DNA of 64,000 nt from Aridibaculum aurantiacum (lineage in GTDB: Bacteria > Bacteroidota > Bacteroidia > Chitinophagales > Chitinophagaceae): positions 248,001 to 312,000 of the forward strand of contig NZ_JAFEWC010000001.1 in assembly GCF_017355875.1 (NCBI RefSeq), read 5' to 3'. The notes beneath the pieces are model-generated. The model saw nothing but the letters and a program-made list of their open reading frames with translations, had not been told where the DNA came from and ran no database searches. Position numbers and translations under genes: made by a program. The first letter of the stretch is position 1, and every line of letters starts with the position of its first letter. This document shows positions 1 to 64,000 of the stretch, piece after piece.

Positions 1-622
1 TTTCAGGATTTCCGAACATAACACCAATCTTTTCGCGAAGCTGGTTGATGAAAATACAGATGGTATTTGTTTTGTTGATGGTAGCAGTTAGTTTACGAAG
101 TGCCTGGCTCATCAATCGAGCTTGCAGCCCCATTTTGCTGTCGCCCATTTCACCTTCTAATTCACCTTTTGGTACCAGTGCTGCTACAGAGTCAATCACA
201 ACCACATCCAGTGCACCTGACAGGATCAAGCGATCAGCGATTTCAAGAGCTTGTTCGCCATAATCAGGTTGAGAGATCAAAAGATTGTCTACATCCACTC
301 CAAGCTTTTGCGCATAGTTGCTATCAAAAGCATGCTCCGCATCTATGATAGCGCACATGCCGCCTTTCTTTTGTGCTTCAGCAATCACATGTGTTGCAAT
401 GGTTGTTTTACCACTACTTTCTGGGCCATATATTTCTATTATTCTTCCTTTTGGTAATCCGCCAATACCCAGTGCTACGTCCAATCCAATCGAACCGGTT
501 GATACCACTTCGATCTCGTTGTTAGCCCTTTCATTCATCATCATCACACTGCCCTTTCCAAAATCTTTATCTATTTTATCAATGGTAAGCTTAAGGGCTT
601 TCAGCTTTTCTACGTTGCTCAT
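1..622 (-). CDS. recA: RecA recombinase, C-terminal part cut by window edge
   Basis: Reading the minus strand from the ATG at 622 gives an uninterrupted frame that runs off the left edge (about 207 codons, 5' complete, 3' missing). It is unmistakably RecA. A short N-terminal helix region is followed by the Walker A loop GPESSGKTT, the IDAEHAFD stretch, the Walker B strand [11 protein letters not shown] and the DNA-binding L1/L2 region entry [16 protein letters not shown]. RecA forms ATP-dependent filaments on single-stranded DNA for homologous recombination and, in many bacteria, SOS derepression. It is transcribed away from the esterase gene, which lies about 200 bases upstream in the same direction. 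No LexA-type operator was recognisable in that gap. Confidence 0.97.
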
Positions 623-819
623 TTGGGTTATTTTTTCAGTAAAATTAGATATTGGGTAAAGGTATAGTAATTAAGTTATGCACACTAATTATTTTAGCAA
701 ATTGTGCTAACGTTTTTGGAGGATGCCTGTTGGTGCTGCATTTCGGTTAAAACTAAATCTTATTTAATGTCCTCGTTACTTGCCCAGGATGATGATTTCC
801 AACCTTAAATTAATCTGAT

Positions 820-1440
820 TTATTGGCTAAAGATGAGCTTATTCGCCTGTTCTATTTCATCCTGGTTAATGGTATGTCCCATGCCCGGGTAGATCTTTTC
901 GGTTACTACGGCATTCATTGATTTTAGGATAGTGGTGGTAGCATACACACGCTCTATTGGTACAAACGGATCCGGATCGCTGGAAGCAATGAAAACAGGC
1001 GTGCCAGCAAGATCGCCGCTATAGTTCTGGGTGTACAATTTATCGCCTATCAGTCCGCCGGTTAAAGCTACTATTCCGCCATAGCGTGTAGCATTGCGTG
1101 CAGCAAATTCTAATGAGAGACAGGCACCTTGTGAAAAACCTAAGAAGTAAATGTTTTCTTCGCTTATTCCCTGTGATTTTATGTCCTCCACTATATCCTT
1201 AAATAATTGCAATGCAGATGATAGGCCGGGTTCATTCTTTGCCGGAGGGGCAAGAAAAGGCAGCGGGTACCATGCACTGTTTCGAGCCTGAGGAGCTAGT
1301 ATGGCGAAGTTTGCCACGTTGAAATAACCTGCAAGTGATAAGATATCTTGTGCAGATCCGCCACGGCCATGGATCATTATCAAAGCCTTTTTTGCTTCGC
1401 TTATTTTCTTGCCTGCGGTTTTTATATCTTTTCCATGCAT
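820..1440 (-). CDS. Phospholipase/carboxylesterase-type alpha/beta hydrolase
   Basis: A 206-residue serine hydrolase of the small carboxylesterase/phospholipase (Abhydrolase_2, YpfH-like) group. Visible are the oxyanion region IHGRGG near residue 24, the nucleophile elbow GFSQGA (Ser about residue 103), an Asp in SSDPDPFVP and the catalytic His in GMGHTI near the C-terminus, so the triad looks complete. No signal peptide, so cytoplasmic. Members hydrolyse short acyl esters or lysophospholipids; the substrate cannot be told from the sequence. Length is normal for the family. It stands alone, with about 200 bases to recA and 250 bases to the GNAT gene. Confidence 0.85.
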   Translation of the reverse strand: MHGKDIKTAGKKISEAKKALIMIHGRGGSAQDILSLAGYFNVANFAILAPQARNSAWYPLPFLAPPAKNEPGLSSALQLFKDIVEDIKSQGISEENIYFLGFSQGACLSLEFAARNATRYGGIVALTGGLIGDKLYTQNYSGDLAGTPVFIASSDPDPFVPIERVYATTTILKSMNAVVTEKIYPGMGHTINQDEIEQANKLIFSQ

Positions 1441-1689
1441 GCTAATTGATTTAAGGCATCAAGGTCTTCATCAAGATGGTGGAATTAAAAGGAGTAAATC
1501 CTTTTCGTCACCTCATTCTTATGAAGCTTTGGGCTTAACCTCAAAAATACATTTATTGGTGGACGAAACATCGCCGCCAATCCAGTTGTAGATATACCCC
1601 CTGATAAAACTATTCAAAAAGGATAAAATTCAACTACAACCTTCTCCTGAATTTTCTTTACCGGATATGGGCAAAACGTCCAGCATAAA

Positions 1690-2001
1690 TTACTTCATGC
1701 CCTGCATAGCCGTTCCTTTATCCTGGTCCCATATATCAGCATATTCTTCAGCCTTTAATTTAAAGATTGACTTCACGAAAGGACAATAGATCATCACCTT
1801 CAGGTTATGCTGTCTTGCATGATCCGCCATGGCAGTAACCAGTTGTTTACCGATGCCTTTTCCCTGCATGCGTTCCACCACACCAGTATGATATATGGAC
1901 ATCTCACCACCGGAAATGCCAACAATCATTTCTGCAATGCGTTCTCCATTTTCGTCAATAGCGAAAGCGCCTTTATCATTTGGTATAAAATCTACTTGCA
2001 T
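1690..2001 (-). CDS. Small GNAT-fold N-acetyltransferase (COG2388 type)
   Basis: 103 residues, the length of the minimal GNAT proteins of the YjdJ/COG2388 group. The acetyl-CoA binding motif A is clear as QGKGIGKQLV (residues 46-55), preceded by the strand MSIYHTGVV and followed by a helix (TAMADHARQHNLKVMIYCPF). The conserved YCPFV near residue 76 is typical of this subgroup. Acceptor substrate unknown. It is followed 21 bases downstream in transcription order by nothing of its own strand until the esterase, and sits just after the membrane gene at 2023-2358, with which it may be co-transcribed. Confidence 0.85.
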   Translation of the reverse strand: MQVDFIPNDKGAFAIDENGERIAEMIVGISGGEMSIYHTGVVERMQGKGIGKQLVTAMADHARQHNLKVMIYCPFVKSIFKLKAEEYADIWDQDKGTAMQGMK

Positions 2002-2022
2002 GATTGAACATTTATTTAAACA

Positions 2023-2358
2023 CTACCATATAAAAGAGAACGCTGCGCCTACCAGTGCCAACACTATGGCAATGATGAGTGCAGGTTTGAAGCCATCTAC
2101 TTTAAATCCTTTGAAGAATACGTCGGCAAGTTTTATCATAACAGCAGTTACAATCACACGAACAATAAAACTGAGTAAAAACAATGTCACCAGGTTCAGT
2201 GGCAAACGAAGCAGTGCGCCAACAGTAGCGTTTAACAAAGCAACTACTACTATTACACCGAGCGCAGTGCTATAGCTGCGTACATGAACCGTTTTCATCA
2301 CGTTTGAAAGAATAAGCAATACCAATGCGTTCAATAAAAGTTCGATTATGAAGCCCAT
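2023..2358 (-). CDS. Phage holin family / YvlD-like small membrane protein
   Basis: 111 residues made almost entirely of four hydrophobic segments (about residues 5-20, 30-52, 55-80 and 88-110), separated by short polar turns such as KTVHVRSYS and KGFKVDGFK. This is the pattern of the YvlD/'phage holin family' (PF04020) group. The family name is historical: chromosomal members are inner-membrane proteins of unknown role and are not evidence of a prophage. A GNAT gene follows 21 bases downstream. Confidence 0.75.
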   Translation of the reverse strand: MGFIIELLLNALVLLILSNVMKTVHVRSYSTALGVIVVVALLNATVGALLRLPLNLVTLFLLSFIVRVIVTAVMIKLADVFFKGFKVDGFKPALIIAIVLALVGAAFSFIW

Positions 2359-2683
2359 TTATCTGATATTTTAATTGGTGTATGGTTCTTAAAAAATTAT
2401 TCCTCGTAAAAAGAACATGCAGCTGCCATATTATGAGTAACCAAATATGCCATTTGACTTTGCTGTGGTTGCGGCTTATAAGGCAGCGTGAGGAGTTCAT
2501 TTTCACGTATGATAAAACGGTACGATGGAGTTGCGGCAGGTTCTAATTCTATATGCACGAACATTTATTCCAGCAAAATCTTTTACTTTCATATTCTTAA
2601 AAAATGTCATGCAAGTTCTATGGCATCCTTCTTTGAGCGTGTTACATGTTCCCATTGTTTGGGGAATTAAATATGATATAGAA
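2359..2683. other. Intergenic region between divergent genes
   Basis: About 325 bases between the leftward YvlD-like gene and the rightward outer-membrane gene. Short frames exist on both strands but none has recognisable composition, conserved motif or start context. It must contain both divergent promoters, but no perfect TAnnTTTG element was found. An in-frame ATG at 2609 exists upstream of the chosen start of the next gene. Confidence 0.4.
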
Positions 2684-3949
2684 ATGCTAGCAAAAATTTT
2701 ACACGCAGTTGTTGCAATGATTGTCCTATTCTTCTTTTTATTACTCCCATCAGCTGGTACATCGCAGTTGCAAAGCAAATGGCAAGCTTCGTTGCATGGA
2801 GGATTATCATCAATATCTGGAGATGTGAAAGCACGTACCGGTGTGGGTGGTGGATTTTCTTTACAAAGAAACATCAACAACGTTTTTGCTATTCGTGCTG
2901 ATTATACAGGCTCAATCAATAAAGGATTGGATGTGACACCAAGAACGGCTGAAGGGATAAATGATAATTCAGTTAATGATCCCTGGCATTATCTGTACCC
3001 AAACAACAGGCTATTTGTAGCGAATTATCGTGCAGCTATTCACCGACTATCTGCTAGTGCAGTTGCATCTATATTTAACTGGCACGTACCAAGAACTGCT
3101 TATAAGCTGAACACTTATGGAATGCTAGGTTATTCTTTACTTTCCGCCGACGTATCTATTGATGCAGCAACAGCTAATGAACAACCATACAATTACGCTG
3201 GTATTAATTTCAATGCATCTAGAAAAGATGTACGCCAGCAATTGAAGCAATTGATGGACGGCAGGTTTGATAGAGTGGCATATTATAAGAACATGCCGTA
3301 CCACGAAAGAAAGAAGATCCAGTTTTATTATGGGATCAATGCAGGTTTGGGATTTGGTTTTTCGCTGAATGAAAAAATTGAACTAGGCCTGGAGCGCAGG
3401 CTTACGGTAGCATTCTCGGATCATTTGGATGGTATAAAACATAGAGGTAGAAGCGACCTTATCCATTATACAAGCTTACAAATCAACTATAAGTTCGGTA
3501 GCCTGCTAAATAAGACTGCCAGGAAACTGACACCTTCCGGCCCAGGAACAATGGTCACTTCCAATCATATAATACATACTGTCTCTAATATTGTAAATGC
3601 AACAGTAAGAGGCGAAGCTGTTAGTAGTGGAGCAGATACCAACTATTATTTCATTCTCCAATTCAAACCTGCAGTGCCTGGAAATGTTAGCCAATTACAT
3701 TCAGCTTTTATTCGACTAGAAACGAAGCAAGTAGTGGCTTTACCTTATGCAGGGGTTGCATCTTCATTAAGAGCTGGCAAGGAATTTAGTTATAGAATAC
3801 GCGTTCCTAGAGAAGCATTGGAAAGTTTAGCTGCCAACAAAGCGACTGAATTGAAAATTGAGACTTCAACTTTTGCACTGGAAGACAGGCTTGTTCCTGG
3901 AAGCCAAAGTGTATTCTCTTCTATCAGTAACCAGCTTTTGAGGCATTAG
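2684..3949 (+). CDS. Secreted outer-membrane-barrel-like protein with C-terminal extension, hypothetical
   Basis: An open frame extends upstream to 2525, but the ATG at 2684 is preferred because it begins with a signal peptide (MLAKILHAVVAMIVLFFFLL, cleavage probably after GTS). The mature part has alternating aromatic/glycine strands (GGGFSLQRNINNVFAIRADYTG, and GINAGLGFGFSLNEKIELGLERR at mid-length) typical of Bacteroidota 8-stranded barrels. The last 100 or so residues (from HTVSNIVNATVRG) form a separate domain with a long polar strand pattern that I do not recognise. Probably in the outer membrane; no enzymatic motif. It is monocistronic and converges tail to tail with the esterase gene, 3 bases away. 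Confidence 0.6.
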   Translation: MLAKILHAVVAMIVLFFFLLLPSAGTSQLQSKWQASLHGGLSSISGDVKARTGVGGGFSLQRNINNVFAIRADYTGSINKGLDVTPRTAEGINDNSVNDPWHYLYPNNRLFVANYRAAIHRLSASAVASIFNWHVPRTAYKLNTYGMLGYSLLSADVSIDAATANEQPYNYAGINFNASRKDVRQQLKQLMDGRFDRVAYYKNMPYHERKKIQFYYGINAGLGFGFSLNEKIELGLERRLTVAFSDHLDGIKHRGRSDLIHYTSLQINYKFGSLLNKTARKLTPSGPGTMVTSNHIIHTVSNIVNATVRGEAVSSGADTNYYFILQFKPAVPGNVSQLHSAFIRLETKQVVALPYAGVASSLRAGKEFSYRIRVPREALESLAANKATELKIETSTFALEDRLVPGSQSVFSSISNQLLRH

Positions 3950-3952
3950 CAT

Positions 3953-5284
3953 TTACATACCAAAAGGATACGTGTCCGGCATCTCGCCGCCCTTTGCTTC
4001 TATGTGTAGTGGATGCAGTGCAGTAGTCTGGTGCAGGTAAAGAAAAGCATCGTATCGAAGCGGGATGATGCTCGGTACATAGTTGCCATACATTTCATAT
4101 TCAGGATTGTAAACCACACCTATAGCACGGTGCGCGATCCTCTCTTCATACATTGCATGGTGCGTTAGTTCATCGAGTAACAGCAACTTATTTTCTTCAC
4201 CTGCCTGTTGCAGCAGGTCTTCCCAGCTTCCATGCCTGCCTTTAGGAACCTTCATCTTGCGCATGGTAGATCCCCATTTGTTGGCAGCTATCACAGTTCC
4301 AAAATAAGAGCCGAACCCCACGAGTACCACGTCCTCTTTATTATAATGATCACGCACCAACTCACCAATATTGTACATGCCATCATCAGCCATATCTGTA
4401 TAGCGACTGTCGCCAATATGAGTGTTATGTTCCCACACTATCACCTTGCTGTCTGGTCCATGAAAATCAAGCAGGCGCTGTAGTGTTTCAAACATATGAC
4501 TGTCTCGAACATTCCAACTGCTGGCGCCGCCTTGCATCATTGCCCGGTAATATTTTTCTGCGTTCACGGCTACCAAAGCATTCTGCTCAGTACTAAAAGC
4601 CATCTCATGATCAGAATCGTGAAGTGGCATTTTTCGCTGTATCTCTTTCAGCAGTGCCACCACTTCCGACTCGCACAGCTCCGGAACCAGCCTGCTGGCA
4701 TAAGCATACGACTGACCATCATCTTTTTTATAAGGATCAAAACAGCTAAAAGCTTCTTCGGCAACCTGCAATGCAGCCGGATCTACTTTTTGCAAGTATT
4801 CTTTAATGGCTTGCATTGAATCCCAAAGACTGTAAACATCCAGCCCATAAAAACCTACTTTCTTCTCTTTGGGTAAAGGTTCATTGTGTTTGTACAGCCA
4901 ATCTGTAAGAGCCGCTATTTCCCAATTCGCCCACATCCACGTAGGCCAGCGGTTGAAGTTGTTCAATACTTCTTTAGCAGATTGATGTGTAGTGTATTGC
5001 TTGATGTACCTGTTAATAGAATAACAGTCTGGCCAATCTCCTTCGACGGCTATAAAGTTGAAGTTCTTTTCTTGGATAAGTCGCCTGGTGATCTGTGCGC
5101 GCCACGTATAATACTCATGTGTACCATGCGATGCTTCGCCAAGCATTACAATACGTGCATCACCTATTCTTTTCAGTAGCGGATCCAGGTCTTGTGCTGT
5201 CTGCAGCGGATGTGCAATCTGCCTCACCTGGTCAACCACTTCCTTTTGTTTCCATGATGGAAAGCTTTCCATATCGCGCAGCAT
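3953..5284 (-). CDS. Erythromycin esterase family protein (PF05139)
   Basis: 443 residues covering a full erythromycin-esterase domain. Diagnostic stretches are ARIVMLGEASHGTHEYY near residue 45 (Glu and His of the active site), FIAVEGDWPDC near 80, and VIVWEHNTHIGDS near 285. True Ere enzymes hydrolyse the macrolactone ring of erythromycin. Most chromosomal homologues in environmental bacteria are of unknown substrate, so a resistance role should not be assumed. There is no signal peptide. It lies 60 bases upstream of nothing on its strand but just after the ergothioneine genes in reading order (egtD stop to this start is 59 bases), so it could be the last gene of that transcript. Confidence 0.85.
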   Translation of the reverse strand: MLRDMESFPSWKQKEVVDQVRQIAHPLQTAQDLDPLLKRIGDARIVMLGEASHGTHEYYTWRAQITRRLIQEKNFNFIAVEGDWPDCYSINRYIKQYTTHQSAKEVLNNFNRWPTWMWANWEIAALTDWLYKHNEPLPKEKKVGFYGLDVYSLWDSMQAIKEYLQKVDPAALQVAEEAFSCFDPYKKDDGQSYAYASRLVPELCESEVVALLKEIQRKMPLHDSDHEMAFSTEQNALVAVNAEKYYRAMMQGGASSWNVRDSHMFETLQRLLDFHGPDSKVIVWEHNTHIGDSRYTDMADDGMYNIGELVRDHYNKEDVVLVGFGSYFGTVIAANKWGSTMRKMKVPKGRHGSWEDLLQQAGEENKLLLLDELTHHAMYEERIAHRAIGVVYNPEYEMYGNYVPSIIPLRYDAFLYLHQTTALHPLHIEAKGGEMPDTYPFGM

Positions 5285-5343
5285 AAGTATCTATTGATGG
5301 TACATCATAGGTTCATCAAAAGAAATGCCTCAGAAGTTTGCCT

Positions 5344-6294
5344 TTACTGGTTTGAGACCTGCCATAGTACATCCACAAACCAATGTTTGTTATCGTAGAA
5401 CTTTTGCAGCGACTTAAAGCCACTTTGGCTGGCAAGATCGTCAACCTGTTGTGGCAGATATTTCTGCGATACTTCCATAAATACAGCCTCGTATTGTTTA
5501 AAATGAAAAGTATGATCAGCTATCTCTACCTGCTGATCCTGCATGCTTACAAGGTAGCTTTTACATGCACCGGTACCGGGATCATAGGTTGGGAAATGTT
5601 TGAAATGTTGAAGCTGGAAATTGCCACTAAGTTCGCTGTTAATCCTGCGCAGTAAGTTGAAGTTGAAATCGCGTGTAAGCCCGGCCTTATCATTATAAGC
5701 ATCCAGGATAACCTGTGGATCTTTCTGCAGATCAAAGCCAATAAATACAAGATCACGTGGATTGAGATGCGACCGAAGTTCGGTTAAGAAGTGTTGGCTT
5801 TCTTCAATTGGAATGTTGCCTATGTTGGAACCTAAAAACAGGATGACCTTTATGTTGTTGGATAAAGTTTTCACCTTCTCGAGCATGCTGAAGTACTCGC
5901 CGTTCAAACCCTGGATGTTGATGCCTGGCACCTGTAGCGGTAGTTGTTTCTCCAGTTGTTGAATTACATTGTTGGAAATATCAATAGGCATGTAACTGTA
6001 GCTAATGCCCATGTTTGATAGCTGTTTCAGCAGGTGCACAGACTTAGTAGCATCTCCTGCACCTAGTTCTACAATATCAAATGTTGGTGAAATGGCTGTA
6101 AGTGCAGATGCGATTTTGATTGATTGCTCTTGGAATATTTCCATTTCGCAGCGCGTCAGGTAATACTCTTCGCTATGCATTATCTGCTGGAAAATCTGAT
6201 CACCTGTAGCATCATAAAAATATTTTGAATCAAGCTGCTTTGGTGAAGACGAAAGCCCTTTAATAACTTCTTGAAGAAATTGGTCCATGCTCAT
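5344..6294 (-). CDS. egtD: L-histidine N-alpha-methyltransferase EgtD
   Basis: 316 residues, the usual EgtD length. N-terminal signatures SSSPKQLDSKYFYDATG and EYYLTRCEMEIF (residues 15-50) mark the DUF2260/EgtD family, followed by the SAM-binding ELGAGDATKS near residue 75 and FLGSNIGN near 155. EgtD trimethylates histidine to hercynine using three S-adenosylmethionine, the first step of ergothioneine synthesis. The start overlaps the egtB stop by one base (TAATG), so the two are translationally coupled in the order egtB-egtD. Confidence 0.95.
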   Translation of the reverse strand: MSMDQFLQEVIKGLSSSPKQLDSKYFYDATGDQIFQQIMHSEEYYLTRCEMEIFQEQSIKIASALTAISPTFDIVELGAGDATKSVHLLKQLSNMGISYSYMPIDISNNVIQQLEKQLPLQVPGINIQGLNGEYFSMLEKVKTLSNNIKVILFLGSNIGNIPIEESQHFLTELRSHLNPRDLVFIGFDLQKDPQVILDAYNDKAGLTRDFNFNLLRRINSELSGNFQLQHFKHFPTYDPGTGACKSYLVSMQDQQVEIADHTFHFKQYEAVFMEVSQKYLPQQVDDLASQSGFKSLQKFYDNKHWFVDVLWQVSNQ

Positions 6295-7442
6295 TATTTA
6301 GCCAGCCGGATACCGGTGTGTTGCCACCGCAGGTGTGGGTGAAAAAAGTTTCTATAGGTATGCCGGCTATGTCCCGGAGAAGTAACCTGTGAAGCGCCTC
6401 GTAGTACCTTTTGGTTTACCATAAACTTGCCATTGTATTCTCCAATAGCTCCGGGTGCTTTACTAAATCCCGGGTAAGGCAAATAAGCGCTCTCTGTCCA
6501 TTCCCATCTCTGTCCCCAATCTAATTTACCTGATGCAGCTTCCCATTCAAATTCTGTTGGCAGGCGCATGCCTTTCCACGCGGCATATGCCGATGCTTCG
6601 TAAAAGCTGATATGGTTTAGTATCTCATCTTCCTTTACAGGTTGAAGTCCCTGCATTGTATAATGATGCCAAGTACCATCTATTTGGTGCCAATACATGG
6701 GGCTGCTAATATTGTTTGATTTCACCCACTCCCAACCTTCCGAATGCCAATGTCGAAAATCAGTATATCCTCCTGCTGATATAAATTCTATATAAGCACC
6801 ATTAGATACCAAAGAAGTGGCTATCGAATATGGTTGCAGGTATACTTTATGCCTGCCCAGCTCATTATCAAAACAGAAACTTTCACCTTCATAGCCTATG
6901 TCATATATTCCTTCGTTCATTGTTATCCATTCATCTTGTGAACCAGCAAGAACCGGGTTTTCATCACCTGTTTTATAAGCTGGAAACAATGGATTGTGGC
7001 CAAGAATGTATTTGATATCTGTATGCAATAGTTCCTGGTGTTGCTCTTCATGGTTCAGCCCAAGTTCTACCAGTTCCTGCAGGTTGGATGTGTAGTTATG
7101 GGAGAGAAAAGCCATCATAGCGGCATCTACATATTTTCTATACGAAAAAATATCAGCTACAGTTGGTCGGCTTAGATTACCCCTGTCCGTACGTATCACT
7201 CTTGCACCTACCGTTTCGTAATAGCTATTGAATACATAATTGTAAGCCGGGTCAAAAACTTTGTAATTAGGAGCATAAGGCTGTAAAATAAAAGATTCAA
7301 AAAACCACGTGGTATGGCCTATATGCCATTTAGGAGGACTGACATCAACAACAGGTTGTACTACGTAATCCTCTGTTTGCAGAGGTTTGCAAATAGCTTC
7401 CGTTCGCTGCCTTACATCCTGGTATCTTTCAACGAGCGTCAT
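6294..7442 (-). CDS. egtB: Ergothioneine sulfoxide synthase EgtB
   Basis: 382 residues with both EgtB domains: an N-terminal DinB-like helical bundle and a C-terminal FGE-sulfatase (C-type-lectin-like) domain from about residue 175. Iron ligands are visible as H43 in WHIGHTTWF and H131/H135 in HEEQH. The C-terminal core has RLPTEFEWEAASG, RWEWTESAY and RGASQVTSPGHSRHTYRNFF. The enzyme is a non-haem iron oxygenase that joins hercynine to a thiol donor (gamma-glutamylcysteine or cysteine) as a sulfoxide. At about 380 residues it is shorter than the mycobacterial type. Donor specificity cannot be read from the sequence. It is coupled to egtD. Confidence 0.95.
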   Translation of the reverse strand: MTLVERYQDVRQRTEAICKPLQTEDYVVQPVVDVSPPKWHIGHTTWFFESFILQPYAPNYKVFDPAYNYVFNSYYETVGARVIRTDRGNLSRPTVADIFSYRKYVDAAMMAFLSHNYTSNLQELVELGLNHEEQHQELLHTDIKYILGHNPLFPAYKTGDENPVLAGSQDEWITMNEGIYDIGYEGESFCFDNELGRHKVYLQPYSIATSLVSNGAYIEFISAGGYTDFRHWHSEGWEWVKSNNISSPMYWHQIDGTWHHYTMQGLQPVKEDEILNHISFYEASAYAAWKGMRLPTEFEWEAASGKLDWGQRWEWTESAYLPYPGFSKAPGAIGEYNGKFMVNQKVLRGASQVTSPGHSRHTYRNFFHPHLRWQHTGIRLAK

Positions 7443-7543
7443 TGATACTTTTGATTTTTGAAAAGCTGTTTGATGTGGTACATCACTTACAACATTTGTT
7501 TAAGCAAAAGGTTGTTTGCAATTGCATGAGGGTATATAATTGG

Positions 7544-7825
7544 CTAAGGAACAACCTGCACTCCTTTCCAAAAAGCAACACGATCTTTTATATTCTCAGC
7601 TGCAGGTTTAGGGTGTGGGTAGTACCATGCAGCATCTTTATTTTCTTCAGTACCTACGATGATATCGTAATAAGATGCTTCGCCTTTCCAGGGGCAGGTA
7701 GTTTTAGTAATAGAAGCTCTTACAAGATCTGTATTGATAGATGATTTAGGGAAGTAGTGATTATTCTCTACCACAACGGTGTTGTCGCTTTCTGCAATCA
7801 CTTCATTATTCCATATTGCTTTCAT
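7544..7825 (-). CDS. DUF427 domain protein
   Basis: 93 residues forming one DUF427 domain: KAIWNNEVIAESDNTVVVENNHYFP, then TTCPWKGEASYY (the family hallmark C-PWKG-A-YY), and a C-terminal AAWYYPHPKPAAENIKDRVAFW. The ATG at 7825 is preferred over a TTG two codons upstream. The biochemical role is unknown; the fold is a small beta barrel. It lies about 100 bases upstream of egtB in the same direction and may share the ergothioneine transcript. Confidence 0.88.
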   Translation of the reverse strand: MKAIWNNEVIAESDNTVVVENNHYFPKSSINTDLVRASITKTTCPWKGEASYYDIIVGTEENKDAAWYYPHPKPAAENIKDRVAFWKGVQVVP

Positions 7826-7897
7826 GCTCAATTATTTAACGCTAAAGCAACGTGCAATAATGATGCCTTGGAAGATTATAAAAGAGAGACGCCTATA

Positions 7898-8560
7898 TTA
7901 AGAATCAATGTGGTACAAGCCATTTTTTATCGCGTAAATGATTATCCCTCCTAATGATTTTACATTCATTTTTTCCATCAGTGTTAGCTTGTAGCGCTCC
8001 ACTGTGCGATGGCTCACAAACAGGATGTCACCTATTTCTTTATTGTTTTTTTCCTGGCAAATGAGCGCAATAACTTCCATTTCCTTTTCAGTAAATTCCA
8101 CCACTGGTGGTGGCTCTTGTTTACTTTTTAATTTAAGCACCAACTTACTCAGGCGAAGGTTAGCATCTTTACAATAATAGGGTTCGCCTGTGTGAACCGT
8201 TTTTATTGCTTCAATGATCTCTTTTTTATCGGCATTTTTAAGCAGGTAACCTTTAGCGCCAGCCTCTATCATATCTACTATCAGGCTGTCTTCATCAAAC
8301 ATAGATAAGGCTACTACTGCAGCTTTATTGCCGTTGTCCAGCAGGTTTTTAGTAGCCGTTACCCCGTCCATACGAGGCATCTTGATATCTGTAAGTATCA
8401 CATCCGGTTGCAGCTTTCCCGCCATGGAAATCAGTTCTATTCCGTCTTCCGCTTCACCCACCACTTCTATTTCTTTTGCTTTGCGCAAAAGGAGTTTCAA
8501 GCCATCTCTATAAACCTCGTGGTCGTCTGCTATCAGCAATCTTATTTTCTCTGCCTCCAT
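7898..8560 (-). CDS. NarL/FixJ-type response regulator (REC + LuxR HTH)
   Basis: 220 residues. The receiver domain shows the acidic pair in IADDHEVYRDG, the phosphoacceptor Asp in VILTDIKMPRMDG (about residue 56), the switch Ser/Thr in VVALSMFDE, and Lys in YLLKNADKKE. A C-terminal LuxR-type helix-turn-helix (TEKEMEVIALICQEKNNKEI, then GDILFVSHRTVERYK) binds DNA. Its start overlaps the stop of the kinase gene by one base (TAATG), so the pair is translationally coupled and clearly cognate. Target genes are unknown. Confidence 0.93.
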   Translation of the reverse strand: MEAEKIRLLIADDHEVYRDGLKLLLRKAKEIEVVGEAEDGIELISMAGKLQPDVILTDIKMPRMDGVTATKNLLDNGNKAAVVALSMFDEDSLIVDMIEAGAKGYLLKNADKKEIIEAIKTVHTGEPYYCKDANLRLSKLVLKLKSKQEPPPVVEFTEKEMEVIALICQEKNNKEIGDILFVSHRTVERYKLTLMEKMNVKSLGGIIIYAIKNGLYHIDS

Positions 8561-9306
8561 TATGCCGGAATTTCAATATTGTATTTTACGCCTTTTCCTG
8601 CTGCTGTATCTACATACACATCACCTTGCAAAATCTCTACTCTGCTCAATATGTTGCCCAGTCCATGGCCCACACTTCCTTTAGAAACACTTACCTGGTC
8701 AAAACCTTTTCCATTATCAGATATCTCCAGGATCACCATGTCCTGCTTCTTCGCTATTTGTATTTTCATGGTTGATCCACCAGAATGCTTGATAGCATTA
8801 TGAATGATCTCCTGCGCTATCCTGTACAGGTGAATCTCTTTGTCTTTATCTATCAAGAGATCACCAGTTGAACTGTTGTACTGGATAGAAAGTTTACCAG
8901 TCCGGTTTATATTATCAACGTATTCATTCAATGCAGTTACAAAACCTTTTCGCACCAGTGCTACGGGCATCAGGTTGTTAGAGATCTCCCTTATTCGCTG
9001 AAGAGAATTATCAAGATGTTTACTAGCTTTTTCTATTAGTTCTTCATCTTCGTCAGAAACATCCACGCTGTTTATCTGCATTTTAACTGCAGAAAGCACC
9101 GGCCCCAGTTCATCGTGTAGGTCTGAAGCCATACGTTTCCGTTCGCGCTCAAGAGTAATAATTTCTGCTTGTATCTTTTCTTTATGCAACTGCAGGTTGC
9201 GCCTTTGGTGCCTGATCAGGGAGATGATGAAGAAGCTGATTATGACGCCAACAATGACTGCAGCAATCAATAGGGTAAGATAAATTTTAGCCTCTTTTGG
9301 ATCCAT
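8560..9306 (-). CDS. Sensor histidine kinase, HisKA_3 (NarX/DegS) type
   Basis: 248 residues: one transmembrane helix at about residues 9-30, a short coiled linker (LQLHKEKIQAEIITLERERKR), the dimerisation/phosphoacceptor motif RMASDLHDELGPVL (His near residue 65), and a HATPase_c domain with NAIKHSGG (N box), DNGKGFD and GHGLGNI. There is no recognisable extracytoplasmic sensor, so it may take its signal from the overlapping polytopic protein upstream. It pairs with the NarL-type regulator. Confidence 0.93.
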   Translation of the reverse strand: MDPKEAKIYLTLLIAAVIVGVIISFFIISLIRHQRRNLQLHKEKIQAEIITLERERKRMASDLHDELGPVLSAVKMQINSVDVSDEDEELIEKASKHLDNSLQRIREISNNLMPVALVRKGFVTALNEYVDNINRTGKLSIQYNSSTGDLLIDKDKEIHLYRIAQEIIHNAIKHSGGSTMKIQIAKKQDMVILEISDNGKGFDQVSVSKGSVGHGLGNILSRVEILQGDVYVDTAAGKGVKYNIEIPA

Positions 9307-9920
9307 AGAACCGCAATAGTATAAAGAATATTACATAGTAAGTTCACAAATTGCAGAATGTGAAAGAGCCGCCCATAAAAGGTTTTACTAAGACCAGCAT
9401 CAGAGACAAAGAAGACTTCTATGATTGCTTTGTAGGTGAAGAAGATGACAAAAGAAAGGCAGATTAAGAAGGAAGCATTTTTTAAAATGGTGCTTCTTTC
9501 GCGCACAATAACAAAATTCATTTGGTGTAGAGAAAGAAATACAATGATAAAAGAATAAGCAAACCTGTAAATGCTATTGGATGTATAAATGTTGCTGAGT
9601 AGGAAGTTGTCGGTTACCCATGTGCCGATAAAGACAAGTAATAAGGTTTGAAAATTTATGATCTTACCCTGCAGCCTACCCCAGTTTTTAAACAGCCACA
9701 ATATCAGCAGTCCTTCCAGTAGCACATATACATTTCCGTTCAATCCATTGTTGCCAGTAAATTTTACAAAAACCAGGGTCAGCAATTCGTTGAATATACC
9801 AAGCCACAATACAACAAGGAATGGATAAAACGAAGGATGCGTTTTTTTAAAATGAAAAACAGCCGCTATAGCCGGCAAAAAAGACGACATCCAGCTTGCA
9901 TGGTGTAAGAGCTGTAGCAT
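9267..9920 (-). CDS. Polytopic membrane protein upstream of kinase, hypothetical
   Basis: 217 residues with about six to seven hydrophobic helices (for example FYPFLVVLWLGIFNELLTLV, VLLEGLLILWLF, TLLLVFIGTWVTDNFLL, FAYSFIIVFLSL, SFLICLSFVIFFTY, LLCNILYTIAVLWI). The 3' end overlaps the kinase gene by 40 bases in another frame, so it is part of the same transcript and probably translationally coupled. A role as membrane signal-input partner for the kinase, which lacks its own sensor domain, is my inference. I do not recognise a named family. Confidence 0.75.
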   Translation of the reverse strand: MLQLLHHASWMSSFLPAIAAVFHFKKTHPSFYPFLVVLWLGIFNELLTLVFVKFTGNNGLNGNVYVLLEGLLILWLFKNWGRLQGKIINFQTLLLVFIGTWVTDNFLLSNIYTSNSIYRFAYSFIIVFLSLHQMNFVIVRERSTILKNASFLICLSFVIFFTYKAIIEVFFVSDAGLSKTFYGRLFHILQFVNLLCNILYTIAVLWIQKRLKFILPY

Positions 9921-9932
9921 TTGCGATTAGGC

Positions 9933-10304
9933 TTACCTATTTAAAGGTGAAGGTGATGGACAATTGATCGGGCATCTTTGTGCATCTTCCAGCAGTTCAC
10001 CATTATTTTCAGCATCGCCACCTTGTAAAACAGCTGCCGGAAGCATGTCGTTACCATCAGCATCTACACCTACTAAAATGGCATGTACTGACAGATCCTG
10101 CTGCATGCCATAATAGATACGCAGGCTCTCACAGCCTGCTTGCGACAATAGGGCTTCCACTGATTTCTTATCAAATGTTTCGCATAGCGGAAGTAAAGCT
10201 TCTTTCCTGTATTGCTCTTGTAAAATATTATCCTTTTGCTGCCTGTACGTTTGAGTCATGGCAATAGCTTGTTCAAAAGGAATAAGGTGGGGCATAGCGG
10301 GCAT
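9933..10304 (-). CDS. Conserved-looking hypothetical protein
   Basis: 123 residues, soluble, no signal peptide. The N-terminal half is helical and charged (QTYRQQKDNILQEQYRKEAL), the middle reads as a small alpha/beta domain (SLRIYYGMQQDLSVHAILVG, then VDADGNDMLP), and the tail ends in a Cys-rich GGDAENNGELLEDAQRCPINCP. Similar arrangements occur in Bacteroidota hypothetical proteins, but I cannot name a domain. It lies 12 bases upstream of the polytopic membrane protein on the same strand, so it is likely the first gene of the kinase/regulator transcript. Confidence 0.55.
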   Translation of the reverse strand: MPAMPHLIPFEQAIAMTQTYRQQKDNILQEQYRKEALLPLCETFDKKSVEALLSQAGCESLRIYYGMQQDLSVHAILVGVDADGNDMLPAAVLQGGDAENNGELLEDAQRCPINCPSPSPLNR

Positions 10305-10458
10305 AAGGTTGGGCAGTTAGTCTGCAATATTAAGTGGAGTTATCGAACTAAACCAGCGGGATATTTCGCGATGTTGTGCGTAATAAGCGACAAAAAATTG
10401 CGGAAAATCACGCAGCAGATTGCGTAAGAGTGCTACCATTAGTTGCTACAGGTCACCC

Positions 10459-10466
10459 TACCTTTG
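10459..10466 (+). promoter_or_regulatory. Bacteroidota -7 promoter element, perfect match
   Basis: TACCTTTG matches the Bacteroidota primary sigma factor -7 consensus TAnnTTTG exactly. It lies in a non-coding gap and would start transcription near 10472, just ahead of two strong hairpins. A TTG lies upstream at 10443-10445 but is closer than the usual -33 spacing. Confidence 0.5.
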
Positions 10467-10471
10467 TTTTC

Positions 10472-10572
10472 ACAACAAGTCGTTCAGCAACCAAAACTCG
10501 TTCGGCAAATTTTTAATGGGGGTTAAAAGTATTTGCCGTTGATGCTCCTTCTCGAGAGGAGCATCTTTTTTT
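10472..10572 (+). ncRNA. Candidate small RNA ending in an intrinsic terminator
   Basis: About 100 nt lie between a perfect -7 element (10459-10466) and a strong terminator. Inside is a 14-bp hairpin: CGGCAAATTTTTAA (10503-10516), loop TGGGGG, then TTAAAA and ATTTGCCG (10523-10538) with a 2-nt GT bulge. It is followed immediately by the terminator stem GATGCTCCT/AGGAGCATC (10541-10549 and 10557-10565) and seven T. No frame of useful length is present. It could be a free regulatory RNA, or an attenuated leader for the response regulator whose ATG lies 140 bases further on. The class is not one I recognise. The 5' end is inferred. Confidence 0.55.
10541..10572 (+). terminator. Rho-independent terminator
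   Basis: A perfect 9-bp stem GATGCTCCT/AGGAGCATC with a 7-nt loop is followed by TTTTTTT. It ends the candidate small RNA on the plus strand. The gap from 10305 to 10712 contains no gene on either strand apart from this unit. Confidence 0.85.
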
Positions 10573-10712
10573 ATCCACCTTTTCCAGGTAATCCATTTTA
10601 AATGATGCTTTTTACTACCGTTGCTAAAAAACATTTGAAATACCCTTTGCCTTTGCTTTCACTAATGCACTTTTTCTAATATCTTGCAAATAACCTAAGA
10701 ACCCTTGCTATC

Positions 10713-11153
10713 ATGACAACAACCTTTAAATACCTGCGGATACTTGTTGCCGACGATGATGTAGAAGATGTGCAACTAGTAAAAGAATCTCTCCTGGAGA
10801 ACCAGGTAAAAGCCGATGTGAATGAGGTGGATAACGGCCAGGCATTGCTGGAAACTCTTCGAAGCACAACTTCAAATAACAAAGCAAAGCTGAAACCGCA
10901 CCTGATCATAATGGATATCAACATGCCACGGAAAAACGGATTTGAGACATTAAAGGAGTTGAAAGCAGATGAGGATCTTAGGTCTATCCCGGTTGTCATT
11001 TTTACCACTTCTAAAGCTGCTGGCGATATCAAACTTGCTTACGAGCTTGGGGCAAATTGTTTTATTACCAAGCCACAAACTGCTACTGAATGGCACAATA
11101 CGATAGGCAAGCTGGGACGCTTTTGGACTGAATGTGCCAGCTTAACTCCCTAA
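10713..11153 (+). CDS. CheY-like single-domain response regulator (Rcp1 type)
   Basis: 146 residues, one receiver domain and no output domain. Key residues: the acidic triplet VADDDVEDV, the phosphoacceptor Asp in LIIMDINMPRKNG (about residue 68), Thr in VVIFTTSKA, and Lys in CFITKPQ. The N-terminal insertion and long alpha2-beta3 loop resemble regulators paired with phytochrome- or PAS-type kinases (Rcp1-like). The multi-PAS histidine kinase starts 78 bases downstream on the same strand, so it is the likely phosphodonor. Confidence 0.92.
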   Translation: MTTTFKYLRILVADDDVEDVQLVKESLLENQVKADVNEVDNGQALLETLRSTTSNNKAKLKPHLIIMDINMPRKNGFETLKELKADEDLRSIPVVIFTTSKAAGDIKLAYELGANCFITKPQTATEWHNTIGKLGRFWTECASLTP

Positions 11154-11231
11154 GTTTATTTGTTGTAAAGGATGCGGTGAGTGATATTTATATAATTCAC
11201 AAATTTGAATTTTGTATCATAATAGTTCCGT

Positions 11232-13565
11232 ATGCTTCAAAAGCAAGCCAGTCAAAAGCCATTAGCAAAAAAGTTACACCTCCTTCAAACTTCGCAAACT
11301 GTAACGCTGGTTGGTAGTTTTGAACTCGACCTTCTTTCGCATGAGTTACTATGGACTGATGCCATGTTCATGGTGCATGGTCTTGCTGTAACAGAAAATA
11401 ATAAGATCTCGCTGGCGGATGCGCTGGAAATGGTAGACCCGGTAGATAAGCAGCGGGTTCATCAGTATTTACAAGATGGCACCTTCCAGGAAACTGTTGA
11501 ATTTGATTTTAGTATCTATACTCCTGCTAAAGAAAAGAAATGCTTGCACGCCTGGTGCACAAACCTGATTGATGAAGATGGTCACCCAGTGAAAAGGGGA
11601 AGCTTCCAGGATGTAACACGGCAGCGCATATTGGAGCTAGAACTGCAGGCAGCCAATGAAGAGCTGAAGATAAAAGCTGAAATAAGTGAGCACGCTGAGG
11701 TTATTGCTAACACAGGTAGTTATGAGTGGAATTTCCACACCAACCAAATGAAGTATTCGGACAATCTATACCGGATACTTGGAGTAAATCCCGGCGAGAT
11801 TGAACCTTCACTTGAGTTCTTTTTAGGAGTGGTACATCCTGGCGATCGCCAGTTTATCCAGGATCAAATAAATGCCAGGAGAGCTACAGGAACTATCCTC
11901 ACCAGTAATTACAGGATACTGCTGCCAAATGGTAAAACAAGGTATATCAACAGCAGGCACCATAAGATTACCAATAGTAAAGGTGATGATATACTAATTG
12001 GTACTGTGCGGGATATTACCGACGAACAAAATGTACTTCAGCAACTAAAAGAAAGAACGCTGCTATCGGAGTGTATCAGTGAGAACAACATAGACATGAT
12101 AGCTGCTTACGATACAGAGCTTCAGTTTATTTGGTGGAACAAGCAATGTGAGCTAAAGTATAATCTTCCGCGGAAACAGGTGTTAGGTAAAAAAGTTACT
12201 GAGGTATTTCCCTACGTAAAAGGAACAGAGATAGAAGCTTCTTTAGAGATGGCGTTGAAAGGCGAAAGTACCCACCTGAAAGATCGTAAGTACAATAATA
12301 TAGAAGGCTATTTTGAAAGTTATATCACACCGTTGAAGCAAGATAACATGCTGTACGGTGTACTTGTTATAACGCATGATCTTACAGAGATAAAAAAAGC
12401 TGCTCATACTATGGAGCAGCTAAACCGTGAGCTGCAGGAAAGATCATCATTTACTGAAACGCTTATTGATACCAGTGTGGACGCTATAGCGGCATACGAT
12501 AAGCAAATGCATATTGTAGCCTGGAACAAAACCAGTGAACAGCGTTTCAAGAAAATGAAAGAGGATGTACTGGGGAAGCATGTGCTGGAAGTGTTCCCTT
12601 ATTTAAAAGATGATCATAGGTACAACGACCTGCTTGAGGCGCTAAAGGGGAAGTCCTTCCGTTATCACAACCAATACTCAGCAGCCACCAACAGCCACTA
12701 CCAAAGTTACCTGCTACCACTGCAGGACGATAATCATGAAACATTCGCTGTTCTTTCTATCACGCATGATATCACAGAACTGAAGCAGGTAGCTGAAAAG
12801 CTGGATATGCTTAATAAATCGCTGGAAGAGAAGAACCAGGAGCTGGAAAAGTCGAATAACGAACTTGTGTCGTTTAGCTATGTAGCCAGCCACGACCTGC
12901 AAGAGCCCCTGCGAAAGATCCGCACTTTTAGCGAAAGGCTCATGGAAAAGGAGATGAACAACTTGTCTGACAGCGGCAAAGACTACCTGATGCGGATGGA
13001 GGGCGCAAGCAGGCGCATGCAAAACCTGATACACGATCTGCTTACGCTTTCGAGAACCAATACTTCTCCCAAAGATTTTGAGCTCCACGATCTTAACCTT
13101 GTACTGAAAGATGTACAGGCAAACCTGAAAGAGCTTATTGAAGAAACAGGAACCATCATCACATCAGAAGCTCTTCCACAGGCCAAAATTATCCGCGTAC
13201 AGTTTAAACAAATGCTTGAAAACCTGCTGCTCAACTCTATTAAGTACCGCAAGGCAGGTGAACAACCACAGATTGCAATTTCTTATAAAGAAGTGCCTGC
13301 TTCCGCGGTTCCACTAGCTCATTATCAAAACAATAATTCTTTCTTCTGTATTTCAGTAAAAGATAACGGCATTGGCTTCGAGCAAGAATATGCAGAAAAG
13401 ATATTTGAAGTTTTCCAGCGGCTGCACGGAAAGCACGAATATTCTGGTACGGGAATAGGGCTGGCCATTTGCAGAAAAACCATGCAAAATCACAATGGTT
13501 TCATTTCGGCAGTCGGTGAGCCTGGTATAGGAGCTACATTTAATATCTTTCTTCCCGCAGATTAA
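11232..13565 (+). CDS. Multi-PAS cytoplasmic sensor histidine kinase
   Basis: 777 residues, no transmembrane helix. Four PAS/PAC units are visible: about residues 25-145 (GSFELDLLSHELLWT), 150-275 (GSYEWNFHTNQMKYSDNLYRILG), 285-400 (DMIAAYDTELQFIWWN) and 405-520 (DAIAAYDKQMHIVAWN); the last two are clear duplicates of one another. HisKA follows (SYVASHDLQEPLRK, His near residue 558), then HATPase_c (NLLLNSIKYRK, DNGIGFE, GTGIGLAIC). It likely senses a cytoplasmic or redox/ligand signal through PAS domains and phosphorylates the CheY-like regulator just upstream. The cofactor cannot be inferred. Confidence 0.93.
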   Translation: MLQKQASQKPLAKKLHLLQTSQTVTLVGSFELDLLSHELLWTDAMFMVHGLAVTENNKISLADALEMVDPVDKQRVHQYLQDGTFQETVEFDFSIYTPAKEKKCLHAWCTNLIDEDGHPVKRGSFQDVTRQRILELELQAANEELKIKAEISEHAEVIANTGSYEWNFHTNQMKYSDNLYRILGVNPGEIEPSLEFFLGVVHPGDRQFIQDQINARRATGTILTSNYRILLPNGKTRYINSRHHKITNSKGDDILIGTVRDITDEQNVLQQLKERTLLSECISENNIDMIAAYDTELQFIWWNKQCELKYNLPRKQVLGKKVTEVFPYVKGTEIEASLEMALKGESTHLKDRKYNNIEGYFESYITPLKQDNMLYGVLVITHDLTEIKKAAHTMEQLNRELQERSSFTETLIDTSVDAIAAYDKQMHIVAWNKTSEQRFKKMKEDVLGKHVLEVFPYLKDDHRYNDLLEALKGKSFRYHNQYSAATNSHYQSYLLPLQDDNHETFAVLSITHDITELKQVAEKLDMLNKSLEEKNQELEKSNNELVSFSYVASHDLQEPLRKIRTFSERLMEKEMNNLSDSGKDYLMRMEGASRRMQNLIHDLLTLSRTNTSPKDFELHDLNLVLKDVQANLKELIEETGTIITSEALPQAKIIRVQFKQMLENLLLNSIKYRKAGEQPQIAISYKEVPASAVPLAHYQNNNSFFCISVKDNGIGFEQEYAEKIFEVFQRLHGKHEYSGTGIGLAICRKTMQNHNGFISAVGEPGIGATFNIFLPAD

Positions 13566-13655
13566 CAGACCATTTCTTTCGATACGCACATTTGCCTAAT
13601 TGGTGGCATGTTTTTTTACCTTATATATCATTATAAACTATAAAAACAAAATGCT

Positions 13656-13967
13656 ATGGCAGATATAAATGAAGAGAACCAAGGTGTAAATGAAGACCTG
13701 GGTCAAACAGAAATGGATCAGCAACAGCAAAGTAGTAGCGAAGGCAACAACGCAAACCAGGATGATTCTGATGAAGGAAAATCAGATGCGGCACAGGCTA
13801 ATGCAGCTCGTCATGCTGCTGGCGAAGAAAGAAGGACATCCGCACTGCGTTATGCTGATAGAAACCGCAGCTCTACTACCCGTTCAAACGAAGCATCCGA
13901 TAGACTGGATACCGGTAGTGGTGGACTAGGAGCAGGTGGCGGTCATAGCGCTGGCGAGATCATGTAA
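13656..13967 (+). CDS. Small acidic, low-complexity hydrophilic protein
   Basis: 103 residues, rich in Asp, Glu, Gln, Asn, Ser and Ala with no hydrophobic core. The C-terminus is Gly-rich (TGSGGLGAGGGHSAGEIM). Predicted to be intrinsically disordered. It has a normal ATG start and stop and its own intergenic spacing. The function is unknown; such proteins in Chitinophagaceae are often called hypothetical. Compare the acidic protein at 17885-18244, which brackets the polyketide cluster on the other side. Confidence 0.55.
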   Translation: MADINEENQGVNEDLGQTEMDQQQQSSSEGNNANQDDSDEGKSDAAQANAARHAAGEERRTSALRYADRNRSSTTRSNEASDRLDTGSGGLGAGGGHSAGEIM

Positions 13968-14076
13968 CCATATCTATCTCTGGTTTAGTAACCAGTAGAA
14001 AAAATAATCATAACAGTTTATAAGATGTTATGGTTATTTTTATTAATAACGCTCCTGATAATTAACCCAATACTAT

Positions 14077-14940
14077 TTGTTATCCCGTTCCACCATACAA
14101 CTACTGCGTATTCCATTTTCTTATTTCCTGATGCCAGTTTACTGGTTTGCTTTAAGTTTTGCTGGTAGCATCAATATCTGGAAAGCCATCCTTGTATTCA
14201 TCATTCTTCACTTGCTGCTATACCCGTCCAGCAATGGGTACAACAGCTACATGGATAAAGATGAGACGAGTATTGGAGGATTAGCAAATCCATTGCAACC
14301 AACGCGGCAGTTGTTTGTTGTTACCATTAGTATGGATGTGCTGGCGGTGCTGCTATCATGCTTTGTCTCCTTATACTTTGCAATTGGTGTAATTTTTTAT
14401 ATCACCTGCTCTAGGTTGTATAGTTACAGGGGAGTGCGTCTGAAGCAATATCCTGTAATAGGATATTTAACAGTTATTGCCAACCAGGGTGCACTTGTGT
14501 TTTGGCTTGTGTGGCATGGAGTACAGCCGGAAGTTACTGCAAGTATTCCCTGGCAAGGATTGGTAGCAGCTTCCTTTTTAATAGGAGGTTTTTACCCCAT
14601 AACACAGGTATACCAGCATGAAGCAGATGCAAAAGATGGAGTGATAACAATCAGTATGAAACTAGGCAAACCAGGAACATTCATTTTTTGCGGAGCAATG
14701 TACCTGGTAGCATTTTTCATTTTGTTCCTGTACTTCAGGCAGCACGAAATGATGAACATGTTCCTGGTGATGAACCTCTTTTTTCTGCCGGTCATTATTT
14801 ACTTTCTATGGTGGATGATGCAGGTGTGGAAGCAACCCGAAAACGCCTCTTTTAAAAAAACAATGAATATGAACTGGCTGGCCAGCACATGTACCAGCCT
14901 TGCATTTATCACAATTATCTTTTTACAGCATCGTGGCTAA
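14077..14940 (+). CDS. UbiA-family prenyltransferase
   Basis: 287 residues with about eight membrane helices. The first Asp-rich prenyl-diphosphate site reads NGYNSYMDKDETS (residues 53-65); the second is YQHEADAKDGVITI near residue 183. UbiA enzymes attach prenyl groups to aromatic or other acceptors in the membrane. The first codon is TTG: an in-frame stop lies just upstream and the next ATG (residue 19) would remove the conserved LLRIPFSYF entry helix. The gene overlaps the type III polyketide synthase gene, so its acceptor is plausibly the polyketide product. Classical UbiA/MenA roles are alternatives. Confidence 0.85.
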   Translation: MLSRSTIQLLRIPFSYFLMPVYWFALSFAGSINIWKAILVFIILHLLLYPSSNGYNSYMDKDETSIGGLANPLQPTRQLFVVTISMDVLAVLLSCFVSLYFAIGVIFYITCSRLYSYRGVRLKQYPVIGYLTVIANQGALVFWLVWHGVQPEVTASIPWQGLVAASFLIGGFYPITQVYQHEADAKDGVITISMKLGKPGTFIFCGAMYLVAFFILFLYFRQHEMMNMFLVMNLFFLPVIIYFLWWMMQVWKQPENASFKKTMNMNWLASTCTSLAFITIIFLQHRG

Positions 14941-16015
14941 TATCATTTCAATACAAACAGCTGTTCCTGCACATTGTCACCACCAGGGGAATATTATGCA
15001 GTTCATGCAAAAGGCGTTTCAGCTGGATGCTGTGGAGTCGCGGAAGCTGGCGTATCTATACAGGCACAGCGATATCGCTCAACGTCATTCAGTTTTGGAA
15101 GATTTTGGAGATACAGATGGCGAAGGCGCATTTGTTTCTGCAAGTCACCAGGAGCCTCCATCGCTGGAGGAGCGCATGCAACTGTATGCTAAGCATGCGC
15201 TGCCACTTTCTATTGAAGCGGCTAATAAATGCATTGATGGTTACGTGGAGCCTCAGGAGTTAACGCACCTTATTTCGGTAAGTTGTACGGGTATGAGTGC
15301 GCCCGGGTTAGATCTTCAGCTTACAGAAGCAATGCAGCTATCGCCAAACATATTTCGTACATCCGTGAATTTTATGGGCTGTTATGCTGCCATTCACGCG
15401 CTGAAGATGGCTAAGATGATTTGTGACACAACACCCAATGCAAATGTTTTAATTGTGTGCACTGAATTGTGCACCATTCATTTTCAGCAGAATTATACGC
15501 TCGACAATGCCGCCAGCAGCCTGCTGTTTGCAGATGGATGTGCAGCTGTGCTTATTTCAAATTGTATCGAAAAGGAAAACCCTTTGCAGCTGAAGCACTT
15601 CTTTTCTGAAGTGGCTTACAAGGGTAAATGTGATATGACATGGGAGTTGGGCAGGCACGGCTTCCTGATGACTCTAAGTGCATTTATCCCGCAACTTATA
15701 CAGGAAGATATAGCCCTGCTTGTACAAAATGCCCTGAAGAAGAACAACCTCTGCAACGACGATATCACGCACTGGTGTATACACCCTGGCGGAAAAAAGA
15801 TATTGGACGTGATACAAGACCAGCTAAACCTGAAGAATGAGGACCTGTATTACTCAAGGAAGGTGCTGTCGGAATACGGTAACATGTCTTCACCCACCAT
15901 ACTTTTTGTGCTCAAAGAAATTTTGGAAAGTAATCCCACAGGTGAAATGAACATGTTTGGTTTAGCCTTTGGCCCGGGCCTAACAATGGAAACTTTTATA
16001 GCAGGCAGAGCATGA
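14933..16015 (+). CDS. Type III polyketide synthase (chalcone/stilbene synthase family)
   Basis: The chalcone-synthase fold is complete. With the GTG at 14933 as residue 1, catalytic Cys150 lies in NFMGCYAAIHALK, His284 in HWCIHPGGKKIL and Asn317 in SEYGNMSSPT; the GFGPG-type loop is AFGPGLTME. These homodimers extend an acyl-CoA starter with malonyl-CoA and cyclise it to resorcinols, pyrones or similar. The GTG, with the family-like start ANIISIQTAVP, overlaps the UbiA stop by 8 bases; an ATG at 14900 in the same frame is an alternative. The stop overlaps the methyltransferase start (ATGA). Starter unit and product are unknown. Confidence 0.92.
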   Translation: MANIISIQTAVPAHCHHQGNIMQFMQKAFQLDAVESRKLAYLYRHSDIAQRHSVLEDFGDTDGEGAFVSASHQEPPSLEERMQLYAKHALPLSIEAANKCIDGYVEPQELTHLISVSCTGMSAPGLDLQLTEAMQLSPNIFRTSVNFMGCYAAIHALKMAKMICDTTPNANVLIVCTELCTIHFQQNYTLDNAASSLLFADGCAAVLISNCIEKENPLQLKHFFSEVAYKGKCDMTWELGRHGFLMTLSAFIPQLIQEDIALLVQNALKKNNLCNDDITHWCIHPGGKKILDVIQDQLNLKNEDLYYSRKVLSEYGNMSSPTILFVLKEILESNPTGEMNMFGLAFGPGLTMETFIAGRA

Positions 16016-16710
16016 GTTTTAGCAGCAGGTCGCCACTAAAAGAGCTTTTAGACGCAGATAATATTCCCTTTGCTGACATCAAGCAAAACATGAAAGAGCT
16101 CAATTTCATCAACACTTATTTAGGCGGGCATAGCATTACGATCAGCGGGTTTAAAAAGTTGGCAGCAGGTAAAAAACAGGTTTCTGTTTGCGAGATTGGG
16201 TGTGGCGGCGGTGACAACCTTATAGCTATTCAAAATTATGCACTTAAAAAAGGAGTGAATGTAAACTTGATCGGGATTGACTTGAAAGAAGAATGTATTG
16301 CTTATGCCCGTACCAGTGGACGACTTCCTGCTTCTGCGGAGTTGTTTGTTTCAGATTACAGATCAGTGAATTTTCAAGAAAAGCCAGACATCATTTTTTC
16401 AAGCTTGTTCTGTCACCACTTCAATGAAGGTGAGTTGCAGGAGCAGTTTGCATGGATGAGCAAGAACAGTCGCCTTGGTTTTTTTGTGAACGACCTGCAG
16501 CGGCATCCATTGGCTTATTATAGTATCAAGGGTTTAACTGCACTATTCTCGTCATCTTACCTTGTAAAACACGACGCACCCTTGAGTGTGCTTCGGGGCT
16601 TTAAAAAGAATGAGCTACTGCGGTTGTGCAAAAATGCCCAAACGTTACCAGTTCATTTAAAATGGCGTTGGGCCTTCAGGTATCTTTTGTGGTATAAACA
16701 TGCAGCATAA
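16012..16710 (+). CDS. Class I SAM-dependent methyltransferase of the polyketide cluster
   Basis: 232 residues. The SAM-binding motif I is CEIGCGGGDNL (residues 59-69), acidic motif II is LIGIDLKEE near residue 86, and the catalytic-side stretch is IIFSSLFCHHF near 125. The C-terminal third (SIKGLTALFSSSYLVKHDAP, then SVLRGFKKNEL) is typical of small-molecule methyltransferases next to aromatic polyketide genes. Four-base overlap with the synthase and 11-base overlap with the oxidoreductase show tight coupling. O- or C-methylation of the polyketide is inferred from context only. Confidence 0.88.
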   Translation: MSFSSRSPLKELLDADNIPFADIKQNMKELNFINTYLGGHSITISGFKKLAAGKKQVSVCEIGCGGGDNLIAIQNYALKKGVNVNLIGIDLKEECIAYARTSGRLPASAELFVSDYRSVNFQEKPDIIFSSLFCHHFNEGELQEQFAWMSKNSRLGFFVNDLQRHPLAYYSIKGLTALFSSSYLVKHDAPLSVLRGFKKNELLRLCKNAQTLPVHLKWRWAFRYLLWYKHAA

Positions 16711-17833
16711 TCAGTCATACCAGGTAGCTATTGTGGGTGGTGGTTTGGCCGGCCTTTGTATGGCTATCCAATGTGCTACACAAGGTTATACTACTATAGT
16801 TTTTGAAAAAGAGCAGTACCCGTTTCATAAAGTTTGTGGCGAATACATCAGCATGGAAAGCCATGCATTTCTCCAGCGGCTCGGTTTCAATCCGGCTGCT
16901 TTTGGTGTTCCTTATATCAATCAACTGTATGTAAGCGATGTGGCGGGTAAGGGTTATAATTTTAGATTGCCGCTGGGTGGTTTTGGTATCAGCCGCTACA
17001 GCCTCGATTATGCTCTATATCAGATTGCGGTACATAAAGGAGTCGCTTTTGTTCATGAAAAAGTAAATGATGTAAGGCTGGAAGGGGAGCAGTTTGTTAT
17101 AGAAAGCCAGCTTCATCCATGTACTGCAGCTGTTGTAGTAGGTAGTTTTGGCAAAAGAAGCAACCTGGATGTAAAATGGAAACGCTCTTTCACTGAAAAG
17201 AAAACTAGTGGTGAAAATTATATTGGTGTAAAATACCACGTAAGGTATCCGCAACAGGCCAACCAGATAGCGCTGCATAATTTCAAAAATGGCTATTGTG
17301 GCATCTCGAAAATTGAGGATGAAAAGTGCTGCTTATGCTACCTTACCACAGCTAAAGAACTGAAAGCTGCTGGCGGATCAATTGACAAAATGGAGCAAAC
17401 ACTGCTGGCAAAGAACCCGCAGCTAAAGCGCATTTTTTCTACCGCTGAATTTTTGTATGATGAGCCACTGGCCATTTCGCAAATAAGCTTTCAGCCCAAA
17501 GTAAATGTACAAAACCATGTTTTGCTGGTTGGTGATGCAGCAGGATTAATAACTCCTCTTTGTGGAAACGGTATGAGTATGGCCATCCACGGAAGCAAGA
17601 TATGCTTTCAAGTAGTAAACGATTTTATGCAAAAGCGTATTGGCCGGAAGGAGATGGAAAGAGAATACAGCCGCCTTTGGAAACAGCAATTTGCCAGCAG
17701 GCTATACTGGGGAAGATTGGTTCAACGCTTTTTTGGAGATCCTGCTACTACAGGCATTTTCCTCAGGATGATGAATATGTTGCCGCCATTGTCAAGGCAG
17801 CTTATCCGATCTACCCATGGAAAACCTTTTTAA
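16700..17833 (+). CDS. FAD-dependent oxidoreductase (geranylgeranyl reductase/monooxygenase fold)
   Basis: 377 residues. Rossmann FAD motif VAIVGGGLAGL (residues 9-19), ARHxxCGE-like turn FHKVCGEYIS near residue 45, and the second FAD motif LLVGDAAGLITPLCGNGM near residue 279. The family includes aromatic hydroxylases, geranylgeranyl reductases and tryptophan-halogenase relatives; the halogenase WxWxIP motif is not present. In this cluster the likely jobs are ring hydroxylation to a quinone or reduction of a prenyl chain; the sequence alone does not decide. Last gene of the four-gene unit, followed by a hairpin. Confidence 0.88.
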   Translation: MQHNQSYQVAIVGGGLAGLCMAIQCATQGYTTIVFEKEQYPFHKVCGEYISMESHAFLQRLGFNPAAFGVPYINQLYVSDVAGKGYNFRLPLGGFGISRYSLDYALYQIAVHKGVAFVHEKVNDVRLEGEQFVIESQLHPCTAAVVVGSFGKRSNLDVKWKRSFTEKKTSGENYIGVKYHVRYPQQANQIALHNFKNGYCGISKIEDEKCCLCYLTTAKELKAAGGSIDKMEQTLLAKNPQLKRIFSTAEFLYDEPLAISQISFQPKVNVQNHVLLVGDAAGLITPLCGNGMSMAIHGSKICFQVVNDFMQKRIGRKEMEREYSRLWKQQFASRLYWGRLVQRFFGDPATTGIFLRMMNMLPPLSRQLIRSTHGKPF

Positions 17834-17841
17834 AAAGAAAA

Positions 17842-17868
17842 GACCTGCGGGCTCATTACCTGCAGGTC
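17842..17868 (+). terminator. Hairpin after the polyketide cluster
   Basis: GACCTGC (17842-17848) pairs with GCAGGTC (17862-17868) nine bases after the oxidoreductase stop. The following tail is ATTTATAT, so a weak or bidirectional terminator. The opposing gene ends 17 bases away. Confidence 0.5.
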
Positions 17869-17884
17869 ATTTATATGCTTTACA

Positions 17885-18244
17885 CTACATAACTGGTAAC
17901 TTCTTACTCGTTTCATCCGGGTCGTTACCTATTGCTACTCCGTCATCATCGTCGTCGTCATCCTCATCATCATCTTCTTCTTCGTTCAGAGAGAAATGAC
18001 TTGACAGCCTTCCTTGATCTTTAGGAGTAGTTTCTACATTTACATTATCCAGGAATTCTTCAGGGGATTCTTCATTTACCACCTGTGTTTGCTCATCCTG
18101 GTTTGTTACTATCTCATCTCCTTCCTGTACAGCCGATTCCCCGGAATCATTCGCTGTTTTAGTGTCAGAGCTTGTAGCTCCGCCTTCTTTTATTTTAGGA
18201 GGATTATCAACATTCTGATTATTAAGTCCCTGTGTGTCTTCCAT
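17885..18244 (-). CDS. Highly acidic low-complexity protein
   Basis: 119 residues with no hydrophobic core. Asp and Glu dominate, with an almost unbroken acidic run (EEEDDDEDDDDDDD) near residue 90, followed by GVAIGNDPDETSKKL. Likely disordered. The start at 18244 is a clean ATG and the stop lies just beyond the cluster terminator. The acidic run gives a TCATC/GTCGTC-type repeat on the plus strand. No family recognised; a role in metal or polycation binding would be guesswork. Confidence 0.5.
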   Translation of the reverse strand: MEDTQGLNNQNVDNPPKIKEGGATSSDTKTANDSGESAVQEGDEIVTNQDEQTQVVNEESPEEFLDNVNVETTPKDQGRLSSHFSLNEEEDDDEDDDDDDDGVAIGNDPDETSKKLPVM

Positions 18245-18389
18245 AATCTTTAGTTTATGCTGTATTAGTAGTAAAAACTATACCATTGCGCCACAACATA
18301 AAGTGGATAACAAAGCTAGAAGCAGGAATACAAATCAGTAATCGGAAAGACTAATTGTTCGATTAAGGAGTAAAATGGATAGAAGAATG

Positions 18390-18430
18390 CGCACAAAGAC
18401 CAGCAACTATAAGCTGAAGATCTTTGTGCG
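18390..18430 (-). terminator. Strong 10-bp hairpin just after the response-regulator stop
   Basis: CGCACAAAGA (18390-18399) is perfectly complementary to TCTTTGTGCG (18421-18430) with a 21-nt loop, four bases past the stop of the regulator on the minus strand. The U-tract is poor in both directions, so termination is only probable. Confidence 0.4.
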
Positions 18431-18434
18431 TCTA

Positions 18435-18779
18435 TTATTTAAGAAAGTTATCTATTTGGGATATGGAAATGGGCTTTTCAACCACCTGGCACTGCGAATC
18501 TGTGATATCCGGTTTGTGCATTGGCTTGTTAGCGCTTATCAAAAAAAGATGAACATCGGGAACAGCGTCCAATATATTTTTAGCTGCAGGCCATCCAAGA
18601 CCGTCAGGTAAATTATTATCTAGAATGACAATATCAGGTTCGTTGTTTTTTAAAAGGCCCAGCCCATCTTGAAGAGTATGAGAAATACTTACCTCGCAAT
18701 TTTTCTTGGATAAATAGAATTGCATCAGTAAACAGAAATCTACCTCATCATCAATAATTAATACTTTCTTCTTATCCAT
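18435..18779 (-). CDS. Single-domain response regulator
   Basis: 114 residues, receiver domain only: acidic pair in VLIIDDEVDFC, phosphoacceptor Asp in IVILDNNLPDGLG (about residue 53), switch Ser in LFLISANKP, and conserved Lys in VVEKPIS. The ATG at 18779 is chosen over a TTG two codons upstream. There is no output domain and no adjacent kinase, so it is an orphan that may act in a phosphorelay or by protein-protein contact. Confidence 0.88.
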   Translation of the reverse strand: MDKKKVLIIDDEVDFCLLMQFYLSKKNCEVSISHTLQDGLGLLKNNEPDIVILDNNLPDGLGWPAAKNILDAVPDVHLFLISANKPMHKPDITDSQCQVVEKPISISQIDNFLK

Positions 18780-19023
18780 GCGCAAAGCGGTTAAAAAATA
18801 TTGCCACTGTCTTTTACATTGTCAGCAAGTTTTTTTGCCGGCTTCTGTAGAAACAATTTCACAAATAACGGAGGAATTTAAAGAAAATTTCATTTGTACA
18901 AAGAATAGTTATAGCCGACGGGGCTTTGAGGGCTTTTGGGGTAGGATAGCAACCCTTGCCTGAAGGTAAAGAATCTGCTGGTGGCAAGGAAATTGCCGTC
19001 CTCTGCTCAAACAGATTTTATAC

Positions 19024-19677
19024 ATGAAGAAGTACTTATTAGCTGCTGTATTAGGGGTATGTGCGGTAACAGCAAATGCACAGTCCAGGTCAAGATTTTC
19101 ATTGGGTCCGAACGCCGGTGTAGGTAGCACCTGGATCGACAATGTGCAAAACAAGAAATTTAAAACCCATGGAAATGTGGGGCTCTCAATGGTTTTTAGT
19201 GCACATCCAAATTTTGGAATTGGCACCGATGTCAAATATTCGTTTGAAGGCGGAAGAACAGATAATGCTCTGCCAAATAACTCAGTAGGCATTCACGAGA
19301 TCAGCCTGGATTATTTACGCGTTCCAATTAAAGCCATCTACTTTTTTGGTAAACCAGGACATCGATTAAGACCAAAATTATCAGCAGGCCCATCACTTGG
19401 ATTTTTAATGGGTGGTAAAACTACTTACTCCGTTCGCAACCAGTCAGGCGTTGTTTCACCTATTTCTTCAGCACGTTCTAAAGATGTATGGAACAGCTTT
19501 GATATTGGCTTGCAGGGTGCGGGTGGAATTCACTATAGGCTGGTTCAAAGTACATGGTTGGTAGCTGATGTAACATACTACCATGGCTTAAGAGATATTG
19601 TTGACAACAACAACACAAATGTTCAGCATAAAAACAGGAACCTCGGGCTGAATTTAGGCGTGAACTTCGGGTTGTAA
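19024..19677 (+). CDS. Outer-membrane beta-barrel (porin family) protein
   Basis: 217 residues with a clear signal peptide (MKKYLLAAVLGVCAVTANAQ, cleavage after Gln/Ala). The mature part has eight alternating strands ending in aromatic or hydrophobic residues (FSLGPNAGVGSTWI, GNVGLSMVF, FGIGTDVKYSF, LRPKLSAGPSLGFLMGG, FDIGLQGAGGIHYRL) and closes with NLGLNLGVNFGL. This matches the Bacteroidota OMP_b-brl/PorT-like family of small barrels. Specific role unknown. It stands alone, divergent from the response regulator. Confidence 0.82.
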   Translation: MKKYLLAAVLGVCAVTANAQSRSRFSLGPNAGVGSTWIDNVQNKKFKTHGNVGLSMVFSAHPNFGIGTDVKYSFEGGRTDNALPNNSVGIHEISLDYLRVPIKAIYFFGKPGHRLRPKLSAGPSLGFLMGGKTTYSVRNQSGVVSPISSARSKDVWNSFDIGLQGAGGIHYRLVQSTWLVADVTYYHGLRDIVDNNNTNVQHKNRNLGLNLGVNFGL

Positions 19678-19768
19678 CACCGGGATAACAAGCTCTTTAA
19701 GATTTAGTTTTCACTATCCGGAATAAAGAACCACTTTGTGCTTCTCACCCGGAACAAAATGAATATTT

Positions 19769-20443
19769 ATGATGATAAGGACTATTAAAAACTCATTACT
19801 TGTTCTATGTATTGCCGGCACTATGGGTGTAGGTTGTAAAACCATGAATAAGCAACAGAAAGGTGTACTTATAGGTGCAGGTGCTGGTGGTGCAGTAGGC
19901 GCAGGTGTAGGAAAAGCGGCAGGCAACACTGCACTGGGAGCTATCATTGGTGCTACTGTTGGTGGCGTTACCGGTGGTGTAATTGGTAGAAAAATGGACA
20001 AGCAGGCTGAAGAAATGGCTAAGATACCCGGAGCTGAAGTAAAAAGGGTGGAAGAAGGTATAAACGTAACATTTGAATCAGGTGTGCTGTTCGGTGTCAA
20101 TCAATCTTCTCTTAATGCCACTGCACAGGGAAATATTCGTCAGCTGGCAGAGGTGCTTAATAAGTATCCTGATACTTATGTACTGATAGAAGGTCATACA
20201 GATAATACTGGTTCTGCCAGCCACAACATGACCTTGAGCGAAAGAAGAGCAAAATCTGTAGCTGATTACTTAAGAAGCCAGAACATAGCTTCATCAAGGC
20301 TTAAAACTGCATGGTATGGTTTAACACAGCCAAAGTATCCTAATGACTCTGAAGCAAACAGGGCTAAGAACAGGAGAGTGGAATTTGCCATTTACGCCAA
20401 CGAGAAAATGGTAGAAGAAGCTAAGCGTGAAAGCAATGGCTAA
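19769..20443 (+). CDS. OmpA-family peptidoglycan-binding lipoprotein
   Basis: 224 residues. A lipoprotein signal ends in GVGC (lipidated Cys about residue 23). A glycine-zipper segment follows (IGAGAGGAVGAGVGKAAG, then GAIIGATVGGVTGGVIG; residues 34-75). An OmpA C-terminal domain comes last, with VLIEGHTDNTGS near residue 143, SERRAKSVADYL and NRAKNRRVEFAI. The OmpA domain binds peptidoglycan non-covalently; the lipid anchors it to the outer membrane. Followed by a strong palindromic terminator. Confidence 0.93.
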   Translation: MMIRTIKNSLLVLCIAGTMGVGCKTMNKQQKGVLIGAGAGGAVGAGVGKAAGNTALGAIIGATVGGVTGGVIGRKMDKQAEEMAKIPGAEVKRVEEGINVTFESGVLFGVNQSSLNATAQGNIRQLAEVLNKYPDTYVLIEGHTDNTGSASHNMTLSERRAKSVADYLRSQNIASSRLKTAWYGLTQPKYPNDSEANRAKNRRVEFAIYANEKMVEEAKRESNG

Positions 20444-20480
20444 TATTCTTTAAAAAATAATACCGGCACTTTGTGCCAAC

Positions 20481-20511
20481 AAAAAAAGCTATCGATATCG
20501 ATAGCTTTTTT
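20481..20511. terminator. Perfectly symmetric bidirectional terminator
   Basis: A seven-A run, the perfect palindrome GCTATCGATATCGATAGC (20488-20505), then six T. It works in both directions and separates the rightward OmpA gene from the leftward lipoprotein gene. A smaller hairpin GGCAC-TTT-GTGCC (20465-20477) lies just upstream. Confidence 0.88.
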
Positions 20512-20529
20512 ATATCAAAAGTAGAGAGA

Positions 20530-21129
20530 CTAGTATGTCTGCTTCCTAAGTTTTTCAATCAAGTCGCGCATTTCCTGGTTTGTATAAAATTTATACAGTT
20601 CCACTTCTTTTCCATCAGGATCTGCATCTATAGCGCCCGGTATTTTGGTAAAAGGACCATAAACACGTGCATTAACGTTGCCAGAAATTTTTACAACCTG
20701 GTTAGGTGCGATAATGAAGTTGGTGCCACCTTGCTTCACATTAGCACCGGTAGTAAGTTGTACAAGACTATCAATCTTCAGTTTCAGCTCTTCCTGTGTC
20801 ATAACTTTTCCGGAGCTTAGGTCAGTGCCTATGTTTTGCTTAGCTCCTACAATTGTATCCGTTCTTAGGTTCAACATGTAAAAACCTTCACCTGCCGGAA
20901 CAGCTACATCTTTTTTACTACCATCTACATCTACGCTCAACTGGCTTTCTTTATCATCAGTAAGTTGAACTGTTGCTTCAGCGTATCCTGATCCTTGTTT
21001 AAGTGTAACGGAATTTTCTCTTGCTGTTAATGTGCCTTTGCCCATTACCAATACTTTCTTTTTGGTAGGAGTATTACACGATGCAATAATTGTAAGTGTG
21101 CATAGTGCAGATAAGAAGACTCTTTTCAT
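20530..21129 (-). CDS. Hypothetical lipoprotein with DUF4397/SH3-like repeats unresolved
   Basis: 199 residues. A lipoprotein signal MKRVFLSALCTLTIIASC places the lipidated Cys at residue 18. The mature protein is beta-rich (GKGTLTARENSVTLKQGSGY, then AEATVQLTDD) with a C-terminal helical region (EVELYKFYTNQEMRDLIEKL). No domain recognised with confidence. Likely periplasmic face of the outer membrane. It is separated from the upstream superoxide dismutase gene by that gene's terminator, so it probably has its own promoter. Confidence 0.6.
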   Translation of the reverse strand: MKRVFLSALCTLTIIASCNTPTKKKVLVMGKGTLTARENSVTLKQGSGYAEATVQLTDDKESQLSVDVDGSKKDVAVPAGEGFYMLNLRTDTIVGAKQNIGTDLSSGKVMTQEELKLKIDSLVQLTTGANVKQGGTNFIIAPNQVVKISGNVNARVYGPFTKIPGAIDADPDGKEVELYKFYTNQEMRDLIEKLRKQTY

Positions 21130-21141
21130 GTTTAGATATTT

Positions 21142-21172
21142 AAAAAGAAAAACCCCGGCAACATCGCCGGGG
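21142..21172 (-). terminator. Rho-independent terminator of the superoxide dismutase gene
   Basis: CCCCGGC (21153-21159) and GCCGGGG (21166-21172) form a GC-rich stem; on the minus strand it is followed by a T-rich tail (TTTTTCTTTTT, 21152-21142), 26 bases past the gene's stop. Confidence 0.88.
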
Positions 21173-21197
21173 CTGAAAATTAAAACAGTTATTGCAC

Positions 21198-21800
21198 TTA
21201 TTGTGCAGCCTTAAAATGTTCTGCTACTTTATCCCAGTTAATCACATTCCAGATAGCGGTCAGGTAGTCAGGGCGCTTGTTCTGATATTTCAAATAATAA
21301 GCATGCTCCCAAACATCCATACCCAAAATAGGAGTGCCTTTTACTTCTGCTACATCCATCAGTGGATTGTCCTGGTTAGGAGTTGAAGTAACTTCCAGCT
21401 TGCCATCTTTTACGATGATCCATGCCCAGCCGCTGCCAAAGCGTGTAGCACCAGCTGCATTTACTTTAGCTTTTAGTTCTTCTAATGAGCCAAAGGTGCT
21501 ATTGATAGCATCTGACAACTCACCAGATGGAGTACCACCATTTGGTGAAAGGATCTCCCAGAAGAAACTGTGGTTCCAGTGACCGCCGCCATTGTTGCGT
21601 ACTGCCGGGCTGATGCTTCCTGCAGAAGCTACAAGCTCTTCCAATGATTTACCCTCGTGTTCAGTGCCTGCTATTGCTTTATTCAGGTTGTCTACATATG
21701 CCTGGTGATGTTTACCATGGTGTATCTGCATGGTTTGCGCATCAATATGTGGTTCCAATGCTTCGTGTGCATAAGGGAGATTTGGAAGTGTAAATGCCAT
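21198..21800 (-). CDS. Superoxide dismutase, Fe/Mn family
   Basis: 200 residues from the ATG at 21800 ([20 protein letters not shown]); an open extension to 21845 lacks family similarity. Metal ligands are visible: His in MQIHHGKHH (about residue 26), His in [11 protein letters not shown] (about 76), and Asp/His in [12 protein letters not shown] (about 161 and 165). It dismutates superoxide in the cytoplasm. Fe versus Mn preference cannot be decided by eye, hence no symbol. Single gene with its own promoter-like element and terminator. No signal peptide. Confidence 0.96.
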
Positions 21801-21842
21801 GTGTATTGATTTTAATTGTTTGAAGATAAATGTAATGAGCAG

Positions 21843-21850
21843 CAAATTTA
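21843..21850 (-). promoter_or_regulatory. Bacteroidota -7 element for superoxide dismutase
   Basis: On the minus strand TAAATTTG fits TAnnTTTG exactly. It lies 43 bases upstream of the superoxide dismutase ATG, predicting a leader of about 35 nt. No clear -33 partner. Confidence 0.45.
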
Positions 21851-21996
21851 AATGCTATCTGTTGAACAGAGCAGAACAGAATGAAATGTTTCTGAAATCG
21901 CAAGAAGATGCATCTTTAAAAAGAACTCATGTTTCTATAGAACTTTAGAATCTGTTAGAATTGGAGTTCTGCATATTTCCTGCCGGGGCTACGGTC

Positions 21997-22443
21997 TTAT
22001 CTTCTTTCTTTGAAAAAATCTTTCATCAGCTTGCCACATTCATCAGCAAGTATACCTTTCACCACCTCAGCTTTTGGGTGAAAAGGATTTTTCTCTGCAC
22101 AGAAATTATGGTAGCCTTGCTTTTCATCAAATGCTCCAAATACTATTCGCTTCACTTTGCTCCAGTACAAGGCACCCGCACACATATGGCAAGGTTCAAT
22201 GGTAACATAGATAGTGGCATCCGGTAAATATTTTGCACCTAGCGAATTACATGCTCCCGTTATAGCCAGTACTTCCGCATGTGCAGTAGGATCATTTAAA
22301 CGCTCCACCCGGTTATGATCGCGGGCAATAATTTTATTATTAATAACAACAACAGCACCTATAGGAATTTCACCTTCCAGGTATGCTTCCTGTGCTTCGC
22401 GCAGTGCCTGCCGCATATAATGTTCATCGTTGTACTCAATCAT
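21997..22443 (-). CDS. tadA: tRNA adenosine(34) deaminase TadA / nucleoside deaminase
   Basis: 148 residues, single cytidine-deaminase fold. Zinc/catalytic motif TAHAEVLAI (His and Glu near residues 55-57) and PCHMCAGAL (two Cys near 85-88). The N-terminal YMRQALREAQEAYLEGEIPI and GAVVV fit TadA, which converts wobble adenosine to inosine in tRNA-Arg. A guanine deaminase of the same family is a less likely alternative. Confidence 0.88.
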   Translation of the reverse strand: MIEYNDEHYMRQALREAQEAYLEGEIPIGAVVVINNKIIARDHNRVERLNDPTAHAEVLAITGACNSLGAKYLPDATIYVTIEPCHMCAGALYWSKVKRIVFGAFDEKQGYHNFCAEKNPFHPKAEVVKGILADECGKLMKDFFKERR

Positions 22444-22507
22444 GTTGTAAAAGTACTAATGCTGGCAATGCAGCTGCAGAACCTTATATTGATTACTTTG
22501 TAATTAA

Positions 22508-23899
22508 ATGCACAATATGGAAGCTATGCTGACGGAAAGTGGCTGGAAAGGGATGAGAGATTTTTACGCTTCTGGTACCACCCGCACCTATCAGTTCAGG
22601 AAGCTGCAGCTGGAGCGCCTAAAGGTGGCAATAAAAGAAAATGAGGAAGCTATATCAGCCGCATTGTTTCAAGATTTAAGAAAGTCAAAAGAGGAGGCAT
22701 ATACCACAGAGATAGGTTTTATGTATGCTGAAATATCTCATGCATTAAAACACTTGCGGCAATGGATGCAGCCCACAACGGTTAAAACACCTGTAGTACT
22801 CTTCCCCAGCAGCAGTAAGATCATTCCTGCTTCACTGGGTGTGGTTCTCATCATTGCACCATGGAATTATCCTTTCCAGTTGATGATGGCGCCGCTGGTT
22901 GGTGCCATAGCCGGCGGCAATTGTGCTGTACTAAAACCATCTGAACTTACGCCGCATACTTCCGCCATCATTTCCAAAATCATTCAAGAAACCTTTGATC
23001 CAAACTTTATAAAAGTAATAGAAGGTGATGGAGCACAGGTAGTGCCTGGCCTTATGAATAACTACCGGTTTGATAATGTTTTTTTCACCGGTAGTATAGC
23101 TGTAGGAAAAGAGATCAATAAACTGGCGGCTCCACAACTAGTGCCGGTAACACTAGAGTTGGGTGGTAAATCTCCCTGCATTGTAGATGCCGATGCTGAC
23201 CTGGCTGTGGCAGCCAAACGGATCACCTGGGGCAAATTCACCAATGCGGGGCAAACATGTGTGGCTCCTGATTATGTGCTTGTACACAAAGATCGCAAGG
23301 CTGAATTGGTAAAGCATATGCAGCAGGCAATACATAATTTCTATGGCAGCAATCCGCAGCAGTCAAGTGATTATGGACGCATTGTAAACGAAAGAAGATG
23401 GATTACGCTGACAGATTTTCTACAGCAAGGAAAAATCATTGAAGGTGGTAAAACTGATAAGGAAGACTTGTACATATCGCCAACATTGATTGAAAATGTT
23501 TCCCTTGATCAACCAATCATGAAGGAAGAAATTTTCGGCCCTTTATTACCGGTACTATCATTTCAGCACCATGATGAAGCGCTTCAGATAATCAAGCAAA
23601 ATCCAAACCCATTGTCACTCTACTATTTTGGTAACAAGAAAGAGAACCAGGTAAAATTCCTGGATGAAGTATCCTTTGGTGGAGGCTGTATCAATAACAC
23701 GCTGGTGCATCTTGCCAACGCCGAACTACCCTTTGGAGGTGTAGGCAATAGTGGTGTAGGTTCATATCATGGCAAGTTTAGCTTCGACACTTTTACCCGG
23801 CCTAAGAGTGTATTAGAAACAGCTACCTGGATCGATCCTTCAGTAAAATACCCGCCTTATAAAGGAAAGTTGAAGTTCCTGAAATGGTTCTTTAAGTAA
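22508..23899 (+). CDS. Aldehyde dehydrogenase family protein
   Basis: 463 residues, class-3-like (ALDH3) length. NAD-binding IIAPWNYPFQLMMAPLVGAI near residue 117, FTGSIAVGK near 197, the active-site Glu in LELGGKSPCIV near 218, and catalytic Cys in NAGQTCVAPDY near 252. EEIFGPLLPV and a C-terminal PFGGVGNSGVG follow. A C-terminal hydrophobic/basic tail (KGKLKFLKWFFK) resembles membrane-associating ALDH3s that oxidise fatty aldehydes. ATGs at 22508 and 22517 are both possible starts. Confidence 0.95.
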   Translation: MHNMEAMLTESGWKGMRDFYASGTTRTYQFRKLQLERLKVAIKENEEAISAALFQDLRKSKEEAYTTEIGFMYAEISHALKHLRQWMQPTTVKTPVVLFPSSSKIIPASLGVVLIIAPWNYPFQLMMAPLVGAIAGGNCAVLKPSELTPHTSAIISKIIQETFDPNFIKVIEGDGAQVVPGLMNNYRFDNVFFTGSIAVGKEINKLAAPQLVPVTLELGGKSPCIVDADADLAVAAKRITWGKFTNAGQTCVAPDYVLVHKDRKAELVKHMQQAIHNFYGSNPQQSSDYGRIVNERRWITLTDFLQQGKIIEGGKTDKEDLYISPTLIENVSLDQPIMKEEIFGPLLPVLSFQHHDEALQIIKQNPNPLSLYYFGNKKENQVKFLDEVSFGGGCINNTLVHLANAELPFGGVGNSGVGSYHGKFSFDTFTRPKSVLETATWIDPSVKYPPYKGKLKFLKWFFK

Positions 23900-23905
23900 T
23901 GAATC

Positions 23906-24670
23906 CTATTCCAGTTCCAGGTACATTGGCCCGTGATCGCTGTGCTTAATGTGCGGGAGCACCTTTGCGTCTTTGATGCGGTGGCGGAGGTTTTCTGTCA
24001 CATTGATGTAGTCAATGCGCCAGCCTTTGTTCTCTTCGCGGATGCTGGGTCGTAGCTGGTTCCACCACGTATATTGTGCAGGCTCCTGAGTTATTTCGCG
24101 CAAGCCATCTACAAATCCATTTGCTAGGAACTTATCAAACCATGCACGCTCTTCAGGCAGAAAACCCGTGGTCTTCTTGTTGGTCTTTGGGCTGTGCAGG
24201 TCAATTTCTCTATGAGCAATGTTGTAGTCGCCGCACACGATCAGCTGGGAACGCGTCTTACGCAGCTCCAGCAACCAATCAAGAAATTCATCCAGCCATA
24301 CATACTTGTAAGCCTGTCGCACATCGCCCATTGTACCTGAAGGGAAATATGCATTGATGATGGTGATGTCGCCGAAGTCGGCTCTTATAACACGTCCCTC
24401 CAGGTCACTCTGTTCTATCTGGCATCCCTCCACCACGTTGTCAGGTTTTATCTTGCTAAGTATGCCCACGCCGCTGTAGCCTTTTTTCTGCGCACAAAAC
24501 CACTGGGTGTGGTAGCCCATCGTTTCAATGGAAGCAATATCAATATCAGAACGCTGCGCCTTCACCTCCTGCAGGCATACAATATCGGCGGGGTCAGTTG
24601 CCAGCCACTCGTAAAATCCCTTCTTCACCGCGCTGCGGATACCGTTGACATTGTAAGTGATGATGCGCAT
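23906..24670 (-). CDS. xth: Exodeoxyribonuclease III (AP endonuclease)
   Basis: 254 residues from the ATG at 24670 (MRIITYNVNGIRSAVKKGF). All exonuclease III motifs are present: the N in NVNGIRS, CLQEVKA (catalytic Glu), YFPSGTMG, VCGDYNIAHREIDL, and the C-terminal WRIDYINVT and KHSDHGPMYLEL (Asp-His). It removes 3' blocks and incises abasic sites in base-excision repair. Divergent from the LOG-family gene with 82 bases between starts. Confidence 0.96.
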   Translation of the reverse strand: MRIITYNVNGIRSAVKKGFYEWLATDPADIVCLQEVKAQRSDIDIASIETMGYHTQWFCAQKKGYSGVGILSKIKPDNVVEGCQIEQSDLEGRVIRADFGDITIINAYFPSGTMGDVRQAYKYVWLDEFLDWLLELRKTRSQLIVCGDYNIAHREIDLHSPKTNKKTTGFLPEERAWFDKFLANGFVDGLREITQEPAQYTWWNQLRPSIREENKGWRIDYINVTENLRHRIKDAKVLPHIKHSDHGPMYLELE

Positions 24671-24752
24671 AGGAATAGTTTTTATACTCTTGATAGTGGT
24701 GCAAATTAATCGCTTGCACACACAACTGATTGTAAATGGAGAACTTTATAGC

Positions 24753-25517
24753 ATGAGCAAAGACAAAAGAATTATCAACAACCGCCTTGAGGAATATTTG
24801 GAAGGGCCGAAGAGCCGGTGGAAGGAGTTTAAGTTTGCGGTGCATGTATTTTGGCAAATGATACGCGGCATTCGTACGTTGCACTACATAGGTCCATGCA
24901 TTACCGTCTTCGGCTCCGCACGTTTCAAGGAAGGACATCGTTATTACGAGGCTGCTCGTGAATTCGGCAAACGCATTGCCGAAATAGGTTTCACCACGCT
25001 CACTGGCGGCGGACCAGGTATCATGGAAGCGGCCAACCGCGGCGCTTTCGAGAACGGCGGCTACTCCGTTGGCTGCAATATCTACCTGCCGTTTGAGCAG
25101 GCGCACAACCCTTACATGCACAAGTGGTTTACGTTCAAACATTTTTTTGTGCGCAAAACACTGCTCGTCAAATATTCGTACTCGTTCATCATCATGCCAG
25201 GTGGCTTTGGTACCATGGACGAATTTTTTGAAACGCTGACACTGGTGCAAACCAAAACCATCACGCAGTTCCCAATAGTGCTGTACGGCAAAGAATATTA
25301 CCAGCCGCTGATGGACTACATGCACTTCCTGGCCAAAGAGCAAACAATAAGTGAAGACGACCTGAAGCTGGTGCTGCTGACAGACGATTACGATGAGGCG
25401 ATGCAACACATCCGCACCTACATCACCGGCAACTACAAAATCACCAAGAGGCCAAAACCATTCTGGGGCTTCCTTGAAAAGCAATCAAGCAAGGTGAAGG
25501 AGCCAACGGTGGTGTAA
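24753..25517 (+). CDS. LOG-family protein (TIGR00730, lysine decarboxylase-like fold)
   Basis: 254 residues from the ATG at 24753; the open frame extends to 24657 but that part overlaps the divergent exonuclease gene and is not family-like. Family motifs: TVFGSARF near residue 50, LTGGGPGIMEAANRGA near 87, and PGGFGTMDEFFE near 149. Proteins with PGGxGTxxE are nucleoside 5'-monophosphate phosphoribohydrolases (cytokinin-activating LOG) rather than lysine decarboxylases. The bacterial substrate is uncertain. Confidence 0.9.
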   Translation: MSKDKRIINNRLEEYLEGPKSRWKEFKFAVHVFWQMIRGIRTLHYIGPCITVFGSARFKEGHRYYEAAREFGKRIAEIGFTTLTGGGPGIMEAANRGAFENGGYSVGCNIYLPFEQAHNPYMHKWFTFKHFFVRKTLLVKYSYSFIIMPGGFGTMDEFFETLTLVQTKTITQFPIVLYGKEYYQPLMDYMHFLAKEQTISEDDLKLVLLTDDYDEAMQHIRTYITGNYKITKRPKPFWGFLEKQSSKVKEPTVV

Positions 25518-25529
25518 AAAAGGATGGCT

Positions 25530-25640
25530 CCGGCAGTTGTAACTCCGGTTGAACATCGTTGCGCCTGCCCCGCTTATTGCGGGGACGCAGTCCGTTCATC
25601 GGCAACCCCCGGGTTGAGCCAAGGGTTCAATTCTTTAACC
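25530..25640. repeat. GC-rich structured intergenic element, possible REP-like repeat
   Basis: Between the LOG and glutathione peroxidase genes the base composition jumps to high GC. A hairpin CCGG-(C)-AGTT-GT-AACT-CCGG spans 25530-25548, CCCCGC-TTATT-GCGGGG spans 25568-25584, and flanking CCGGTTG / CAACCCCCGG stretches could pair around it. No reading frame is maintained. It looks like a dispersed palindromic repeat, but only one copy is visible here. Confidence 0.4.
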
Positions 25641-25729
25641 TTAAAGCATGTTGAAGTGTTAGAACTATAACTGCACAGAGATCACGACTATTGTATACCT
25701 ACTGCTGCCACAATTGAAAAAGCTATTGT

Positions 25730-26341
25730 ATGACACAACAAAAAACCATCCGCATCAAAAGACGAATATTCAGGACGATCTACCCCGTACTGCTAAAAGC
25801 AGGTAAAGTGTTTGGTATGAATACCAGCAGCGGGATCAATATAGAAGATGTGGCGCCAGACGCTTCTTTTCACGAATTAAAAGCTTTAGCTAACAATGGC
25901 ACACCCATTAACTTTTCTCAATACAGGGGCAAGAAAGTAATGGTGGTAAATACAGCCTCGCAGTGCGGCTATACTCCACAGCTAAGTGAGCTAAAGAAGC
26001 TGCAGGAATTGTACAGGGGCAAGCTGGAGATCATTGGCTTTCCGTCCAATGATTTTAAAGAACAAGAAAAGGGAACAGATGAACAGATAGCCACCTTCTG
26101 CATCGGCACCTACGGCATCCAGTTTCCGCTGGTGAAGAAGAGCCGGGTTCGTAAAGGAGAAGGACAGCATGAAGTGTTTCAGTGGCTGACACAGAAAGAG
26201 AAGAATGGCTGGAACGACAAGGAGCCAGGTTGGAACTTTACCAAGTACCTGGTGAATGAGCAAGGTATACTGACGCATTATTTTGGTGCAGGTGTTTCAC
26301 CATTAAGTAAACAAGTGATACATGCGCTTGGACTGAAGTAG
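25730..26341 (+). CDS. Glutathione peroxidase family protein (Cys type)
   Basis: 203 residues, about 40 longer at the N-terminus than the usual 160. The extension is basic and amphipathic (KRRIFRTIYPVLLKAGKVFG). Core motifs: VVNTASQCGYTPQ (peroxidatic Cys about residue 79), FPSNDFKEQEKGTDEQI (catalytic Gln kept; the usual PCNQ is PSND), a possible resolving Cys in ATFCIGTYGIQFP, and WNFTKYLV (catalytic Trp-Asn). Reduces hydroperoxides, probably with thioredoxin rather than glutathione as in most bacterial Cys-type members. Stands alone. Confidence 0.92.
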   Translation: MTQQKTIRIKRRIFRTIYPVLLKAGKVFGMNTSSGINIEDVAPDASFHELKALANNGTPINFSQYRGKKVMVVNTASQCGYTPQLSELKKLQELYRGKLEIIGFPSNDFKEQEKGTDEQIATFCIGTYGIQFPLVKKSRVRKGEGQHEVFQWLTQKEKNGWNDKEPGWNFTKYLVNEQGILTHYFGAGVSPLSKQVIHALGLK

Positions 26342-26373
26342 TGTTCTATTTTTTTGTACGGGGAAGTAGATCA

Positions 26374-26928
26374 TTAAGGATATACCTGCTGAAGTTTAAA
26401 CGATACATCAAGGTCATCCAGCTTCACATCTTCTTCCGCTTTGGTGAATTTGAAAGTTGTCCACTCACCACCTTCGCTGCGTTTGTACATGGTGAGCAAC
26501 ATGGTCTCAGGTTCTACTATTAGGTAATACTTAAGCGAAGGGATCTTTGTATAGTCGATATATTTATCTACATAATCGTTTACCTGAGTACTTTCTGATA
26601 CTACTTCTACTATCAGCACAGGCTCTTTCTTGATGTATATATTGTCTTCAGTCTTTTCTTCTTTGGTTACAAACACATCAGGATAATAATACTTGTTTTC
26701 ACCGTGGATCTTGACTTTTACATCGTGTGCGTAAACCTGGTAGCCGCGGGACTTTAGGACTTGCATAAAAAGAAAAGCAATTGCAAGGGCAATCTCATTA
26801 TTGATATCTTTTTCTCCCGGCATTTCAAAAAGTTGACCGTTAAGGAATTCATGACGTGTGGCGGCAGATAGTTCATGCCTGATGTACTCGTCCACGCTAA
26901 AAATCCGGTCTGATGTTGCCATTCGCAT
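26374..26928 (-). CDS. Uma2-family PD-(D/E)XK-type protein (DUF820)
   Basis: 184 residues from the ATG at 26928 (the frame is open to 27021 but the extra segment is unlike the family). Family pattern: FSVDEYIRHELSAATRHEFLNGQLFEMPG, then YYPDVFVTKEE (Asp of the PD motif) and EPVLIVEVVSEST (E-x-K-like EVVSEST), followed by YIDYTKIPSLKYYLIVEPET. Uma2 proteins have a restriction-endonuclease-like fold, occur as scattered orphan genes, and have no firmly known role. The start is preceded by a CAC(T/A)AAG-like repeat array, as is the GxxExxY gene nearby. Confidence 0.9.
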   Translation of the reverse strand: MRMATSDRIFSVDEYIRHELSAATRHEFLNGQLFEMPGEKDINNEIALAIAFLFMQVLKSRGYQVYAHDVKVKIHGENKYYYPDVFVTKEEKTEDNIYIKKEPVLIVEVVSESTQVNDYVDKYIDYTKIPSLKYYLIVEPETMLLTMYKRSEGGEWTTFKFTKAEEDVKLDDLDVSFKLQQVYP

Positions 26929-27021
26929 AGCTGCCCCTTTTATCTCAAATATACAAATATTGCTCCTGCGACAGAAAGCTGCAAAAAGCAAAGGCGTAAA
27001 GAAAACGCTAACAAAAATCAA

Positions 27022-27083
27022 TCTCTTAGTGTTCCTTTACGCCTTTCTTCCTTAGCGCCTCTTCGTGCCTTCGCGACTTTGCT
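27022..27083 (-). repeat. CACNAAG-type repeat array between metH and the Uma2 gene
   Basis: Read on the minus strand, this gap is a string of imperfect units ending in AAG (CGCGAAGG, CACGAAG, CGCTAAGG, GTAAAGG, CACTAAG). The 25 bases at 27051-27075 match 24 of 25 with 31352-31376 in inverted orientation. It ends next to the open frame of the Uma2 gene. Confidence 0.6.
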
Positions 27084-27094
27084 GCTAAAACATC

Positions 27095-29824
27095 CTATGC
27101 ATAATCCAGCACCGGACGCAACCAGCGTTCTACCTCTTCCACCGGCATGTTCTTCCGCTTTGCATAGTCCTCTACCTGGTCTTTATTGATCTTGCCTAAG
27201 CCAAAATATTTGCTTTGCGGATGGGCAAAATACCAACCGCATACACTTGCTGCAGGATACATTGCCAGGCTTTCTGTCAATTCGATTCCTGCATTTTCTG
27301 TAGCATTCAACAATGCAAACAGCTTGTGCTTTTCTGTATGATCAGGGCAGGCAGGATAGCCTGGTGCAGGACGAATACCCTGGTATTCTTCTTTCACCAG
27401 TTGTTCGTTGGTTAGGTCCTCGCCTGGTACGTAGGCCCATAGTTCTTTTCTTGTTTTAGCATGCAGAAGTTCAGCAAAGGCTTCTGCCAGCCGGTCGGCC
27501 AGCGCCTGTAGCATGATCTTGTTGTAATCATCGTGCTGCGATTCAAAGCGTTTGATGTGTTCTTCAATGCCATGAATGGATACAGCGAAAGCACCAATAT
27601 GATCTTGCTTGTTAGTCTCAACCGGAGCGATGAAATCAGCCAGTGACAAGTTCGGTTGTCCTGCCGCTTTCTTGCTTTGCTGGCGCAGGAACTGAAGTGC
27701 TACTTGTTGTGTATCTCCTTGTTCTTTTGTTTCAGCCACCGTAACTGTATCAGCTGCAGTCGCATTGGCCTGCCAGAAACCAACCACTCCTTTTGCCGTC
27801 AGCCACTTCTCATCAATAATCTTTTGCAGCAACGCTTTTGCGTCGTTGTGCAGTTTGGTCGCTTCTTTACCAATTACTTCATCGCTCAGTATCTGCGGGT
27901 ACTTGCCATGCATTTCCCATGCAATGAAGAACGGATGCCAGTCTATGTAAGGTGCAATTTCAGCCAGGTTATAATCGTTGAACACACGCACACCTGTAAA
28001 AGAAGGCGCTGCCGGTTCAAAAGCATTCCAGTCAATCTTCATTTTATTGGCCTGCGCTTCCTCAAATGACAGTAATGATTTAGCTGATCGTTTATTGCCA
28101 AAGTCTTCACGCAGCTTGTCGTATTCTTTGTAGATGCCAGAAAGAAAATCATCCTTCTGCTCTTTGCTGAGCAGGCTGCCTGTAACGGTTACGCTGCGGC
28201 TGGCATCGAGTACGTGCACCACGCCATTTTCATATTCAGGCGCAATTTTTACGGCGGTATGCATCCGGCTGGTGGTGGCACCGCCTATCAGCAATGGCTG
28301 CGTCATATTGCGGCGCTTCATTTCGTGTGCTATGTGCACCATCTCATCTAGTGATGGAGTAATGAGACCACTCAGGCCGATCACATCTACATTTTCTTTC
28401 TGCGCCGTTTCCAGAATTTTATCTGCAGATACCATTACACCAAGGTCGATAATGTCGTAGCCGTTACATCCCAGTACCACACCCACTATATTTTTCCCGA
28501 TGTCGTGTACATCACCTTTTACGGTTGCGAGAAGAATTTTAGCGGCACCTGCCAGCTCTTCATTGGTAGTGCCGGCAGCAAGGTGCGCCTGCTTGCGGTC
28601 TTCTTTTTCCTGCTCAATAAAAGGCGTCAGCACCGCTACAGCTTTTTTCATAACCCTTGCACTCTTTACTACCTGCGGCAGGAACATTTTACCACTGCCA
28701 AACAGGTCACCCACAATATTCATCCCGTCCATCAGCGGACCTTCAATTACATCAAGTGGTTTGGGATATTTCTGACGAGCTTCTTCTGTATCCAGTTCTA
28801 CGTAATCGGTTATTCCATTTACCAGTGAATGCGCCAGTCGTTTCTCTACCGGCTCATTGCGCCATGCTTCATCTCTTACGGTTACTTTTCCTTTTGCTTT
28901 TACTGTTTCGGCAAAATTGATCAGTGCTTCTGTTGCCTGGTTGTTGTCGTTGTTGCGGTTGAGGATCACATCTTCGCACAGGTCGCGCAGTTTGGGTTCT
29001 ATCTCGCTGTACACCTGCAGCTGACCAGCATTTACAATACCCATGTCCATGCCTGCCTGTATGGCATGATAAAGAAATACAGCGTGAATGGCTTCGCGTA
29101 CGTGATCATTGCCGCGGAAGGAGAAGGATACGTTGCTGACACCGCCGCTCACTTTCGCCAGCGGCATTCTTTGTTTTATGACACGTGTTGCTTCTATGAA
29201 ATCTACTGCATAGTTATTATGCTCTTCAATACCTGTTGCTACCGCAAAAATGTTCGGGTCGAAGATGATATCCTGCGGCTCGAAGCCTACCTGTTCGGTT
29301 AATATCTTATATGCGCGTTCGCAGATCTCCACCTTGCGGTCTTTGGTATCGGCCTGACCTACTTCATCGAAAGCCATGACAATGACAGAGGCGCCGTAAG
29401 CCTGGCAGATAAATGCCTGCTCGATGAACTTCTCCTCGCCTTCCTTCATGCTGATGGAGTTGACGATGCACTTGCCCTGCACACACTTCAGGCCGGCTTC
29501 GATGATCTCGAACTTGGAGCTGTCGATCATGATGGGGATTTTGGCGATATCGGGCTCGGCCTGCAGCAGGTTGAGGAAGGTGGTCATGGCGCTGACGCCG
29601 TCGAGAAGGGCGTCGTCCATGTTGACGTCGAGGATCTGTGCGCCGCTTTCTACCTGCTGGCGTGCTACGGAGAGGGCTTCTTCGTAGTTGCCCTCGCGGA
29701 TGAGGCGGGCAAATTTCTTTGAACCGGTCACATTGGTGCGCTCACCTACGTTAACGAAGTTCGTCTCCGGACGGATGGTGAGTGGCTCGAGGCCGGCTAA
29801 GCGTAAGTAGGGTTTGATAACCAT
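27095..29824 (-). CDS. metH: Cobalamin-dependent methionine synthase, folate/B12/activation part
   Basis: 909 residues carrying every MetH module except the homocysteine-binding barrel. The pterin (methyltetrahydrofolate) barrel starts at residue 20 ([17 protein letters not shown]). The B12 cap helices (about 325-415) come next. The Rossmann cobalamin domain has DVHDIGKN with the cobalt-ligating His at 440 and GLSGLITPS near 497. The AdoMet-activation domain, from about residue 600, has [15 protein letters not shown] near 825. The homocysteine half is the next gene upstream; together they add up to about 1,240 residues, the size of one-chain MetH. The split falls in a domain linker, so it is functional rather than a frameshift. 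The 5' third is visibly more GC-rich than the surroundings. Confidence 0.96.
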
Positions 29825-29837
29825 TTTTATTTTTTTT

Positions 29838-29876
29838 GAACCACAAAGGCACTAAGGGCACTAAGGGTCACAAAGT
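29838..29876 (+). repeat. Left inverted repeat of the GxxExxY cassette
   Basis: Starts GAACCACAAAGGCACTAAG (29838-29856) and continues with two further CAC(T/A)AAG units, ending directly at the GxxExxY stop codon. The first 19 bases match the right-hand copy (inverted) at 17 of 19 positions. It lies 13 bases before the metH ATG. Confidence 0.75.
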
Positions 29877-30266
29877 TTATAGTACTATTCGTTTGATGCC
29901 CTCTTTGATAAGTGGAACATGGAAATTTATTAGGAAGCCTAACCTTTTCTGTGAAAGCTTAAGATAGCTAATCATTTGTGCCTCCCAGACAGGGTGGAAG
30001 TTTTCCTGGGCTTTAAGTTCAATGATAACCAAATCATCTACAAGAATATCTAACCGCAAGCCATCGTCTATTTTTAGGCTATTGTAGATTATAGCCACCT
30101 CTTTTTGTCTTAAGTATGGAATGTCACGATTAGATAACTCATGGCAAAAACACTTTTCGTACACACTTTCAAGCAAGCCAGGCCCAAGAAATTTATGAAT
30201 AGTGTAAGCAACATCTACTATTTGCTTACCTAAACTTTCTTCCCTTACTGATAATGATTGATACAT
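29877..30266 (-). CDS. GxxExxY protein (PD-(D/E)XK_3 family) inside the split metH locus
   Basis: 129 residues, a full-length GxxExxY (TIGR04256/PF13366) protein. The name motif is GPGLLESVYEKCF (G, E and Y of the signature near residues 30-38). The nuclease-like core is GLRLDILVDDLVIIELKA (Asp, then E-x-K near residues 72-87), followed by WEAQMISYLKLSQKRLGFLINF. Catalysis has not been established for the family that I know of. The gene is markedly more AT-rich than the flanking metH halves, and inverted repeats abut both its start and stop, which suggests insertion as a unit. Confidence 0.93.
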   Translation of the reverse strand: MYQSLSVREESLGKQIVDVAYTIHKFLGPGLLESVYEKCFCHELSNRDIPYLRQKEVAIIYNSLKIDDGLRLDILVDDLVIIELKAQENFHPVWEAQMISYLKLSQKRLGFLINFHVPLIKEGIKRIVL

Positions 30267-30267
30267 T

Positions 30268-30305
30268 CTTAGTGCTTCTTTGTGTTCTTGGTGCCTTAGT
30301 GGTTC
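30268..30305 (-). repeat. Right inverted repeat of the GxxExxY cassette
   Basis: On the minus strand it begins GAACCACTAAGGCACCAAG (30305-30287) and runs through CACAAAG and CACTAAG units to within 2 bases of the GxxExxY ATG. It begins 14 bases after the stop of the homocysteine-binding gene. Confidence 0.75.
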
Positions 30306-30319
30306 AATATCTCATCATA

Positions 30320-31327
30320 TTAAACACTCGCCTCAACCACCGGCAATTGCCTTGGCTGAAACTTTGCCACTTCTTCCGCAATATGCTTTATATGATCCGG
30401 TGTGGTGCCGCAGCAGCCGCCGACGATGTTGACATATCCTTCCTTCGCCCACTCTTCGATGATGTGTGCAGTTTCATGTGGCTGCTCGTCGTATTCGCCG
30501 AAGGCGTTGGGCAGGCCGGCGTTGGGATAGGCTGAAGTAAAACACTCTGCTATCTGGCTCAGCTCTTCGATGTGCGGACGCATTTCCGAGGCACCGAGGG
30601 CACAGTTGAGACCAATGCTCAACGGGCGGGCATGGCGGACGCTGTTATAGAATGCTTCCAATGTTTGTCCGCTCAGTGTTCTGCCGGAGGCGTCGGTGAT
30701 GGTGCCGCTGATCATGATCGGCCATTCTTTGCCAACCTTACGGAAATATTGTTTACAGGCGAAAATGGCCGCTTTGGCATTGAGGGTGTCGAAGATGGTT
30801 TCGATCAGGATGATATCCACACCGCCGTCTGTCAGTCCTTTTATCTGTTCGGTGTACGCTTCTACCACTTCGTCGAAAGTGACGGCGCGGTAGCCGGGAT
30901 TATTAACGTCGGGTGACAAGCTGAGTGTTTTATTGAGCGGGCCGATGGCGCCGGCAACAAAGCGCGGTTTACCCGGATCGTTGGCTGTGTATTCATCAGC
31001 GGCGGCGCGGGCACATCGGGCAGAGGCCACATTGAGCTCGTAGGCGAGTGACTGCAAGTCGTAGTCGGCCTGCGCAATGGTGGTGCTGCTGAAGGTGTTG
31101 GTCTCGATGATATCGGCGCCGGCGTCGAGGTACTGTTTGTGAATACCGGTAATGATATCAGGCTGGGTGATGCTGAGTAGGTCGTTGTTTCCTTTCACAT
31201 CGGTGTGCCAGTCTTTGAACCGGTCGCCGCGGTAGTCTGCCTCAGTCAGCTTGTGGCGCTGTATCATGGTGCCCATGGCGCCATCGATGATTAGGATGCG
31301 TTGTTCGAGAAGTTTACGTATGTCCAT
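30320..31327 (-). CDS. Homocysteine-binding half of methionine synthase
   Basis: 335 residues, the S-methyltransferase (homocysteine) barrel of MetH. It begins [18 protein letters not shown] and has [11 protein letters not shown] near residue 72. The three zinc-binding cysteines are present: C242 in GLNCALGA, and C305-C306 in [10 protein letters not shown]. It binds and activates homocysteine as the thiolate; the methyl group comes from the B12 subunit encoded downstream. Split MetH is a recurrent arrangement in Bacteroidota as I recall. Here a 469-base cassette lies between the two genes, raising the question of co-expression. Confidence 0.95.
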
Positions 31328-31340
31328 GTTATGTTTTTTC

Positions 31341-31429
31341 AGCCACTAAGGCGCGAAGGCACGAAGTGGCGCTAAGTATTTTTTGAACCACAGCGGCACG
31401 GCGGCACTGCGTGACACTGCGGACGGTGG
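31341..31429 (+). repeat. CACNAAG-type repeat array upstream of metH
   Basis: CCACTAAGGCGCGAAGGCAC followed by GAAG and GGCGCTAAG units (31343-31376), then a diverged second copy beginning GAACCACAGCGGCACGGCGG (from 31385). The first copy is the inverted partner of 27051-27075, so the arrays bracket the entire metH locus. Confidence 0.6.
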
Positions 31430-31696
31430 TTGATTTCGCGGCCGGCTTGTTGGCTGAATACTATACAGCTGTACAAGTGTGCGACGCAACGGCTGTTGAA
31501 AGCAGTTACTAAAGCCGACTTCATAAAAAAAAATCATTGAACAATAGACGAAAACAAACTGGGGAAGGTGCACAGCGTGGTGTCGTTTATTAGTTCAATG
31601 CGGGCCGGATAAAATCAGCAGGTTGAACAATAAACAAATCCGCCTGCTGAAGTGGAGCAAATGTAGGCCAGAATTCGGTTACAGCAAATTTTACAA
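31430..31696. other. Intergenic region upstream of metH
   Basis: No gene on either strand. I looked for a SAM or cobalamin riboswitch ahead of metH on the minus strand and did not recognise one. A perfect 8-bp inverted repeat TCAGCAGG/CCTGCTGA with a 20-nt loop lies at 31615-31650, and the small palindrome TACAGCTGTA near 31463; either could be an operator or the terminator of the LytTR gene's neighbour, but nothing decides. Confidence 0.3.
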
Positions 31697-32455
31697 TTAG
31701 CCGTCGATCCAGGTTTTGAAATGCGCAGAGCGTTCGGCACTTACGATGGTTTCGTGCTTGCAAGGCGGGTTGAGCTTGATGAGGACCCGAGATTTGCTGT
31801 ACGAGAACATTTCGGTGATGGCATTGAAACAGATGATGAACTGACGGTTGATGCGGAAGAAGTTCTTCGGGTTGAGTAGCGTCTCCAGCTGGTCGAGGTG
31901 ATGATCGACCACGTAACGTTTGTTGTCTTTGGTAACAAGGAAAGTCACTTTGTTCTCGGTGTAGAAGTAGGCGATATCAGTGGTTTCTATGGTTTTGATG
32001 TGTTCGCCATAACGAACAGCAAAGCGCTCTTTGTAAGTGGGTGCAGGTTTTTGCAGGCTTAGTAACAGCTTCTCGATGTTGACTGAAGGCGACTGGACGG
32101 AGAGGTTGTTGAACTTCTGCAAAGCCCGCTGTAGTTCTTCTTTTTTTACCGGCTTCAGTATATAATCGATGCTGTTTACCTTGAATGCCTCCAGCGCATA
32201 TTGATCGTAAGCAGTGATGAAAATGATGGGAGTGGTAACCGTGACCCGCCTGAAGATCTCGAAGCTTTGGCCGTCTGCCAAATGGATGTCGGATAAAATC
32301 AGATCGGGTGAAGGATTTGAACTCAGCCATTGTATGCCTTCAGCGATGCTAGCTAGTGCAGCCAGGATCTTGGCGTCGGGAAGAAGTTCCAGCACCATTT
32401 TGCTGATCCTTCGCACAGCGGCTTCTTCGTCTTCTAAAAGCAGGATGTTTTTCAT
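31697..32455 (-). CDS. LytTR-type response regulator
   Basis: 252 residues: receiver domain (LLLEDEEAAVRR, phosphoacceptor Asp in LILSDIHLADG about residue 55, IIFITAYDQYALEAF, and YILKPVKKEEL) and a C-terminal LytTR DNA-binding domain (RFAVRYGEHIKTIETTDIAY, FYTENKVTFLV, FFRINRQFIICFNAITEM). LytTR proteins bind imperfect direct repeats upstream of targets. It follows its kinase by one base, so the two are certainly co-transcribed. Confidence 0.94.
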   Translation of the reverse strand: MKNILLLEDEEAAVRRISKMVLELLPDAKILAALASIAEGIQWLSSNPSPDLILSDIHLADGQSFEIFRRVTVTTPIIFITAYDQYALEAFKVNSIDYILKPVKKEELQRALQKFNNLSVQSPSVNIEKLLLSLQKPAPTYKERFAVRYGEHIKTIETTDIAYFYTENKVTFLVTKDNKRYVVDHHLDQLETLLNPKNFFRINRQFIICFNAITEMFSYSKSRVLIKLNPPCKHETIVSAERSAHFKTWIDG

Positions 32456-32456
32456 G

Positions 32457-35354
32457 TCAGGCTAAAAGTAAAGGTATATGGACAAGAAAATGTTGATCGG
32501 TGTGTTCAATTTTTATCTCCTTGCGGCTTAGCAGTGCGTACCGCTTCTGAATGTTTTGCAATCCCATGCCTGCACCTTTTTCCTGGTTGTATTTTGGGTT
32601 GATGTTGTTATGCACCAGCAGCTTTTCTTCCACTACTGAAATGGTGATGACAAGCGGCGAGGCAGGTGTGATGGCATTATGCTTCACCGCATTTTCGCAT
32701 AACAACTGAAGGGTGAGGGGCGCAATTGCATATACTTTCTGTAGCTGTGGTGGAATATTTACCTGCAGCTGCAGGTTGTTTCCAAAACGTTTTTGTTGAA
32801 TAAAGAAGTAATCTTTGATCAGCTGTAGTTCTTCTTCCAGTGAAATGGTATCCTTATCACGATAGGTAACGATCTTCCGGTACAGGTCGCTCAGGTGCTC
32901 CACGTAAGTAACGGCACTGCCAGGATTTTCTTCAATAACAGAAATAAGCGTATTGAAACTATTGAACAGGAAGTGCGGGTTTACCTGGCTTTTGAGCGTT
33001 TCGAACTGCGACTGGATCTTTTCTTTTTCAAGCCGCTCCCAGCGCTTCAGGCGTTGCTCCCGGTTTTTAATAAACCAGTAAAGGCCGCCGCTAATGAGCA
33101 GGAGCACCAGGATAATGAACCACGGCTGTAGCCAGAGCGGTTTCTTTATTGTGAATGTATAGCTGGCTTCGTTCTGCTCGTGGAACTGCTGGTTAAGCGA
33201 TGCTCTTACTTTAAAGGTATAGGTGCCGGCGGGCAGTCGCGGAAAGTTGATGTAGTTCTCTTTGGTATTGATCCAGTCGGTGGAATAGCCTTCGAGCTTT
33301 AACTGGTAACGCACTTTGTCAGGATGAGAAAAGGAGATGCCGGAGAAGTAAAAGCTGATGTTATTCTCATCGTGCGCAAAAACATTTTCAGTGGCTATAT
33401 CTATGTCTTTTTCAAAAAGTGTGACACGTGCCAGTGAAACACGCGGCTGTAATGTTTGGTAGCTGGCGGTATAAGAGATGATGCCTTGCTTGCTGATGAA
33501 ATACACATTGCCATTGTAACTGCTGATGCAGTTGAGGTCAGTATTCAACTCCTGCAGTCCCTGGTTGTCATCAATATAAGAAACGGCATGCGTGTTCACA
33601 TCTACCAGGTTTATTCCTTTGCGACTGATGGCTACAAGATTGCCTTTTTTATCAAGAGAAAGAGCATTGATGGTGGCATCATTTAGTCCTTGTTCTACAG
33701 AGATATTTTTGAAGGAATGTCCATCAAATACATACAATCCGCCGCCAAGGGTGCTGAACCATATGTTGCCTAACAAATCTTCGCAAAGGCTGTAAGCGAC
33801 CAGGTGTTTGATGCCTTGCTTCTCACCAAAGTTCTCGTACCTGCCATTGTTCATTACCGTTACACCTTTACCATCTGTTGCAAACCACACCCTGTTTTTA
33901 CTATCTACCATTATGCTGTAGATATAGTTGCTGCCAATGCCGCTAAGGCGGTTGTAGTTTTCAAATTGGTAGGGCTGTTTTATATCCAGGTTCTTTTCCG
34001 TTAACCGGCAAAGAACGGCGCCACCAAGGCTGCTAATCCAAACCTGGTTGCCTTTGCCATTGATGGAAAGTACACTGCCATCAACAAGCAGGTGGTCTTC
34101 TGTTAAGTTCCTGCTTTGGCCACTCATCGGATCGATGATGAAAACTCCTTTGCCCATCGTGCCCATCCAGATGTGGCCGTACATATCTTCATAAATAGCA
34201 GTGATGTCAGTGGTAGCAGAAATGGCTGCAATTGGAAAATTCTTCCATTTCCAAGTGCCGGTAGCAGAGTCCAAGCTATACCGCTTCAAGCCTCTATTGT
34301 TGTTTATCCAGATGTTTTGTTTGCTGTCGCTGTAGATGGTATGTGCTTCTGTAAATTCCTGTTCGGTTAAAGGTGCAATTAACTGCAATTGCGTACCTGG
34401 GGTTCGCACCAGTTGGCTGTTGCTGGTGAACCAGATGTTTCCTTCAATATCCTGCAGTAGGTTGCCGGCTTTACCGAAGCCTGCAGAAGCCTGCACATGA
34501 ACAACCTTTGTGAGAAATGTATCTGCAAAATGAATAGCAGCAATACCCTCGTCTTCTGTGGCAACCCATATTTGTTCCTGCTGTGCAAGTATGCTGTTTA
34601 CTTGCCCGTACTTCCATGGCAGAAGCAAGTCGGGAGAAAAGAAATCATGCTCCCTGGGCCTGAACCTGCCAATGCCTTTATCCTGCATCCCAAGCCAGCA
34701 GTCGCCGCTGGTGGTATATAAGCTGCGAACAATATTATCGGGTAAACCATTGGCAGATGTAAATGGCTTAATTACTTTTTGGTTGTTGCTAAGCCGGATG
34801 GTATTGATGCCTCTGTCGGTAGCAGCAAGGATGCCATCTGGATGAAGCAGCAATTGGTAAACATAATTGTCACTCAGGCCGTCATCGGTGTTGATGTTGT
34901 AAAACCTTTTGTTGCGGTAATAATAGATGCCTTCTCCTGCTGTAGCAAAATATATCGTGGAACTATCGGTTACTATAGATGTAATGCTTACCTGCGGATG
35001 CCCTTCCTCTGCTTTTAAAAGAGAGACTTGTTTCATGTTGCTGTAAGCGATCATGCCGTTTTGCAAGCCTAACCATACGGTACCTGCTTTGTCTTCGCTG
35101 ATAGCAGTAACTGCAGTAGAAACAATAGAATCTGCAAAAGGAATTGCATGGAAATTCTGACCATCGAACCGGAACAGGCCCATCGATGTGCCAACCAGCA
35201 TATAGCCTTTAGCAGAATAATGTAAGGCATGTATGCGTGGTGCATTACCATCGTCGGTAACTACAAATGGCTTAAAAGAAAAAGGTTGTGCAATGGAATG
35301 GAGAGCAGCAAGTAAAAGTATAACAACTGTTATATGCTTCAGGGATGGCTTCAT
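32457..35354 (-). CDS. Periplasmic-propeller sensor histidine kinase (LytS-type catalytic part)
   Basis: 965 residues. Signal peptide MKPSLKHITVVILLLAALHS; then a long periplasmic region of two-component-regulator propeller repeats (e.g. DKAGTVWLGLQNG, EDLLGNIWFSTLGGGLYVFDG, DSKNRVWFATDGKGV) to about residue 640. A Y_Y_Y domain ends in YTFTIKKPLWLQPW, then one transmembrane helix (WFIILVLLLISGGLYWF). The cytoplasmic His_kinase domain has NPHFLFNSFNTL, and the ATPase has CENAVKHN and GAGMGLQNI. Unlike SusR-type hybrid systems it lacks a fused receiver; its partner is the downstream LytTR regulator. It starts one base before the YceI stop, at the end of the cytochrome/YceI gene set. Confidence 0.94.
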   Translation of the reverse strand: MKPSLKHITVVILLLAALHSIAQPFSFKPFVVTDDGNAPRIHALHYSAKGYMLVGTSMGLFRFDGQNFHAIPFADSIVSTAVTAISEDKAGTVWLGLQNGMIAYSNMKQVSLLKAEEGHPQVSITSIVTDSSTIYFATAGEGIYYYRNKRFYNINTDDGLSDNYVYQLLLHPDGILAATDRGINTIRLSNNQKVIKPFTSANGLPDNIVRSLYTTSGDCWLGMQDKGIGRFRPREHDFFSPDLLLPWKYGQVNSILAQQEQIWVATEDEGIAAIHFADTFLTKVVHVQASAGFGKAGNLLQDIEGNIWFTSNSQLVRTPGTQLQLIAPLTEQEFTEAHTIYSDSKQNIWINNNRGLKRYSLDSATGTWKWKNFPIAAISATTDITAIYEDMYGHIWMGTMGKGVFIIDPMSGQSRNLTEDHLLVDGSVLSINGKGNQVWISSLGGAVLCRLTEKNLDIKQPYQFENYNRLSGIGSNYIYSIMVDSKNRVWFATDGKGVTVMNNGRYENFGEKQGIKHLVAYSLCEDLLGNIWFSTLGGGLYVFDGHSFKNISVEQGLNDATINALSLDKKGNLVAISRKGINLVDVNTHAVSYIDDNQGLQELNTDLNCISSYNGNVYFISKQGIISYTASYQTLQPRVSLARVTLFEKDIDIATENVFAHDENNISFYFSGISFSHPDKVRYQLKLEGYSTDWINTKENYINFPRLPAGTYTFKVRASLNQQFHEQNEASYTFTIKKPLWLQPWFIILVLLLISGGLYWFIKNREQRLKRWERLEKEKIQSQFETLKSQVNPHFLFNSFNTLISVIEENPGSAVTYVEHLSDLYRKIVTYRDKDTISLEEELQLIKDYFFIQQKRFGNNLQLQVNIPPQLQKVYAIAPLTLQLLCENAVKHNAITPASPLVITISVVEEKLLVHNNINPKYNQEKGAGMGLQNIQKRYALLSRKEIKIEHTDQHFLVHIPLLLA

Positions 35355-35912
35355 TTACTGGCGGGGTTGCAGCTGGCAGTTTACTTCTACTTTTATCTCC
35401 GACGCCAGTTTGTCTTTTACAACTTTAGGAATAGGAATGTTATGATCAGATAATAAAACGGTGAACTCTGACTTGATATGCGCCTTGCCGTCCTTGATAG
35501 TAAGATCGCTTTTTATGATCCGCTCTTGCGGTACCCCATGAACAGTAAGTATACCTTTTGCTCGCACAGAAAAATGGCCATCCTGTAAAAGGTTTACATC
35601 TTCTATGATTTTTCCTGCAAAGCGCGCTTCGGGAAACTTGTTGCTTTCCATGTAATTCTCATTGAAGTGCTCCCGCTGCAGTGCGCTATTGAAACCTTCA
35701 AAAGTTTCAACACGAACTTTGAAAGCGAATTCTTTTTTTGCTACATCCAATGCTCCGCTTAAGTTGTTGCTGGAGGCTTTTATCAATTCGTAAGGCGCAT
35801 CCGATTGAAAAGCTATTTTACCAGAATTGGTGATAAATACTTTTCCTCCCTGGGCTGCAAGGAAGGAAAGCGGTAGGAGGAAGATCAATATGGTAAGTAA
35901 TGCCTGCTTCAA
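35355..35912 (-). CDS. YceI-family periplasmic lipid-binding-like protein
   Basis: 185 residues with a signal peptide (KQALLTILIFLLPLSFLAAQ). YceI hallmarks: an 8-stranded lipocalin-like barrel with GKIAFQSDAP, REHFNENYMESNKFPEARF near residue 80, and LTVHGVPQERI near 123. The first codon is TTG and no in-frame ATG exists between it and the previous gene's stop; the signal peptide supports it. YceI barrels bind polyisoprenoid or amphiphilic ligands. Paralogue of the protein at 36909-37451, sharing the HFNENYxES-KxP core. Confidence 0.9.
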   Translation of the reverse strand: MKQALLTILIFLLPLSFLAAQGGKVFITNSGKIAFQSDAPYELIKASSNNLSGALDVAKKEFAFKVRVETFEGFNSALQREHFNENYMESNKFPEARFAGKIIEDVNLLQDGHFSVRAKGILTVHGVPQERIIKSDLTIKDGKAHIKSEFTVLLSDHNIPIPKVVKDKLASEIKVEVNCQLQPRQ

Positions 35913-35930
35913 GTTTTTGGGTTTATTGCA

Positions 35931-36845
35931 TCAAATATCCTTGGGCTTTTTCTTTTTACCGATAACAAATACACGCGAAATATTGAAGCCGAAGTAGATG
36001 TCACCGTTGCCCCATTCGCCCTGGGTTTCAGTGATAAATGTACGCTCTGTCATGCCTCGCGAATTGGTAAAGTGCAACTGGAAAACGTGGCCACCCGTTT
36101 CTATATCTACACCCAGTGACAAAGAATTGGTAGTATTGGGCAGCTTGTGTTGCGGGTTCACCAGGTAGTACTCGCCATTGATGCTTACACGTTTGGAAAT
36201 TTTTTGCCTGCCGCCAATTCCCAATGCAAAGATGTCGTTGGGGTTGGTAGCAAAAGGTACAATATTATGATGTACAATGGTAGGCGCAAGTTGAATAGAA
36301 GTGCCTTCGGAGAACTTGCGTGCTACCAGCAATTGAAACGCATAATACAGCCTGTCGCTAAAGTTTCGCTTGATGGTTTGATCTACATCTTTTTGTGTAC
36401 GTATCATGGCTGAAGCAACTGCTGTAACTGTTACCGGCATCACTCTTTTACCTGTAGACTGCCTCAGCAGCCTGTACTTCAGAAATCCATCCACTTGTTT
36501 TTGAAATGTACTTCTGCCAAGACCAACTGTAAAGTGATCGGTGATCCCATAGTCTAAACCCATTCGCATAGTTGCATTATCCAATCCAAAAAAGTCCTCG
36601 ATGCCGCTGTTAACCGTGCCGAAGCGATGCGAGATCTTGAAATCAAGAACTCGTTTGCCTGTTGTTTCTATCGTATGGCCATTGATAAGCCTTGAAGTTT
36701 TGAATGTGGCGGTGGTATAATCGGTTCTGTCAGCTTCCTGTTTTTTTGAGTCTTCATCCAGCATTTTAAACAGGTCTTCTTCCTGCGAGAAAACAGTGGC
36801 AGAGAAAAAGAAGGCGGCCAGCAGCAGGGTGATTTTTTGTAGCAT
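35931..36845 (-). CDS. DUF5777 family outer-membrane beta-barrel protein
   Basis: 304 residues from the ATG at 36845, which begins the signal peptide MLQKITLLLAAFFFSATVFS; the frame is open upstream but uninformative. The mature N-terminus is acidic and helical (EEDLFKMLDEDSKKQEADR), then a barrel: FKTSRLINGHTIETTGKRVL, FKISHRFGTVNSG, GLDYGITDHFTVGLGRSTFQ, and the end FHFTNSRGMTERTFI-type strand with NGDIYFGFNISRVFVIGKK. DUF5777 is typically found in Bacteroidota with YceI and cytochrome c genes, as here. Transport or electron-transfer support is inferred from context only. Confidence 0.82.
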   Translation of the reverse strand: MLQKITLLLAAFFFSATVFSQEEDLFKMLDEDSKKQEADRTDYTTATFKTSRLINGHTIETTGKRVLDFKISHRFGTVNSGIEDFFGLDNATMRMGLDYGITDHFTVGLGRSTFQKQVDGFLKYRLLRQSTGKRVMPVTVTAVASAMIRTQKDVDQTIKRNFSDRLYYAFQLLVARKFSEGTSIQLAPTIVHHNIVPFATNPNDIFALGIGGRQKISKRVSINGEYYLVNPQHKLPNTTNSLSLGVDIETGGHVFQLHFTNSRGMTERTFITETQGEWGNGDIYFGFNISRVFVIGKKKKPKDI

Positions 36846-36908
36846 AAAGCAATGGTTGAAATGGGTTCTGTCTACTGAAGATTTCAGCAAATGATTTGAT
36901 CCACCTGG

Positions 36909-37451
36909 TTAATCGTACTGACAATTTACATCTACAACTATGGTTTCTGCTATTTTCTTTCCTACCATTGAGCCGCCTATATTATGGTCTTTCAGTTTCA
37001 CAGGAAAACGTGCTTTGGCTGTTACCTTACCACCTTTTACTTCCAGGGTGCCATCAGTTTCCAAAGGTTTGGTAACACCATGAATAGTAAGCTCACCTTT
37101 TACTTTTGCTGGGTATGAGCCATCTTTATTCAAGTCGATGCTTTTGATATTGGTAACATAGCCTTTAAAATTGCTCTTAGGATATTTCGAACTTTCAAGG
37201 TAGTTCTCGTTGAAGTGATCTTCCATCAACTGGTTCTCGAACTGGAAACCTTTGATCAAAAGCGTAAAAACAACCTGACCTGTAGCAGCAGCTAGTTTGC
37301 TTTCCACTTCGCTGTTTTGTGCTTCTATGTCTTCAAGCGGTGCTTTAGAGTAGAAGGAAATCTTACCGTTTTTGGTGCTGTATACTTTTTGTGCGTTTAC
37401 TGTTGTAGCAGTCAATCCTATTGCTGCCAGCAAAATGAATATGTATTTCAT
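36909..37451 (-). CDS. YceI-family periplasmic protein, second copy
   Basis: 180 residues, signal peptide MKYIFILLAAIGLTATTVNAQ. YceI core with GKISFYSKAP, EDHFNENYLESSKYPKSNF near residue 78, and ELTIHGVTKPLETDG near 122; it ends VVDVNCQYD, echoing KVEVNCQL in the paralogue at 35355-35912. The two arose by duplication and diverged. Located between haem c lipoproteins and DUF5777. Confidence 0.92.
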   Translation of the reverse strand: MKYIFILLAAIGLTATTVNAQKVYSTKNGKISFYSKAPLEDIEAQNSEVESKLAAATGQVVFTLLIKGFQFENQLMEDHFNENYLESSKYPKSNFKGYVTNIKSIDLNKDGSYPAKVKGELTIHGVTKPLETDGTLEVKGGKVTAKARFPVKLKDHNIGGSMVGKKIAETIVVDVNCQYD

Positions 37452-37472
37452 AGTTTGTTTTTTTAAAATGAA

Positions 37473-37856
37473 TTAGTTCTGTGGCGCTCCTCTATCTATC
37501 CAGGCTTTTATTTTAGCAATGGTACAGGCAGGTAGTTTGCTTCCGCCTTTTGGCATTGGTGATGCACCTCCGCTGTGCGTGATCGCTCTCATCAGCTGGC
37601 CGTTGTTCACCATGTTTTTTACACCATTATATGTATCCAGCCTGATGCCTCCGCCGCTGGCAGCAGTTCCGCTATGGCAGGAATAGCAACTGGCAGAAAG
37701 GATATTGGTGATGTCTACACTGTACCGCATATTGGCCGTATCGCAATTACTGCCAGTGCCGGTAGTGGGGTAAACGAGTTCTTCTTTATCGTAAAAGCAA
37801 CCAGTAATAAGCGCTACTGAGAATGCCGTGATGAATAATAGAATGATCTTTTTCAT
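37473..37856 (-). CDS. Mono-haem c-type cytochrome lipoprotein
   Basis: 127 residues from the ATG at 37856 (MKKIILLFITAFSVALITGC); the upstream extension of the frame is ignored. The lipobox LITGC lipidates Cys20. One haem-attachment motif CYSCH near residue 62 and a likely Met ligand in GASPMPKGGSKL. The pattern DITNILSASCYSCHSG...GIRLDTYNGVK...AITHSGGASPMP is shared with the C-terminal half of the gene upstream. Predicted to be membrane-anchored in the periplasm, involved in electron transfer. Confidence 0.85.
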   Translation of the reverse strand: MKKIILLFITAFSVALITGCFYDKEELVYPTTGTGSNCDTANMRYSVDITNILSASCYSCHSGTAASGGGIRLDTYNGVKNMVNNGQLMRAITHSGGASPMPKGGSKLPACTIAKIKAWIDRGAPQN

Positions 37857-37863
37857 GTGATAC

Positions 37864-38568
37864 TTAATTTTCTGGTGCACCTGCTTGTATCCACTTCCTG
37901 ATCTTAGTGATTTGGCAATCATTCAACTTGTTGCTGCCCATAGGCATTGGCGTATAACCTGCACTATGTGTGATTGCTCCCAGTAACCTGTTGTTGATGG
38001 CTACTGTTCGTACACCGGAATATAAAGTAAGGTTTATTCCTGCACTTGTAGTAGCACCGTTGTGACAGCCATAGCAGTTGGTTTCTAAAATTGGTTTTAC
38101 TCCTTGCGAATAACTAAAGATGGTTGTATCGCATGTAGTGCCGCAGTTGGTGGTATTCTTAGCTCCTTCGTTGATCCATTTTTTTATGATGTTGATCTGT
38201 GCTGTTGTAAGTCTAGGATTTGGTCGTTGCGGCATCCTGTCATCTTCATCATCGTCTACCAATACTTTGTAGATCTTGCTATCGTTGGCATCGCCGGCTT
38301 TTATTCCTTTTTTAATGATGTTATCATACGAATCAAGAACGTATCCTTCTCTTCTTGATTGTACATCGTGGCAGCCGCTCTTGGCACAGCTACTCTTGAA
38401 GATGGGAAGTACTTCTGTTTCAAAACAAACAACATTGCTGCCTGGGGTGCCGCCGGTATTGCCTCCTCCTGTATTGCCGGTTTGAGAACCATCAGCAGGG
38501 GTTTCTACTGTATGCTTACAAGCCCAAATGGCAGCTACTGCAAATAATATAAAACAGGTCTTTTTCAT
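37864..38568 (-). CDS. Two-domain c-type cytochrome lipoprotein
   Basis: 234 residues. Lipoprotein signal MKKTCFILFAVAAIWAC; a Gly/Thr-rich linker (NTGGGNTGGTPG); then two cytochrome-like domains. Domain 1 has a CAKSGCHD motif (four residues between cysteines, not two) with FETEVLPIFKSSCAKSGC; domain 2 has a canonical CYGCH, with possible Met ligands in DRMPQRPNP and TPMPMGSN. Domain 2 is homologous to the single-domain cytochrome immediately downstream. Planctomycete-type cytochrome (PSCyt1-like) relationship is plausible. Confidence 0.85.
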   Translation of the reverse strand: MKKTCFILFAVAAIWACKHTVETPADGSQTGNTGGGNTGGTPGSNVVCFETEVLPIFKSSCAKSGCHDVQSRREGYVLDSYDNIIKKGIKAGDANDSKIYKVLVDDDEDDRMPQRPNPRLTTAQINIIKKWINEGAKNTTNCGTTCDTTIFSYSQGVKPILETNCYGCHNGATTSAGINLTLYSGVRTVAINNRLLGAITHSAGYTPMPMGSNKLNDCQITKIRKWIQAGAPEN

Positions 38569-38578
38569 AAGCTGCTGT

Positions 38579-38992
38579 TTATTTGGTTACCAGTACTGCT
38601 TCGCTAAGCCGCACATCGCTCAGCATCCCGTTGCACTTGCCTTTGATGGTGACATTATTTCCAATCGAAACATTCGTTGCAGGTTCTTTCAATGTGGTGT
38701 AAACTCCCGCAAAATCATCACCTGACGCCAGCATGATGGTGGTGTTGCCATCCTGGTTTTGGCTTACCTCTGTTACCGTTCCTGTTACCTCTATAGCCTT
38801 GTCTAAATATTTTTCGTTGGCTGCTGTTTCATTTTCCTGGAAATCTTTTACCAGTTGTGTGGCAGTAACTGCTATTCCTTTTTCGTTCTCAATGTTGCGG
38901 CGTGGTTTATTCCACATGAAATATGCAACAGCCGAACCTGCAATTAATAAGGTCACAATTACAACTACTGCTATTTTTCCTTTTTTTCTCAT
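38579..38992 (-). CDS. OB-fold (tRNA_anti-like) membrane-anchored protein
   Basis: 137 residues. One N-terminal transmembrane or uncleaved signal segment (KIAVVVIVTLLIAGSAVAYFMW), then a short helical linker, then an OB fold (YLDKAIEVTGTVTEVSQNQD, TIMLASGDDFAGVYTTL, IGNNVTIKGKCNGMLSD) ending in LSEAVLVTK. This is the OB_tRNA-anti-like family (PF12869), common in Bacteroidota next to YceI and cytochrome genes. First gene of the cytochrome/YceI/kinase run; ligand unknown. Confidence 0.85.
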   Translation of the reverse strand: MRKKGKIAVVVIVTLLIAGSAVAYFMWNKPRRNIENEKGIAVTATQLVKDFQENETAANEKYLDKAIEVTGTVTEVSQNQDGNTTIMLASGDDFAGVYTTLKEPATNVSIGNNVTIKGKCNGMLSDVRLSEAVLVTK

Positions 38993-39149
38993 TGAAGAAG
39001 AATTATAGGAGCAAGTTACTGCTCCGGTTCATCAAGAACCTAAATCAATCAACTGAACAGGGAAAAACAGTAGCTGAAGTGGAAGATTGGTGGTAGTAGG
39101 AGAATATATAGATGAGTTTTGAGTAGGAGTGAAGAAGTGGCACAACCTG

Positions 39150-39764
39150 CTATTTTACATATTGCCCAACCGGCAAGCGGTTGGTAATGCTGCGGGCAAG
39201 TGTCATCTCATCGGCGTATTCCAGCTCGCCACCAAAGGCTATACCACGGGCTATAGTTGTAATGGTGCAGGTGGTGTGCTGTAGTTTTTTCTGAATATAG
39301 TAGATGGTAGTATCGCCTTGTATGTTTGGGTTAAGTGCAAACACCAACTCCTTCACTTCCTCTGTTTGTATCCGTTGAACCAGCGTATCAATGTTCAGCT
39401 GGTCGGGGCCAATACCATCAAGCGGTGAGATAACACCGCCTAGTACATGGTAAGTGCCATTGAATTGTTGGGTGCTTTCTATGGCTATCACATCCCTAAT
39501 GTTTTCAACCACGCAAATGATCTGCTGGTTGCGCATGCTGTTGGCGCAGATAGAACAGATATCGCCGTCGCTGATGTTGGCGCAGCGCTGGCAGAATTTT
39601 ATCTCCTGCCGCATGCGGCTAATGCTGTCGCCAAACTGCTGTACCGTTTCAGGCTCTTGTTTTAACAAATGCAGCACAAGCCTGAGCGCAGTCTTCTTTC
39701 CAATACCCGGAAGTTTGGCAAATTCATTCACTGCATTTTCTAATAAGGAAGACGGGAGCTGCAT
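39150..39764 (-). CDS. recR: Recombination protein RecR
   Basis: 204 residues, full length. Helix-hairpin-helix start LPGIGKKTALRLVLHLL, C4 zinc finger CQRCANISDGDICSIC (residues 57-72), and a TOPRIM domain (ICVVENIRDVIAIESTQQF, YHVLGGVISPLDG, and ALNPNIQGDTT) ending in RGIAFGGELEYADEMTLA. With RecO and RecF it loads RecA at gaps. Isolated from other rec genes apart from recA at the left edge. Confidence 0.97.
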   Translation of the reverse strand: MQLPSSLLENAVNEFAKLPGIGKKTALRLVLHLLKQEPETVQQFGDSISRMRQEIKFCQRCANISDGDICSICANSMRNQQIICVVENIRDVIAIESTQQFNGTYHVLGGVISPLDGIGPDQLNIDTLVQRIQTEEVKELVFALNPNIQGDTTIYYIQKKLQHTTCTITTIARGIAFGGELEYADEMTLARSITNRLPVGQYVK

Positions 39765-39910
39765 GGCGTACTATAAAGCGGCAAAAGTAAATAATAGAAG
39801 TGGAGCGGGTTGTTAAACGTTGTTCTTCCGGCTAAAGAAGAAGTGTGGTTTAACTACAGGTTTAATGTTTAGCAACGGAAGCCAGCCAGCTGTTCATCAA
39901 ACTGTACAAG

Positions 39911-41332
39911 CTATAGCGTTATCTCTTTTTCGTTGTCCCAATTTCCGCGAATAGTTAATTTGATCTTGAGGTCGGTAACAATTTCGGGTTGGCGCCTGGT
40001 CCAGAAGAAACTGCCAGGATCCCACTGGCCATTTTTATTGGTATCGTACAAAATGCGGATTTCGTAGTCGCCGGGCGGGAAAAGCTTTCTTGACCAATCG
40101 CGACCGGTGAGTGGGCTGGATAATACTACCTTGTCTGATTGTACAAGTTGCAATACAGGATTGCGGTCGAGGTTCAGGTTAGTGAAACGGAGCTTCACAC
40201 TTCCATAATCCTCATTTTTCTTGGTGCTGATCTTGATCGTATCATTTTTTGCCAACGTATTTCCGGATGAATCTGAGAACGCACCCTGGCTTAACAACAG
40301 CCTATATTCTTGTCCTGTAGCCCATGGATAATTTACATGAAACGTAGTGCGGTTGGTATCTGCAACAATTGTAAAACCATTAAGCGCAGTAAAATCTTTA
40401 TCAGTAAGAATAGCACTTGCCGTATCAAATCGCACAACGTGCCGGTTGAAGTTTATATCCACCGTAGGCTTTAGCACATCATGAATGCCTCCTGCTTCCA
40501 GGCTGGTGGTATAGCGTAGGTTCTTATCCTGTGCTGCAGCATTGGGAGGACCAGGCCGTGCATTGCTGGCAGCTCTTTGAGGTGTGGCTGCTTTCGGATA
40601 ATTATATGCGTATAAGATCACCGGGTTGTTCGTTTCACCCGTGTTGATCGGTTCGCCGGCAAATGCAAAAAGCTTGGTAGTATCATCGTACCGGCGGCCA
40701 TAGTCGTTGGTGATGGCGTACAAAGCGAATGTGCCTGCAGGTAAGTTTTGGAAGAGAAAATTACCTTGGCCATTGAGCCTGGCCATATACCTCGGCTTTT
40801 CTTTGGCAACAGCACTATCATCCAAATTCCTATGCAGGACAACGATCATTGTAGTATCTAATTTTCCTGTTTCGGCTAATACTACTTTACCAGAAAGTGA
40901 ATTGCTATCGATGGTGCTGCCAGTGGAAAAGACATAAACAAAGTTCTTCATCACGTTTCCTTCATTCACGTCCCTGATGGCATCGCCAAAGTTGATAGAG
41001 TAGGTGGTGTTGCTTTCGAGTGTGTCACGCAGTCGTATGGTAACGGTACGCAGCCTGAAATCGATGTTTGGCAGGTTGTTGGGCAGCGGCGATATCACCA
41101 CATTCTCCATTGCATTTTGTATCTCTACAAATTCATTGAAGTAAAGTGTAACGCGGTTGGGTGTGGTATTGGTAGCAGAGTCTCTTGGAACAGCATTTAC
41201 CAGCACCGGTGGTATAGTATCGCGTGGACCACCACCAGGCGGAAGTATATTGGCACATCCGATACTTCCAATAATTACCATAAAGCAGACTATGCCTGCA
41301 AAAAAAGAAAACAAAGAGATGGATCTGTTCAT
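39911..41332 (-). CDS. Ig-like (Big_5) domain lipoprotein
   Basis: 473 residues. Lipoprotein signal ending in IGSIGCAN (Cys about residue 26), then PPGGGPRDTIPPVLVNAVPRD and a Big_5-type Ig-like domain to about residue 135 (VTLYFNEFVEIQNAM...TYSINFGDAIRDVNEGN). The rest is beta-rich, including a second bacterial Ig-like segment (PTVDINFNRHVVRF) and a C-terminal GDYEIRILYDTNKNGQWDPG, typical of Bacteroidota 'Ig-like domain-containing protein' lipoproteins. Probably outer-membrane anchored; function unknown. Confidence 0.85.
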   Translation of the reverse strand: MNRSISLFSFFAGIVCFMVIIGSIGCANILPPGGGPRDTIPPVLVNAVPRDSATNTTPNRVTLYFNEFVEIQNAMENVVISPLPNNLPNIDFRLRTVTIRLRDTLESNTTYSINFGDAIRDVNEGNVMKNFVYVFSTGSTIDSNSLSGKVVLAETGKLDTTMIVVLHRNLDDSAVAKEKPRYMARLNGQGNFLFQNLPAGTFALYAITNDYGRRYDDTTKLFAFAGEPINTGETNNPVILYAYNYPKAATPQRAASNARPGPPNAAAQDKNLRYTTSLEAGGIHDVLKPTVDINFNRHVVRFDTASAILTDKDFTALNGFTIVADTNRTTFHVNYPWATGQEYRLLLSQGAFSDSSGNTLAKNDTIKISTKKNEDYGSVKLRFTNLNLDRNPVLQLVQSDKVVLSSPLTGRDWSRKLFPPGDYEIRILYDTNKNGQWDPGSFFWTRRQPEIVTDLKIKLTIRGNWDNEKEITL

Positions 41333-41435
41333 TAACCGGTGGTGTTGCCTGCAAACATAAAGCGAATAAGGTTGGCAGAGAAAGTAGCCATTCTTTTTAA
41401 GAAGAAATTGCAGTTTCCTCCTCTGCCACAGCCAA

Positions 41436-44400
41436 TTACAATTCGGTTGTTAATACATCTTCACCGCCTATTTCCCATACTTCCTCCTCTTCATTCGGAT
41501 CGTGCAGTGCTACAGCAAGGTCATTTGTTTTTACAAAATTGCACCAGCGGCATTCTTCTTTACCGCAGCCGGTATAGAATTCTCTTGCTTGTATCTTTTC
41601 CCAAACCTCTGTTATCTGTTGGGTTACAATGTCAATATCCTGCGGGCTGATAACCACCTTTTCGCGGCGGTAATTCTTTTTCTTATCAGGCTCAATGAAG
41701 TCAAACTCTGTACTTACCACACGCCAGTCTTTGTTCTCTACATGGTCCACCAGTATTTTGTAAAAAACAGCCTGGCGCCAGTAGCTACCACCTTGCGGGT
41801 CTTTACCGTTCGGCGGCTGTAGTTTTGGAAGTGCCTTATCTATATCGCCCGTTTTATAATCCACCACGTTCACATGCTTTCCATCAAACTCCAGCTTATC
41901 CAACTTCCCTTTTAGAGGTACGCCATTTACCACCACGTTCTTCAGGTTTCTTTCTACCACCACTATCTTGTTGAATTTGTCAATGTACTGGTCGTAGTAG
42001 TTGGAAAGCACTTCGTAGCCGTACTCCATCCGTCTGTCAAACTGTTCTTTGGTGAAACATTCCCTGTGGCGGCGCATGTACCACAAGAAGTCGGCAATAA
42101 AATCTTCTTTAGCAGGAAATTTATTATCCCTGTTCTGCTGCATTTTTTCGAACAGGCGCTGCAGTGCGTGGTGAATGGCAGAACCAAACTCGGTAGCCTC
42201 CGATTTTCCGGAAGGCACCCGCACAAGATTGTTATAGTAGAAATTGAGCGGACAACTCAGGTAGTTGTTTAGCGCGGTCACGTTCATTACAAACTTGTCG
42301 AGCATGCGGCTTACAAAATCTTCTTCGGCTTTATCTATCTCAGGCTGCAGGTCTTCCTGGAAATGAAGTGCAGCAAATTCGGCCTGTACATCCTCATCAA
42401 TGAAAATCTTCTCTACCGGCAGCAGGTTCTTTTCCTGTATCTCGGCGATGAACATGGAAGGCTCCAGTTCGCGGCCGTCGTTCTTAAACTTGCTGTACGA
42501 AATGTACAGGTGCTTTTCGGCGCGGGTTAGCGCGACATAAAAGAGCCTGCGCAATTCTTCCTCTTCTTTTGCTTTAGAAACCGAAGTAAACATTGTATCA
42601 GGAAAAGCATATCCTCCACCTGGCTTGCGTTTCTTTTCCCAGTTACCGGAATTGGCACCCGCTAAAAATACATATTGGTACTCCAGGCCTTTACTGCCAT
42701 GCGCGGTAAGCAGGTTGATGCCCTTGTCGCTGCCACTTACCTGCACCAGCGGCAGGCTGAGTCCTTCGCTGCGCATCAGGTCAAATATGTTTACCAGTCC
42801 TTGTAAGGTAAGGGATGGATTGCGGCGTGTTTCCTCTTTTACAAATTCGAATAAGCCTGTAAGCACCTGCATCAGCCAAAGCTTCTCAGGGCTTTTTAAA
42901 ACAGCTGATAAGATGCCTGTGTTGCGGATCACTTTTTCAACCAGTACCTGCAGCGTTACGTTCGGCACTTCTGCTACCAATTTTTCAATGATGCTGCTGG
43001 CCCTGCTCATTGCCGGGTCAAAGCCTTTATCAAAAAGATCGGCAGGTGGCCTGCTGGCTTTCTCAGCCAGTAATCTTCTGAGTGAAGTTTTATTTGGAGT
43101 CCAATTTTTCTCCGCTACCTCTACAGATAGCCTTGCAATTTCTATAGGTTTTATTTGAAAGAAGTCGAAGTGCAGTATCTCGAACAGCATTTCGTCGCCA
43201 CCGTATGGTGCATCGTGTTCGGCGGCAAGGTAGTTCAGAAGTAAAATGACTTTTTTGGCAATCGGTATCTCCAGTATGTTGAGCTTGCGCTTGCTGTATA
43301 CCGGAATGTTGCGCATTTTGAAGTAGTGAGTCAGCTCTTCGCCATACTTGTTTTCCTTGTAAATGATACCAATCTGCGACGGCTGAACACCTTGCTTTAC
43401 CAGCTCTTCTACCTGCATGGTTAGGTGAATCATTTCCTGCCGCTGCGATTCGTACTCCCTGATCTTCGGGCAGCAGTCAGCATCGCTTATCTGTTTCCAC
43501 TTGTCGTTGCAGCACAATAGTTCCTTGGTAAGGCCGTCCATTTTGCCAATCAGCCGTTCAATGTTTCGGTCAATGAGTGATTTCGAAACATTAAGAATAG
43601 GCTGAACAGACCGGTAGTTATTGGTAAGTACCACTGTCAGCAGGTGCTGCTTATAACTGTCGGCAAAAGCCTGCATGTTCTCTATGTTGGCTCCCTGGAA
43701 GCGATAAATACTTTGATCGTCGTCGCCTACCACAAACACGTTTGGCCGCTCCCAATAATTTATGAGCAGTTGCACCAGTTTATTTTGAGTACCACTTGTG
43801 TCCTGGTATTCATCCACCAATATGTAAAGAAACTTTTCCTGGTAGTTAGCAAGTAAGGCAGGGTTTTCTTCAAATGCTTTGATCACCCAATTGATCATAT
43901 CATCAAAGTCGTAGCGGTTGCGGCTACGCATCAGGTTTTGGAAACGTTCAAATTCATTTACCGCAGCGCGCAGTTTCTCTACCTTCTCACAAGCCTCAGC
44001 TATCTTGTCGGTTCGCTTGTCACCTTTTTTCCATTTACCTGATGCTCTTTTACAGATGAACTCGTCGCGGTCATCCAGGCCCTTTATGTATTCGTCTATT
44101 TTTTCATTAAGAAAAGCAGGGCTCCAGCCTTCGCGCTTCATGGTGCTAAATAGCGACTGCAGGTTGTTGATCTCGTAGTAAACATCGCCGCGGTAGCGCT
44201 TTAGCGGGTGGTCCTTTGGAAACGTATCTATCAGGTGCTTGAACAGCTCGATCTTTTCCAGGTCGGAAATAGGATCCATGGATGTTTTCTCGAACAGCGA
44301 AAGGTTGTCCTGGATAATGTCGTTGCAGAAAGCATGGAAAGTGTACACATTTACTTTATAGGCTTCGGGACCGATAAAGCTTAGCAGCCTTTTGCGCATA

Positions 44401-44630
44401 GCAACCACACCGGCATCTGTATAAGTAAGGCAAAGAATATTGTCTGGGCTGGCATCGGTGTCCAGCAAAATTTTACCAATACGCGCACTAAGTATCTGGG
44501 TTTTTCCTGTACCAGGTCCGGCTATCACCATCACAGGGCCTTCAATTGTATCTACAGCCAGTTTTTGCTGGTCGTTGAGGCGGTTGTAAATGTCGTTGTA
44601 CTTCTCCAGGTAGATGCTTCTTTCGATCAT
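41436..44630 (-). CDS. UvrD/AddA-type helicase fused to PD-(D/E)XK nuclease
   Basis: 1,064 residues from the ATG at 44630. Superfamily 1A helicase: Q-motif LNDQQKLAVDTIEGPV, Walker A AGPGTGKTQ, Ia CLTYTDAGVVAM, II ILVDEYQDTSG, III VVGDDDQSIYRFQGA, IV ILTNNYRS-like VVLTNNYRS, and V/VI LLTAHGSKGLEYQYVF and RRLFYVALTRAEKHLYIS. The C-terminal third is a RecB/Cas4-type nuclease: SAIHHALQ, GKLDKLEFDGKHVNVVDYKTG (D-x(n)-D-x-K). Cysteines in LSCPLNFYY and CGKEECRWC could ligate a 4Fe-4S cluster as in AddB/Cas4. Likely a single-chain double-strand-break end-processing enzyme. Confidence 0.93.
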   Translation of the reverse strand: MIERSIYLEKYNDIYNRLNDQQKLAVDTIEGPVMVIAGPGTGKTQILSARIGKILLDTDASPDNILCLTYTDAGVVAMRKRLLSFIGPEAYKVNVYTFHAFCNDIIQDNLSLFEKTSMDPISDLEKIELFKHLIDTFPKDHPLKRYRGDVYYEINNLQSLFSTMKREGWSPAFLNEKIDEYIKGLDDRDEFICKRASGKWKKGDKRTDKIAEACEKVEKLRAAVNEFERFQNLMRSRNRYDFDDMINWVIKAFEENPALLANYQEKFLYILVDEYQDTSGTQNKLVQLLINYWERPNVFVVGDDDQSIYRFQGANIENMQAFADSYKQHLLTVVLTNNYRSVQPILNVSKSLIDRNIERLIGKMDGLTKELLCCNDKWKQISDADCCPKIREYESQRQEMIHLTMQVEELVKQGVQPSQIGIIYKENKYGEELTHYFKMRNIPVYSKRKLNILEIPIAKKVILLLNYLAAEHDAPYGGDEMLFEILHFDFFQIKPIEIARLSVEVAEKNWTPNKTSLRRLLAEKASRPPADLFDKGFDPAMSRASSIIEKLVAEVPNVTLQVLVEKVIRNTGILSAVLKSPEKLWLMQVLTGLFEFVKEETRRNPSLTLQGLVNIFDLMRSEGLSLPLVQVSGSDKGINLLTAHGSKGLEYQYVFLAGANSGNWEKKRKPGGGYAFPDTMFTSVSKAKEEEELRRLFYVALTRAEKHLYISYSKFKNDGRELEPSMFIAEIQEKNLLPVEKIFIDEDVQAEFAALHFQEDLQPEIDKAEEDFVSRMLDKFVMNVTALNNYLSCPLNFYYNNLVRVPSGKSEATEFGSAIHHALQRLFEKMQQNRDNKFPAKEDFIADFLWYMRRHRECFTKEQFDRRMEYGYEVLSNYYDQYIDKFNKIVVVERNLKNVVVNGVPLKGKLDKLEFDGKHVNVVDYKTGDIDKALPKLQPPNGKDPQGGSYWRQAVFYKILVDHVENKDWRVVSTEFDFIEPDKKKNYRREKVVISPQDIDIVTQQITEVWEKIQAREFYTGCGKEECRWCNFVKTNDLAVALHDPNEEEEVWEIGGEDVLTTEL

Positions 44631-44772
44631 AGGATAAAGATAACGCCGTTTGCTAAAAATTTTGTCATTTTCCTCGTGCTGTTTCTTCACATGATTTGCA
44701 GGTAAACAAATGGTTTCTACAATTGGCGGTGATTGTTTTGCGTTATTAACTTCAAACTCCTCATTCAACATT

Positions 44773-45168
44773 ATGAAGTTTTTCCTGGTTATAATATGTA
44801 TGGCCTTTTATATCAACAGTAATGCGCAAACGGAGACGGTGGCGTATGATACCATTTATACCAAGCCAGAAGTTTTTGCTTCTTATCCCGGCGGTGATTC
44901 TGCCTGGAAGGTCTACGTAAAAAAGAACCTGAAGTATCCCAAGAAAGCGTGGTGGGAAGAAGTAGAGACAGAAATAACGGTGAAGGTGGTTGTAGATAAA
45001 ACAGGAAAAATTACAGAAGCCCGCCATTTAACGGTGGCAGGTACTTATGGTTTTGAAAAAGAAGCCATTAAGGTGGTAATGAACAGCGACAAGTGGATAC
45101 CTGCTATGCATCGTGGTCAACCCGTTGCCTGCGAGGGTACACTGGTTATACCTTTTAGGTTGAAGTAG
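44773..45168 (+). CDS. TonB C-terminal-domain protein
   Basis: 131 residues from the ATG at 44773, giving a signal peptide (MKFFLVIICMAFYINSNAQ). The rest is one TonB_C domain: KVYVKKNLKYPKKAWWEEVETEITVKVVV, then KTGKITEARHLTVAGTYGFEKEAIKVVMN, and WIPAMHRGQPVACEGTLVIPFRLK. There is no transmembrane proline-rich spacer, so it is not a classical TonB energiser; it is a secreted single-domain variant common in Bacteroidota, possibly binding an outer-membrane receptor. Confidence 0.88.
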   Translation: MKFFLVIICMAFYINSNAQTETVAYDTIYTKPEVFASYPGGDSAWKVYVKKNLKYPKKAWWEEVETEITVKVVVDKTGKITEARHLTVAGTYGFEKEAIKVVMNSDKWIPAMHRGQPVACEGTLVIPFRLK

Positions 45169-45271
45169 AGCCAGCATTTAAATGCGACGATGTGTCTCAG
45201 GAATATGATCAGATGCCGATTTTTGAATTTTGACTTTTGATTTTTGACTTTGATTTCCAACTTATCACAGC

Positions 45272-45724
45272 CTATACTCCAAACTGCCTCAGGTGATGAT
45301 CGAAGTGCATCCAGGTAAAGATGCCCCAGTCTTTCCTGGTAAGCTTTCCAAAGTAGGGATGTATGGCGTAAATATTCTCCTGCATTACAAACACATCCAG
45401 CAGTTGTAAAAGTTGTTGTTTTTCTATTGCAAGGTCACTCACCTGCATCTTACTTTTCTTTACATCAAGCTGTCGTGGCGTGCCCGCTTCTTTAGGAAAA
45501 CGAGGTGCAATATGTAAAAACAAATAGCGCGTTATGACCTGTTTAAGATTGGATGTTTTATTAGAAGGTGTAGCATGAATAATAAGCTTGAGAGACTCCC
45601 TTAAGTGCAGGATCATTTCTGCAGCATTCATTGTACCCCATCGGGCTTTTGAAGATGGTTGAAGCTGCTGTATACGCTCCACTATCTCATCCTTCGCATT
45701 ATTATCAAATAAGTTCTTTTTCAT
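45272..45724 (-). CDS. DUF1569 (DinB-like) family protein
   Basis: 150 residues, all-helical four-helix bundle pattern. MNAAEMILHLRESLKL near residue 33 and WMHFDHHLRQFGV at the C-terminus supply the conserved His residues of the DinB/DUF1569 superfamily (possible metal site). Such proteins are metal-dependent thiol S-transferase relatives or damage-inducible proteins of unknown function. No operon partner. Confidence 0.8.
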   Translation of the reverse strand: MKKNLFDNNAKDEIVERIQQLQPSSKARWGTMNAAEMILHLRESLKLIIHATPSNKTSNLKQVITRYLFLHIAPRFPKEAGTPRQLDVKKSKMQVSDLAIEKQQLLQLLDVFVMQENIYAIHPYFGKLTRKDWGIFTWMHFDHHLRQFGV

Positions 45725-45785
45725 GATGAAGTTTAGGACAGAAAAATATCAATAACCAATATCTCAAAATCACTAATCCGCAAGC

Positions 45786-47291
45786 CTATCTCACATCATG
45801 CATCCACTTACGCACCAGTGGTACCAGTACGATCATAAGCACACCCACACCAATGGAGGCTAAGCCTATATTGCTTAGTATGCTTGCATAATAAGGTAGC
45901 GATAACTCCGGTTTGTTGGCTTCGGCTATTTCCCGTGGCACACTCATCAGCGAACCTATTTTGGCAGCAAGAAATTCACCAATGGCACTTGCAAAAAACC
46001 ATATTCCCATTACCATAGAAACCATGCGTATGGGAGAAAGTTTGGTAACCATTGACAAACCAATAGGTGATAAACACATCTCTCCACAGATGATAAAGAA
46101 ATAGCCCATTACAAAGTTGAAGAGAGAGATAAGACCTGTATCCGTATTGTTTTTACAACCCAGGTAAAAGACGTAAAAACCAATTCCCATCAGTATAAAT
46201 GAAAAAGCAAATTTCAATGGAGTGGAAGGTTCTATTTTTCTCTTATTGAGGTAAGGCCATAACCAGGCAAAGAAGAAGCTGAGCACCACTACCCAACCCG
46301 GTGGCAGAAAGTTGTTTATGGCTAGTCCAGGCAGTTGAATACCTCCAACATTCATGTCTACATTGCGCATTGCAAACAGGTTGAGCGATCCTGCATTTTG
46401 TTCGTAAAATGCCCAGAACAAGGTAGAGAAGATGATCATAAAGATCCCTGCAAAAAGCTTTTCCCTTTCCACTTTCTGCAGGTTGAAAGCAACAAACAAT
46501 ATATACGTAAGGCAGATGCCTCCAAGTCCAAACATGATGTAGTCCATTACCTCGTACTCATGAAACAGTGCAACCACTGCCGGAACAACAAGAAAGGTTC
46601 CTATGTATATCAGGTGTTCATTGGTAAAAAATAGAAAGCGTGGTGTACGCAGTGCTTCTTCATTTGGCGGCAGTCCTCTTTGTCCCAACGATTTTTTGCC
46701 TATAGCAAATACCACTAGCCCAAGTATCATAAACAAGCCTGCTAATCCAAATCCATAATGCCAGTTATACGTTTGGCCTACATAGCCGCAAAGAAAACCA
46801 CCCATAGCAGCGCCAATATTTATACCCATGTAAAACAACGAGAAAGCACTGTCTTTCCGCGGGTCGTTGTGCTCGTACAGTGTACCCACAAGGCTCGATA
46901 TGTTGGGCTTGAAAAAGCCATTGCCACAAATGATGAACGCCATGCCATAGAAGAAACTCCAGCCTTGTGGTATAGCCAGTACCAGGTGACCGATTACCAT
47001 CAGCACGCCACCAAACATAACCGCTCGTCTATAGCCAAGAAATTTGTCGGCAAAATAGCCACCGATCATAGGAGTGGTATATACAAGTGCTGCATAGGCA
47101 CCAAGAATGGAATAACCTTTAGGCTCATCAAATTTTAGCTGCGACACCATATAAGCTAGCAGTAGCGCCTTCATGCCGTAGAAGGAAAACCGTTCCCACA
47201 TCTCCGTAAAGAACAACAAGTACAATTGTTTTGGATGTTTCCTTTGTTCTATTGTGTCTACCTGTGCCGATGTAGTGTTGAACTCCTTCAT
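45786..47291 (-). CDS. POT-family proton-dependent oligopeptide transporter
   Basis: 501 residues, 12-14 helices. Family motifs: MWERFSFYGMKALLLAYM near residue 32 (ExxERFxYY-like proton site), GGYFADKFLGYRR near 78 and FNANSSLVGTL-type GNGFFKPNISSLVGTLY near 122, plus YMGINIGAAMGGFLCGYVGQ near 155. Imports di- and tripeptides with protons across the inner membrane. A divergent AbgT transporter gene begins 130 bases away. Confidence 0.93.
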   Translation of the reverse strand: MKEFNTTSAQVDTIEQRKHPKQLYLLFFTEMWERFSFYGMKALLLAYMVSQLKFDEPKGYSILGAYAALVYTTPMIGGYFADKFLGYRRAVMFGGVLMVIGHLVLAIPQGWSFFYGMAFIICGNGFFKPNISSLVGTLYEHNDPRKDSAFSLFYMGINIGAAMGGFLCGYVGQTYNWHYGFGLAGLFMILGLVVFAIGKKSLGQRGLPPNEEALRTPRFLFFTNEHLIYIGTFLVVPAVVALFHEYEVMDYIMFGLGGICLTYILFVAFNLQKVEREKLFAGIFMIIFSTLFWAFYEQNAGSLNLFAMRNVDMNVGGIQLPGLAINNFLPPGWVVVLSFFFAWLWPYLNKRKIEPSTPLKFAFSFILMGIGFYVFYLGCKNNTDTGLISLFNFVMGYFFIICGEMCLSPIGLSMVTKLSPIRMVSMVMGIWFFASAIGEFLAAKIGSLMSVPREIAEANKPELSLPYYASILSNIGLASIGVGVLMIVLVPLVRKWMHDVR

Positions 47292-47421
47292 GCTTGCTGA
47301 GAAAATTTACAATAGGTAAAGCTAAGAGATTAGGTAAATAAAATCAGGAGCAATAGCTTATACATTCAGTCTTCATTCTTGGTAAAATGAAATCGTTACT
47401 TTCAGCCCTTTAATTTTTTGT

Positions 47422-48969
47422 ATGAGCGAACTTCCACGCAGCCCCCGCATACGCAGGTCATTCACTGACCGCTCTTTGGTTTTTATAGAAAAGGTTGGTA
47501 ATGCTTTGCCAGACCCCGCTACTTTATTCCTGTTGTTTGCAGTGCTTATAATGATCATTTCCTGGATGGTTAGTATGGCCGGTGTGTCTGTAAATCACCC
47601 TGGCACAGGCGAGGCAGTGGCGGTCAAAAACTTGCTGTCGAAAGAAGGGCTGGATTATATGCTCACCAACCTTGTGAAGAACTTCACAGGCTTTGCTCCA
47701 TTGGGTACAGTACTCGTAGCCTTGCTTGGTATTGGTATAGCCGAAGGTTCAGGTTTGATTGGTACAGTGATGCGCAAGCTGGTACTAAGCGCTCCTGAAA
47801 AGCTGATAACCTTTGTGGTGGTTTTTGCAGGTGTTATTTCTAATACAGCAAGTGAAGTAGGATACGTTCTTTTGGTGCCCTTGGCTGCTATCATTTTCCT
47901 GGCTTATGGCCGCCATCCTATAGCAGGACTTGCAGCTGCATTTGCAGGCGTGAGTGGTGGATATTCAGCTAATCTTCTTTTGGGTACCGTAGATCCGTTG
48001 CTGGCTGGTTTATCGCAGGAGGCAGCGCATATCATAGATCCTAAGTACCTGGTGAACCCTGCATGTAATTATTATTTCATGGCTGCGTCTACCTTCCTGA
48101 TTACTTTATTAGGAACACTGATAACTGAAAAGTTTGTCATTCCTCGCCTGGGTAAATATACAGGTGACGAAAAGCCTGAAGAGATCAGGAGGCTTACCCA
48201 TGAAGAACGAAAAGGGCTTTTGTATGCTATGCTAACATTGCTGGTTATTACTGGTCTTATTCTTTGGGGACTGGTGCCTGAAAATGGTTTTTTACGGGAT
48301 GCTAAAACAGGTGAGATACTTCACTCGCCATTCATGTCAGGAATAGTTGCAATCATCTTTCTTACAGCAGCGCTTGCAGGTATTGCATATGGTATAGGTG
48401 CAGGTACAATCAAGAGTGATCGTGATGTTGTAAAAGGCATGTCGAAGTCGATGGCTACGTTGGGATCATATATTGTGCTGGTGTTTTTTGCTGCGCAATT
48501 TGTAGCCTTTTTCAACTGGACCAACCTTGGATTGGTGTTAGCCATCAATGGTGCGAATGCTTTGAAAGCAGCCAACGTAGGTACTGTGCCGCTCATGATC
48601 CTGTTCATATTGCTTACAGCTTGTATCAATCTTTTTATGGGTAGCGCTTCAGCCAAATGGGCTATTATGGCGCCTGTATTCATTCCAATGTTCATGCTGT
48701 TAAACCCGGGAGTTTCGCCAGAGTTAACACAGCTTGCTTACCGCATTGGCGATAGCGTAACCAATATCGTGTCGCCTATGATGTCGTACTTCGCTTTGAT
48801 CGTGGCATTCATTCAGCGTTATGATAAGAAAGCAGGATTAGGTACAATGATCTCGCTGATGCTTCCGTACAGTATCATCTTCCTTATTGGCTGGATCATC
48901 TTCTTTATAATCTGGTATTATACAGGCTTGCCAATAGGGCCTGGAGCCGGGGTGCATTATTTGCCGTAG
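47422..48969 (+). CDS. AbgT-family (p-aminobenzoyl-glutamate) transporter
   Basis: 515 residues with about ten membrane helices. AbgT motifs: [18 protein letters not shown] near residue 27, [25 protein letters not shown] near 98, [12 protein letters not shown] near 180, and [20 protein letters not shown] near 418, with [17 protein letters not shown] near the end. Homologues move p-aminobenzoyl-glutamate or act as sulfonamide exporters. Divergent to the POT gene; the ACP phosphodiesterase gene follows 24 bases downstream. Confidence 0.92.
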
Positions 48970-48993
48970 TGAAACCTAAACAACAAACATCAC

Positions 48994-49578
48994 ATGAATT
49001 ACCTCGCACACTCGTACTTGTCATTCGATCATCACGAAGTGTTGGTGGGTAATATGATCAGTGATTTTGTGAAAGGTAAAGCGCGTTATGATTTTCCCGT
49101 TGGCGTACAAAAAGGTATAACACTGCATCGTGCCATTGATAATTTTACCGATGAACACCCTGCAACCAAAGAAGCCAAACAGTTTCTGAAACCCGCTGTA
49201 GGCTTGTATGCAGGCGCTTTTGTAGATGTGGCTTACGATCATTTCTTGGCAAATGATGAATTAGAATTCACCGATGATCTGTTGCAGGAGCATGCTGCAT
49301 CTACTTATGCTGTGCTGGAAAATCATGAGCACGTATTGCCAGATCGGTTCAAGGTAATGTTGCCTCATATGAAGTCGCAGAACTGGTTGTACAACTACAG
49401 AACCGCATGGGGTACCGAGCAAAGCTTTGGTGGCGTAGTGCGCAGGGCCAGGTACCTGGATTCGGCGGCGGTAGTTTTCGACCTGTTTCAAAAGCACTAT
49501 GTGCAGTTACAGAAATGTTATAAAGCCTTCTTTCCTCATCTTAAAGCATATGCAGCAAAGGAGTTTCAGCTGTTGTAA
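48994..49578 (+). CDS. Acyl carrier protein phosphodiesterase (AcpH, DUF479)
   Basis: 194 residues, the family length. MNYLAHSYLSFDHHEVLVGNMISDFVKGK is the AcpH start (first His and Asp of the metal site), followed by GITLHRAIDNFTDEHP, the AFVDVAYDHFLANDE metal motif and the C-terminal VVFDLFQKHY. It hydrolyses 4'-phosphopantetheine off holo-ACP in enterobacteria; in this group the role is assumed by homology. Co-transcribed with the AbgT gene, probably without functional link. Confidence 0.88.
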   Translation: MNYLAHSYLSFDHHEVLVGNMISDFVKGKARYDFPVGVQKGITLHRAIDNFTDEHPATKEAKQFLKPAVGLYAGAFVDVAYDHFLANDELEFTDDLLQEHAASTYAVLENHEHVLPDRFKVMLPHMKSQNWLYNYRTAWGTEQSFGGVVRRARYLDSAAVVFDLFQKHYVQLQKCYKAFFPHLKAYAAKEFQLL

Positions 49579-49591
49579 AACAGCGGCAGCT

Positions 49592-49599
49592 TATATTTG
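49592..49599 (+). promoter_or_regulatory. Bacteroidota -7 element for the DUF2911 gene
   Basis: TATATTTG is an exact TAnnTTTG match, with a TTG at 49573-49575 as a possible -33 element (16-nt gap). The ATG lies 18 bases downstream of the element, so a very short leader. Confidence 0.5.
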
Positions 49600-49616
49600 C
49601 CGCAAATTCAAAGGAT

Positions 49617-50174
49617 ATGAAAAAACTCCTGTTACTCCTTTCGGTTGTGATGTTTGGACAATATGCAATGGCTCAGCAAAAGCCTACAGAGCTTGATAAA
49701 AGCCCGTTAGATGTTAGTTATTATCCTGCTAATTACCCTATTTTAAAAATGCGAGGACAGGTTGCAGGCGATCCTTCTGCAAGAATTTTGTACAGCCGTC
49801 CGCAGAAAAAAGGACGTTCAATTTTTGGTGAAGAAGTGAAGTATAACGAGGTGTGGCGCATGGGTGCTAACGAGGCAACAGAGATAGAATTTTTTAAGAA
49901 TGCTACCGTTGCAGGTAAAAAGATCAGCAAGGGCAGGTATAGTATGTTCTGCATACCTACCGAAAATAAGTGGACCATTATCTTCAACAAAGACAACTAT
50001 AACTGGGGTGGTTTTATGTATCGTGCAGACAGGGATGCATTGCGTGTAGACGTACCGGTTCAGCGCAATACTGAAGTAGTAGAAGCATTAACGATGTACT
50101 TTGAAAATGCAGGAAACAGCAGCATGGTAATTCTTTGGGATGACCTGAAGGTTGCGGTTCCGGTAACTTTCTAG
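49617..50174 (+). CDS. DUF2911 secreted protein
   Basis: 185 residues, signal peptide MKKLLLLLSVVMFGQYAMAQ. The DUF2911 core reads VAGDPSARILYSRPQKKGRSIFG, VWRMGANEATEIEFFKNATV, RYSMFCIPTENKWTIIFNKD, and VEALTMYFENAGNSSMVILWDDLKVAVPV. Found in Bacteroidota, exported to the periplasm or surface; function unknown. Monocistronic with a good promoter and a perfect terminator. Confidence 0.9.
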   Translation: MKKLLLLLSVVMFGQYAMAQQKPTELDKSPLDVSYYPANYPILKMRGQVAGDPSARILYSRPQKKGRSIFGEEVKYNEVWRMGANEATEIEFFKNATVAGKKISKGRYSMFCIPTENKWTIIFNKDNYNWGGFMYRADRDALRVDVPVQRNTEVVEALTMYFENAGNSSMVILWDDLKVAVPVTF

Positions 50175-50195
50175 TTAGTTTTAATAATAAGTTCG

Positions 50196-50220
50196 CCCGG
50201 CAATATTGCCGGGTTTTTTT
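50196..50220 (+). terminator. Perfect palindromic rho-independent terminator
   Basis: CCCGGCAATATTGCCGGG is a perfect 9-bp stem, followed by seven T. It ends the DUF2911 transcript 21 bases past its stop. Confidence 0.95.
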
Positions 50221-50262
50221 GTGCAGGTAAATCAATAACTGCTATCTTTTCTTCTTTTCATT

Positions 50263-52122
50263 ATGTGTGGAATTGCCGGAATAGTATCATTGGATAACAG
50301 CCTTGTGAACAAGCAAAGGCTGCAGCAAATGACAGATGCTATTGCTCATCGTGGCCCTGAAGGTGAAGGTTTTTGGATAAGCAGCAACGGTAGGGTAGGC
50401 TTTGGTCACAGGCGTCTTTCCATCATAGATCTTTCTGAAGCAGGTGCACAACCCATGCATTACATGGAGCGCTATACCATTACCTACAATGGAGAAATAT
50501 ATAATTACCTGGAGGTAAAACAAGCGCTGGAAAAGCAAGGCTATCATTTCAAATCTTCTTGCGATACAGAAGTGATACTCGCAGCATATGCTTGCTACGG
50601 TAAAAACTGCCTGCAGCATTTTGATGGCATGTTTGCCTTTGCCATTTGGGACGAATTGGAACAAAAACTTTTCTGTGCTCGTGATCGTTTTGGCGAAAAG
50701 CCTTTTTATCTTTTTACCGATCAAACACAACTAGTTTTTGCCAGCGAAATAAAAGCTTTGCATGCAGCCGGTATTGGAAAAGCCATCAACAATAGCATGT
50801 TGCTCAACTATCTTACCATCGGCTTTACCAGCGATCCTTCTGATCCCTCTGCTACTTTTTTTAATGATATAAAAAAACTGCCCGCAGCGCATTGCATGGA
50901 GATTGACGTAAAGCAACAGCAGTTGCACATACATCAATGGCAATATTGGGATATAGATAAGGAGGCGCAACTGGAACTAAAAGAAGAAGAATATATCGAC
51001 CGGTTTGCACAACTATTTGAAACATCTATTCAGCGGCGGCTGCGAAGTGATGTTGCTATAGGATCAAGTTTAAGTGGCGGCCTCGATAGTTCGTCTATTG
51101 TAGCTGTCATCAATAATATCATTGGTGATGCTACCAGGCAAAAAACTTTTTCTGCAGTATTTCCAGGTTTTGAAAAAGATGAAAGCCTTTACATCAACAA
51201 GGTAGTGCAGCAGTTCAAGGTGGATAATTACACTGTTACTCCAACGGCTTTAGGTTTTGCTGATGATTTTCAAAAGCTGGTGCATCACCAGGATGAACCT
51301 TTTCAGTCATCCAGTATTTACGCGCAGTACAAAGTGTACGAACTGGCAAAGCAACATGATGTAACGGTGATACTGGATGGCCAGGGTGCAGATGAAATAC
51401 TAGCTGGTTACAACAAATATTATCATTGGTATTGGCAGGAGCTGGTACGGAAGGAAGACTGGAAAAAAGCGAAGCATGAACAAAAAGCAGCAGCCAATAA
51501 TGGAGTGCGTGCAGAATGGTCGTGGAAGAATTACGTGGCTGCATATATGCCCACTTTAACTGCGCGGCAACTGGAGAAAAAAGCGAATGCACAACAAGCC
51601 AGCCTGGAGTTTATGCACCAGGATTTCATTGAACAATATCGAGATAAAAGTTCTGTTCAAAAGCCGGTAGTTGAGAAGCTGAATGATATACTTTACTTCA
51701 ATACAATGCAGCAAGGGCTGGAGGAACTGCTGCGGTATGCTGATCGTAATTCTATGGCGCATTCACGTGAAGTGAGGCTGCCTTTCCTTAACCACGAGCT
51801 GGTGCAGTTTGTATTCTCTGCTCCATCTTCAATGAAGATCAACAAAGGCTTTACCAAATACTTGCTGCGGTTGGTGATGGATACTGTTTTGCCGCAGCCT
51901 ATTGTATGGCGTAAGGATAAAGTAGGTTATGAGCCACCACAGCAACAATGGATGCAACAACAACCTGTAGTAGATATAATTATGCAAAGCCGCGAAAAAC
52001 TGGTACAGCAGGGAGTGCTTGATAAACGTGTACTGCATGAACCCATCCGTGCACATGCCGCCCACGATGCGGGTAATTTTGATTGGCGTTATCTTTCTGC
52101 GGCCACTGCATTACTGCCATAG
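50263..52122 (+). CDS. asnB: Asparagine synthetase (glutamine-hydrolysing)
   Basis: 619 residues. The N-terminal glutaminase begins MCGIAGIVS with the nucleophile Cys2 and continues AIAHRGPEGEGFW, RLSIIDLSEAGAQPM and ITYNGEIYNYLE. The C-terminal synthetase has the PP-loop SSLSGGLDSSS near residue 268, EPFQSSSIYAQYKVYELAK, GQGADEILAGYNKYYHW, and MAHSREVRLPFLNHELV. It makes asparagine from aspartate using glutamine and ATP, or a related amidation. Possible promoter TTTG (50218-50221) and TATCTTTT (50242) with good spacing. Confidence 0.95.
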   Translation: MCGIAGIVSLDNSLVNKQRLQQMTDAIAHRGPEGEGFWISSNGRVGFGHRRLSIIDLSEAGAQPMHYMERYTITYNGEIYNYLEVKQALEKQGYHFKSSCDTEVILAAYACYGKNCLQHFDGMFAFAIWDELEQKLFCARDRFGEKPFYLFTDQTQLVFASEIKALHAAGIGKAINNSMLLNYLTIGFTSDPSDPSATFFNDIKKLPAAHCMEIDVKQQQLHIHQWQYWDIDKEAQLELKEEEYIDRFAQLFETSIQRRLRSDVAIGSSLSGGLDSSSIVAVINNIIGDATRQKTFSAVFPGFEKDESLYINKVVQQFKVDNYTVTPTALGFADDFQKLVHHQDEPFQSSSIYAQYKVYELAKQHDVTVILDGQGADEILAGYNKYYHWYWQELVRKEDWKKAKHEQKAAANNGVRAEWSWKNYVAAYMPTLTARQLEKKANAQQASLEFMHQDFIEQYRDKSSVQKPVVEKLNDILYFNTMQQGLEELLRYADRNSMAHSREVRLPFLNHELVQFVFSAPSSMKINKGFTKYLLRLVMDTVLPQPIVWRKDKVGYEPPQQQWMQQQPVVDIIMQSREKLVQQGVLDKRVLHEPIRAHAAHDAGNFDWRYLSAATALLP

Positions 52123-52218
52123 TTGTTGCTCCATGCAATAAGCCTTAACAGAAGCTGTAGCTGTATTAGGAAAATTCCCTTCATCTTTGCAAACATTCAT
52201 TTAATCAACTATAGAAAC

Positions 52219-53358
52219 ATGAAGCTTGCAACGAAATTTATACATGCGGGTGTAGAACCCGATCCTTCCACAGGCGCTATTATGACGCCTATCTATCAAA
52301 CATCTACCTATGTGCAGGCGGCGCCTGGCCAGCACAAAGGATATGAATATGCACGTTCTCAAAATCCTACAAGGAAAGCACTTGAAGATGCACTTGCCGT
52401 AATAGAAAATGGAAAGTACGGCCTTAGCTTTAGCAGTGGTGTGGCAGCAACGGATGCAGTTATTAAACTTCTTGCACCGGGTGATGAAGTGATTGCAGCA
52501 AGTGATATGTATGGCGGCACTTACCGCTTATTCACTAAAGTGTTTGAGAAGTTCGGCATCAAGTTTCATTATGTAGATATGGGCAATGCTGAGAACATCC
52601 GTCCACTCATCAACGAGAACACCAAGCTGATCTGGACAGAGACTCCTACCAACCCGCTGATGAATATCACAGATATAGCAGCACTTTCTGCTATTGCTAA
52701 AGAGCATAAGCTGCTGCTGGTGGTGGATAATACATTCGCGACGCCTTACCTGCAAAACCCGCTGGACTTGGGTGCTGATATCGTGATGCATTCGGCTACG
52801 AAATACCTCGGTGGTCATAGCGATGTTATTCATGGTTGTTTGATCATGAACGACGACAACTTAAAAGACCAGCTATACTTCATCCAGAAGAGCTGTGGTG
52901 CTGTGCCTGGACCACAGGATTGTTTCCTGATGCTGCGTGGTATAAAGACACTGCATGTGCGTATGCAGCGCCATTGCGAGAACGGTGAGAAGATCGCTCA
53001 CTTCCTGCGCAATCATCCTAAAGTTGGTAAGGTTTACTGGTGTGGTTTTGAAGATCATCCAGGTTACGCAGTAGCCAGCAAACAAATGCGTGGCTTCGGC
53101 GGTATGATGAGCTTTACATTGAAAGATGACAGCACGGAAGCAGCTAACAAACTGCTTTCTTCTACCAAAGTATTTGCATTGGCAGAGAGTCTTGGTGGTG
53201 TAGAGTCGTTGATCAATCATCCTGCTTCTATGACGCATGCTTCCATACCTCGTGAAGAAAGGATCAAGAACGGCCTATTGGATTCACTTATTCGCCTTAG
53301 CGTAGGTATAGAAGATGTGGATGATTTGATTGAAGATCTGAACCAGGCAATTGGCTAA
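52219..53358 (+). CDS. Trans-sulfuration PLP enzyme (cystathionine gamma-synthase/lyase family)
   Basis: 379 residues from the ATG at 52219; earlier codons of the frame follow directly on asnB and lack family similarity. Family signatures: KFIHAGVEPDPSTGAIMTPI, GYEYARSQNPTRKALE, FSSGVAATDAV, and the PLP lysine K195 in HSATKYLGGHSDVIHG, followed by SLGGVESLINHPASMTHAS. It could be a cystathionine gamma-synthase, gamma-lyase or beta-lyase; the sequence by eye does not settle this. A near-consensus -7 box (CATCTTTG, 52182-52189) precedes it. Confidence 0.92.
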   Translation: MKLATKFIHAGVEPDPSTGAIMTPIYQTSTYVQAAPGQHKGYEYARSQNPTRKALEDALAVIENGKYGLSFSSGVAATDAVIKLLAPGDEVIAASDMYGGTYRLFTKVFEKFGIKFHYVDMGNAENIRPLINENTKLIWTETPTNPLMNITDIAALSAIAKEHKLLLVVDNTFATPYLQNPLDLGADIVMHSATKYLGGHSDVIHGCLIMNDDNLKDQLYFIQKSCGAVPGPQDCFLMLRGIKTLHVRMQRHCENGEKIAHFLRNHPKVGKVYWCGFEDHPGYAVASKQMRGFGGMMSFTLKDDSTEAANKLLSSTKVFALAESLGGVESLINHPASMTHASIPREERIKNGLLDSLIRLSVGIEDVDDLIEDLNQAIG

Positions 53359-53377
53359 TACCTATTTAAATTTTTCG

Positions 53378-53411
53378 AAAGCCCCGTTGCAATTTGCTCC
53401 GGGGCTTTTTT
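53378..53411 (+). terminator. Rho-independent terminator after the trans-sulfuration gene
   Basis: AAAGCCCCG (53378-53386) pairs with CGGGGCTTT (53400-53408), followed by a T run. Confidence 0.92.
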
Positions 53412-53424
53412 ATGTTTTAGCTTT

Positions 53425-53511
53425 TTGTTTTTGGCAGAAAAAATCTCATTTTACTGCGTATCAAAAGAGGAAATCACACACAATCACAGGTATAAAAATG
53501 CCTGTGTTTTT
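53425..53511 (+). ncRNA. Candidate small RNA, weak
   Basis: Just beyond the terminator there is TAGCTTTT (a one-mismatch -7 box near 53417), a GCAG-A-AAAA/TTTT-A-CTGC hairpin (53434-53457), and a CACAGG/CCTGTG hairpin with a T5 tail (53485-53511). No gene is present. This could be a small RNA of about 90 nt. The remainder of the gap to the next gene (53512-53743) shows nothing I can name beyond its presumed promoter. Confidence 0.3.
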
Positions 53512-53743
53512 CTAGCAGCTTTATCGTTTTTCTTCACTCACACATTCATGTGGTTTGGGCATATTTCCCAGTTTTTGCTGGTGCGTTTATCAGCTTAAAA
53601 GGTTCATTCACACCAAGATATCAGCCTTTCGTCCTGTATCGTATCAAATGAACTATTTGATTGAACCAGCTTTGCAATATAGAAGCAAGAGCAGATTGAA
53701 CTTGCTTTCTTCTCTTTTAAAAACATAAAAAAACAACGATAAG

Positions 53744-54394
53744 ATGAGAACGATCATTCTGCTGCTCACAGCAGCAATTGTACTGCAAAGCTGTGGTAAG
53801 GAATCAATACGAGGAAGTGGTCCTACCATAACTGAAACCAGGGTTTTACCTGCCTTTACCAATGTGCGTGTAGAGGGTAGTGGTAAGGCAACTATCACCC
53901 AGGGAGCAACACAAGAAGTGATAGTAAGCGGCTATCAAAACCTGGTGCCAATCTATGAAACGCGTGTTGTAAATGGTACTCTGATCCTGAAGTTTAGTAA
54001 CGACTACATAAACATTCGCAACAGCAATATAGATGTAGCTATTACAATTCCTACCGTTTCAGGAGCAAGCATCAATGGAAGTGGCAGGATATGGTTGAAA
54101 GGCCTAATTGGTACTACGCTCAATGTGGACATCAATGGTTCAGGTGATGTGTATACTGAGAACAGCATTTATAACGATGCACACTACAAGGTGAATGGAT
54201 CTGGTACCATCCACGCACAAAATATACAAGCGCAAAATGCTTCAGCAACCATCAGTGGCTCGGGCACCATCAACCTGCTATGTGTTCAGAAGCTGGTGGC
54301 GAATATTGCTGGTTCTGGCGACATTTACTACTGGGGCAATCCTGCCCAAATAGAAACATCTATCAGTGGTAGTGGAAAAGTAAGAAGGCGCTAA
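53744..54394 (+). CDS. GIN-domain (DUF2807) lipoprotein
   Basis: 216 residues. Lipoprotein signal MRTIILLLTAAIVLQSC. The mature part is a right-handed beta-helix-like GIN (PF10988) domain in which the tripeptide GSG recurs on successive turns (VEGSGKAT, INGSGRIW, INGSGDVYT, VNGSGTIH, ISGSGTIN, IAGSGDIYY, ISGSGKV). Family members are Bacteroidota surface or periplasmic proteins resembling adhesin heads; function unknown. Confidence 0.9.
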   Translation: MRTIILLLTAAIVLQSCGKESIRGSGPTITETRVLPAFTNVRVEGSGKATITQGATQEVIVSGYQNLVPIYETRVVNGTLILKFSNDYINIRNSNIDVAITIPTVSGASINGSGRIWLKGLIGTTLNVDINGSGDVYTENSIYNDAHYKVNGSGTIHAQNIQAQNASATISGSGTINLLCVQKLVANIAGSGDIYYWGNPAQIETSISGSGKVRRR

Positions 54395-54441
54395 GATCTT
54401 CAACAACAGTACAGTTGTTGGTTTGGGTGACGGTTGATTTC

Positions 54442-54476
54442 AAAGGGTCCTGCTATTGCGGGGCCTTTTGTTTTTT
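54442..54476 (+). terminator. Terminator after the GIN-domain gene
   Basis: AAAGGGTCC (54442-54450) pairs imperfectly with GGGGCCTTT (54460-54468), followed by TGTTTTTT. Confidence 0.6.
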
Positions 54477-54526
54477 GATTAGTGTTATAAGCAGTATCAT
54501 TTTTAAACTATCACGCTTCTTTTGTT

Positions 54527-55339
54527 ATGCTCAGCTGCACGTGCGGTATCATCCTTACATTTGCAGCCGTGCCAGGCGATCTAATAACATTCTTCGACAA
54601 CAAGGTAAAAGAGTACAACCAACCTTCTTTCATCAAGGATGATCCTATAAGCATACCACACCAGTTTAATAGAAAACAAGACATAGAAATAGCCGGTTTG
54701 TTTGCTGCCATTTTTGCGTGGGGCAACCGCACCATCATCATCAATAAAACTAAGGACCTGCTTCAGCGCATGGACAATGCGCCTTATGATTTTGTAAAAG
54801 ATCATAAGCAAACGGATCTGAAGAACTTGCTTGGTTTCAAGCACCGCACTTTCAACGATACTGACTTGCTGTACTTTGTTCATTTTCTGAACCACCACTA
54901 CCGGCAGCACAAATCTTTGGAAGATGCTTTTGCACAACACATGACAAAAGAGGACCGGACGGTGGAGAAGGGTATGAATGGTTTCTTCAACTACTTCTTC
55001 TCGTTGGAAGATGCACCCGCACGTACACAAAAGCATATTGCCAGCCCGGAGAAAAACAGCACCTGCAAGAGGCTGAGCATGTACCTGCGTTGGATGGTGC
55101 GCAGCGACAATCATGGTGTAGATTTTGGCATCTGGAAAAAGATAAAGCCTTCGCAATTGATCTGCCCAATAGATGTACACGTAGCCCGTGTAGCTTATCG
55201 TTTCAACCTGCTGAACAGGCGCCAGCTCGATTGGCAGGCCGCTTTAGAACTTACCAACTACCTAAAGAAGCTGGATAAGAATGACCCGGTGAAATACGAT
55301 TTTGCTCTATTTGGCCTGGGTGTGGTAGAAAAGTTCTGA
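54527..55339 (+). CDS. TIGR02757 family (DUF2400) protein
   Basis: 270 residues. Family stretch DPISIPHQFNRKQDIEIAGLFAAIFAWGNR near residue 40, NFNDTDLLYFVHFLN-like FKHRTFNDTDLLYFVHFLN near 103, CKRLSMYLRWMVRSDNHGVDFGIWK near 182, and CPIDVHVARVAYRFNLL near 213, resembling a helix-hairpin-helix DNA glycosylase fold. The exact role is not established. The first few codons up to a GTG (54569) may not be translated. Confidence 0.85.
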   Translation: MLSCTCGIILTFAAVPGDLITFFDNKVKEYNQPSFIKDDPISIPHQFNRKQDIEIAGLFAAIFAWGNRTIIINKTKDLLQRMDNAPYDFVKDHKQTDLKNLLGFKHRTFNDTDLLYFVHFLNHHYRQHKSLEDAFAQHMTKEDRTVEKGMNGFFNYFFSLEDAPARTQKHIASPEKNSTCKRLSMYLRWMVRSDNHGVDFGIWKKIKPSQLICPIDVHVARVAYRFNLLNRRQLDWQAALELTNYLKKLDKNDPVKYDFALFGLGVVEKF

Positions 55340-55393
55340 CACCCTACTTTACCAATTGTACCAGCTATAACTAACACCTAAACATTATCCATC

Positions 55394-55639
55394 ATGAGCA
55401 ACTGGAGAGATAAGTACAACAGCCTAAGCGACCGCCGCAAGCTACTGGTAAACTTCCTGCTGCAATGGTTATACTGGATGCTGGCGTGGTGGCTTTATAA
55501 GTGGGTGTGGCCTGACAAGGATGAACCGCTTACACTTTTTAACCTGCTGTTCTATGCCACATGGATGGCTTTTTGGATGACGATCGTTTTTAACTGGAAA
55601 AAGGTTAGGCAGTTGTTTAAAAAGAAACCAAATGAATAA
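55394..55639 (+). CDS. Small two-helix membrane protein, hypothetical
   Basis: 81 residues with two hydrophobic helices (LLVNFLLQWLYWMLAWWLYKWVW and LFNLLFYATWMAFWMTIVF) rich in Trp, and basic ends (SLSDRRKLL, KKVRQLFKKKPNE). The last codons overlap the start of the next gene by 8 bases, suggesting coupling. No family recognised. Confidence 0.6.
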   Translation: MSNWRDKYNSLSDRRKLLVNFLLQWLYWMLAWWLYKWVWPDKDEPLTLFNLLFYATWMAFWMTIVFNWKKVRQLFKKKPNE

Positions 55640-55955
55640 CGAGGCACAGCAGGTAAGCCAGGAACTGGAGAAGCTTGGTGTAGCATTGCAGCCAACCGTT
55701 TCTTTTGAAGAGTTGCTTGCAAATCTTACTGCTTTCATCAATCACCTTGTTGTACACGATTTTCAGCGGCTCATTTTGCTTCTTTACCGCCTGGATGTAC
55801 CCGAAGAACAACTGCGCTACTACCTGCAGCAAAATAAAGGTGAAGCTGCCGCAGCTACCATTGCTCAAATGATCATCAACAGGCAATTGCAAAAAATAGA
55901 AACGAGGAAGAAGTACAAGGACAACAGGGAGATTCCTGATGATGAAAAATGGTAG
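55632..55955 (+). CDS. Hypothetical cytoplasmic protein
   Basis: 107 residues, soluble and helical, with a Leu-rich middle (FEELLANLTAFINHLVVHDFQRLILLLYRLD) and a basic tail (KKYKDNREIPDDEKW). It starts within the 3' end of the small membrane gene, so the two form a unit. A resemblance to Bacteroidota proteins of this size next to ribosome or membrane genes is possible, but I cannot name it. Confidence 0.55.
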   Translation: MNNEAQQVSQELEKLGVALQPTVSFEELLANLTAFINHLVVHDFQRLILLLYRLDVPEEQLRYYLQQNKGEAAAATIAQMIINRQLQKIETRKKYKDNREIPDDEKW

Positions 55956-55996
55956 AGCGTATACCTTAGCTGCTATGCCAGCACCTGATAATCACT

Positions 55997-56004
55997 TACT
56001 TTTG
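55997..56004 (+). promoter_or_regulatory. Bacteroidota -7 element ahead of the FAH-family gene
   Basis: TACTTTTG matches TAnnTTTG exactly and lies 20 bases before the ATG. No clear -33 partner. Confidence 0.4.
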
Positions 56005-56024
56005 AGCCCAAACTATAAGCGCCT

Positions 56025-57032
56025 ATGAAACTGGTTACTTACCTCCGCGACGGAAATGAACAACTGGCTTGTTATGTAGATGGATATATTTACGATCTTG
56101 ATGTGCTGCACCCGGATCTACCCAACAGCATGAGCGTTTTCCTGCATTATTGGGACGATATGCTGGAGCTGGCACAACGGGCAGAAAAAGCCATTCATGA
56201 TGGACGCATAGGTAAGGAGCGCGGTATACCAGTAGAAGAGCTTCAGTTGTTGGCGCCTATACCTTTTCCTACCAGTTGCCGCGATGGATATGCTTTCCGC
56301 CAGCACGTTGCTGCCGCACGCCGCAATAGAAAGGTTGATATGATCCCGGAGTTTGACCAGTACCCAATCTTTTACTTCACCAACCACCATAGCATACAAG
56401 GCCCCGGCGATGTACAGTGCATGCCTGACCATTTTGAAAAACTAGACTTTGAACTGGAGGCGGCGATCGTCATTTGTAAGCACGGCCGCAATGTACCTGC
56501 TGAAGAAGCAGACAGCTATATCGGGGGCCTAATGATCATGAACGACCTGAGCGCACGCCGCCTGCAAATGGAAGAAATGCTGCTAAACCTCGGGCCTGCA
56601 AAAGGAAAAGATTTTGCTACCGTTATTGGTCCATGGCTGGTAACGCTCGACGAATTGGAGCAATTTGAAATACCTGCCAAAGAAGGTCATGTAGGGAAAA
56701 GCTGGAACCTGAAAATGACGTGTCGCGTAAATGGACAGCAAATTAGCAAAGGCAACCTTGGCGATATGGACTGGACATTTGCAGAGATCATTGAGCGTTG
56801 TTCTTATGGCGCAAATATCTTTCCTGGCGATGTGATTGGCAGCGGTACAGTAGGCACCGGTTGTTTCCTTGAATTGAATGGTACAGGTAAATTGAATGAT
56901 CCAGCTTACCAGGAGCAATGGCTTCAAGAAGGCGACGTGGTAGAGCTGGAGATAGATGGTTTAGGTGTACTTTCCAATACCATGGTTGCTGAAGAAAGTG
57001 ACTTCTCTATCCTTGCCAAAAAGAAGATCTAG
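56025..57032 (+). CDS. Fumarylacetoacetate hydrolase family protein
   Basis: 335 residues. The FAH C-terminal catalytic domain is clear: YPIFYFTNHHSIQGPGDVQC, DFELEAAIVICKHGRNV (metal-binding Glu), GGLMIMNDLSARR, AKGKDFATVIGPWLV, ANIFPGDVIGSGTVGTG, and LQEGDVVELEIDGLGVLSN. The family includes fumarylacetoacetase, acylpyruvases and 2-keto-3-deoxy-sugar-acid hydrolases. Substrate uncertain. It is about 80 bases upstream of the nonulosonate operon and probably not part of it. Confidence 0.9.
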   Translation: MKLVTYLRDGNEQLACYVDGYIYDLDVLHPDLPNSMSVFLHYWDDMLELAQRAEKAIHDGRIGKERGIPVEELQLLAPIPFPTSCRDGYAFRQHVAAARRNRKVDMIPEFDQYPIFYFTNHHSIQGPGDVQCMPDHFEKLDFELEAAIVICKHGRNVPAEEADSYIGGLMIMNDLSARRLQMEEMLLNLGPAKGKDFATVIGPWLVTLDELEQFEIPAKEGHVGKSWNLKMTCRVNGQQISKGNLGDMDWTFAEIIERCSYGANIFPGDVIGSGTVGTGCFLELNGTGKLNDPAYQEQWLQEGDVVELEIDGLGVLSNTMVAEESDFSILAKKKI

Positions 57033-57114
57033 CTATACCACATTGGTGAAGGCTTGTCCTTTCTTTTCTGCTACCAGAGCTTCTGCAATATTTCCCATTT
57101 CTGGACGTTAATGG

Positions 57115-58128
57115 TTGTTTAACCGTACCATGATCATTGCAGAAATAGCGCAGGCACACGATGGCAGCATTGGCATCTTGCATTCATACATAGATGCATT
57201 GGCTGCAACGGGTGTAGATGCAGTTAAATTCCAGACACATATAGCCGAAGCGGAGAGCAGCGAATTCGAAACCTTCCGCATTCCATTTAGCTATGTTGAC
57301 AAAACTCGCTTCGACTATTGGAACCGTATGGAGCTAACGGTAGCGCAATGGAAGGAAGTAAAATCTCATTGTGATTCCGTAGGCCTAAAGTTCATTTCCT
57401 CACCATTTTCCTGCAAAGCCGTAGATGTACTGGAAGAAGCAGGTGTTTCTACATATAAGATTGGCAGTGGCGAAGTAACCAATCACTTGCTGCTGCAGAA
57501 GATTGCTGCTACAGGCAAGCCTGTTATTTTATCCAGCGGCATGAGTACCCTCGAAGATCTTGATGCTGCTATTGATATGCTCCGATCTGCTGCTAGTGTA
57601 GCTGTTCTTCAATGCACTACAGCTTATCCTACTCAACCGCACCAGTGGGGGCTGCAAATAATAAACACATTAAAAAATCGTTATAACATACCTGTCGGCT
57701 TCTCAGATCATAGCGGCGACATCTATGCGTGCATAGCTGCGACAGCACTGGGAGCCGAGATATTGGAATTTCATGCTGTGTTTGATAAACGCATGTTTGG
57801 TCCTGATGCCAAAGCATCCATTGAAATAGATGACATAAAACGGCTGGTGGAAGGAGTAAAGCAGGTAAGGGATTCGCTTAGCGCAGGTATAGAAAAAAAC
57901 GCACAGGCTGAGGGACTAAAAGACCTGAAGCAGCTTTTTGGAAAATCGCTGTCGGTAAATAAACCGCTACCAGAAGGACACATTGTCTCATTTGAAGACC
58001 TGGAAGCTAAAAAGCCGGCAGGTAAAGGAATAGAACCCGCTCATTATAAAAGTATAATAGGAAGACAACTGAAACAGGCAAAGACACAATGGTCGTTTTT
58101 ACAACACGAAGACATTAGCTATGAGTAA
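57115..58128 (+). CDS. neuB: N-acetylneuraminate/legionaminate synthase NeuB
   Basis: 337 residues. NeuB barrel: MIIAEIAQAHDGSIG, DAVKFQTHIAEAESSEF, FISSPFSCKAVDVLEEAGVSTYKIGSGE near residue 95, PVILSSGMSTLEDLD, and PVGFSDHSGD; a C-terminal SAF-type antifreeze-like domain (about 275-337: KSLSVNKPLPEGHIVSFEDLEAKKP...). Condenses phosphoenolpyruvate with an N-acyl-mannosamine-type sugar to a nine-carbon acid. The first codon is a TTG at 57115; an ATG at 57130 is also in frame. Overlaps neuC by 8 bases. Confidence 0.92.
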   Translation: MFNRTMIIAEIAQAHDGSIGILHSYIDALAATGVDAVKFQTHIAEAESSEFETFRIPFSYVDKTRFDYWNRMELTVAQWKEVKSHCDSVGLKFISSPFSCKAVDVLEEAGVSTYKIGSGEVTNHLLLQKIAATGKPVILSSGMSTLEDLDAAIDMLRSAASVAVLQCTTAYPTQPHQWGLQIINTLKNRYNIPVGFSDHSGDIYACIAATALGAEILEFHAVFDKRMFGPDAKASIEIDDIKRLVEGVKQVRDSLSAGIEKNAQAEGLKDLKQLFGKSLSVNKPLPEGHIVSFEDLEAKKPAGKGIEPAHYKSIIGRQLKQAKTQWSFLQHEDISYE

Positions 58129-59323
58129 AAAAAGGAAAGTATGCGTGGTCATCACAGCCCGTCCTAGTTATAGCAGGATAAAAGCTGCTCTTAAAGCTAT
58201 CCAGAAGCATCCTAAGCTGCAACTGCAGGTAGTGCTGGCTGGTCCTGCTTTGCTTAACAAGTACGGCAACATCGAAAACATTCTGCACGATGAAGGACTG
58301 GAGGTGACAGAGCGTGTGTATACCATGCTGGATTGCGAAAACCTTACCTCAATGGCTAAAACTGTAGGTATAGGTGTGGTAGAACTGTCAAACGTCTTCT
58401 TCAAGCTGAAGCCACATATGGTGGTGGTGATTGCTGACAGGTTTGAAACCATTTCTGTTTCTATAGCTGCTGCTTATCAAAATATTCCGCTGGTGCATAT
58501 ACAAGGCGGAGAGATAACAGGTAGTATAGATGAAAAGGTACGCCATGCAAATACCAAGTTTGCTGATATCCACCTGGTGTGCAGCCCTAAGGCACGTAAG
58601 ATCGTGATGAAACTGGGTGAAGATCCGGCCTTTGTTTTTGATACCGGCTGTCCTTCCTTAGACCTGGCTGCTGAGGTGTACGAGAACCCTCAATTAGATT
58701 TTGATCCTTATAAAAAATATGGCGGTGCAGGTGGCAGGCCCGACTATTCTAATGGCTACCTGGTAGTAATGCAGCACCCTGTAACTACCGAATATGGAGA
58801 AAGCCGGATGCAGGTAGAGGAGACGCTGCAGGCAGTGAAAGAACTGGGAAGACCAACTTTTTGGTTTGCTCCCAATGCTGATGCAGGAACAGATGCTGTA
58901 TCAGAAACCATCCGCGATTTTCGCAGCACTTACTCAATTCCACATGTTCACTTTTTCAACAATATGGTTCCTGCAGATTTCCTGCGGTTGGTTATGAATG
59001 CTGAATGTTTGATCGGCAACTCGAGCATGGGCATCCGCGAATGTTCTTTTCTAGGAGTGCCAGTAATAAATATTGGTACCCGCCAGGGAGGTAGAGAAAG
59101 AGGAATGAATGTGGTGGATGTAAACCATGATAAAGATGAAATAGTTGCTGCCGTACAACAATGGATGATTGATGGCAGGCCGGAAAGATCTTTTGTATAC
59201 GGCGATGGCAACTCAGGAACAAAAATGGCAGAAGTGCTGGCAACCGTTCCACTTCGCCACTCAAAAAAATTACATTACCACGATGAAGAACCTGTGCATT
59301 ATTCCGGCGCGGTCGGGGTCTAA
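58121..59323 (+). CDS. neuC: UDP-N-acetylglucosamine 2-epimerase (hydrolysing), NeuC-type
   Basis: 400 residues of the GT-B-fold epimerase family. KVCVVITARPSYSRIKAAL start, GIGVVELSNVFFKLKPHMVVVIADRFET near residue 85, HIQGGEITGSIDEKVRHANTKFADIHL near 125, MQHPVTTEYGES, and MNAECLIGNSSMGIRECSFLGVPVINIGTRQGGRERG near 290. It makes free N-acetylmannosamine (or a LegG-type reaction on a diaminated sugar) for the synthase. Overlaps both neighbours in the operon. Confidence 0.92.
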   Translation: MSKKRKVCVVITARPSYSRIKAALKAIQKHPKLQLQVVLAGPALLNKYGNIENILHDEGLEVTERVYTMLDCENLTSMAKTVGIGVVELSNVFFKLKPHMVVVIADRFETISVSIAAAYQNIPLVHIQGGEITGSIDEKVRHANTKFADIHLVCSPKARKIVMKLGEDPAFVFDTGCPSLDLAAEVYENPQLDFDPYKKYGGAGGRPDYSNGYLVVMQHPVTTEYGESRMQVEETLQAVKELGRPTFWFAPNADAGTDAVSETIRDFRSTYSIPHVHFFNNMVPADFLRLVMNAECLIGNSSMGIRECSFLGVPVINIGTRQGGRERGMNVVDVNHDKDEIVAAVQQWMIDGRPERSFVYGDGNSGTKMAEVLATVPLRHSKKLHYHDEEPVHYSGAVGV

Positions 59324-59996
59324 AGGAGTACCCGGTAAGAACATAAAGCTGCTGAATGGCAGGCCGCTCATTCATTATACTATTGAGGCTGCACTGTCAT
59401 CTTCCCTGCTCGACAATACCATCATCAGCACCGACAGCGAGAAGATTGCAGCTATGGTAAAAGGTACAGGTGTAAAGGTGCCATTTATTCGCCCGGCTAA
59501 TCTTGCACAGGACAATACACCTACCTTTCATGTTATTAAACATGCTATCCAGTTTTTCGACTGCCTTGGCGAAATGTATGACAACGTGGTATTGCTGCAG
59601 CCCACTTGCCCTTTCAGGGAAATGGGATTTGTTGATCGTTGTATAGAGCATTTTGTGGCTACCGGGGCAGATAGCCTTGTTTCGGTGCAAAAGGTGCCGC
59701 ACCAGTACAACCCGCACTGGGTGTTCGAGCCAAATTTAAATGGGTTTCTGAAAATTGCCACAGGCGAAGAAAAGATCATCCCTTCGCGGCAGCAACTGCC
59801 AGATGCCTTTGTACGCGATGGCAGCGTATATGTTTTTAAAGCGGATAGCCTGCGTCACAGCCACAATATGTATGGACACAACATAGCCATGTTGGAGTCG
59901 ACATCGCCTTATCATGTAAATATTGATACGCCTGCTGATTGGGAAGTTGCAGAAGCACTGGCAGAGGCTATTCATGCCCGAAGCTGTATGCAGTAA
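59283..59996 (+). CDS. neuA: Acylneuraminate cytidylyltransferase NeuA
   Basis: 237 residues from the ATG at 59283. It begins MKNLCIIPARSGSKGVPGKN with the nucleotidyltransferase P-loop-like signature, then LNGRPLIHYTIEAAL, VVLLQPTCPFREMGFVDRC, DSLVSVQKVPHQYNPHW, and RDGSVYVFKADSL near the C-terminus. Activates the nonulosonic acid as CMP-sugar for transfer to glycans. It overlaps neuC by 41 bases. No transferase or transporter for the product is in the window. Confidence 0.92.
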   Translation: MKNLCIIPARSGSKGVPGKNIKLLNGRPLIHYTIEAALSSSLLDNTIISTDSEKIAAMVKGTGVKVPFIRPANLAQDNTPTFHVIKHAIQFFDCLGEMYDNVVLLQPTCPFREMGFVDRCIEHFVATGADSLVSVQKVPHQYNPHWVFEPNLNGFLKIATGEEKIIPSRQQLPDAFVRDGSVYVFKADSLRHSHNMYGHNIAMLESTSPYHVNIDTPADWEVAEALAEAIHARSCMQ

Positions 59997-60001
59997 AGTC
60001 T

Positions 60002-60766
60002 TTACAGCTGCCCACCTTTGTACAGGTCAATTACTACTGCAGTCAGGTTGAAGGCAAAATGAAAAAAGATGCCATACCACAACGTATTGTACCTGCGCCT
60101 GAGATGACCAATAAAGAAGCCGAATGGCACCAGCCACACCAGCGACAAAAGGCTTAGGTGCATAATGGCAAAAAGAAACGCAGTGACCGCCACCACCAGC
60201 CTTTCATCTAAAAAGTTTTCGCAATAGTTGTACATAATGCCGCGGAAAGCTACTTCTTCAAAAATGGCTGGTATAACTGCTATGCTGTAGATCATAGTAG
60301 CCACGGGGAAAAAGTACAGCTTGTACGCGTTAAAATAGTTCACATCGGCTCCAAAAAAAGAAACATTTACCTGCCGCATCGTCACATTTACTATACACGA
60401 TGCTGCTGCTGCAAATATGATCACGCCCAGGAAGACCTGCCACTTGAAGTTGTTGAACCTGAGAATAGGAAACAAGGATTTCCTGTTTCTCCATGCAAAA
60501 TGAAGCGTAACAGCGGCAAGCGCAATTTCTATCCAGAATAGCCTGTCGTAGCTATCAAACCAGCGGGTGTGCTTTACCAGCAGGCAGATAAACAGGTAAA
60601 TGAAGTAGAACAGGAATACCTGCCGCAGCGAAAAGTTATTGAAGATGTTTACCGTTACCACTTGCTCGTTCAGGTGAGCACCACAGTTATAGCAATAGTG
60701 GTCACCGTCCTGCACCGAATGCTGGCATTCTTCGCATGTGTGTGGTATGGTCAGCTCTTCTTCCAT
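60002..60766 (-). CDS. CPBP-family membrane protease with N-terminal zinc ribbon
   Basis: 254 residues from the ATG at 60766. Residues 10-30 form a zinc ribbon (CEECQHSVQDGDHYCYNCG). Then about seven membrane helices carry the CPBP glutamate motif IFEEVAFRG, the FLFAIMHLSLLSLV His, and FFHFAFNLTAVVIDL. CPBP (Abi/Rce1-like) proteases cleave within the membrane. Its start follows the stop of the upstream zinc-ribbon membrane gene by 2 bases, so the two are coupled. Confidence 0.9.
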   Translation of the reverse strand: MEEELTIPHTCEECQHSVQDGDHYCYNCGAHLNEQVVTVNIFNNFSLRQVFLFYFIYLFICLLVKHTRWFDSYDRLFWIEIALAAVTLHFAWRNRKSLFPILRFNNFKWQVFLGVIIFAAAASCIVNVTMRQVNVSFFGADVNYFNAYKLYFFPVATMIYSIAVIPAIFEEVAFRGIMYNYCENFLDERLVVAVTAFLFAIMHLSLLSLVWLVPFGFFIGHLRRRYNTLWYGIFFHFAFNLTAVVIDLYKGGQL

Positions 60767-60768
60767 TC

Positions 60769-61353
60769 TTAGTCTTGCAGTACGTCTGCTTTGTAAGCAG
60801 CTTTTACTCCTCTTGTAATATAGTACAACAATGCAAGTTGTGCGACAATTGTATACCAGCCAGAAGTGCTGCTGAATAAACGTGCAGCTTCTGCCCACGT
60901 ATTAATGGCTATCAAAGTGATCATGATCAGGAAGCTGATGAGTAGCGAAGTGAAAGGCTTGAATAAGCTCCACGTGCCTAAGCCAACAAACAGCAGCGAC
61001 ATTACCAGCAGCACCATGCAGCGGATCATCCCTGGAGAAGCTTCAGTAGCATAGAACAGAGCTGAAAATGCGCAAAAGGTGGCACTAACATAAAGCACGT
61101 TTCTTGCGCTCAATACTTTGCTGTAGCAACCACGCAGCATGCGCATTCTTTCCTTGCGGCGGTTGTTAAAAAGCTGCAGGTGCTCCTGGTAGCACTGTAC
61201 CGGGTACCCGCAGCCTGTGCAAAAATTATGATGAACGCCATTTACCCGAAGGCAATGGAAACAGATAACAGGTAAAGCCAAACGTTTTTTAGCAGCAGGC
61301 AATGGTTGCCATTTTACGGCAGCTGTAAGTACTGAATGTTGAAGATTAGCCAT
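60769..61353 (-). CDS. Zinc-ribbon membrane protein, hypothetical
   Basis: 194 residues from the ATG at 61353 (a GTG four codons upstream is possible). N-terminal zinc ribbon ICFHCLRVNGVHHNFCTGCGYP near residue 30, a helical linker (EHLQLFNNRRKERMRML), then about four membrane helices (ALFYATEASPG, MVLLVMSLLFVGLGTW, LLISFLIMITLIAI, YTIVAQLALLYYI). It shares the Cys2-Cys2 ribbon plus membrane architecture with the CPBP protein encoded next. Function unknown. Confidence 0.7.
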   Translation of the reverse strand: MANLQHSVLTAAVKWQPLPAAKKRLALPVICFHCLRVNGVHHNFCTGCGYPVQCYQEHLQLFNNRRKERMRMLRGCYSKVLSARNVLYVSATFCAFSALFYATEASPGMIRCMVLLVMSLLFVGLGTWSLFKPFTSLLISFLIMITLIAINTWAEAARLFSSTSGWYTIVAQLALLYYITRGVKAAYKADVLQD

Positions 61354-61442
61354 AGGTAATTGCACTTGACAATGTCAATGCAAATATTTCACCAAAGCTT
61401 CTTCTGCAGATGAGAACTTGTTGTTTTTCAATGGAACAGGTG

Positions 61443-62939
61443 TTACCTGCTGCCTGGCCTCAATGGCAGATCGCGTTTTAGCATCTCATCCTTATTGGCC
61501 ATAAGCCATGCAGTATGAAACACCAGCCTTGCGCGCTTGCTCATCAGGTCAAAGTTTATCTTATCAATGGTGTCAGTAGGGCGATGGTAATCAGCATGAA
61601 CACCGTTGAAGTAGAAAATGATCGGCACGCCATGTTTGGCAAAATTGTAATGGTCGCTGCGCTCATAGAAACGCTGCGGATCGTTTCCATTGAAAGCACG
61701 ATCAAGTTGCAGCCCTACAAAACGATTAGCAGAGTCAGATAGTGGTGCCAGTTCAGTGCTCAGCCTGTCATCGCCTATCAGGTAAACATAATTCGCAGAG
61801 TCGCCTTTGTAGTTGGGCGTTATCCTGCCTATCATGTCGATGTTCAGGTTTACTGTCGTTTTATCCAAAGGAAAAATTGGGTGGTCGCCATAAAATTCAG
61901 AACCTAACAAACCCATTTCTTCACCTGAAACTGCCATAAATACCATGCTGCGGCGCGGCCCGCGGCCTTCAGCCTTGGCCTGGGCAAATGCTTCTGCTAT
62001 TTGCATGATGGAAACAGTCCCCGAACCATCGTCGTCAGCACCCGGGTGAATCACTCCGCCTTCCATACCAACATGATCGTAGTGCGCTGTCACCACTACA
62101 TATTCATCAGGTTTGTCTGTACCAGGTAATAGTCCAATAACATTGGTAGAAGGAAGACGCTTCGTGAACTTCACCACGTTAAGCTCCATATTGGTTTTGT
62201 AAGTGCCGGGAATTACCGTCTGCAGGTCTGGTATAGAATCTACTTTTCTCTGAAGAATAGACCCTGCAACCGCTGGAGAAATGTATAGCAGCGGAAGTGA
62301 GGCTGCGCGTTTTTTCAGGTATGGTCCTCCTGCAGTTTGCGCAGGTGCAACAAACGGAAATGCTTTTGAAACGACAAATAAACCACGTGCACCATTGTTG
62401 CGTGCATTCACAGCTTTAGACTGGAACTGCATAGCCTGCTGGCGCGGCGTAAGCTGGCTACTGCGTGCAGGACTTCCTTCCAGCACCATTACCCATTTGT
62501 CCTTTACATCCAATCCCTGGTAGTCGTTCCTGGAACTATCGTTGAGGCCATAACCGGCAAAAACAATTTCACGCGCATCCATATACATGGTAGGCAGCGA
62601 GTTGAAATTGAAAGAATAATCAGCCTGCCTTGCCAGCTTTTGTTTGTTTACGGTGAAAGAAACATCAAGCAGTGTATCTACATGCAGCGGGAACACCATC
62701 TGGTAACCACCAGGTGTTCCGGGAAGCAGGCCGGCACTTTTGAAGTTGTTTTCAATGTATGCTGCTGCCAAACGCTGACCGTGCGTACCTGATTCCCTGC
62801 CTTGTGTTTCAGGGCCGGCTATATAATTAAGTTTCTCCCGCAGGCCTGCAGGCGAGATATGTGTTTCGTAACGAGTGGCAGTTTGTGAAAAAACCTGCGC
62901 TGAAATAAGTAAGGATACAACTGGTAAAAGAAGTTTCAT
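61443..62939 (-). CDS. M28-family secreted metallopeptidase
   Basis: 498 residues from the ATG at 62939, giving a signal peptide (MKLLLPVVSLLISAQVFSQ). A PA (protease-associated) domain occupies roughly residues 130-270. The M28 dizinc site follows: VVTAHYDHVG, HPGADDDGSGTVS (Asp bridge), SGEEMGLLGSEFYG (Glu-Glu), NIDMIGR, and SDHYNFAKHG. Periplasmic or extracellular aminopeptidase, probably scavenging peptides. RpiB gene lies 13 bases upstream. Confidence 0.93.
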   Translation of the reverse strand: MKLLLPVVSLLISAQVFSQTATRYETHISPAGLREKLNYIAGPETQGRESGTHGQRLAAAYIENNFKSAGLLPGTPGGYQMVFPLHVDTLLDVSFTVNKQKLARQADYSFNFNSLPTMYMDAREIVFAGYGLNDSSRNDYQGLDVKDKWVMVLEGSPARSSQLTPRQQAMQFQSKAVNARNNGARGLFVVSKAFPFVAPAQTAGGPYLKKRAASLPLLYISPAVAGSILQRKVDSIPDLQTVIPGTYKTNMELNVVKFTKRLPSTNVIGLLPGTDKPDEYVVVTAHYDHVGMEGGVIHPGADDDGSGTVSIMQIAEAFAQAKAEGRGPRRSMVFMAVSGEEMGLLGSEFYGDHPIFPLDKTTVNLNIDMIGRITPNYKGDSANYVYLIGDDRLSTELAPLSDSANRFVGLQLDRAFNGNDPQRFYERSDHYNFAKHGVPIIFYFNGVHADYHRPTDTIDKINFDLMSKRARLVFHTAWLMANKDEMLKRDLPLRPGSR

Positions 62940-62952
62940 TGGTGCGTTTTGT

Positions 62953-63405
62953 TTAGCAAGAAATTTTGTCAACCCGTCCCTGGTGTCTGCCACCTTCAAA
63001 ACGTGTTTCTATAAAATGGTCAACCATCTGTTTTGCTTCATCCAGGCTTACAAAGCGAGCTGGTATACAAAGAATGTTGGCGTTGTTGTGTTGGCGTGCG
63101 AGCTGCGCTATTTCGATCTTCCAACAGATAGCAGCACGAATTTTTGCATGTTTATTGGCTGTAATGGCTACACCATTGGCACTGCCGCAAACCAGGATGC
63201 CGAAGCCTGTTTCTTCACTTTCTACACTGCTGGCTGTAGGATGTGCAAAATCAGGATAATCTACAGAATCAGGAGAATGGGTTCCAAAATCTGTTACCTG
63301 TAGATTCTTTTCCTGCAGGTAAGCTTTTAAGGCCTCTTTGTATTCGTAGCCTGCATGATCGGCGCCGATTGCTATAGGTTTTTCCAGGTCGAAATGTAGG
63401 TTCAT
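62953..63405 (-). CDS. rpiB: Ribose-5-phosphate isomerase B
   Basis: 150 residues from the ATG at 63405. RpiB/LacAB start PIAIGADHAGYEYKEALKAYL, DFGTHSPDSVDYPDFAHP, GFGILVCGSANGVAITANKHAKIRAA (substrate loop), and RQHNNANILCIPARFVS. Interconverts ribose 5-phosphate and ribulose 5-phosphate. A separate ribose-5-phosphate isomerase A elsewhere is possible. Length normal. Confidence 0.94.
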   Translation of the reverse strand: MNLHFDLEKPIAIGADHAGYEYKEALKAYLQEKNLQVTDFGTHSPDSVDYPDFAHPTASSVESEETGFGILVCGSANGVAITANKHAKIRAAICWKIEIAQLARQHNNANILCIPARFVSLDEAKQMVDHFIETRFEGGRHQGRVDKISC

Positions 63406-63496
63406 TAAAAATTTTATTAAAGCGGCAAAGCTACAATACAAAACCATCATGCCATACCACCACATTGATGGGCGGAAACAGAAAGTTTATAAAACA

Positions 63497-63523
63497 GGAA
63501 AGCACCCAAATTGAGGTGCTTCC
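63497..63523 (-). terminator. Hairpin after the T9SS-secreted protein gene
   Basis: GGA-AGCACC (63497-63506, one bulged A) pairs with GGTGCT-TCC (63515-63523), 20 bases past the stop on the minus strand. The following tail is TGTTTTATA, so moderate strength. Confidence 0.5.
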
Positions 63524-63543
63524 ATTGAACCATGATTGCTTGC

Positions 63544-64000
63544 TTATTGCTTCATGAATTTCGTTGTGGTCCTGTTGTCGCCATTTTCCAATATCAACAG
63601 GTAGTTACCTGGAGCCAGCCTGGTTATATCGGCATTGGTAATGGTTGCACCTTGCTGCACCTGGAGAGATGTAACTGTTCTGCCATCGGCTGTTACTATG
63701 CGCAGTGTAGCGCCAGAAGTGGCTTTAGCATGTGTTACCACCAGGTTGTTAGCGGCAGGATTAGGATATACAGCTAAAGAGAAGCTGCTCTTATTGTTAA
63801 TTGATATCGTTTTGCTGTAGTTGAACTTGCCATCTTTATCCACCACTTTCAGGCGGTAATATGAAATGCCTTGCAATGGTGCACGATCAGCAAATGAATA
63901 GTTGTTTACACCGATTGTATTTGCAGCAGCTGCATTACCTATTGCAGTAAATGCTCTTCCGTTAGCACTTCTTTCTACTTCGAAACGTTGCGTGTTTATT
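63544..64000 (-). CDS. C-terminal part of a type IX-secreted protein, cut by window edge
   Basis: The frame is open to the right edge (about 152 codons). Reading in from the edge: NTQRFEVERSANGRAF, then NYSFADRAPLQGISYYRLKVVDKDG (a fibronectin-like linker seen before sorting domains), then a T9SS type A C-terminal sorting domain: YPNPAANNLVVTHAK, ATLRIVTADGRTV, and APGNYLLILENGDNRTTTKFMKQ. The sorting domain directs export through the type IX secretion system and surface attachment. The N-terminal functional domain is outside the window. Confidence 0.93.
   Translation of the reverse strand, partial: INTQRFEVERSANGRAFTAIGNAAAANTIGVNNYSFADRAPLQGISYYRLKVVDKDGKFNYSKTISINNKSSFSLAVYPNPAANNLVVTHAKATSGATLRIVTADGRTVTSLQVQQGATITNADITRLAPGNYLLILENGDNRTTTKFMKQ

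Follow-up and report, generated by a model that had tools for sequence, protein, structure and literature searches.

Between the two genes that encode the parts of methionine synthase (metH) lies a small gene of the GxxExxY family, enclosed in a pair of imperfect inverted repeats. The window, by which we mean the whole 64-kb stretch of DNA analysed here, belongs to Aridibaculum aurantiacum, and the features of the locus are collected in Table 1. An initial annotation, made from the letters alone, gave the coordinates and sequence of the two 38-nt arms correctly, and its count of 17 agreeing positions in their outer 19 nt was exact. A repeat search lengthens both arms by two bases (to 29836–29875 and 30268–30307), giving 40 nt that are 78% complementary. 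The start and stop codons of the enclosed ORF are directly abutted by the arms, which, as read from the letters, carry an identical series of word spacings, and the cassette has the termini TTGAACC ... GGTTCAA. The distances of 13–14 bases to the metH coding ends, also claimed at the outset, are borne out as 13 nt from the arm to the end of the C-part ORF and 14 nt to the N-part ORF, and the AT-richness of the cassette is seen in a GC content of 0.37 in its two 250-nt blocks against 0.51–0.61 in the four adjoining blocks. The local inverted-repeat score is 35, a value that 5000 shuffles do not approach more closely than 28; amongst the inverted repeats of the window that score at least 34 over a span of no more than 700 bp, the cassette alone exceeds 100 bp. 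Comparison with Rfam gave nothing above a gathering score, the one chance-level match having an E value of 0.74 and 17.3 bits against a required 85. A gene of the Uma2 family, another group of PD-(D/E)XK proteins, lies downstream of metH at 26374–27021.

Table 1. Features of the cassette and of the metH genes on either side of it, in window coordinates.
Feature	Position	Strand	Remarks
Whole cassette: 5' arm, GxxExxY ORF and 3' arm	29838..30305 (468 bp)	minus (gene sense)	
5' arm, gene-sense reading GAACCACTAAGGCACCAAGAACACAAAGAAGCACTAAG	30268..30305	minus	four CACNAAG words, spacings 8, 9, 10
3' arm, inverted, GAACCACAAAGGCACTAAGGGCACTAAGGGTCACAAAG	29838..29875	plus	four words, spacings 8, 9, 10
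GxxExxY ORF, 129 aa	29877..30266	minus	predicted RecB/lambda-exonuclease/Cas4-like PD-(D/E)XK protein
metH C part, 909 aa	27095..29824	minus	downstream neighbour; pterin-binding, B12-binding and activation domains
metH N part, 335 aa	30320..31327	minus	upstream neighbour; homocysteine methyltransferase domain

The product of the enclosed gene is a member of the GxxExxY family by comparison with TIGR04256 (E value 3.4e-39; 133.8 bits, curated cut-off 35) and of PDDEXK_3 by comparison with PF13366 (7.6e-37; 126.7 bits, cut-off 22), the latter being its sole Pfam match. In an alignment of 62 sequences, residues H24, D73, E83, K85, Q97 and N114 are invariant; once the paralogues join, in an alignment of five sequences, H24 becomes variable and D73, E83, K85 and Q97 are still invariant. 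We take the D and ExK (and Q) positions to be the motif of a PD-(D/E)XK nuclease. The AlphaFold2 model is confident (mean pLDDT 93.3, pTM 0.86) and its top Foldseek matches are lambda exonuclease (1avq), LHK-Exo (3syy) and the Cas4 protein SSO0001 (4ic1), with E values of 3e-3 to 2e-2. Hjc is found amongst the neighbours as well, and lambda exonuclease, Cas4 and Hjc span a range from 3e-3 to 0.1. Foldseek gave no match at 0.001 or better, the best being 3.2e-3, and for this reason the evidence supports a class of fold but does not single out a nearest relative. Sequence relatives were found neither in the PDB at an E value of 1 or below nor in PHROGs; the matches to the PADLOC defence profiles, Cas4 (0.0045), PtuA (0.0057) and Cas4b (0.033), are all weak and partial. 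Judged by its modelled fold and its conserved positions, the protein is a predicted member of the PD-(D/E)XK superfamily, from which we infer that it would act as a nuclease. It was considered whether the gene might be phage or plasmid cargo. This was rejected: a single tblastn query found the family in five of 72,556 plasmids and in none of 50,697 phages, in collections that hold few of the usual hosts, and one viral contig carries a relative. The counts fit a chromosomal resident, subject to that thin coverage of hosts.

The same layout surrounds many other GxxExxY genes; the initial annotation had named flanks without any such repeat as the outcome that would count against it, and that outcome was not obtained. 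An inverted-arm score of at least 28, under common scoring, was used as the criterion, and arms taken from different loci and mispaired served as the control. Arms are present around 51 of 79 GxxExxY genes scored in a cross-phylum set, which leans to the query because it was drawn from 560 confirmed places by keeping the best 80, and the mispaired control gave 62 of 632. Amongst close relatives the proportion is 30 of 65 (mispaired 4 of 520), 65 of 71 rows having been scored after duplicates, runs of N and contig ends were dropped. Loci of relatives encoding S23 or four-helix-bundle proteins have arms in 16 cases of 29 (29 of 30 scored; mispaired 4 of 232). By comparison, the Uma2 loci from the same set of genomes have none (0 of 26; 26 of 30 scored, the remainder with cut flanks; mispaired 0 of 208), and random ORFs of 100–170 aa have them in two of 278 cases (mispaired 1 of 2224). 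Under different settings the figures had been 54 of 80 for GxxExxY (the 80 again being the best among 560 places) and, for S23, 15 of 30. The mispaired, Uma2 and random-ORF controls show that each pair of arms is specific to its locus, and that small genes in general do not have them. Loci below the arm score amount to roughly a third to a half (28 of 79 in the best-80-of-560 set, 35 of 65 in relatives). Chance or an artefact of annotation, for which no supporting point was found, has a vanishingly small probability in view of the mispaired-arm, random-ORF and shuffle controls.

Within the arms the words recur with a period, and this period follows the family of the ORF: 8–9 nt for GxxExxY and 7 nt for S23. 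For lags 8 and 9, z is 14.1 and 7.1 in arms of the cross-phylum GxxExxY set and 4.4 and 9.9 in those of relatives; the S23 arms reach 16.0 at lag 7. In the Uma2 flanks no lag exceeds z 1.6. Flanks of random ORFs show an excess at 6, 9 (z 5.5) and 12, as expected of a codon period, and none at 7 or 8 (lag 8, −1.7), so that lag 9 alone is unspecific and lag 8 is specific. Of 278 arms from 139 GxxExxY loci, 90 contain two or more CRCNNNG words in a chain; a first gap of 8 was counted in 64 of these 90, a second gap of 8 or 9 in 66 of 73, and a third gap of 10 in 15 of 18.

A small ORF in the loop of a stem built from short repeats recalls the intervening sequences (IVSs) of 23S rRNA. That of Coxiella, as given in PMC4990558, has 428 nt, a terminal 28-bp stem and an ORF in the loop, is excised by RNase III, and has heptameric repeats before its S23 ORF, which fits the 7-nt period of the S23 arms described above. 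It is conceivable that the cassette is an element of this kind and acts at the level of RNA: pairing of the arms in a polycistronic mRNA would let RNase III excise the ORF. The anatomy is the same, the S23 genes themselves lie in inverted arms, the window arms abut the start and stop codons, and the cassette folds as RNA with z −2.7. Moreover, where both neighbours are on one strand, the gene is co-directional with them in 42 cases and opposed in six (from 68 two-neighbour loci amongst 108 examined), although adjacent genes are co-directional anyway in 33 of 46 baseline pairs. The behaviour of the words in the stem points the other way. In 40 elements with at least two type-A words (CACNNNG) in both arms, 30 of them cassettes and 10 gene-less hairpins, the agreement between words was compared over three letters. 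In the cassettes it is 2.44 for stem partners, 2.36 for non-partners and 1.71 for words of other elements, a result that 118 of 1000 shuffles reach; for the gene-less hairpins the corresponding figures are 2.12, 2.08 and 2.06, with 271 of 1000 shuffles. Covariation by stem partner is absent from both groups, and the words are alike, that is homogenized, inside a cassette; as a proof of RNA function, covariation is unsupported in these 30 cassettes and 10 hairpins. In the genome of the window, the variable N of CACNAAG is complementary to its stem partner in one of 23 cases, against 18 of 68 for non-partners (Fisher 0.035). Nor would RNA processing explain the scattered gene-less hairpins and the matching of dialects described below, and we consider an IVS-like RNA element improbable. 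The conserved letters at a fixed phase, with free positions between them, look like repeated contact sites for a protein. Since covariation is lacking, the words are homogenized and the letters resemble contact sites, a protein that reads arrays of words in DNA is favoured. It should be noted that, in this small sample, the free N almost never pairs with its stem partner, as if mismatches were kept.

In relatives the arms fall into several classes of word: CACNNNG (type A), CGCNNNG, CGGAT, AGGATT, ACAGAT, ACATAG and others. The classes and their regular expressions were set by the analyst, and 45 of 139 loci are without a class. Mantel and tree tests covered 139 of 148 loci, the metH-located L043 and L166 not being tips. 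Similarity of the arms correlates with protein identity (rho 0.27 for 139 loci, with none of 200 permutations as high), and does so inside the cross-phylum set as well (rho 0.23, 79 loci, none of 500 permutations); the correlation partly reflects shared descent. On the GxxExxY tree the word class changes 40 times, compared with a mean of 62 and a minimum of 52 in 500 shuffles.

The distribution of arm words across genomes ties them to the gene in a second way. Amongst 296 genomes of the phylum, at least two type-A arm sites are found in 37, and all 37 carry TIGR04256, which overall is present in 152 (149 over the cut-off); the Fisher value of 1.7e-12 rests on complete per-genome counts, includes the gene's own arms and ignores phylogeny. 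At least one site is found in 64 genomes, 54 of which carry the gene, and the reversed pattern used as a control matched in 14, three of them with the gene. The gene's own arms cannot account for genomes such as G018, with 147 sites and three genes, or G285, with 24 sites and two genes. In the 39 relatives, sites occur in 16 genomes, every one with the gene, and in none of the 11 gene-less genomes. Three GxxExxY genes are present in the genome of the window and, by reading, each has arms of a different type. For the second gene (L002), armed with ACATAG, the dialect ACATAG[AT]G accounts for 17 of 20 own-genome sites, or 10 of 13 once the seven next to the gene are set aside, compared with one of 36 sites in other genomes. 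Just upstream of this gene (L002, 785–1298) there is a 95-bp gene-less hairpin of 5.4 tandem copies, an array made of the gene's own ACATAG word. Outside this genome, ACATAG is weakly enriched (36 sites against 23 in the reversed control, 39 genomes) and occurs also in genomes that have no ACATAG-armed gene.

A strict pairing of gene and dialect is only partly supported. The three GxxExxY genes of G018, by reading, carry other arm types in spite of the 147 CACNNNG sites; G008 and G003 have many CGGAT-word sites (41 and 25, respectively) and no CGGAT-armed gene amongst those found; and two CGGAT sites apiece are present in G011 and G033, which lack a GxxExxY gene. Unmatched hairpins of this sort could reflect gene loss after spread, one enzyme that serves several words, incomplete assemblies or a looser link. 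Alternatively, hairpins might arise or spread by some other route, such as slippage, template switching or the action of a Y1 transposase, the GxxExxY and S23 genes being passengers that inhabit them or cleaners that trim them. This would suit the genomes rich in hairpin words and poor in matching genes, the occupation of one architecture by two unrelated ORF families, the lack of target duplication in the ten elements described below, and a tandem run of heptads after lepA in G012 that resembles slippage. It is harder to reconcile with a word class that follows the GxxExxY tree, a period that follows the ORF family, a presence correlation of 37 out of 37, and a dialect match of 17 of 20 against 1 of 36; we regard it as unlikely, though far from negligible. 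The heptad run in G012 (L326) is of the TTAATAC type, a word like the arms of that genome's S23 gene (L223).

Gene-less hairpins are scattered in the genome of the window. A search with the 19-mer of the arm gave 60 places; 28 have at most one mismatch, many of them as plus/minus pairs, and 32 with two or three mismatches were excluded from the count of arm sites. The reversed control gave 39 places, with mismatch levels not split. Ten elements could be delimited by the ends GA[AG]CCAC and GTGG[CT]TC, namely nine gene-less ones of 61–80 bp and the metH cassette; as these ends were the means of finding them, the nine provide no independent test of the end sequence. Six hairpins, treated as single-stranded DNA, fold better than their shuffles (z −2.1 to −5.2). 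A general scan for hairpins in 20-kb samples is dominated by terminator-like repeats: there are 5.5 per 100 kb in this genome (400 kb) and 12.5, 8.3, 23.8, 2.5 and 2.5 per 100 kb in five GxxExxY-less genomes (380 kb), and such totals fail to separate the one from the others. Periodic hairpins were seen in the samples, by eye, only in this genome, and their words are like those of S23 arms.

There is some evidence that the hairpins have moved. Two of type A follow lepA in the genome of the window, and a reading of the 330 nt behind lepA in nine relatives of the same genus shows none like them; G001 apparently shares the downstream gene without the hairpins, and carries a fragment of a different word type in that place. 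In two loci of G018 (L211 and L212) hairpins are nested, one word type standing within the loop formed by another. Movement is thus suggested, on comparison of sequences, by the scattering of gene-less hairpins, by their absence after lepA in relatives and by nesting; this does not extend to the metH cassette. The target-site duplication raised in the initial annotation was looked for and is not seen: no direct repeat of 3–9 nt flanks the ends of any of the ten own-genome elements. A second repeat, approximately ACAAGTGTGCGACGCAACGATG, recurs in several relatives, both next to hairpins and behind lepA (L005, L010, L016, L021 and several lepA gaps); four 12-mers of it have no match in the 64-kb window.

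The history of the cassette at metH can be followed in ten genomes of the genus, one of which (G002) is split over two contigs. The GxxExxY cassette occupies the metH gap in G000 (the genome of the window), G001, G002, G007 and, frameshifted, G008. G004 retains a relic with both arms, G009 has another ORF and G005 a decayed one, and nothing similar is present in G003 and G006. Elsewhere, a solo arm is left at metH in G013, and in G031 an S23 gene stands in the gap directly behind metH N. Eight metH-located GxxExxY genes fall within one clade of nine leaves (support 0.997), which includes loci labelled Cnuella, Ferruginibacter and Flavobacterium; for the ninth leaf (L067) there is no metH within the fetched DNA. 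Six metH-located genes, compared in 15 pairs, have pS of 0.74–0.95, which is near saturation, and pN/pS of 0.20–0.33. The latter values indicate that the ORF is under purifying selection and, because synonymous sites are near saturation, the pattern of words in the arms has outlived neutral divergence. From these comparisons, the metH cassette is an old and mainly vertical resident that has been lost, decayed or replaced in some relatives. The initial annotation had seen a minimal mobile unit of repeat, ORF and repeat without its own transposase, and had named conservation at this spot in all relatives, with vertical divergence, as the contrary outcome. The unit without a transposase stands, and was not found described elsewhere. 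Relatives do have empty or altered gaps, but mobility at metH is unsupported; vertical descent is found within one clade that spans several genera, though it is interrupted by the losses and replacements just listed.

A host function at metH, for example in mRNA stability or in the regulation of methionine synthase, could in principle keep the cassette in place, and its residence at metH in several genera of one clade, together with purifying selection on the ORF, would accord with this. Close relatives nevertheless have the cassette absent, decayed or replaced by other ORFs, and GxxExxY genes occur at many other loci, which makes such a function very improbable. That the cassette recently broke metH was also considered and rejected. 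Most of the same-family relatives examined have metH as two ORFs, with or without the cassette and, because the split exists without it, its presence is no sign of a recent break in the gene. In three loci (L039 in G002, L037 in G007 and L043 in G008), the terminal sequence of the element, TGAACCAC or TGAGCCAC, itself supplies the stop codon of metH N, and an ancient insertion may therefore have set the split. Other small ORFs that contain palindromes or are preceded by them, for example CCTGAAGTCGCAATTTGTGACTTCAGG and TTTCCGAGACAGTGTCTCGGAAA, stand in the metH gap of G009, G005 and G016 (L041, L044 and L052); these are presumably ORF6N-like and DUF1016-like.

Taken together, we propose a partnership between hairpins and a small RecB/Cas4-like PD-(D/E)XK enzyme that acts on the words of its own clade, in the manner of REPINs and RAYTs, a reading that we hold to be about evenly poised between right and wrong. 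In this scheme, the GxxExxY gene and its flanking arms would form one inherited unit, and the scattered gene-less hairpins would be its non-autonomous relatives in the same genome. The protein would recognize arrays of its clade's word in the inverted arms, and would act on them as DNA rather than RNA, most probably while the palindrome is single-stranded or extruded during replication. Cutting of hairpins at replication could seed new gene-less hairpins, mobilized in trans, and homogenize the words within a genome; RAYTs are thought to act on REPINs in an analogous way, the enzyme here being unrelated. The gene-bearing copy itself would rarely move and would be inherited for the most part vertically, as at metH. 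The S23 genes share the architecture, and such arms may therefore need no nuclease. A wider formulation, which is possible but which we advance with more doubt than conviction, is a superclass of elements in which small ORFs sit in hairpins of word arrays, the ORF family sets the period and each clade spreads its own gene-less dialect; the S23-bearing IVSs of 23S rRNA would be a special case, and GxxExxY a nuclease specific for its own hairpins.

In the open-access literature searched, neither a description of a repeat–ORF–repeat unit around GxxExxY nor a role for the family was found, and the passages of PMC8934634 and PMC12085832 in which GxxExxY is mentioned have a subject other than repeats. 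The gene and its repeats look like an undescribed partnership, with a real chance of being a new class. The arms provide a definable candidate substrate for a widespread family, and its function thereby becomes directly testable. If the proposed partnership is correct, a second, unrelated class of enzyme is partnered with dispersed hairpin repeats, and the degenerate intergenic repeats met here in many environmental genomes are accounted for. The origin of rRNA intervening sequences, which is described as unclear in PMC4990558, would also gain a concrete hypothesis.

Several known systems invite comparison. With MITEs and insertion sequences the elements share terminal inverted repeats and gene-less derivatives; they differ in having no transposase and no target-site duplication that could be found, and in arms that are internally periodic and vary between genomes. 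PD-(D/E)XK homing endonucleases of the I-Bth0305I type have a similarly small fold (a weak Foldseek match, E value 0.33), whereas GxxExxY genes lie in neither intron nor intein, have inverted arms of their own and occupy many locations. Cas4, lambda exonuclease and RecB are the best Foldseek neighbours and share the conserved D, ExK and Q positions, yet the Foldseek E value is no better than 3e-3 and the PDB holds no sequence relative at E values up to 1. The IVSs of 23S rRNA that bear an S23 ORF resemble the cassette in the small ORF within the loop, in terminal inverted repeats of similar length and in the short tandem repeats of the arms. Unlike them, the cassette stands between metH genes and not in rRNA, its ORF is unrelated to S23, its period is 8–9 instead of 7, gene-less copies are scattered and the stem does not covary. 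The REPIN–RAYT system also has gene-less inverted-repeat hairpins dispersed through a genome, and a gene of nuclease type that has their repeat on its flanks. Common to both are, in addition, paralogues within one genome that each have a distinct dialect, vertical inheritance (here at metH), rarity on plasmids with no match in phages in the present searches, and a cluster of hairpins beside one gene, like the REPIN clusters beside RAYTs described in PMC3116915. The differences are that the enclosed gene encodes a predicted PD-(D/E)XK protein (PF13366) rather than a Y1/HUH tyrosine transposase, that the GxxExxY ORF lies inside its hairpin, and that the pairing of gene and hairpin is not strict. 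Finally, the arms of GxxExxY are arrays of words spaced 8-9-10 with GAAC ends, whereas on the RAYT side there are short palindromes tagged with GTAG or CGTC, as set out in PMC3733652.
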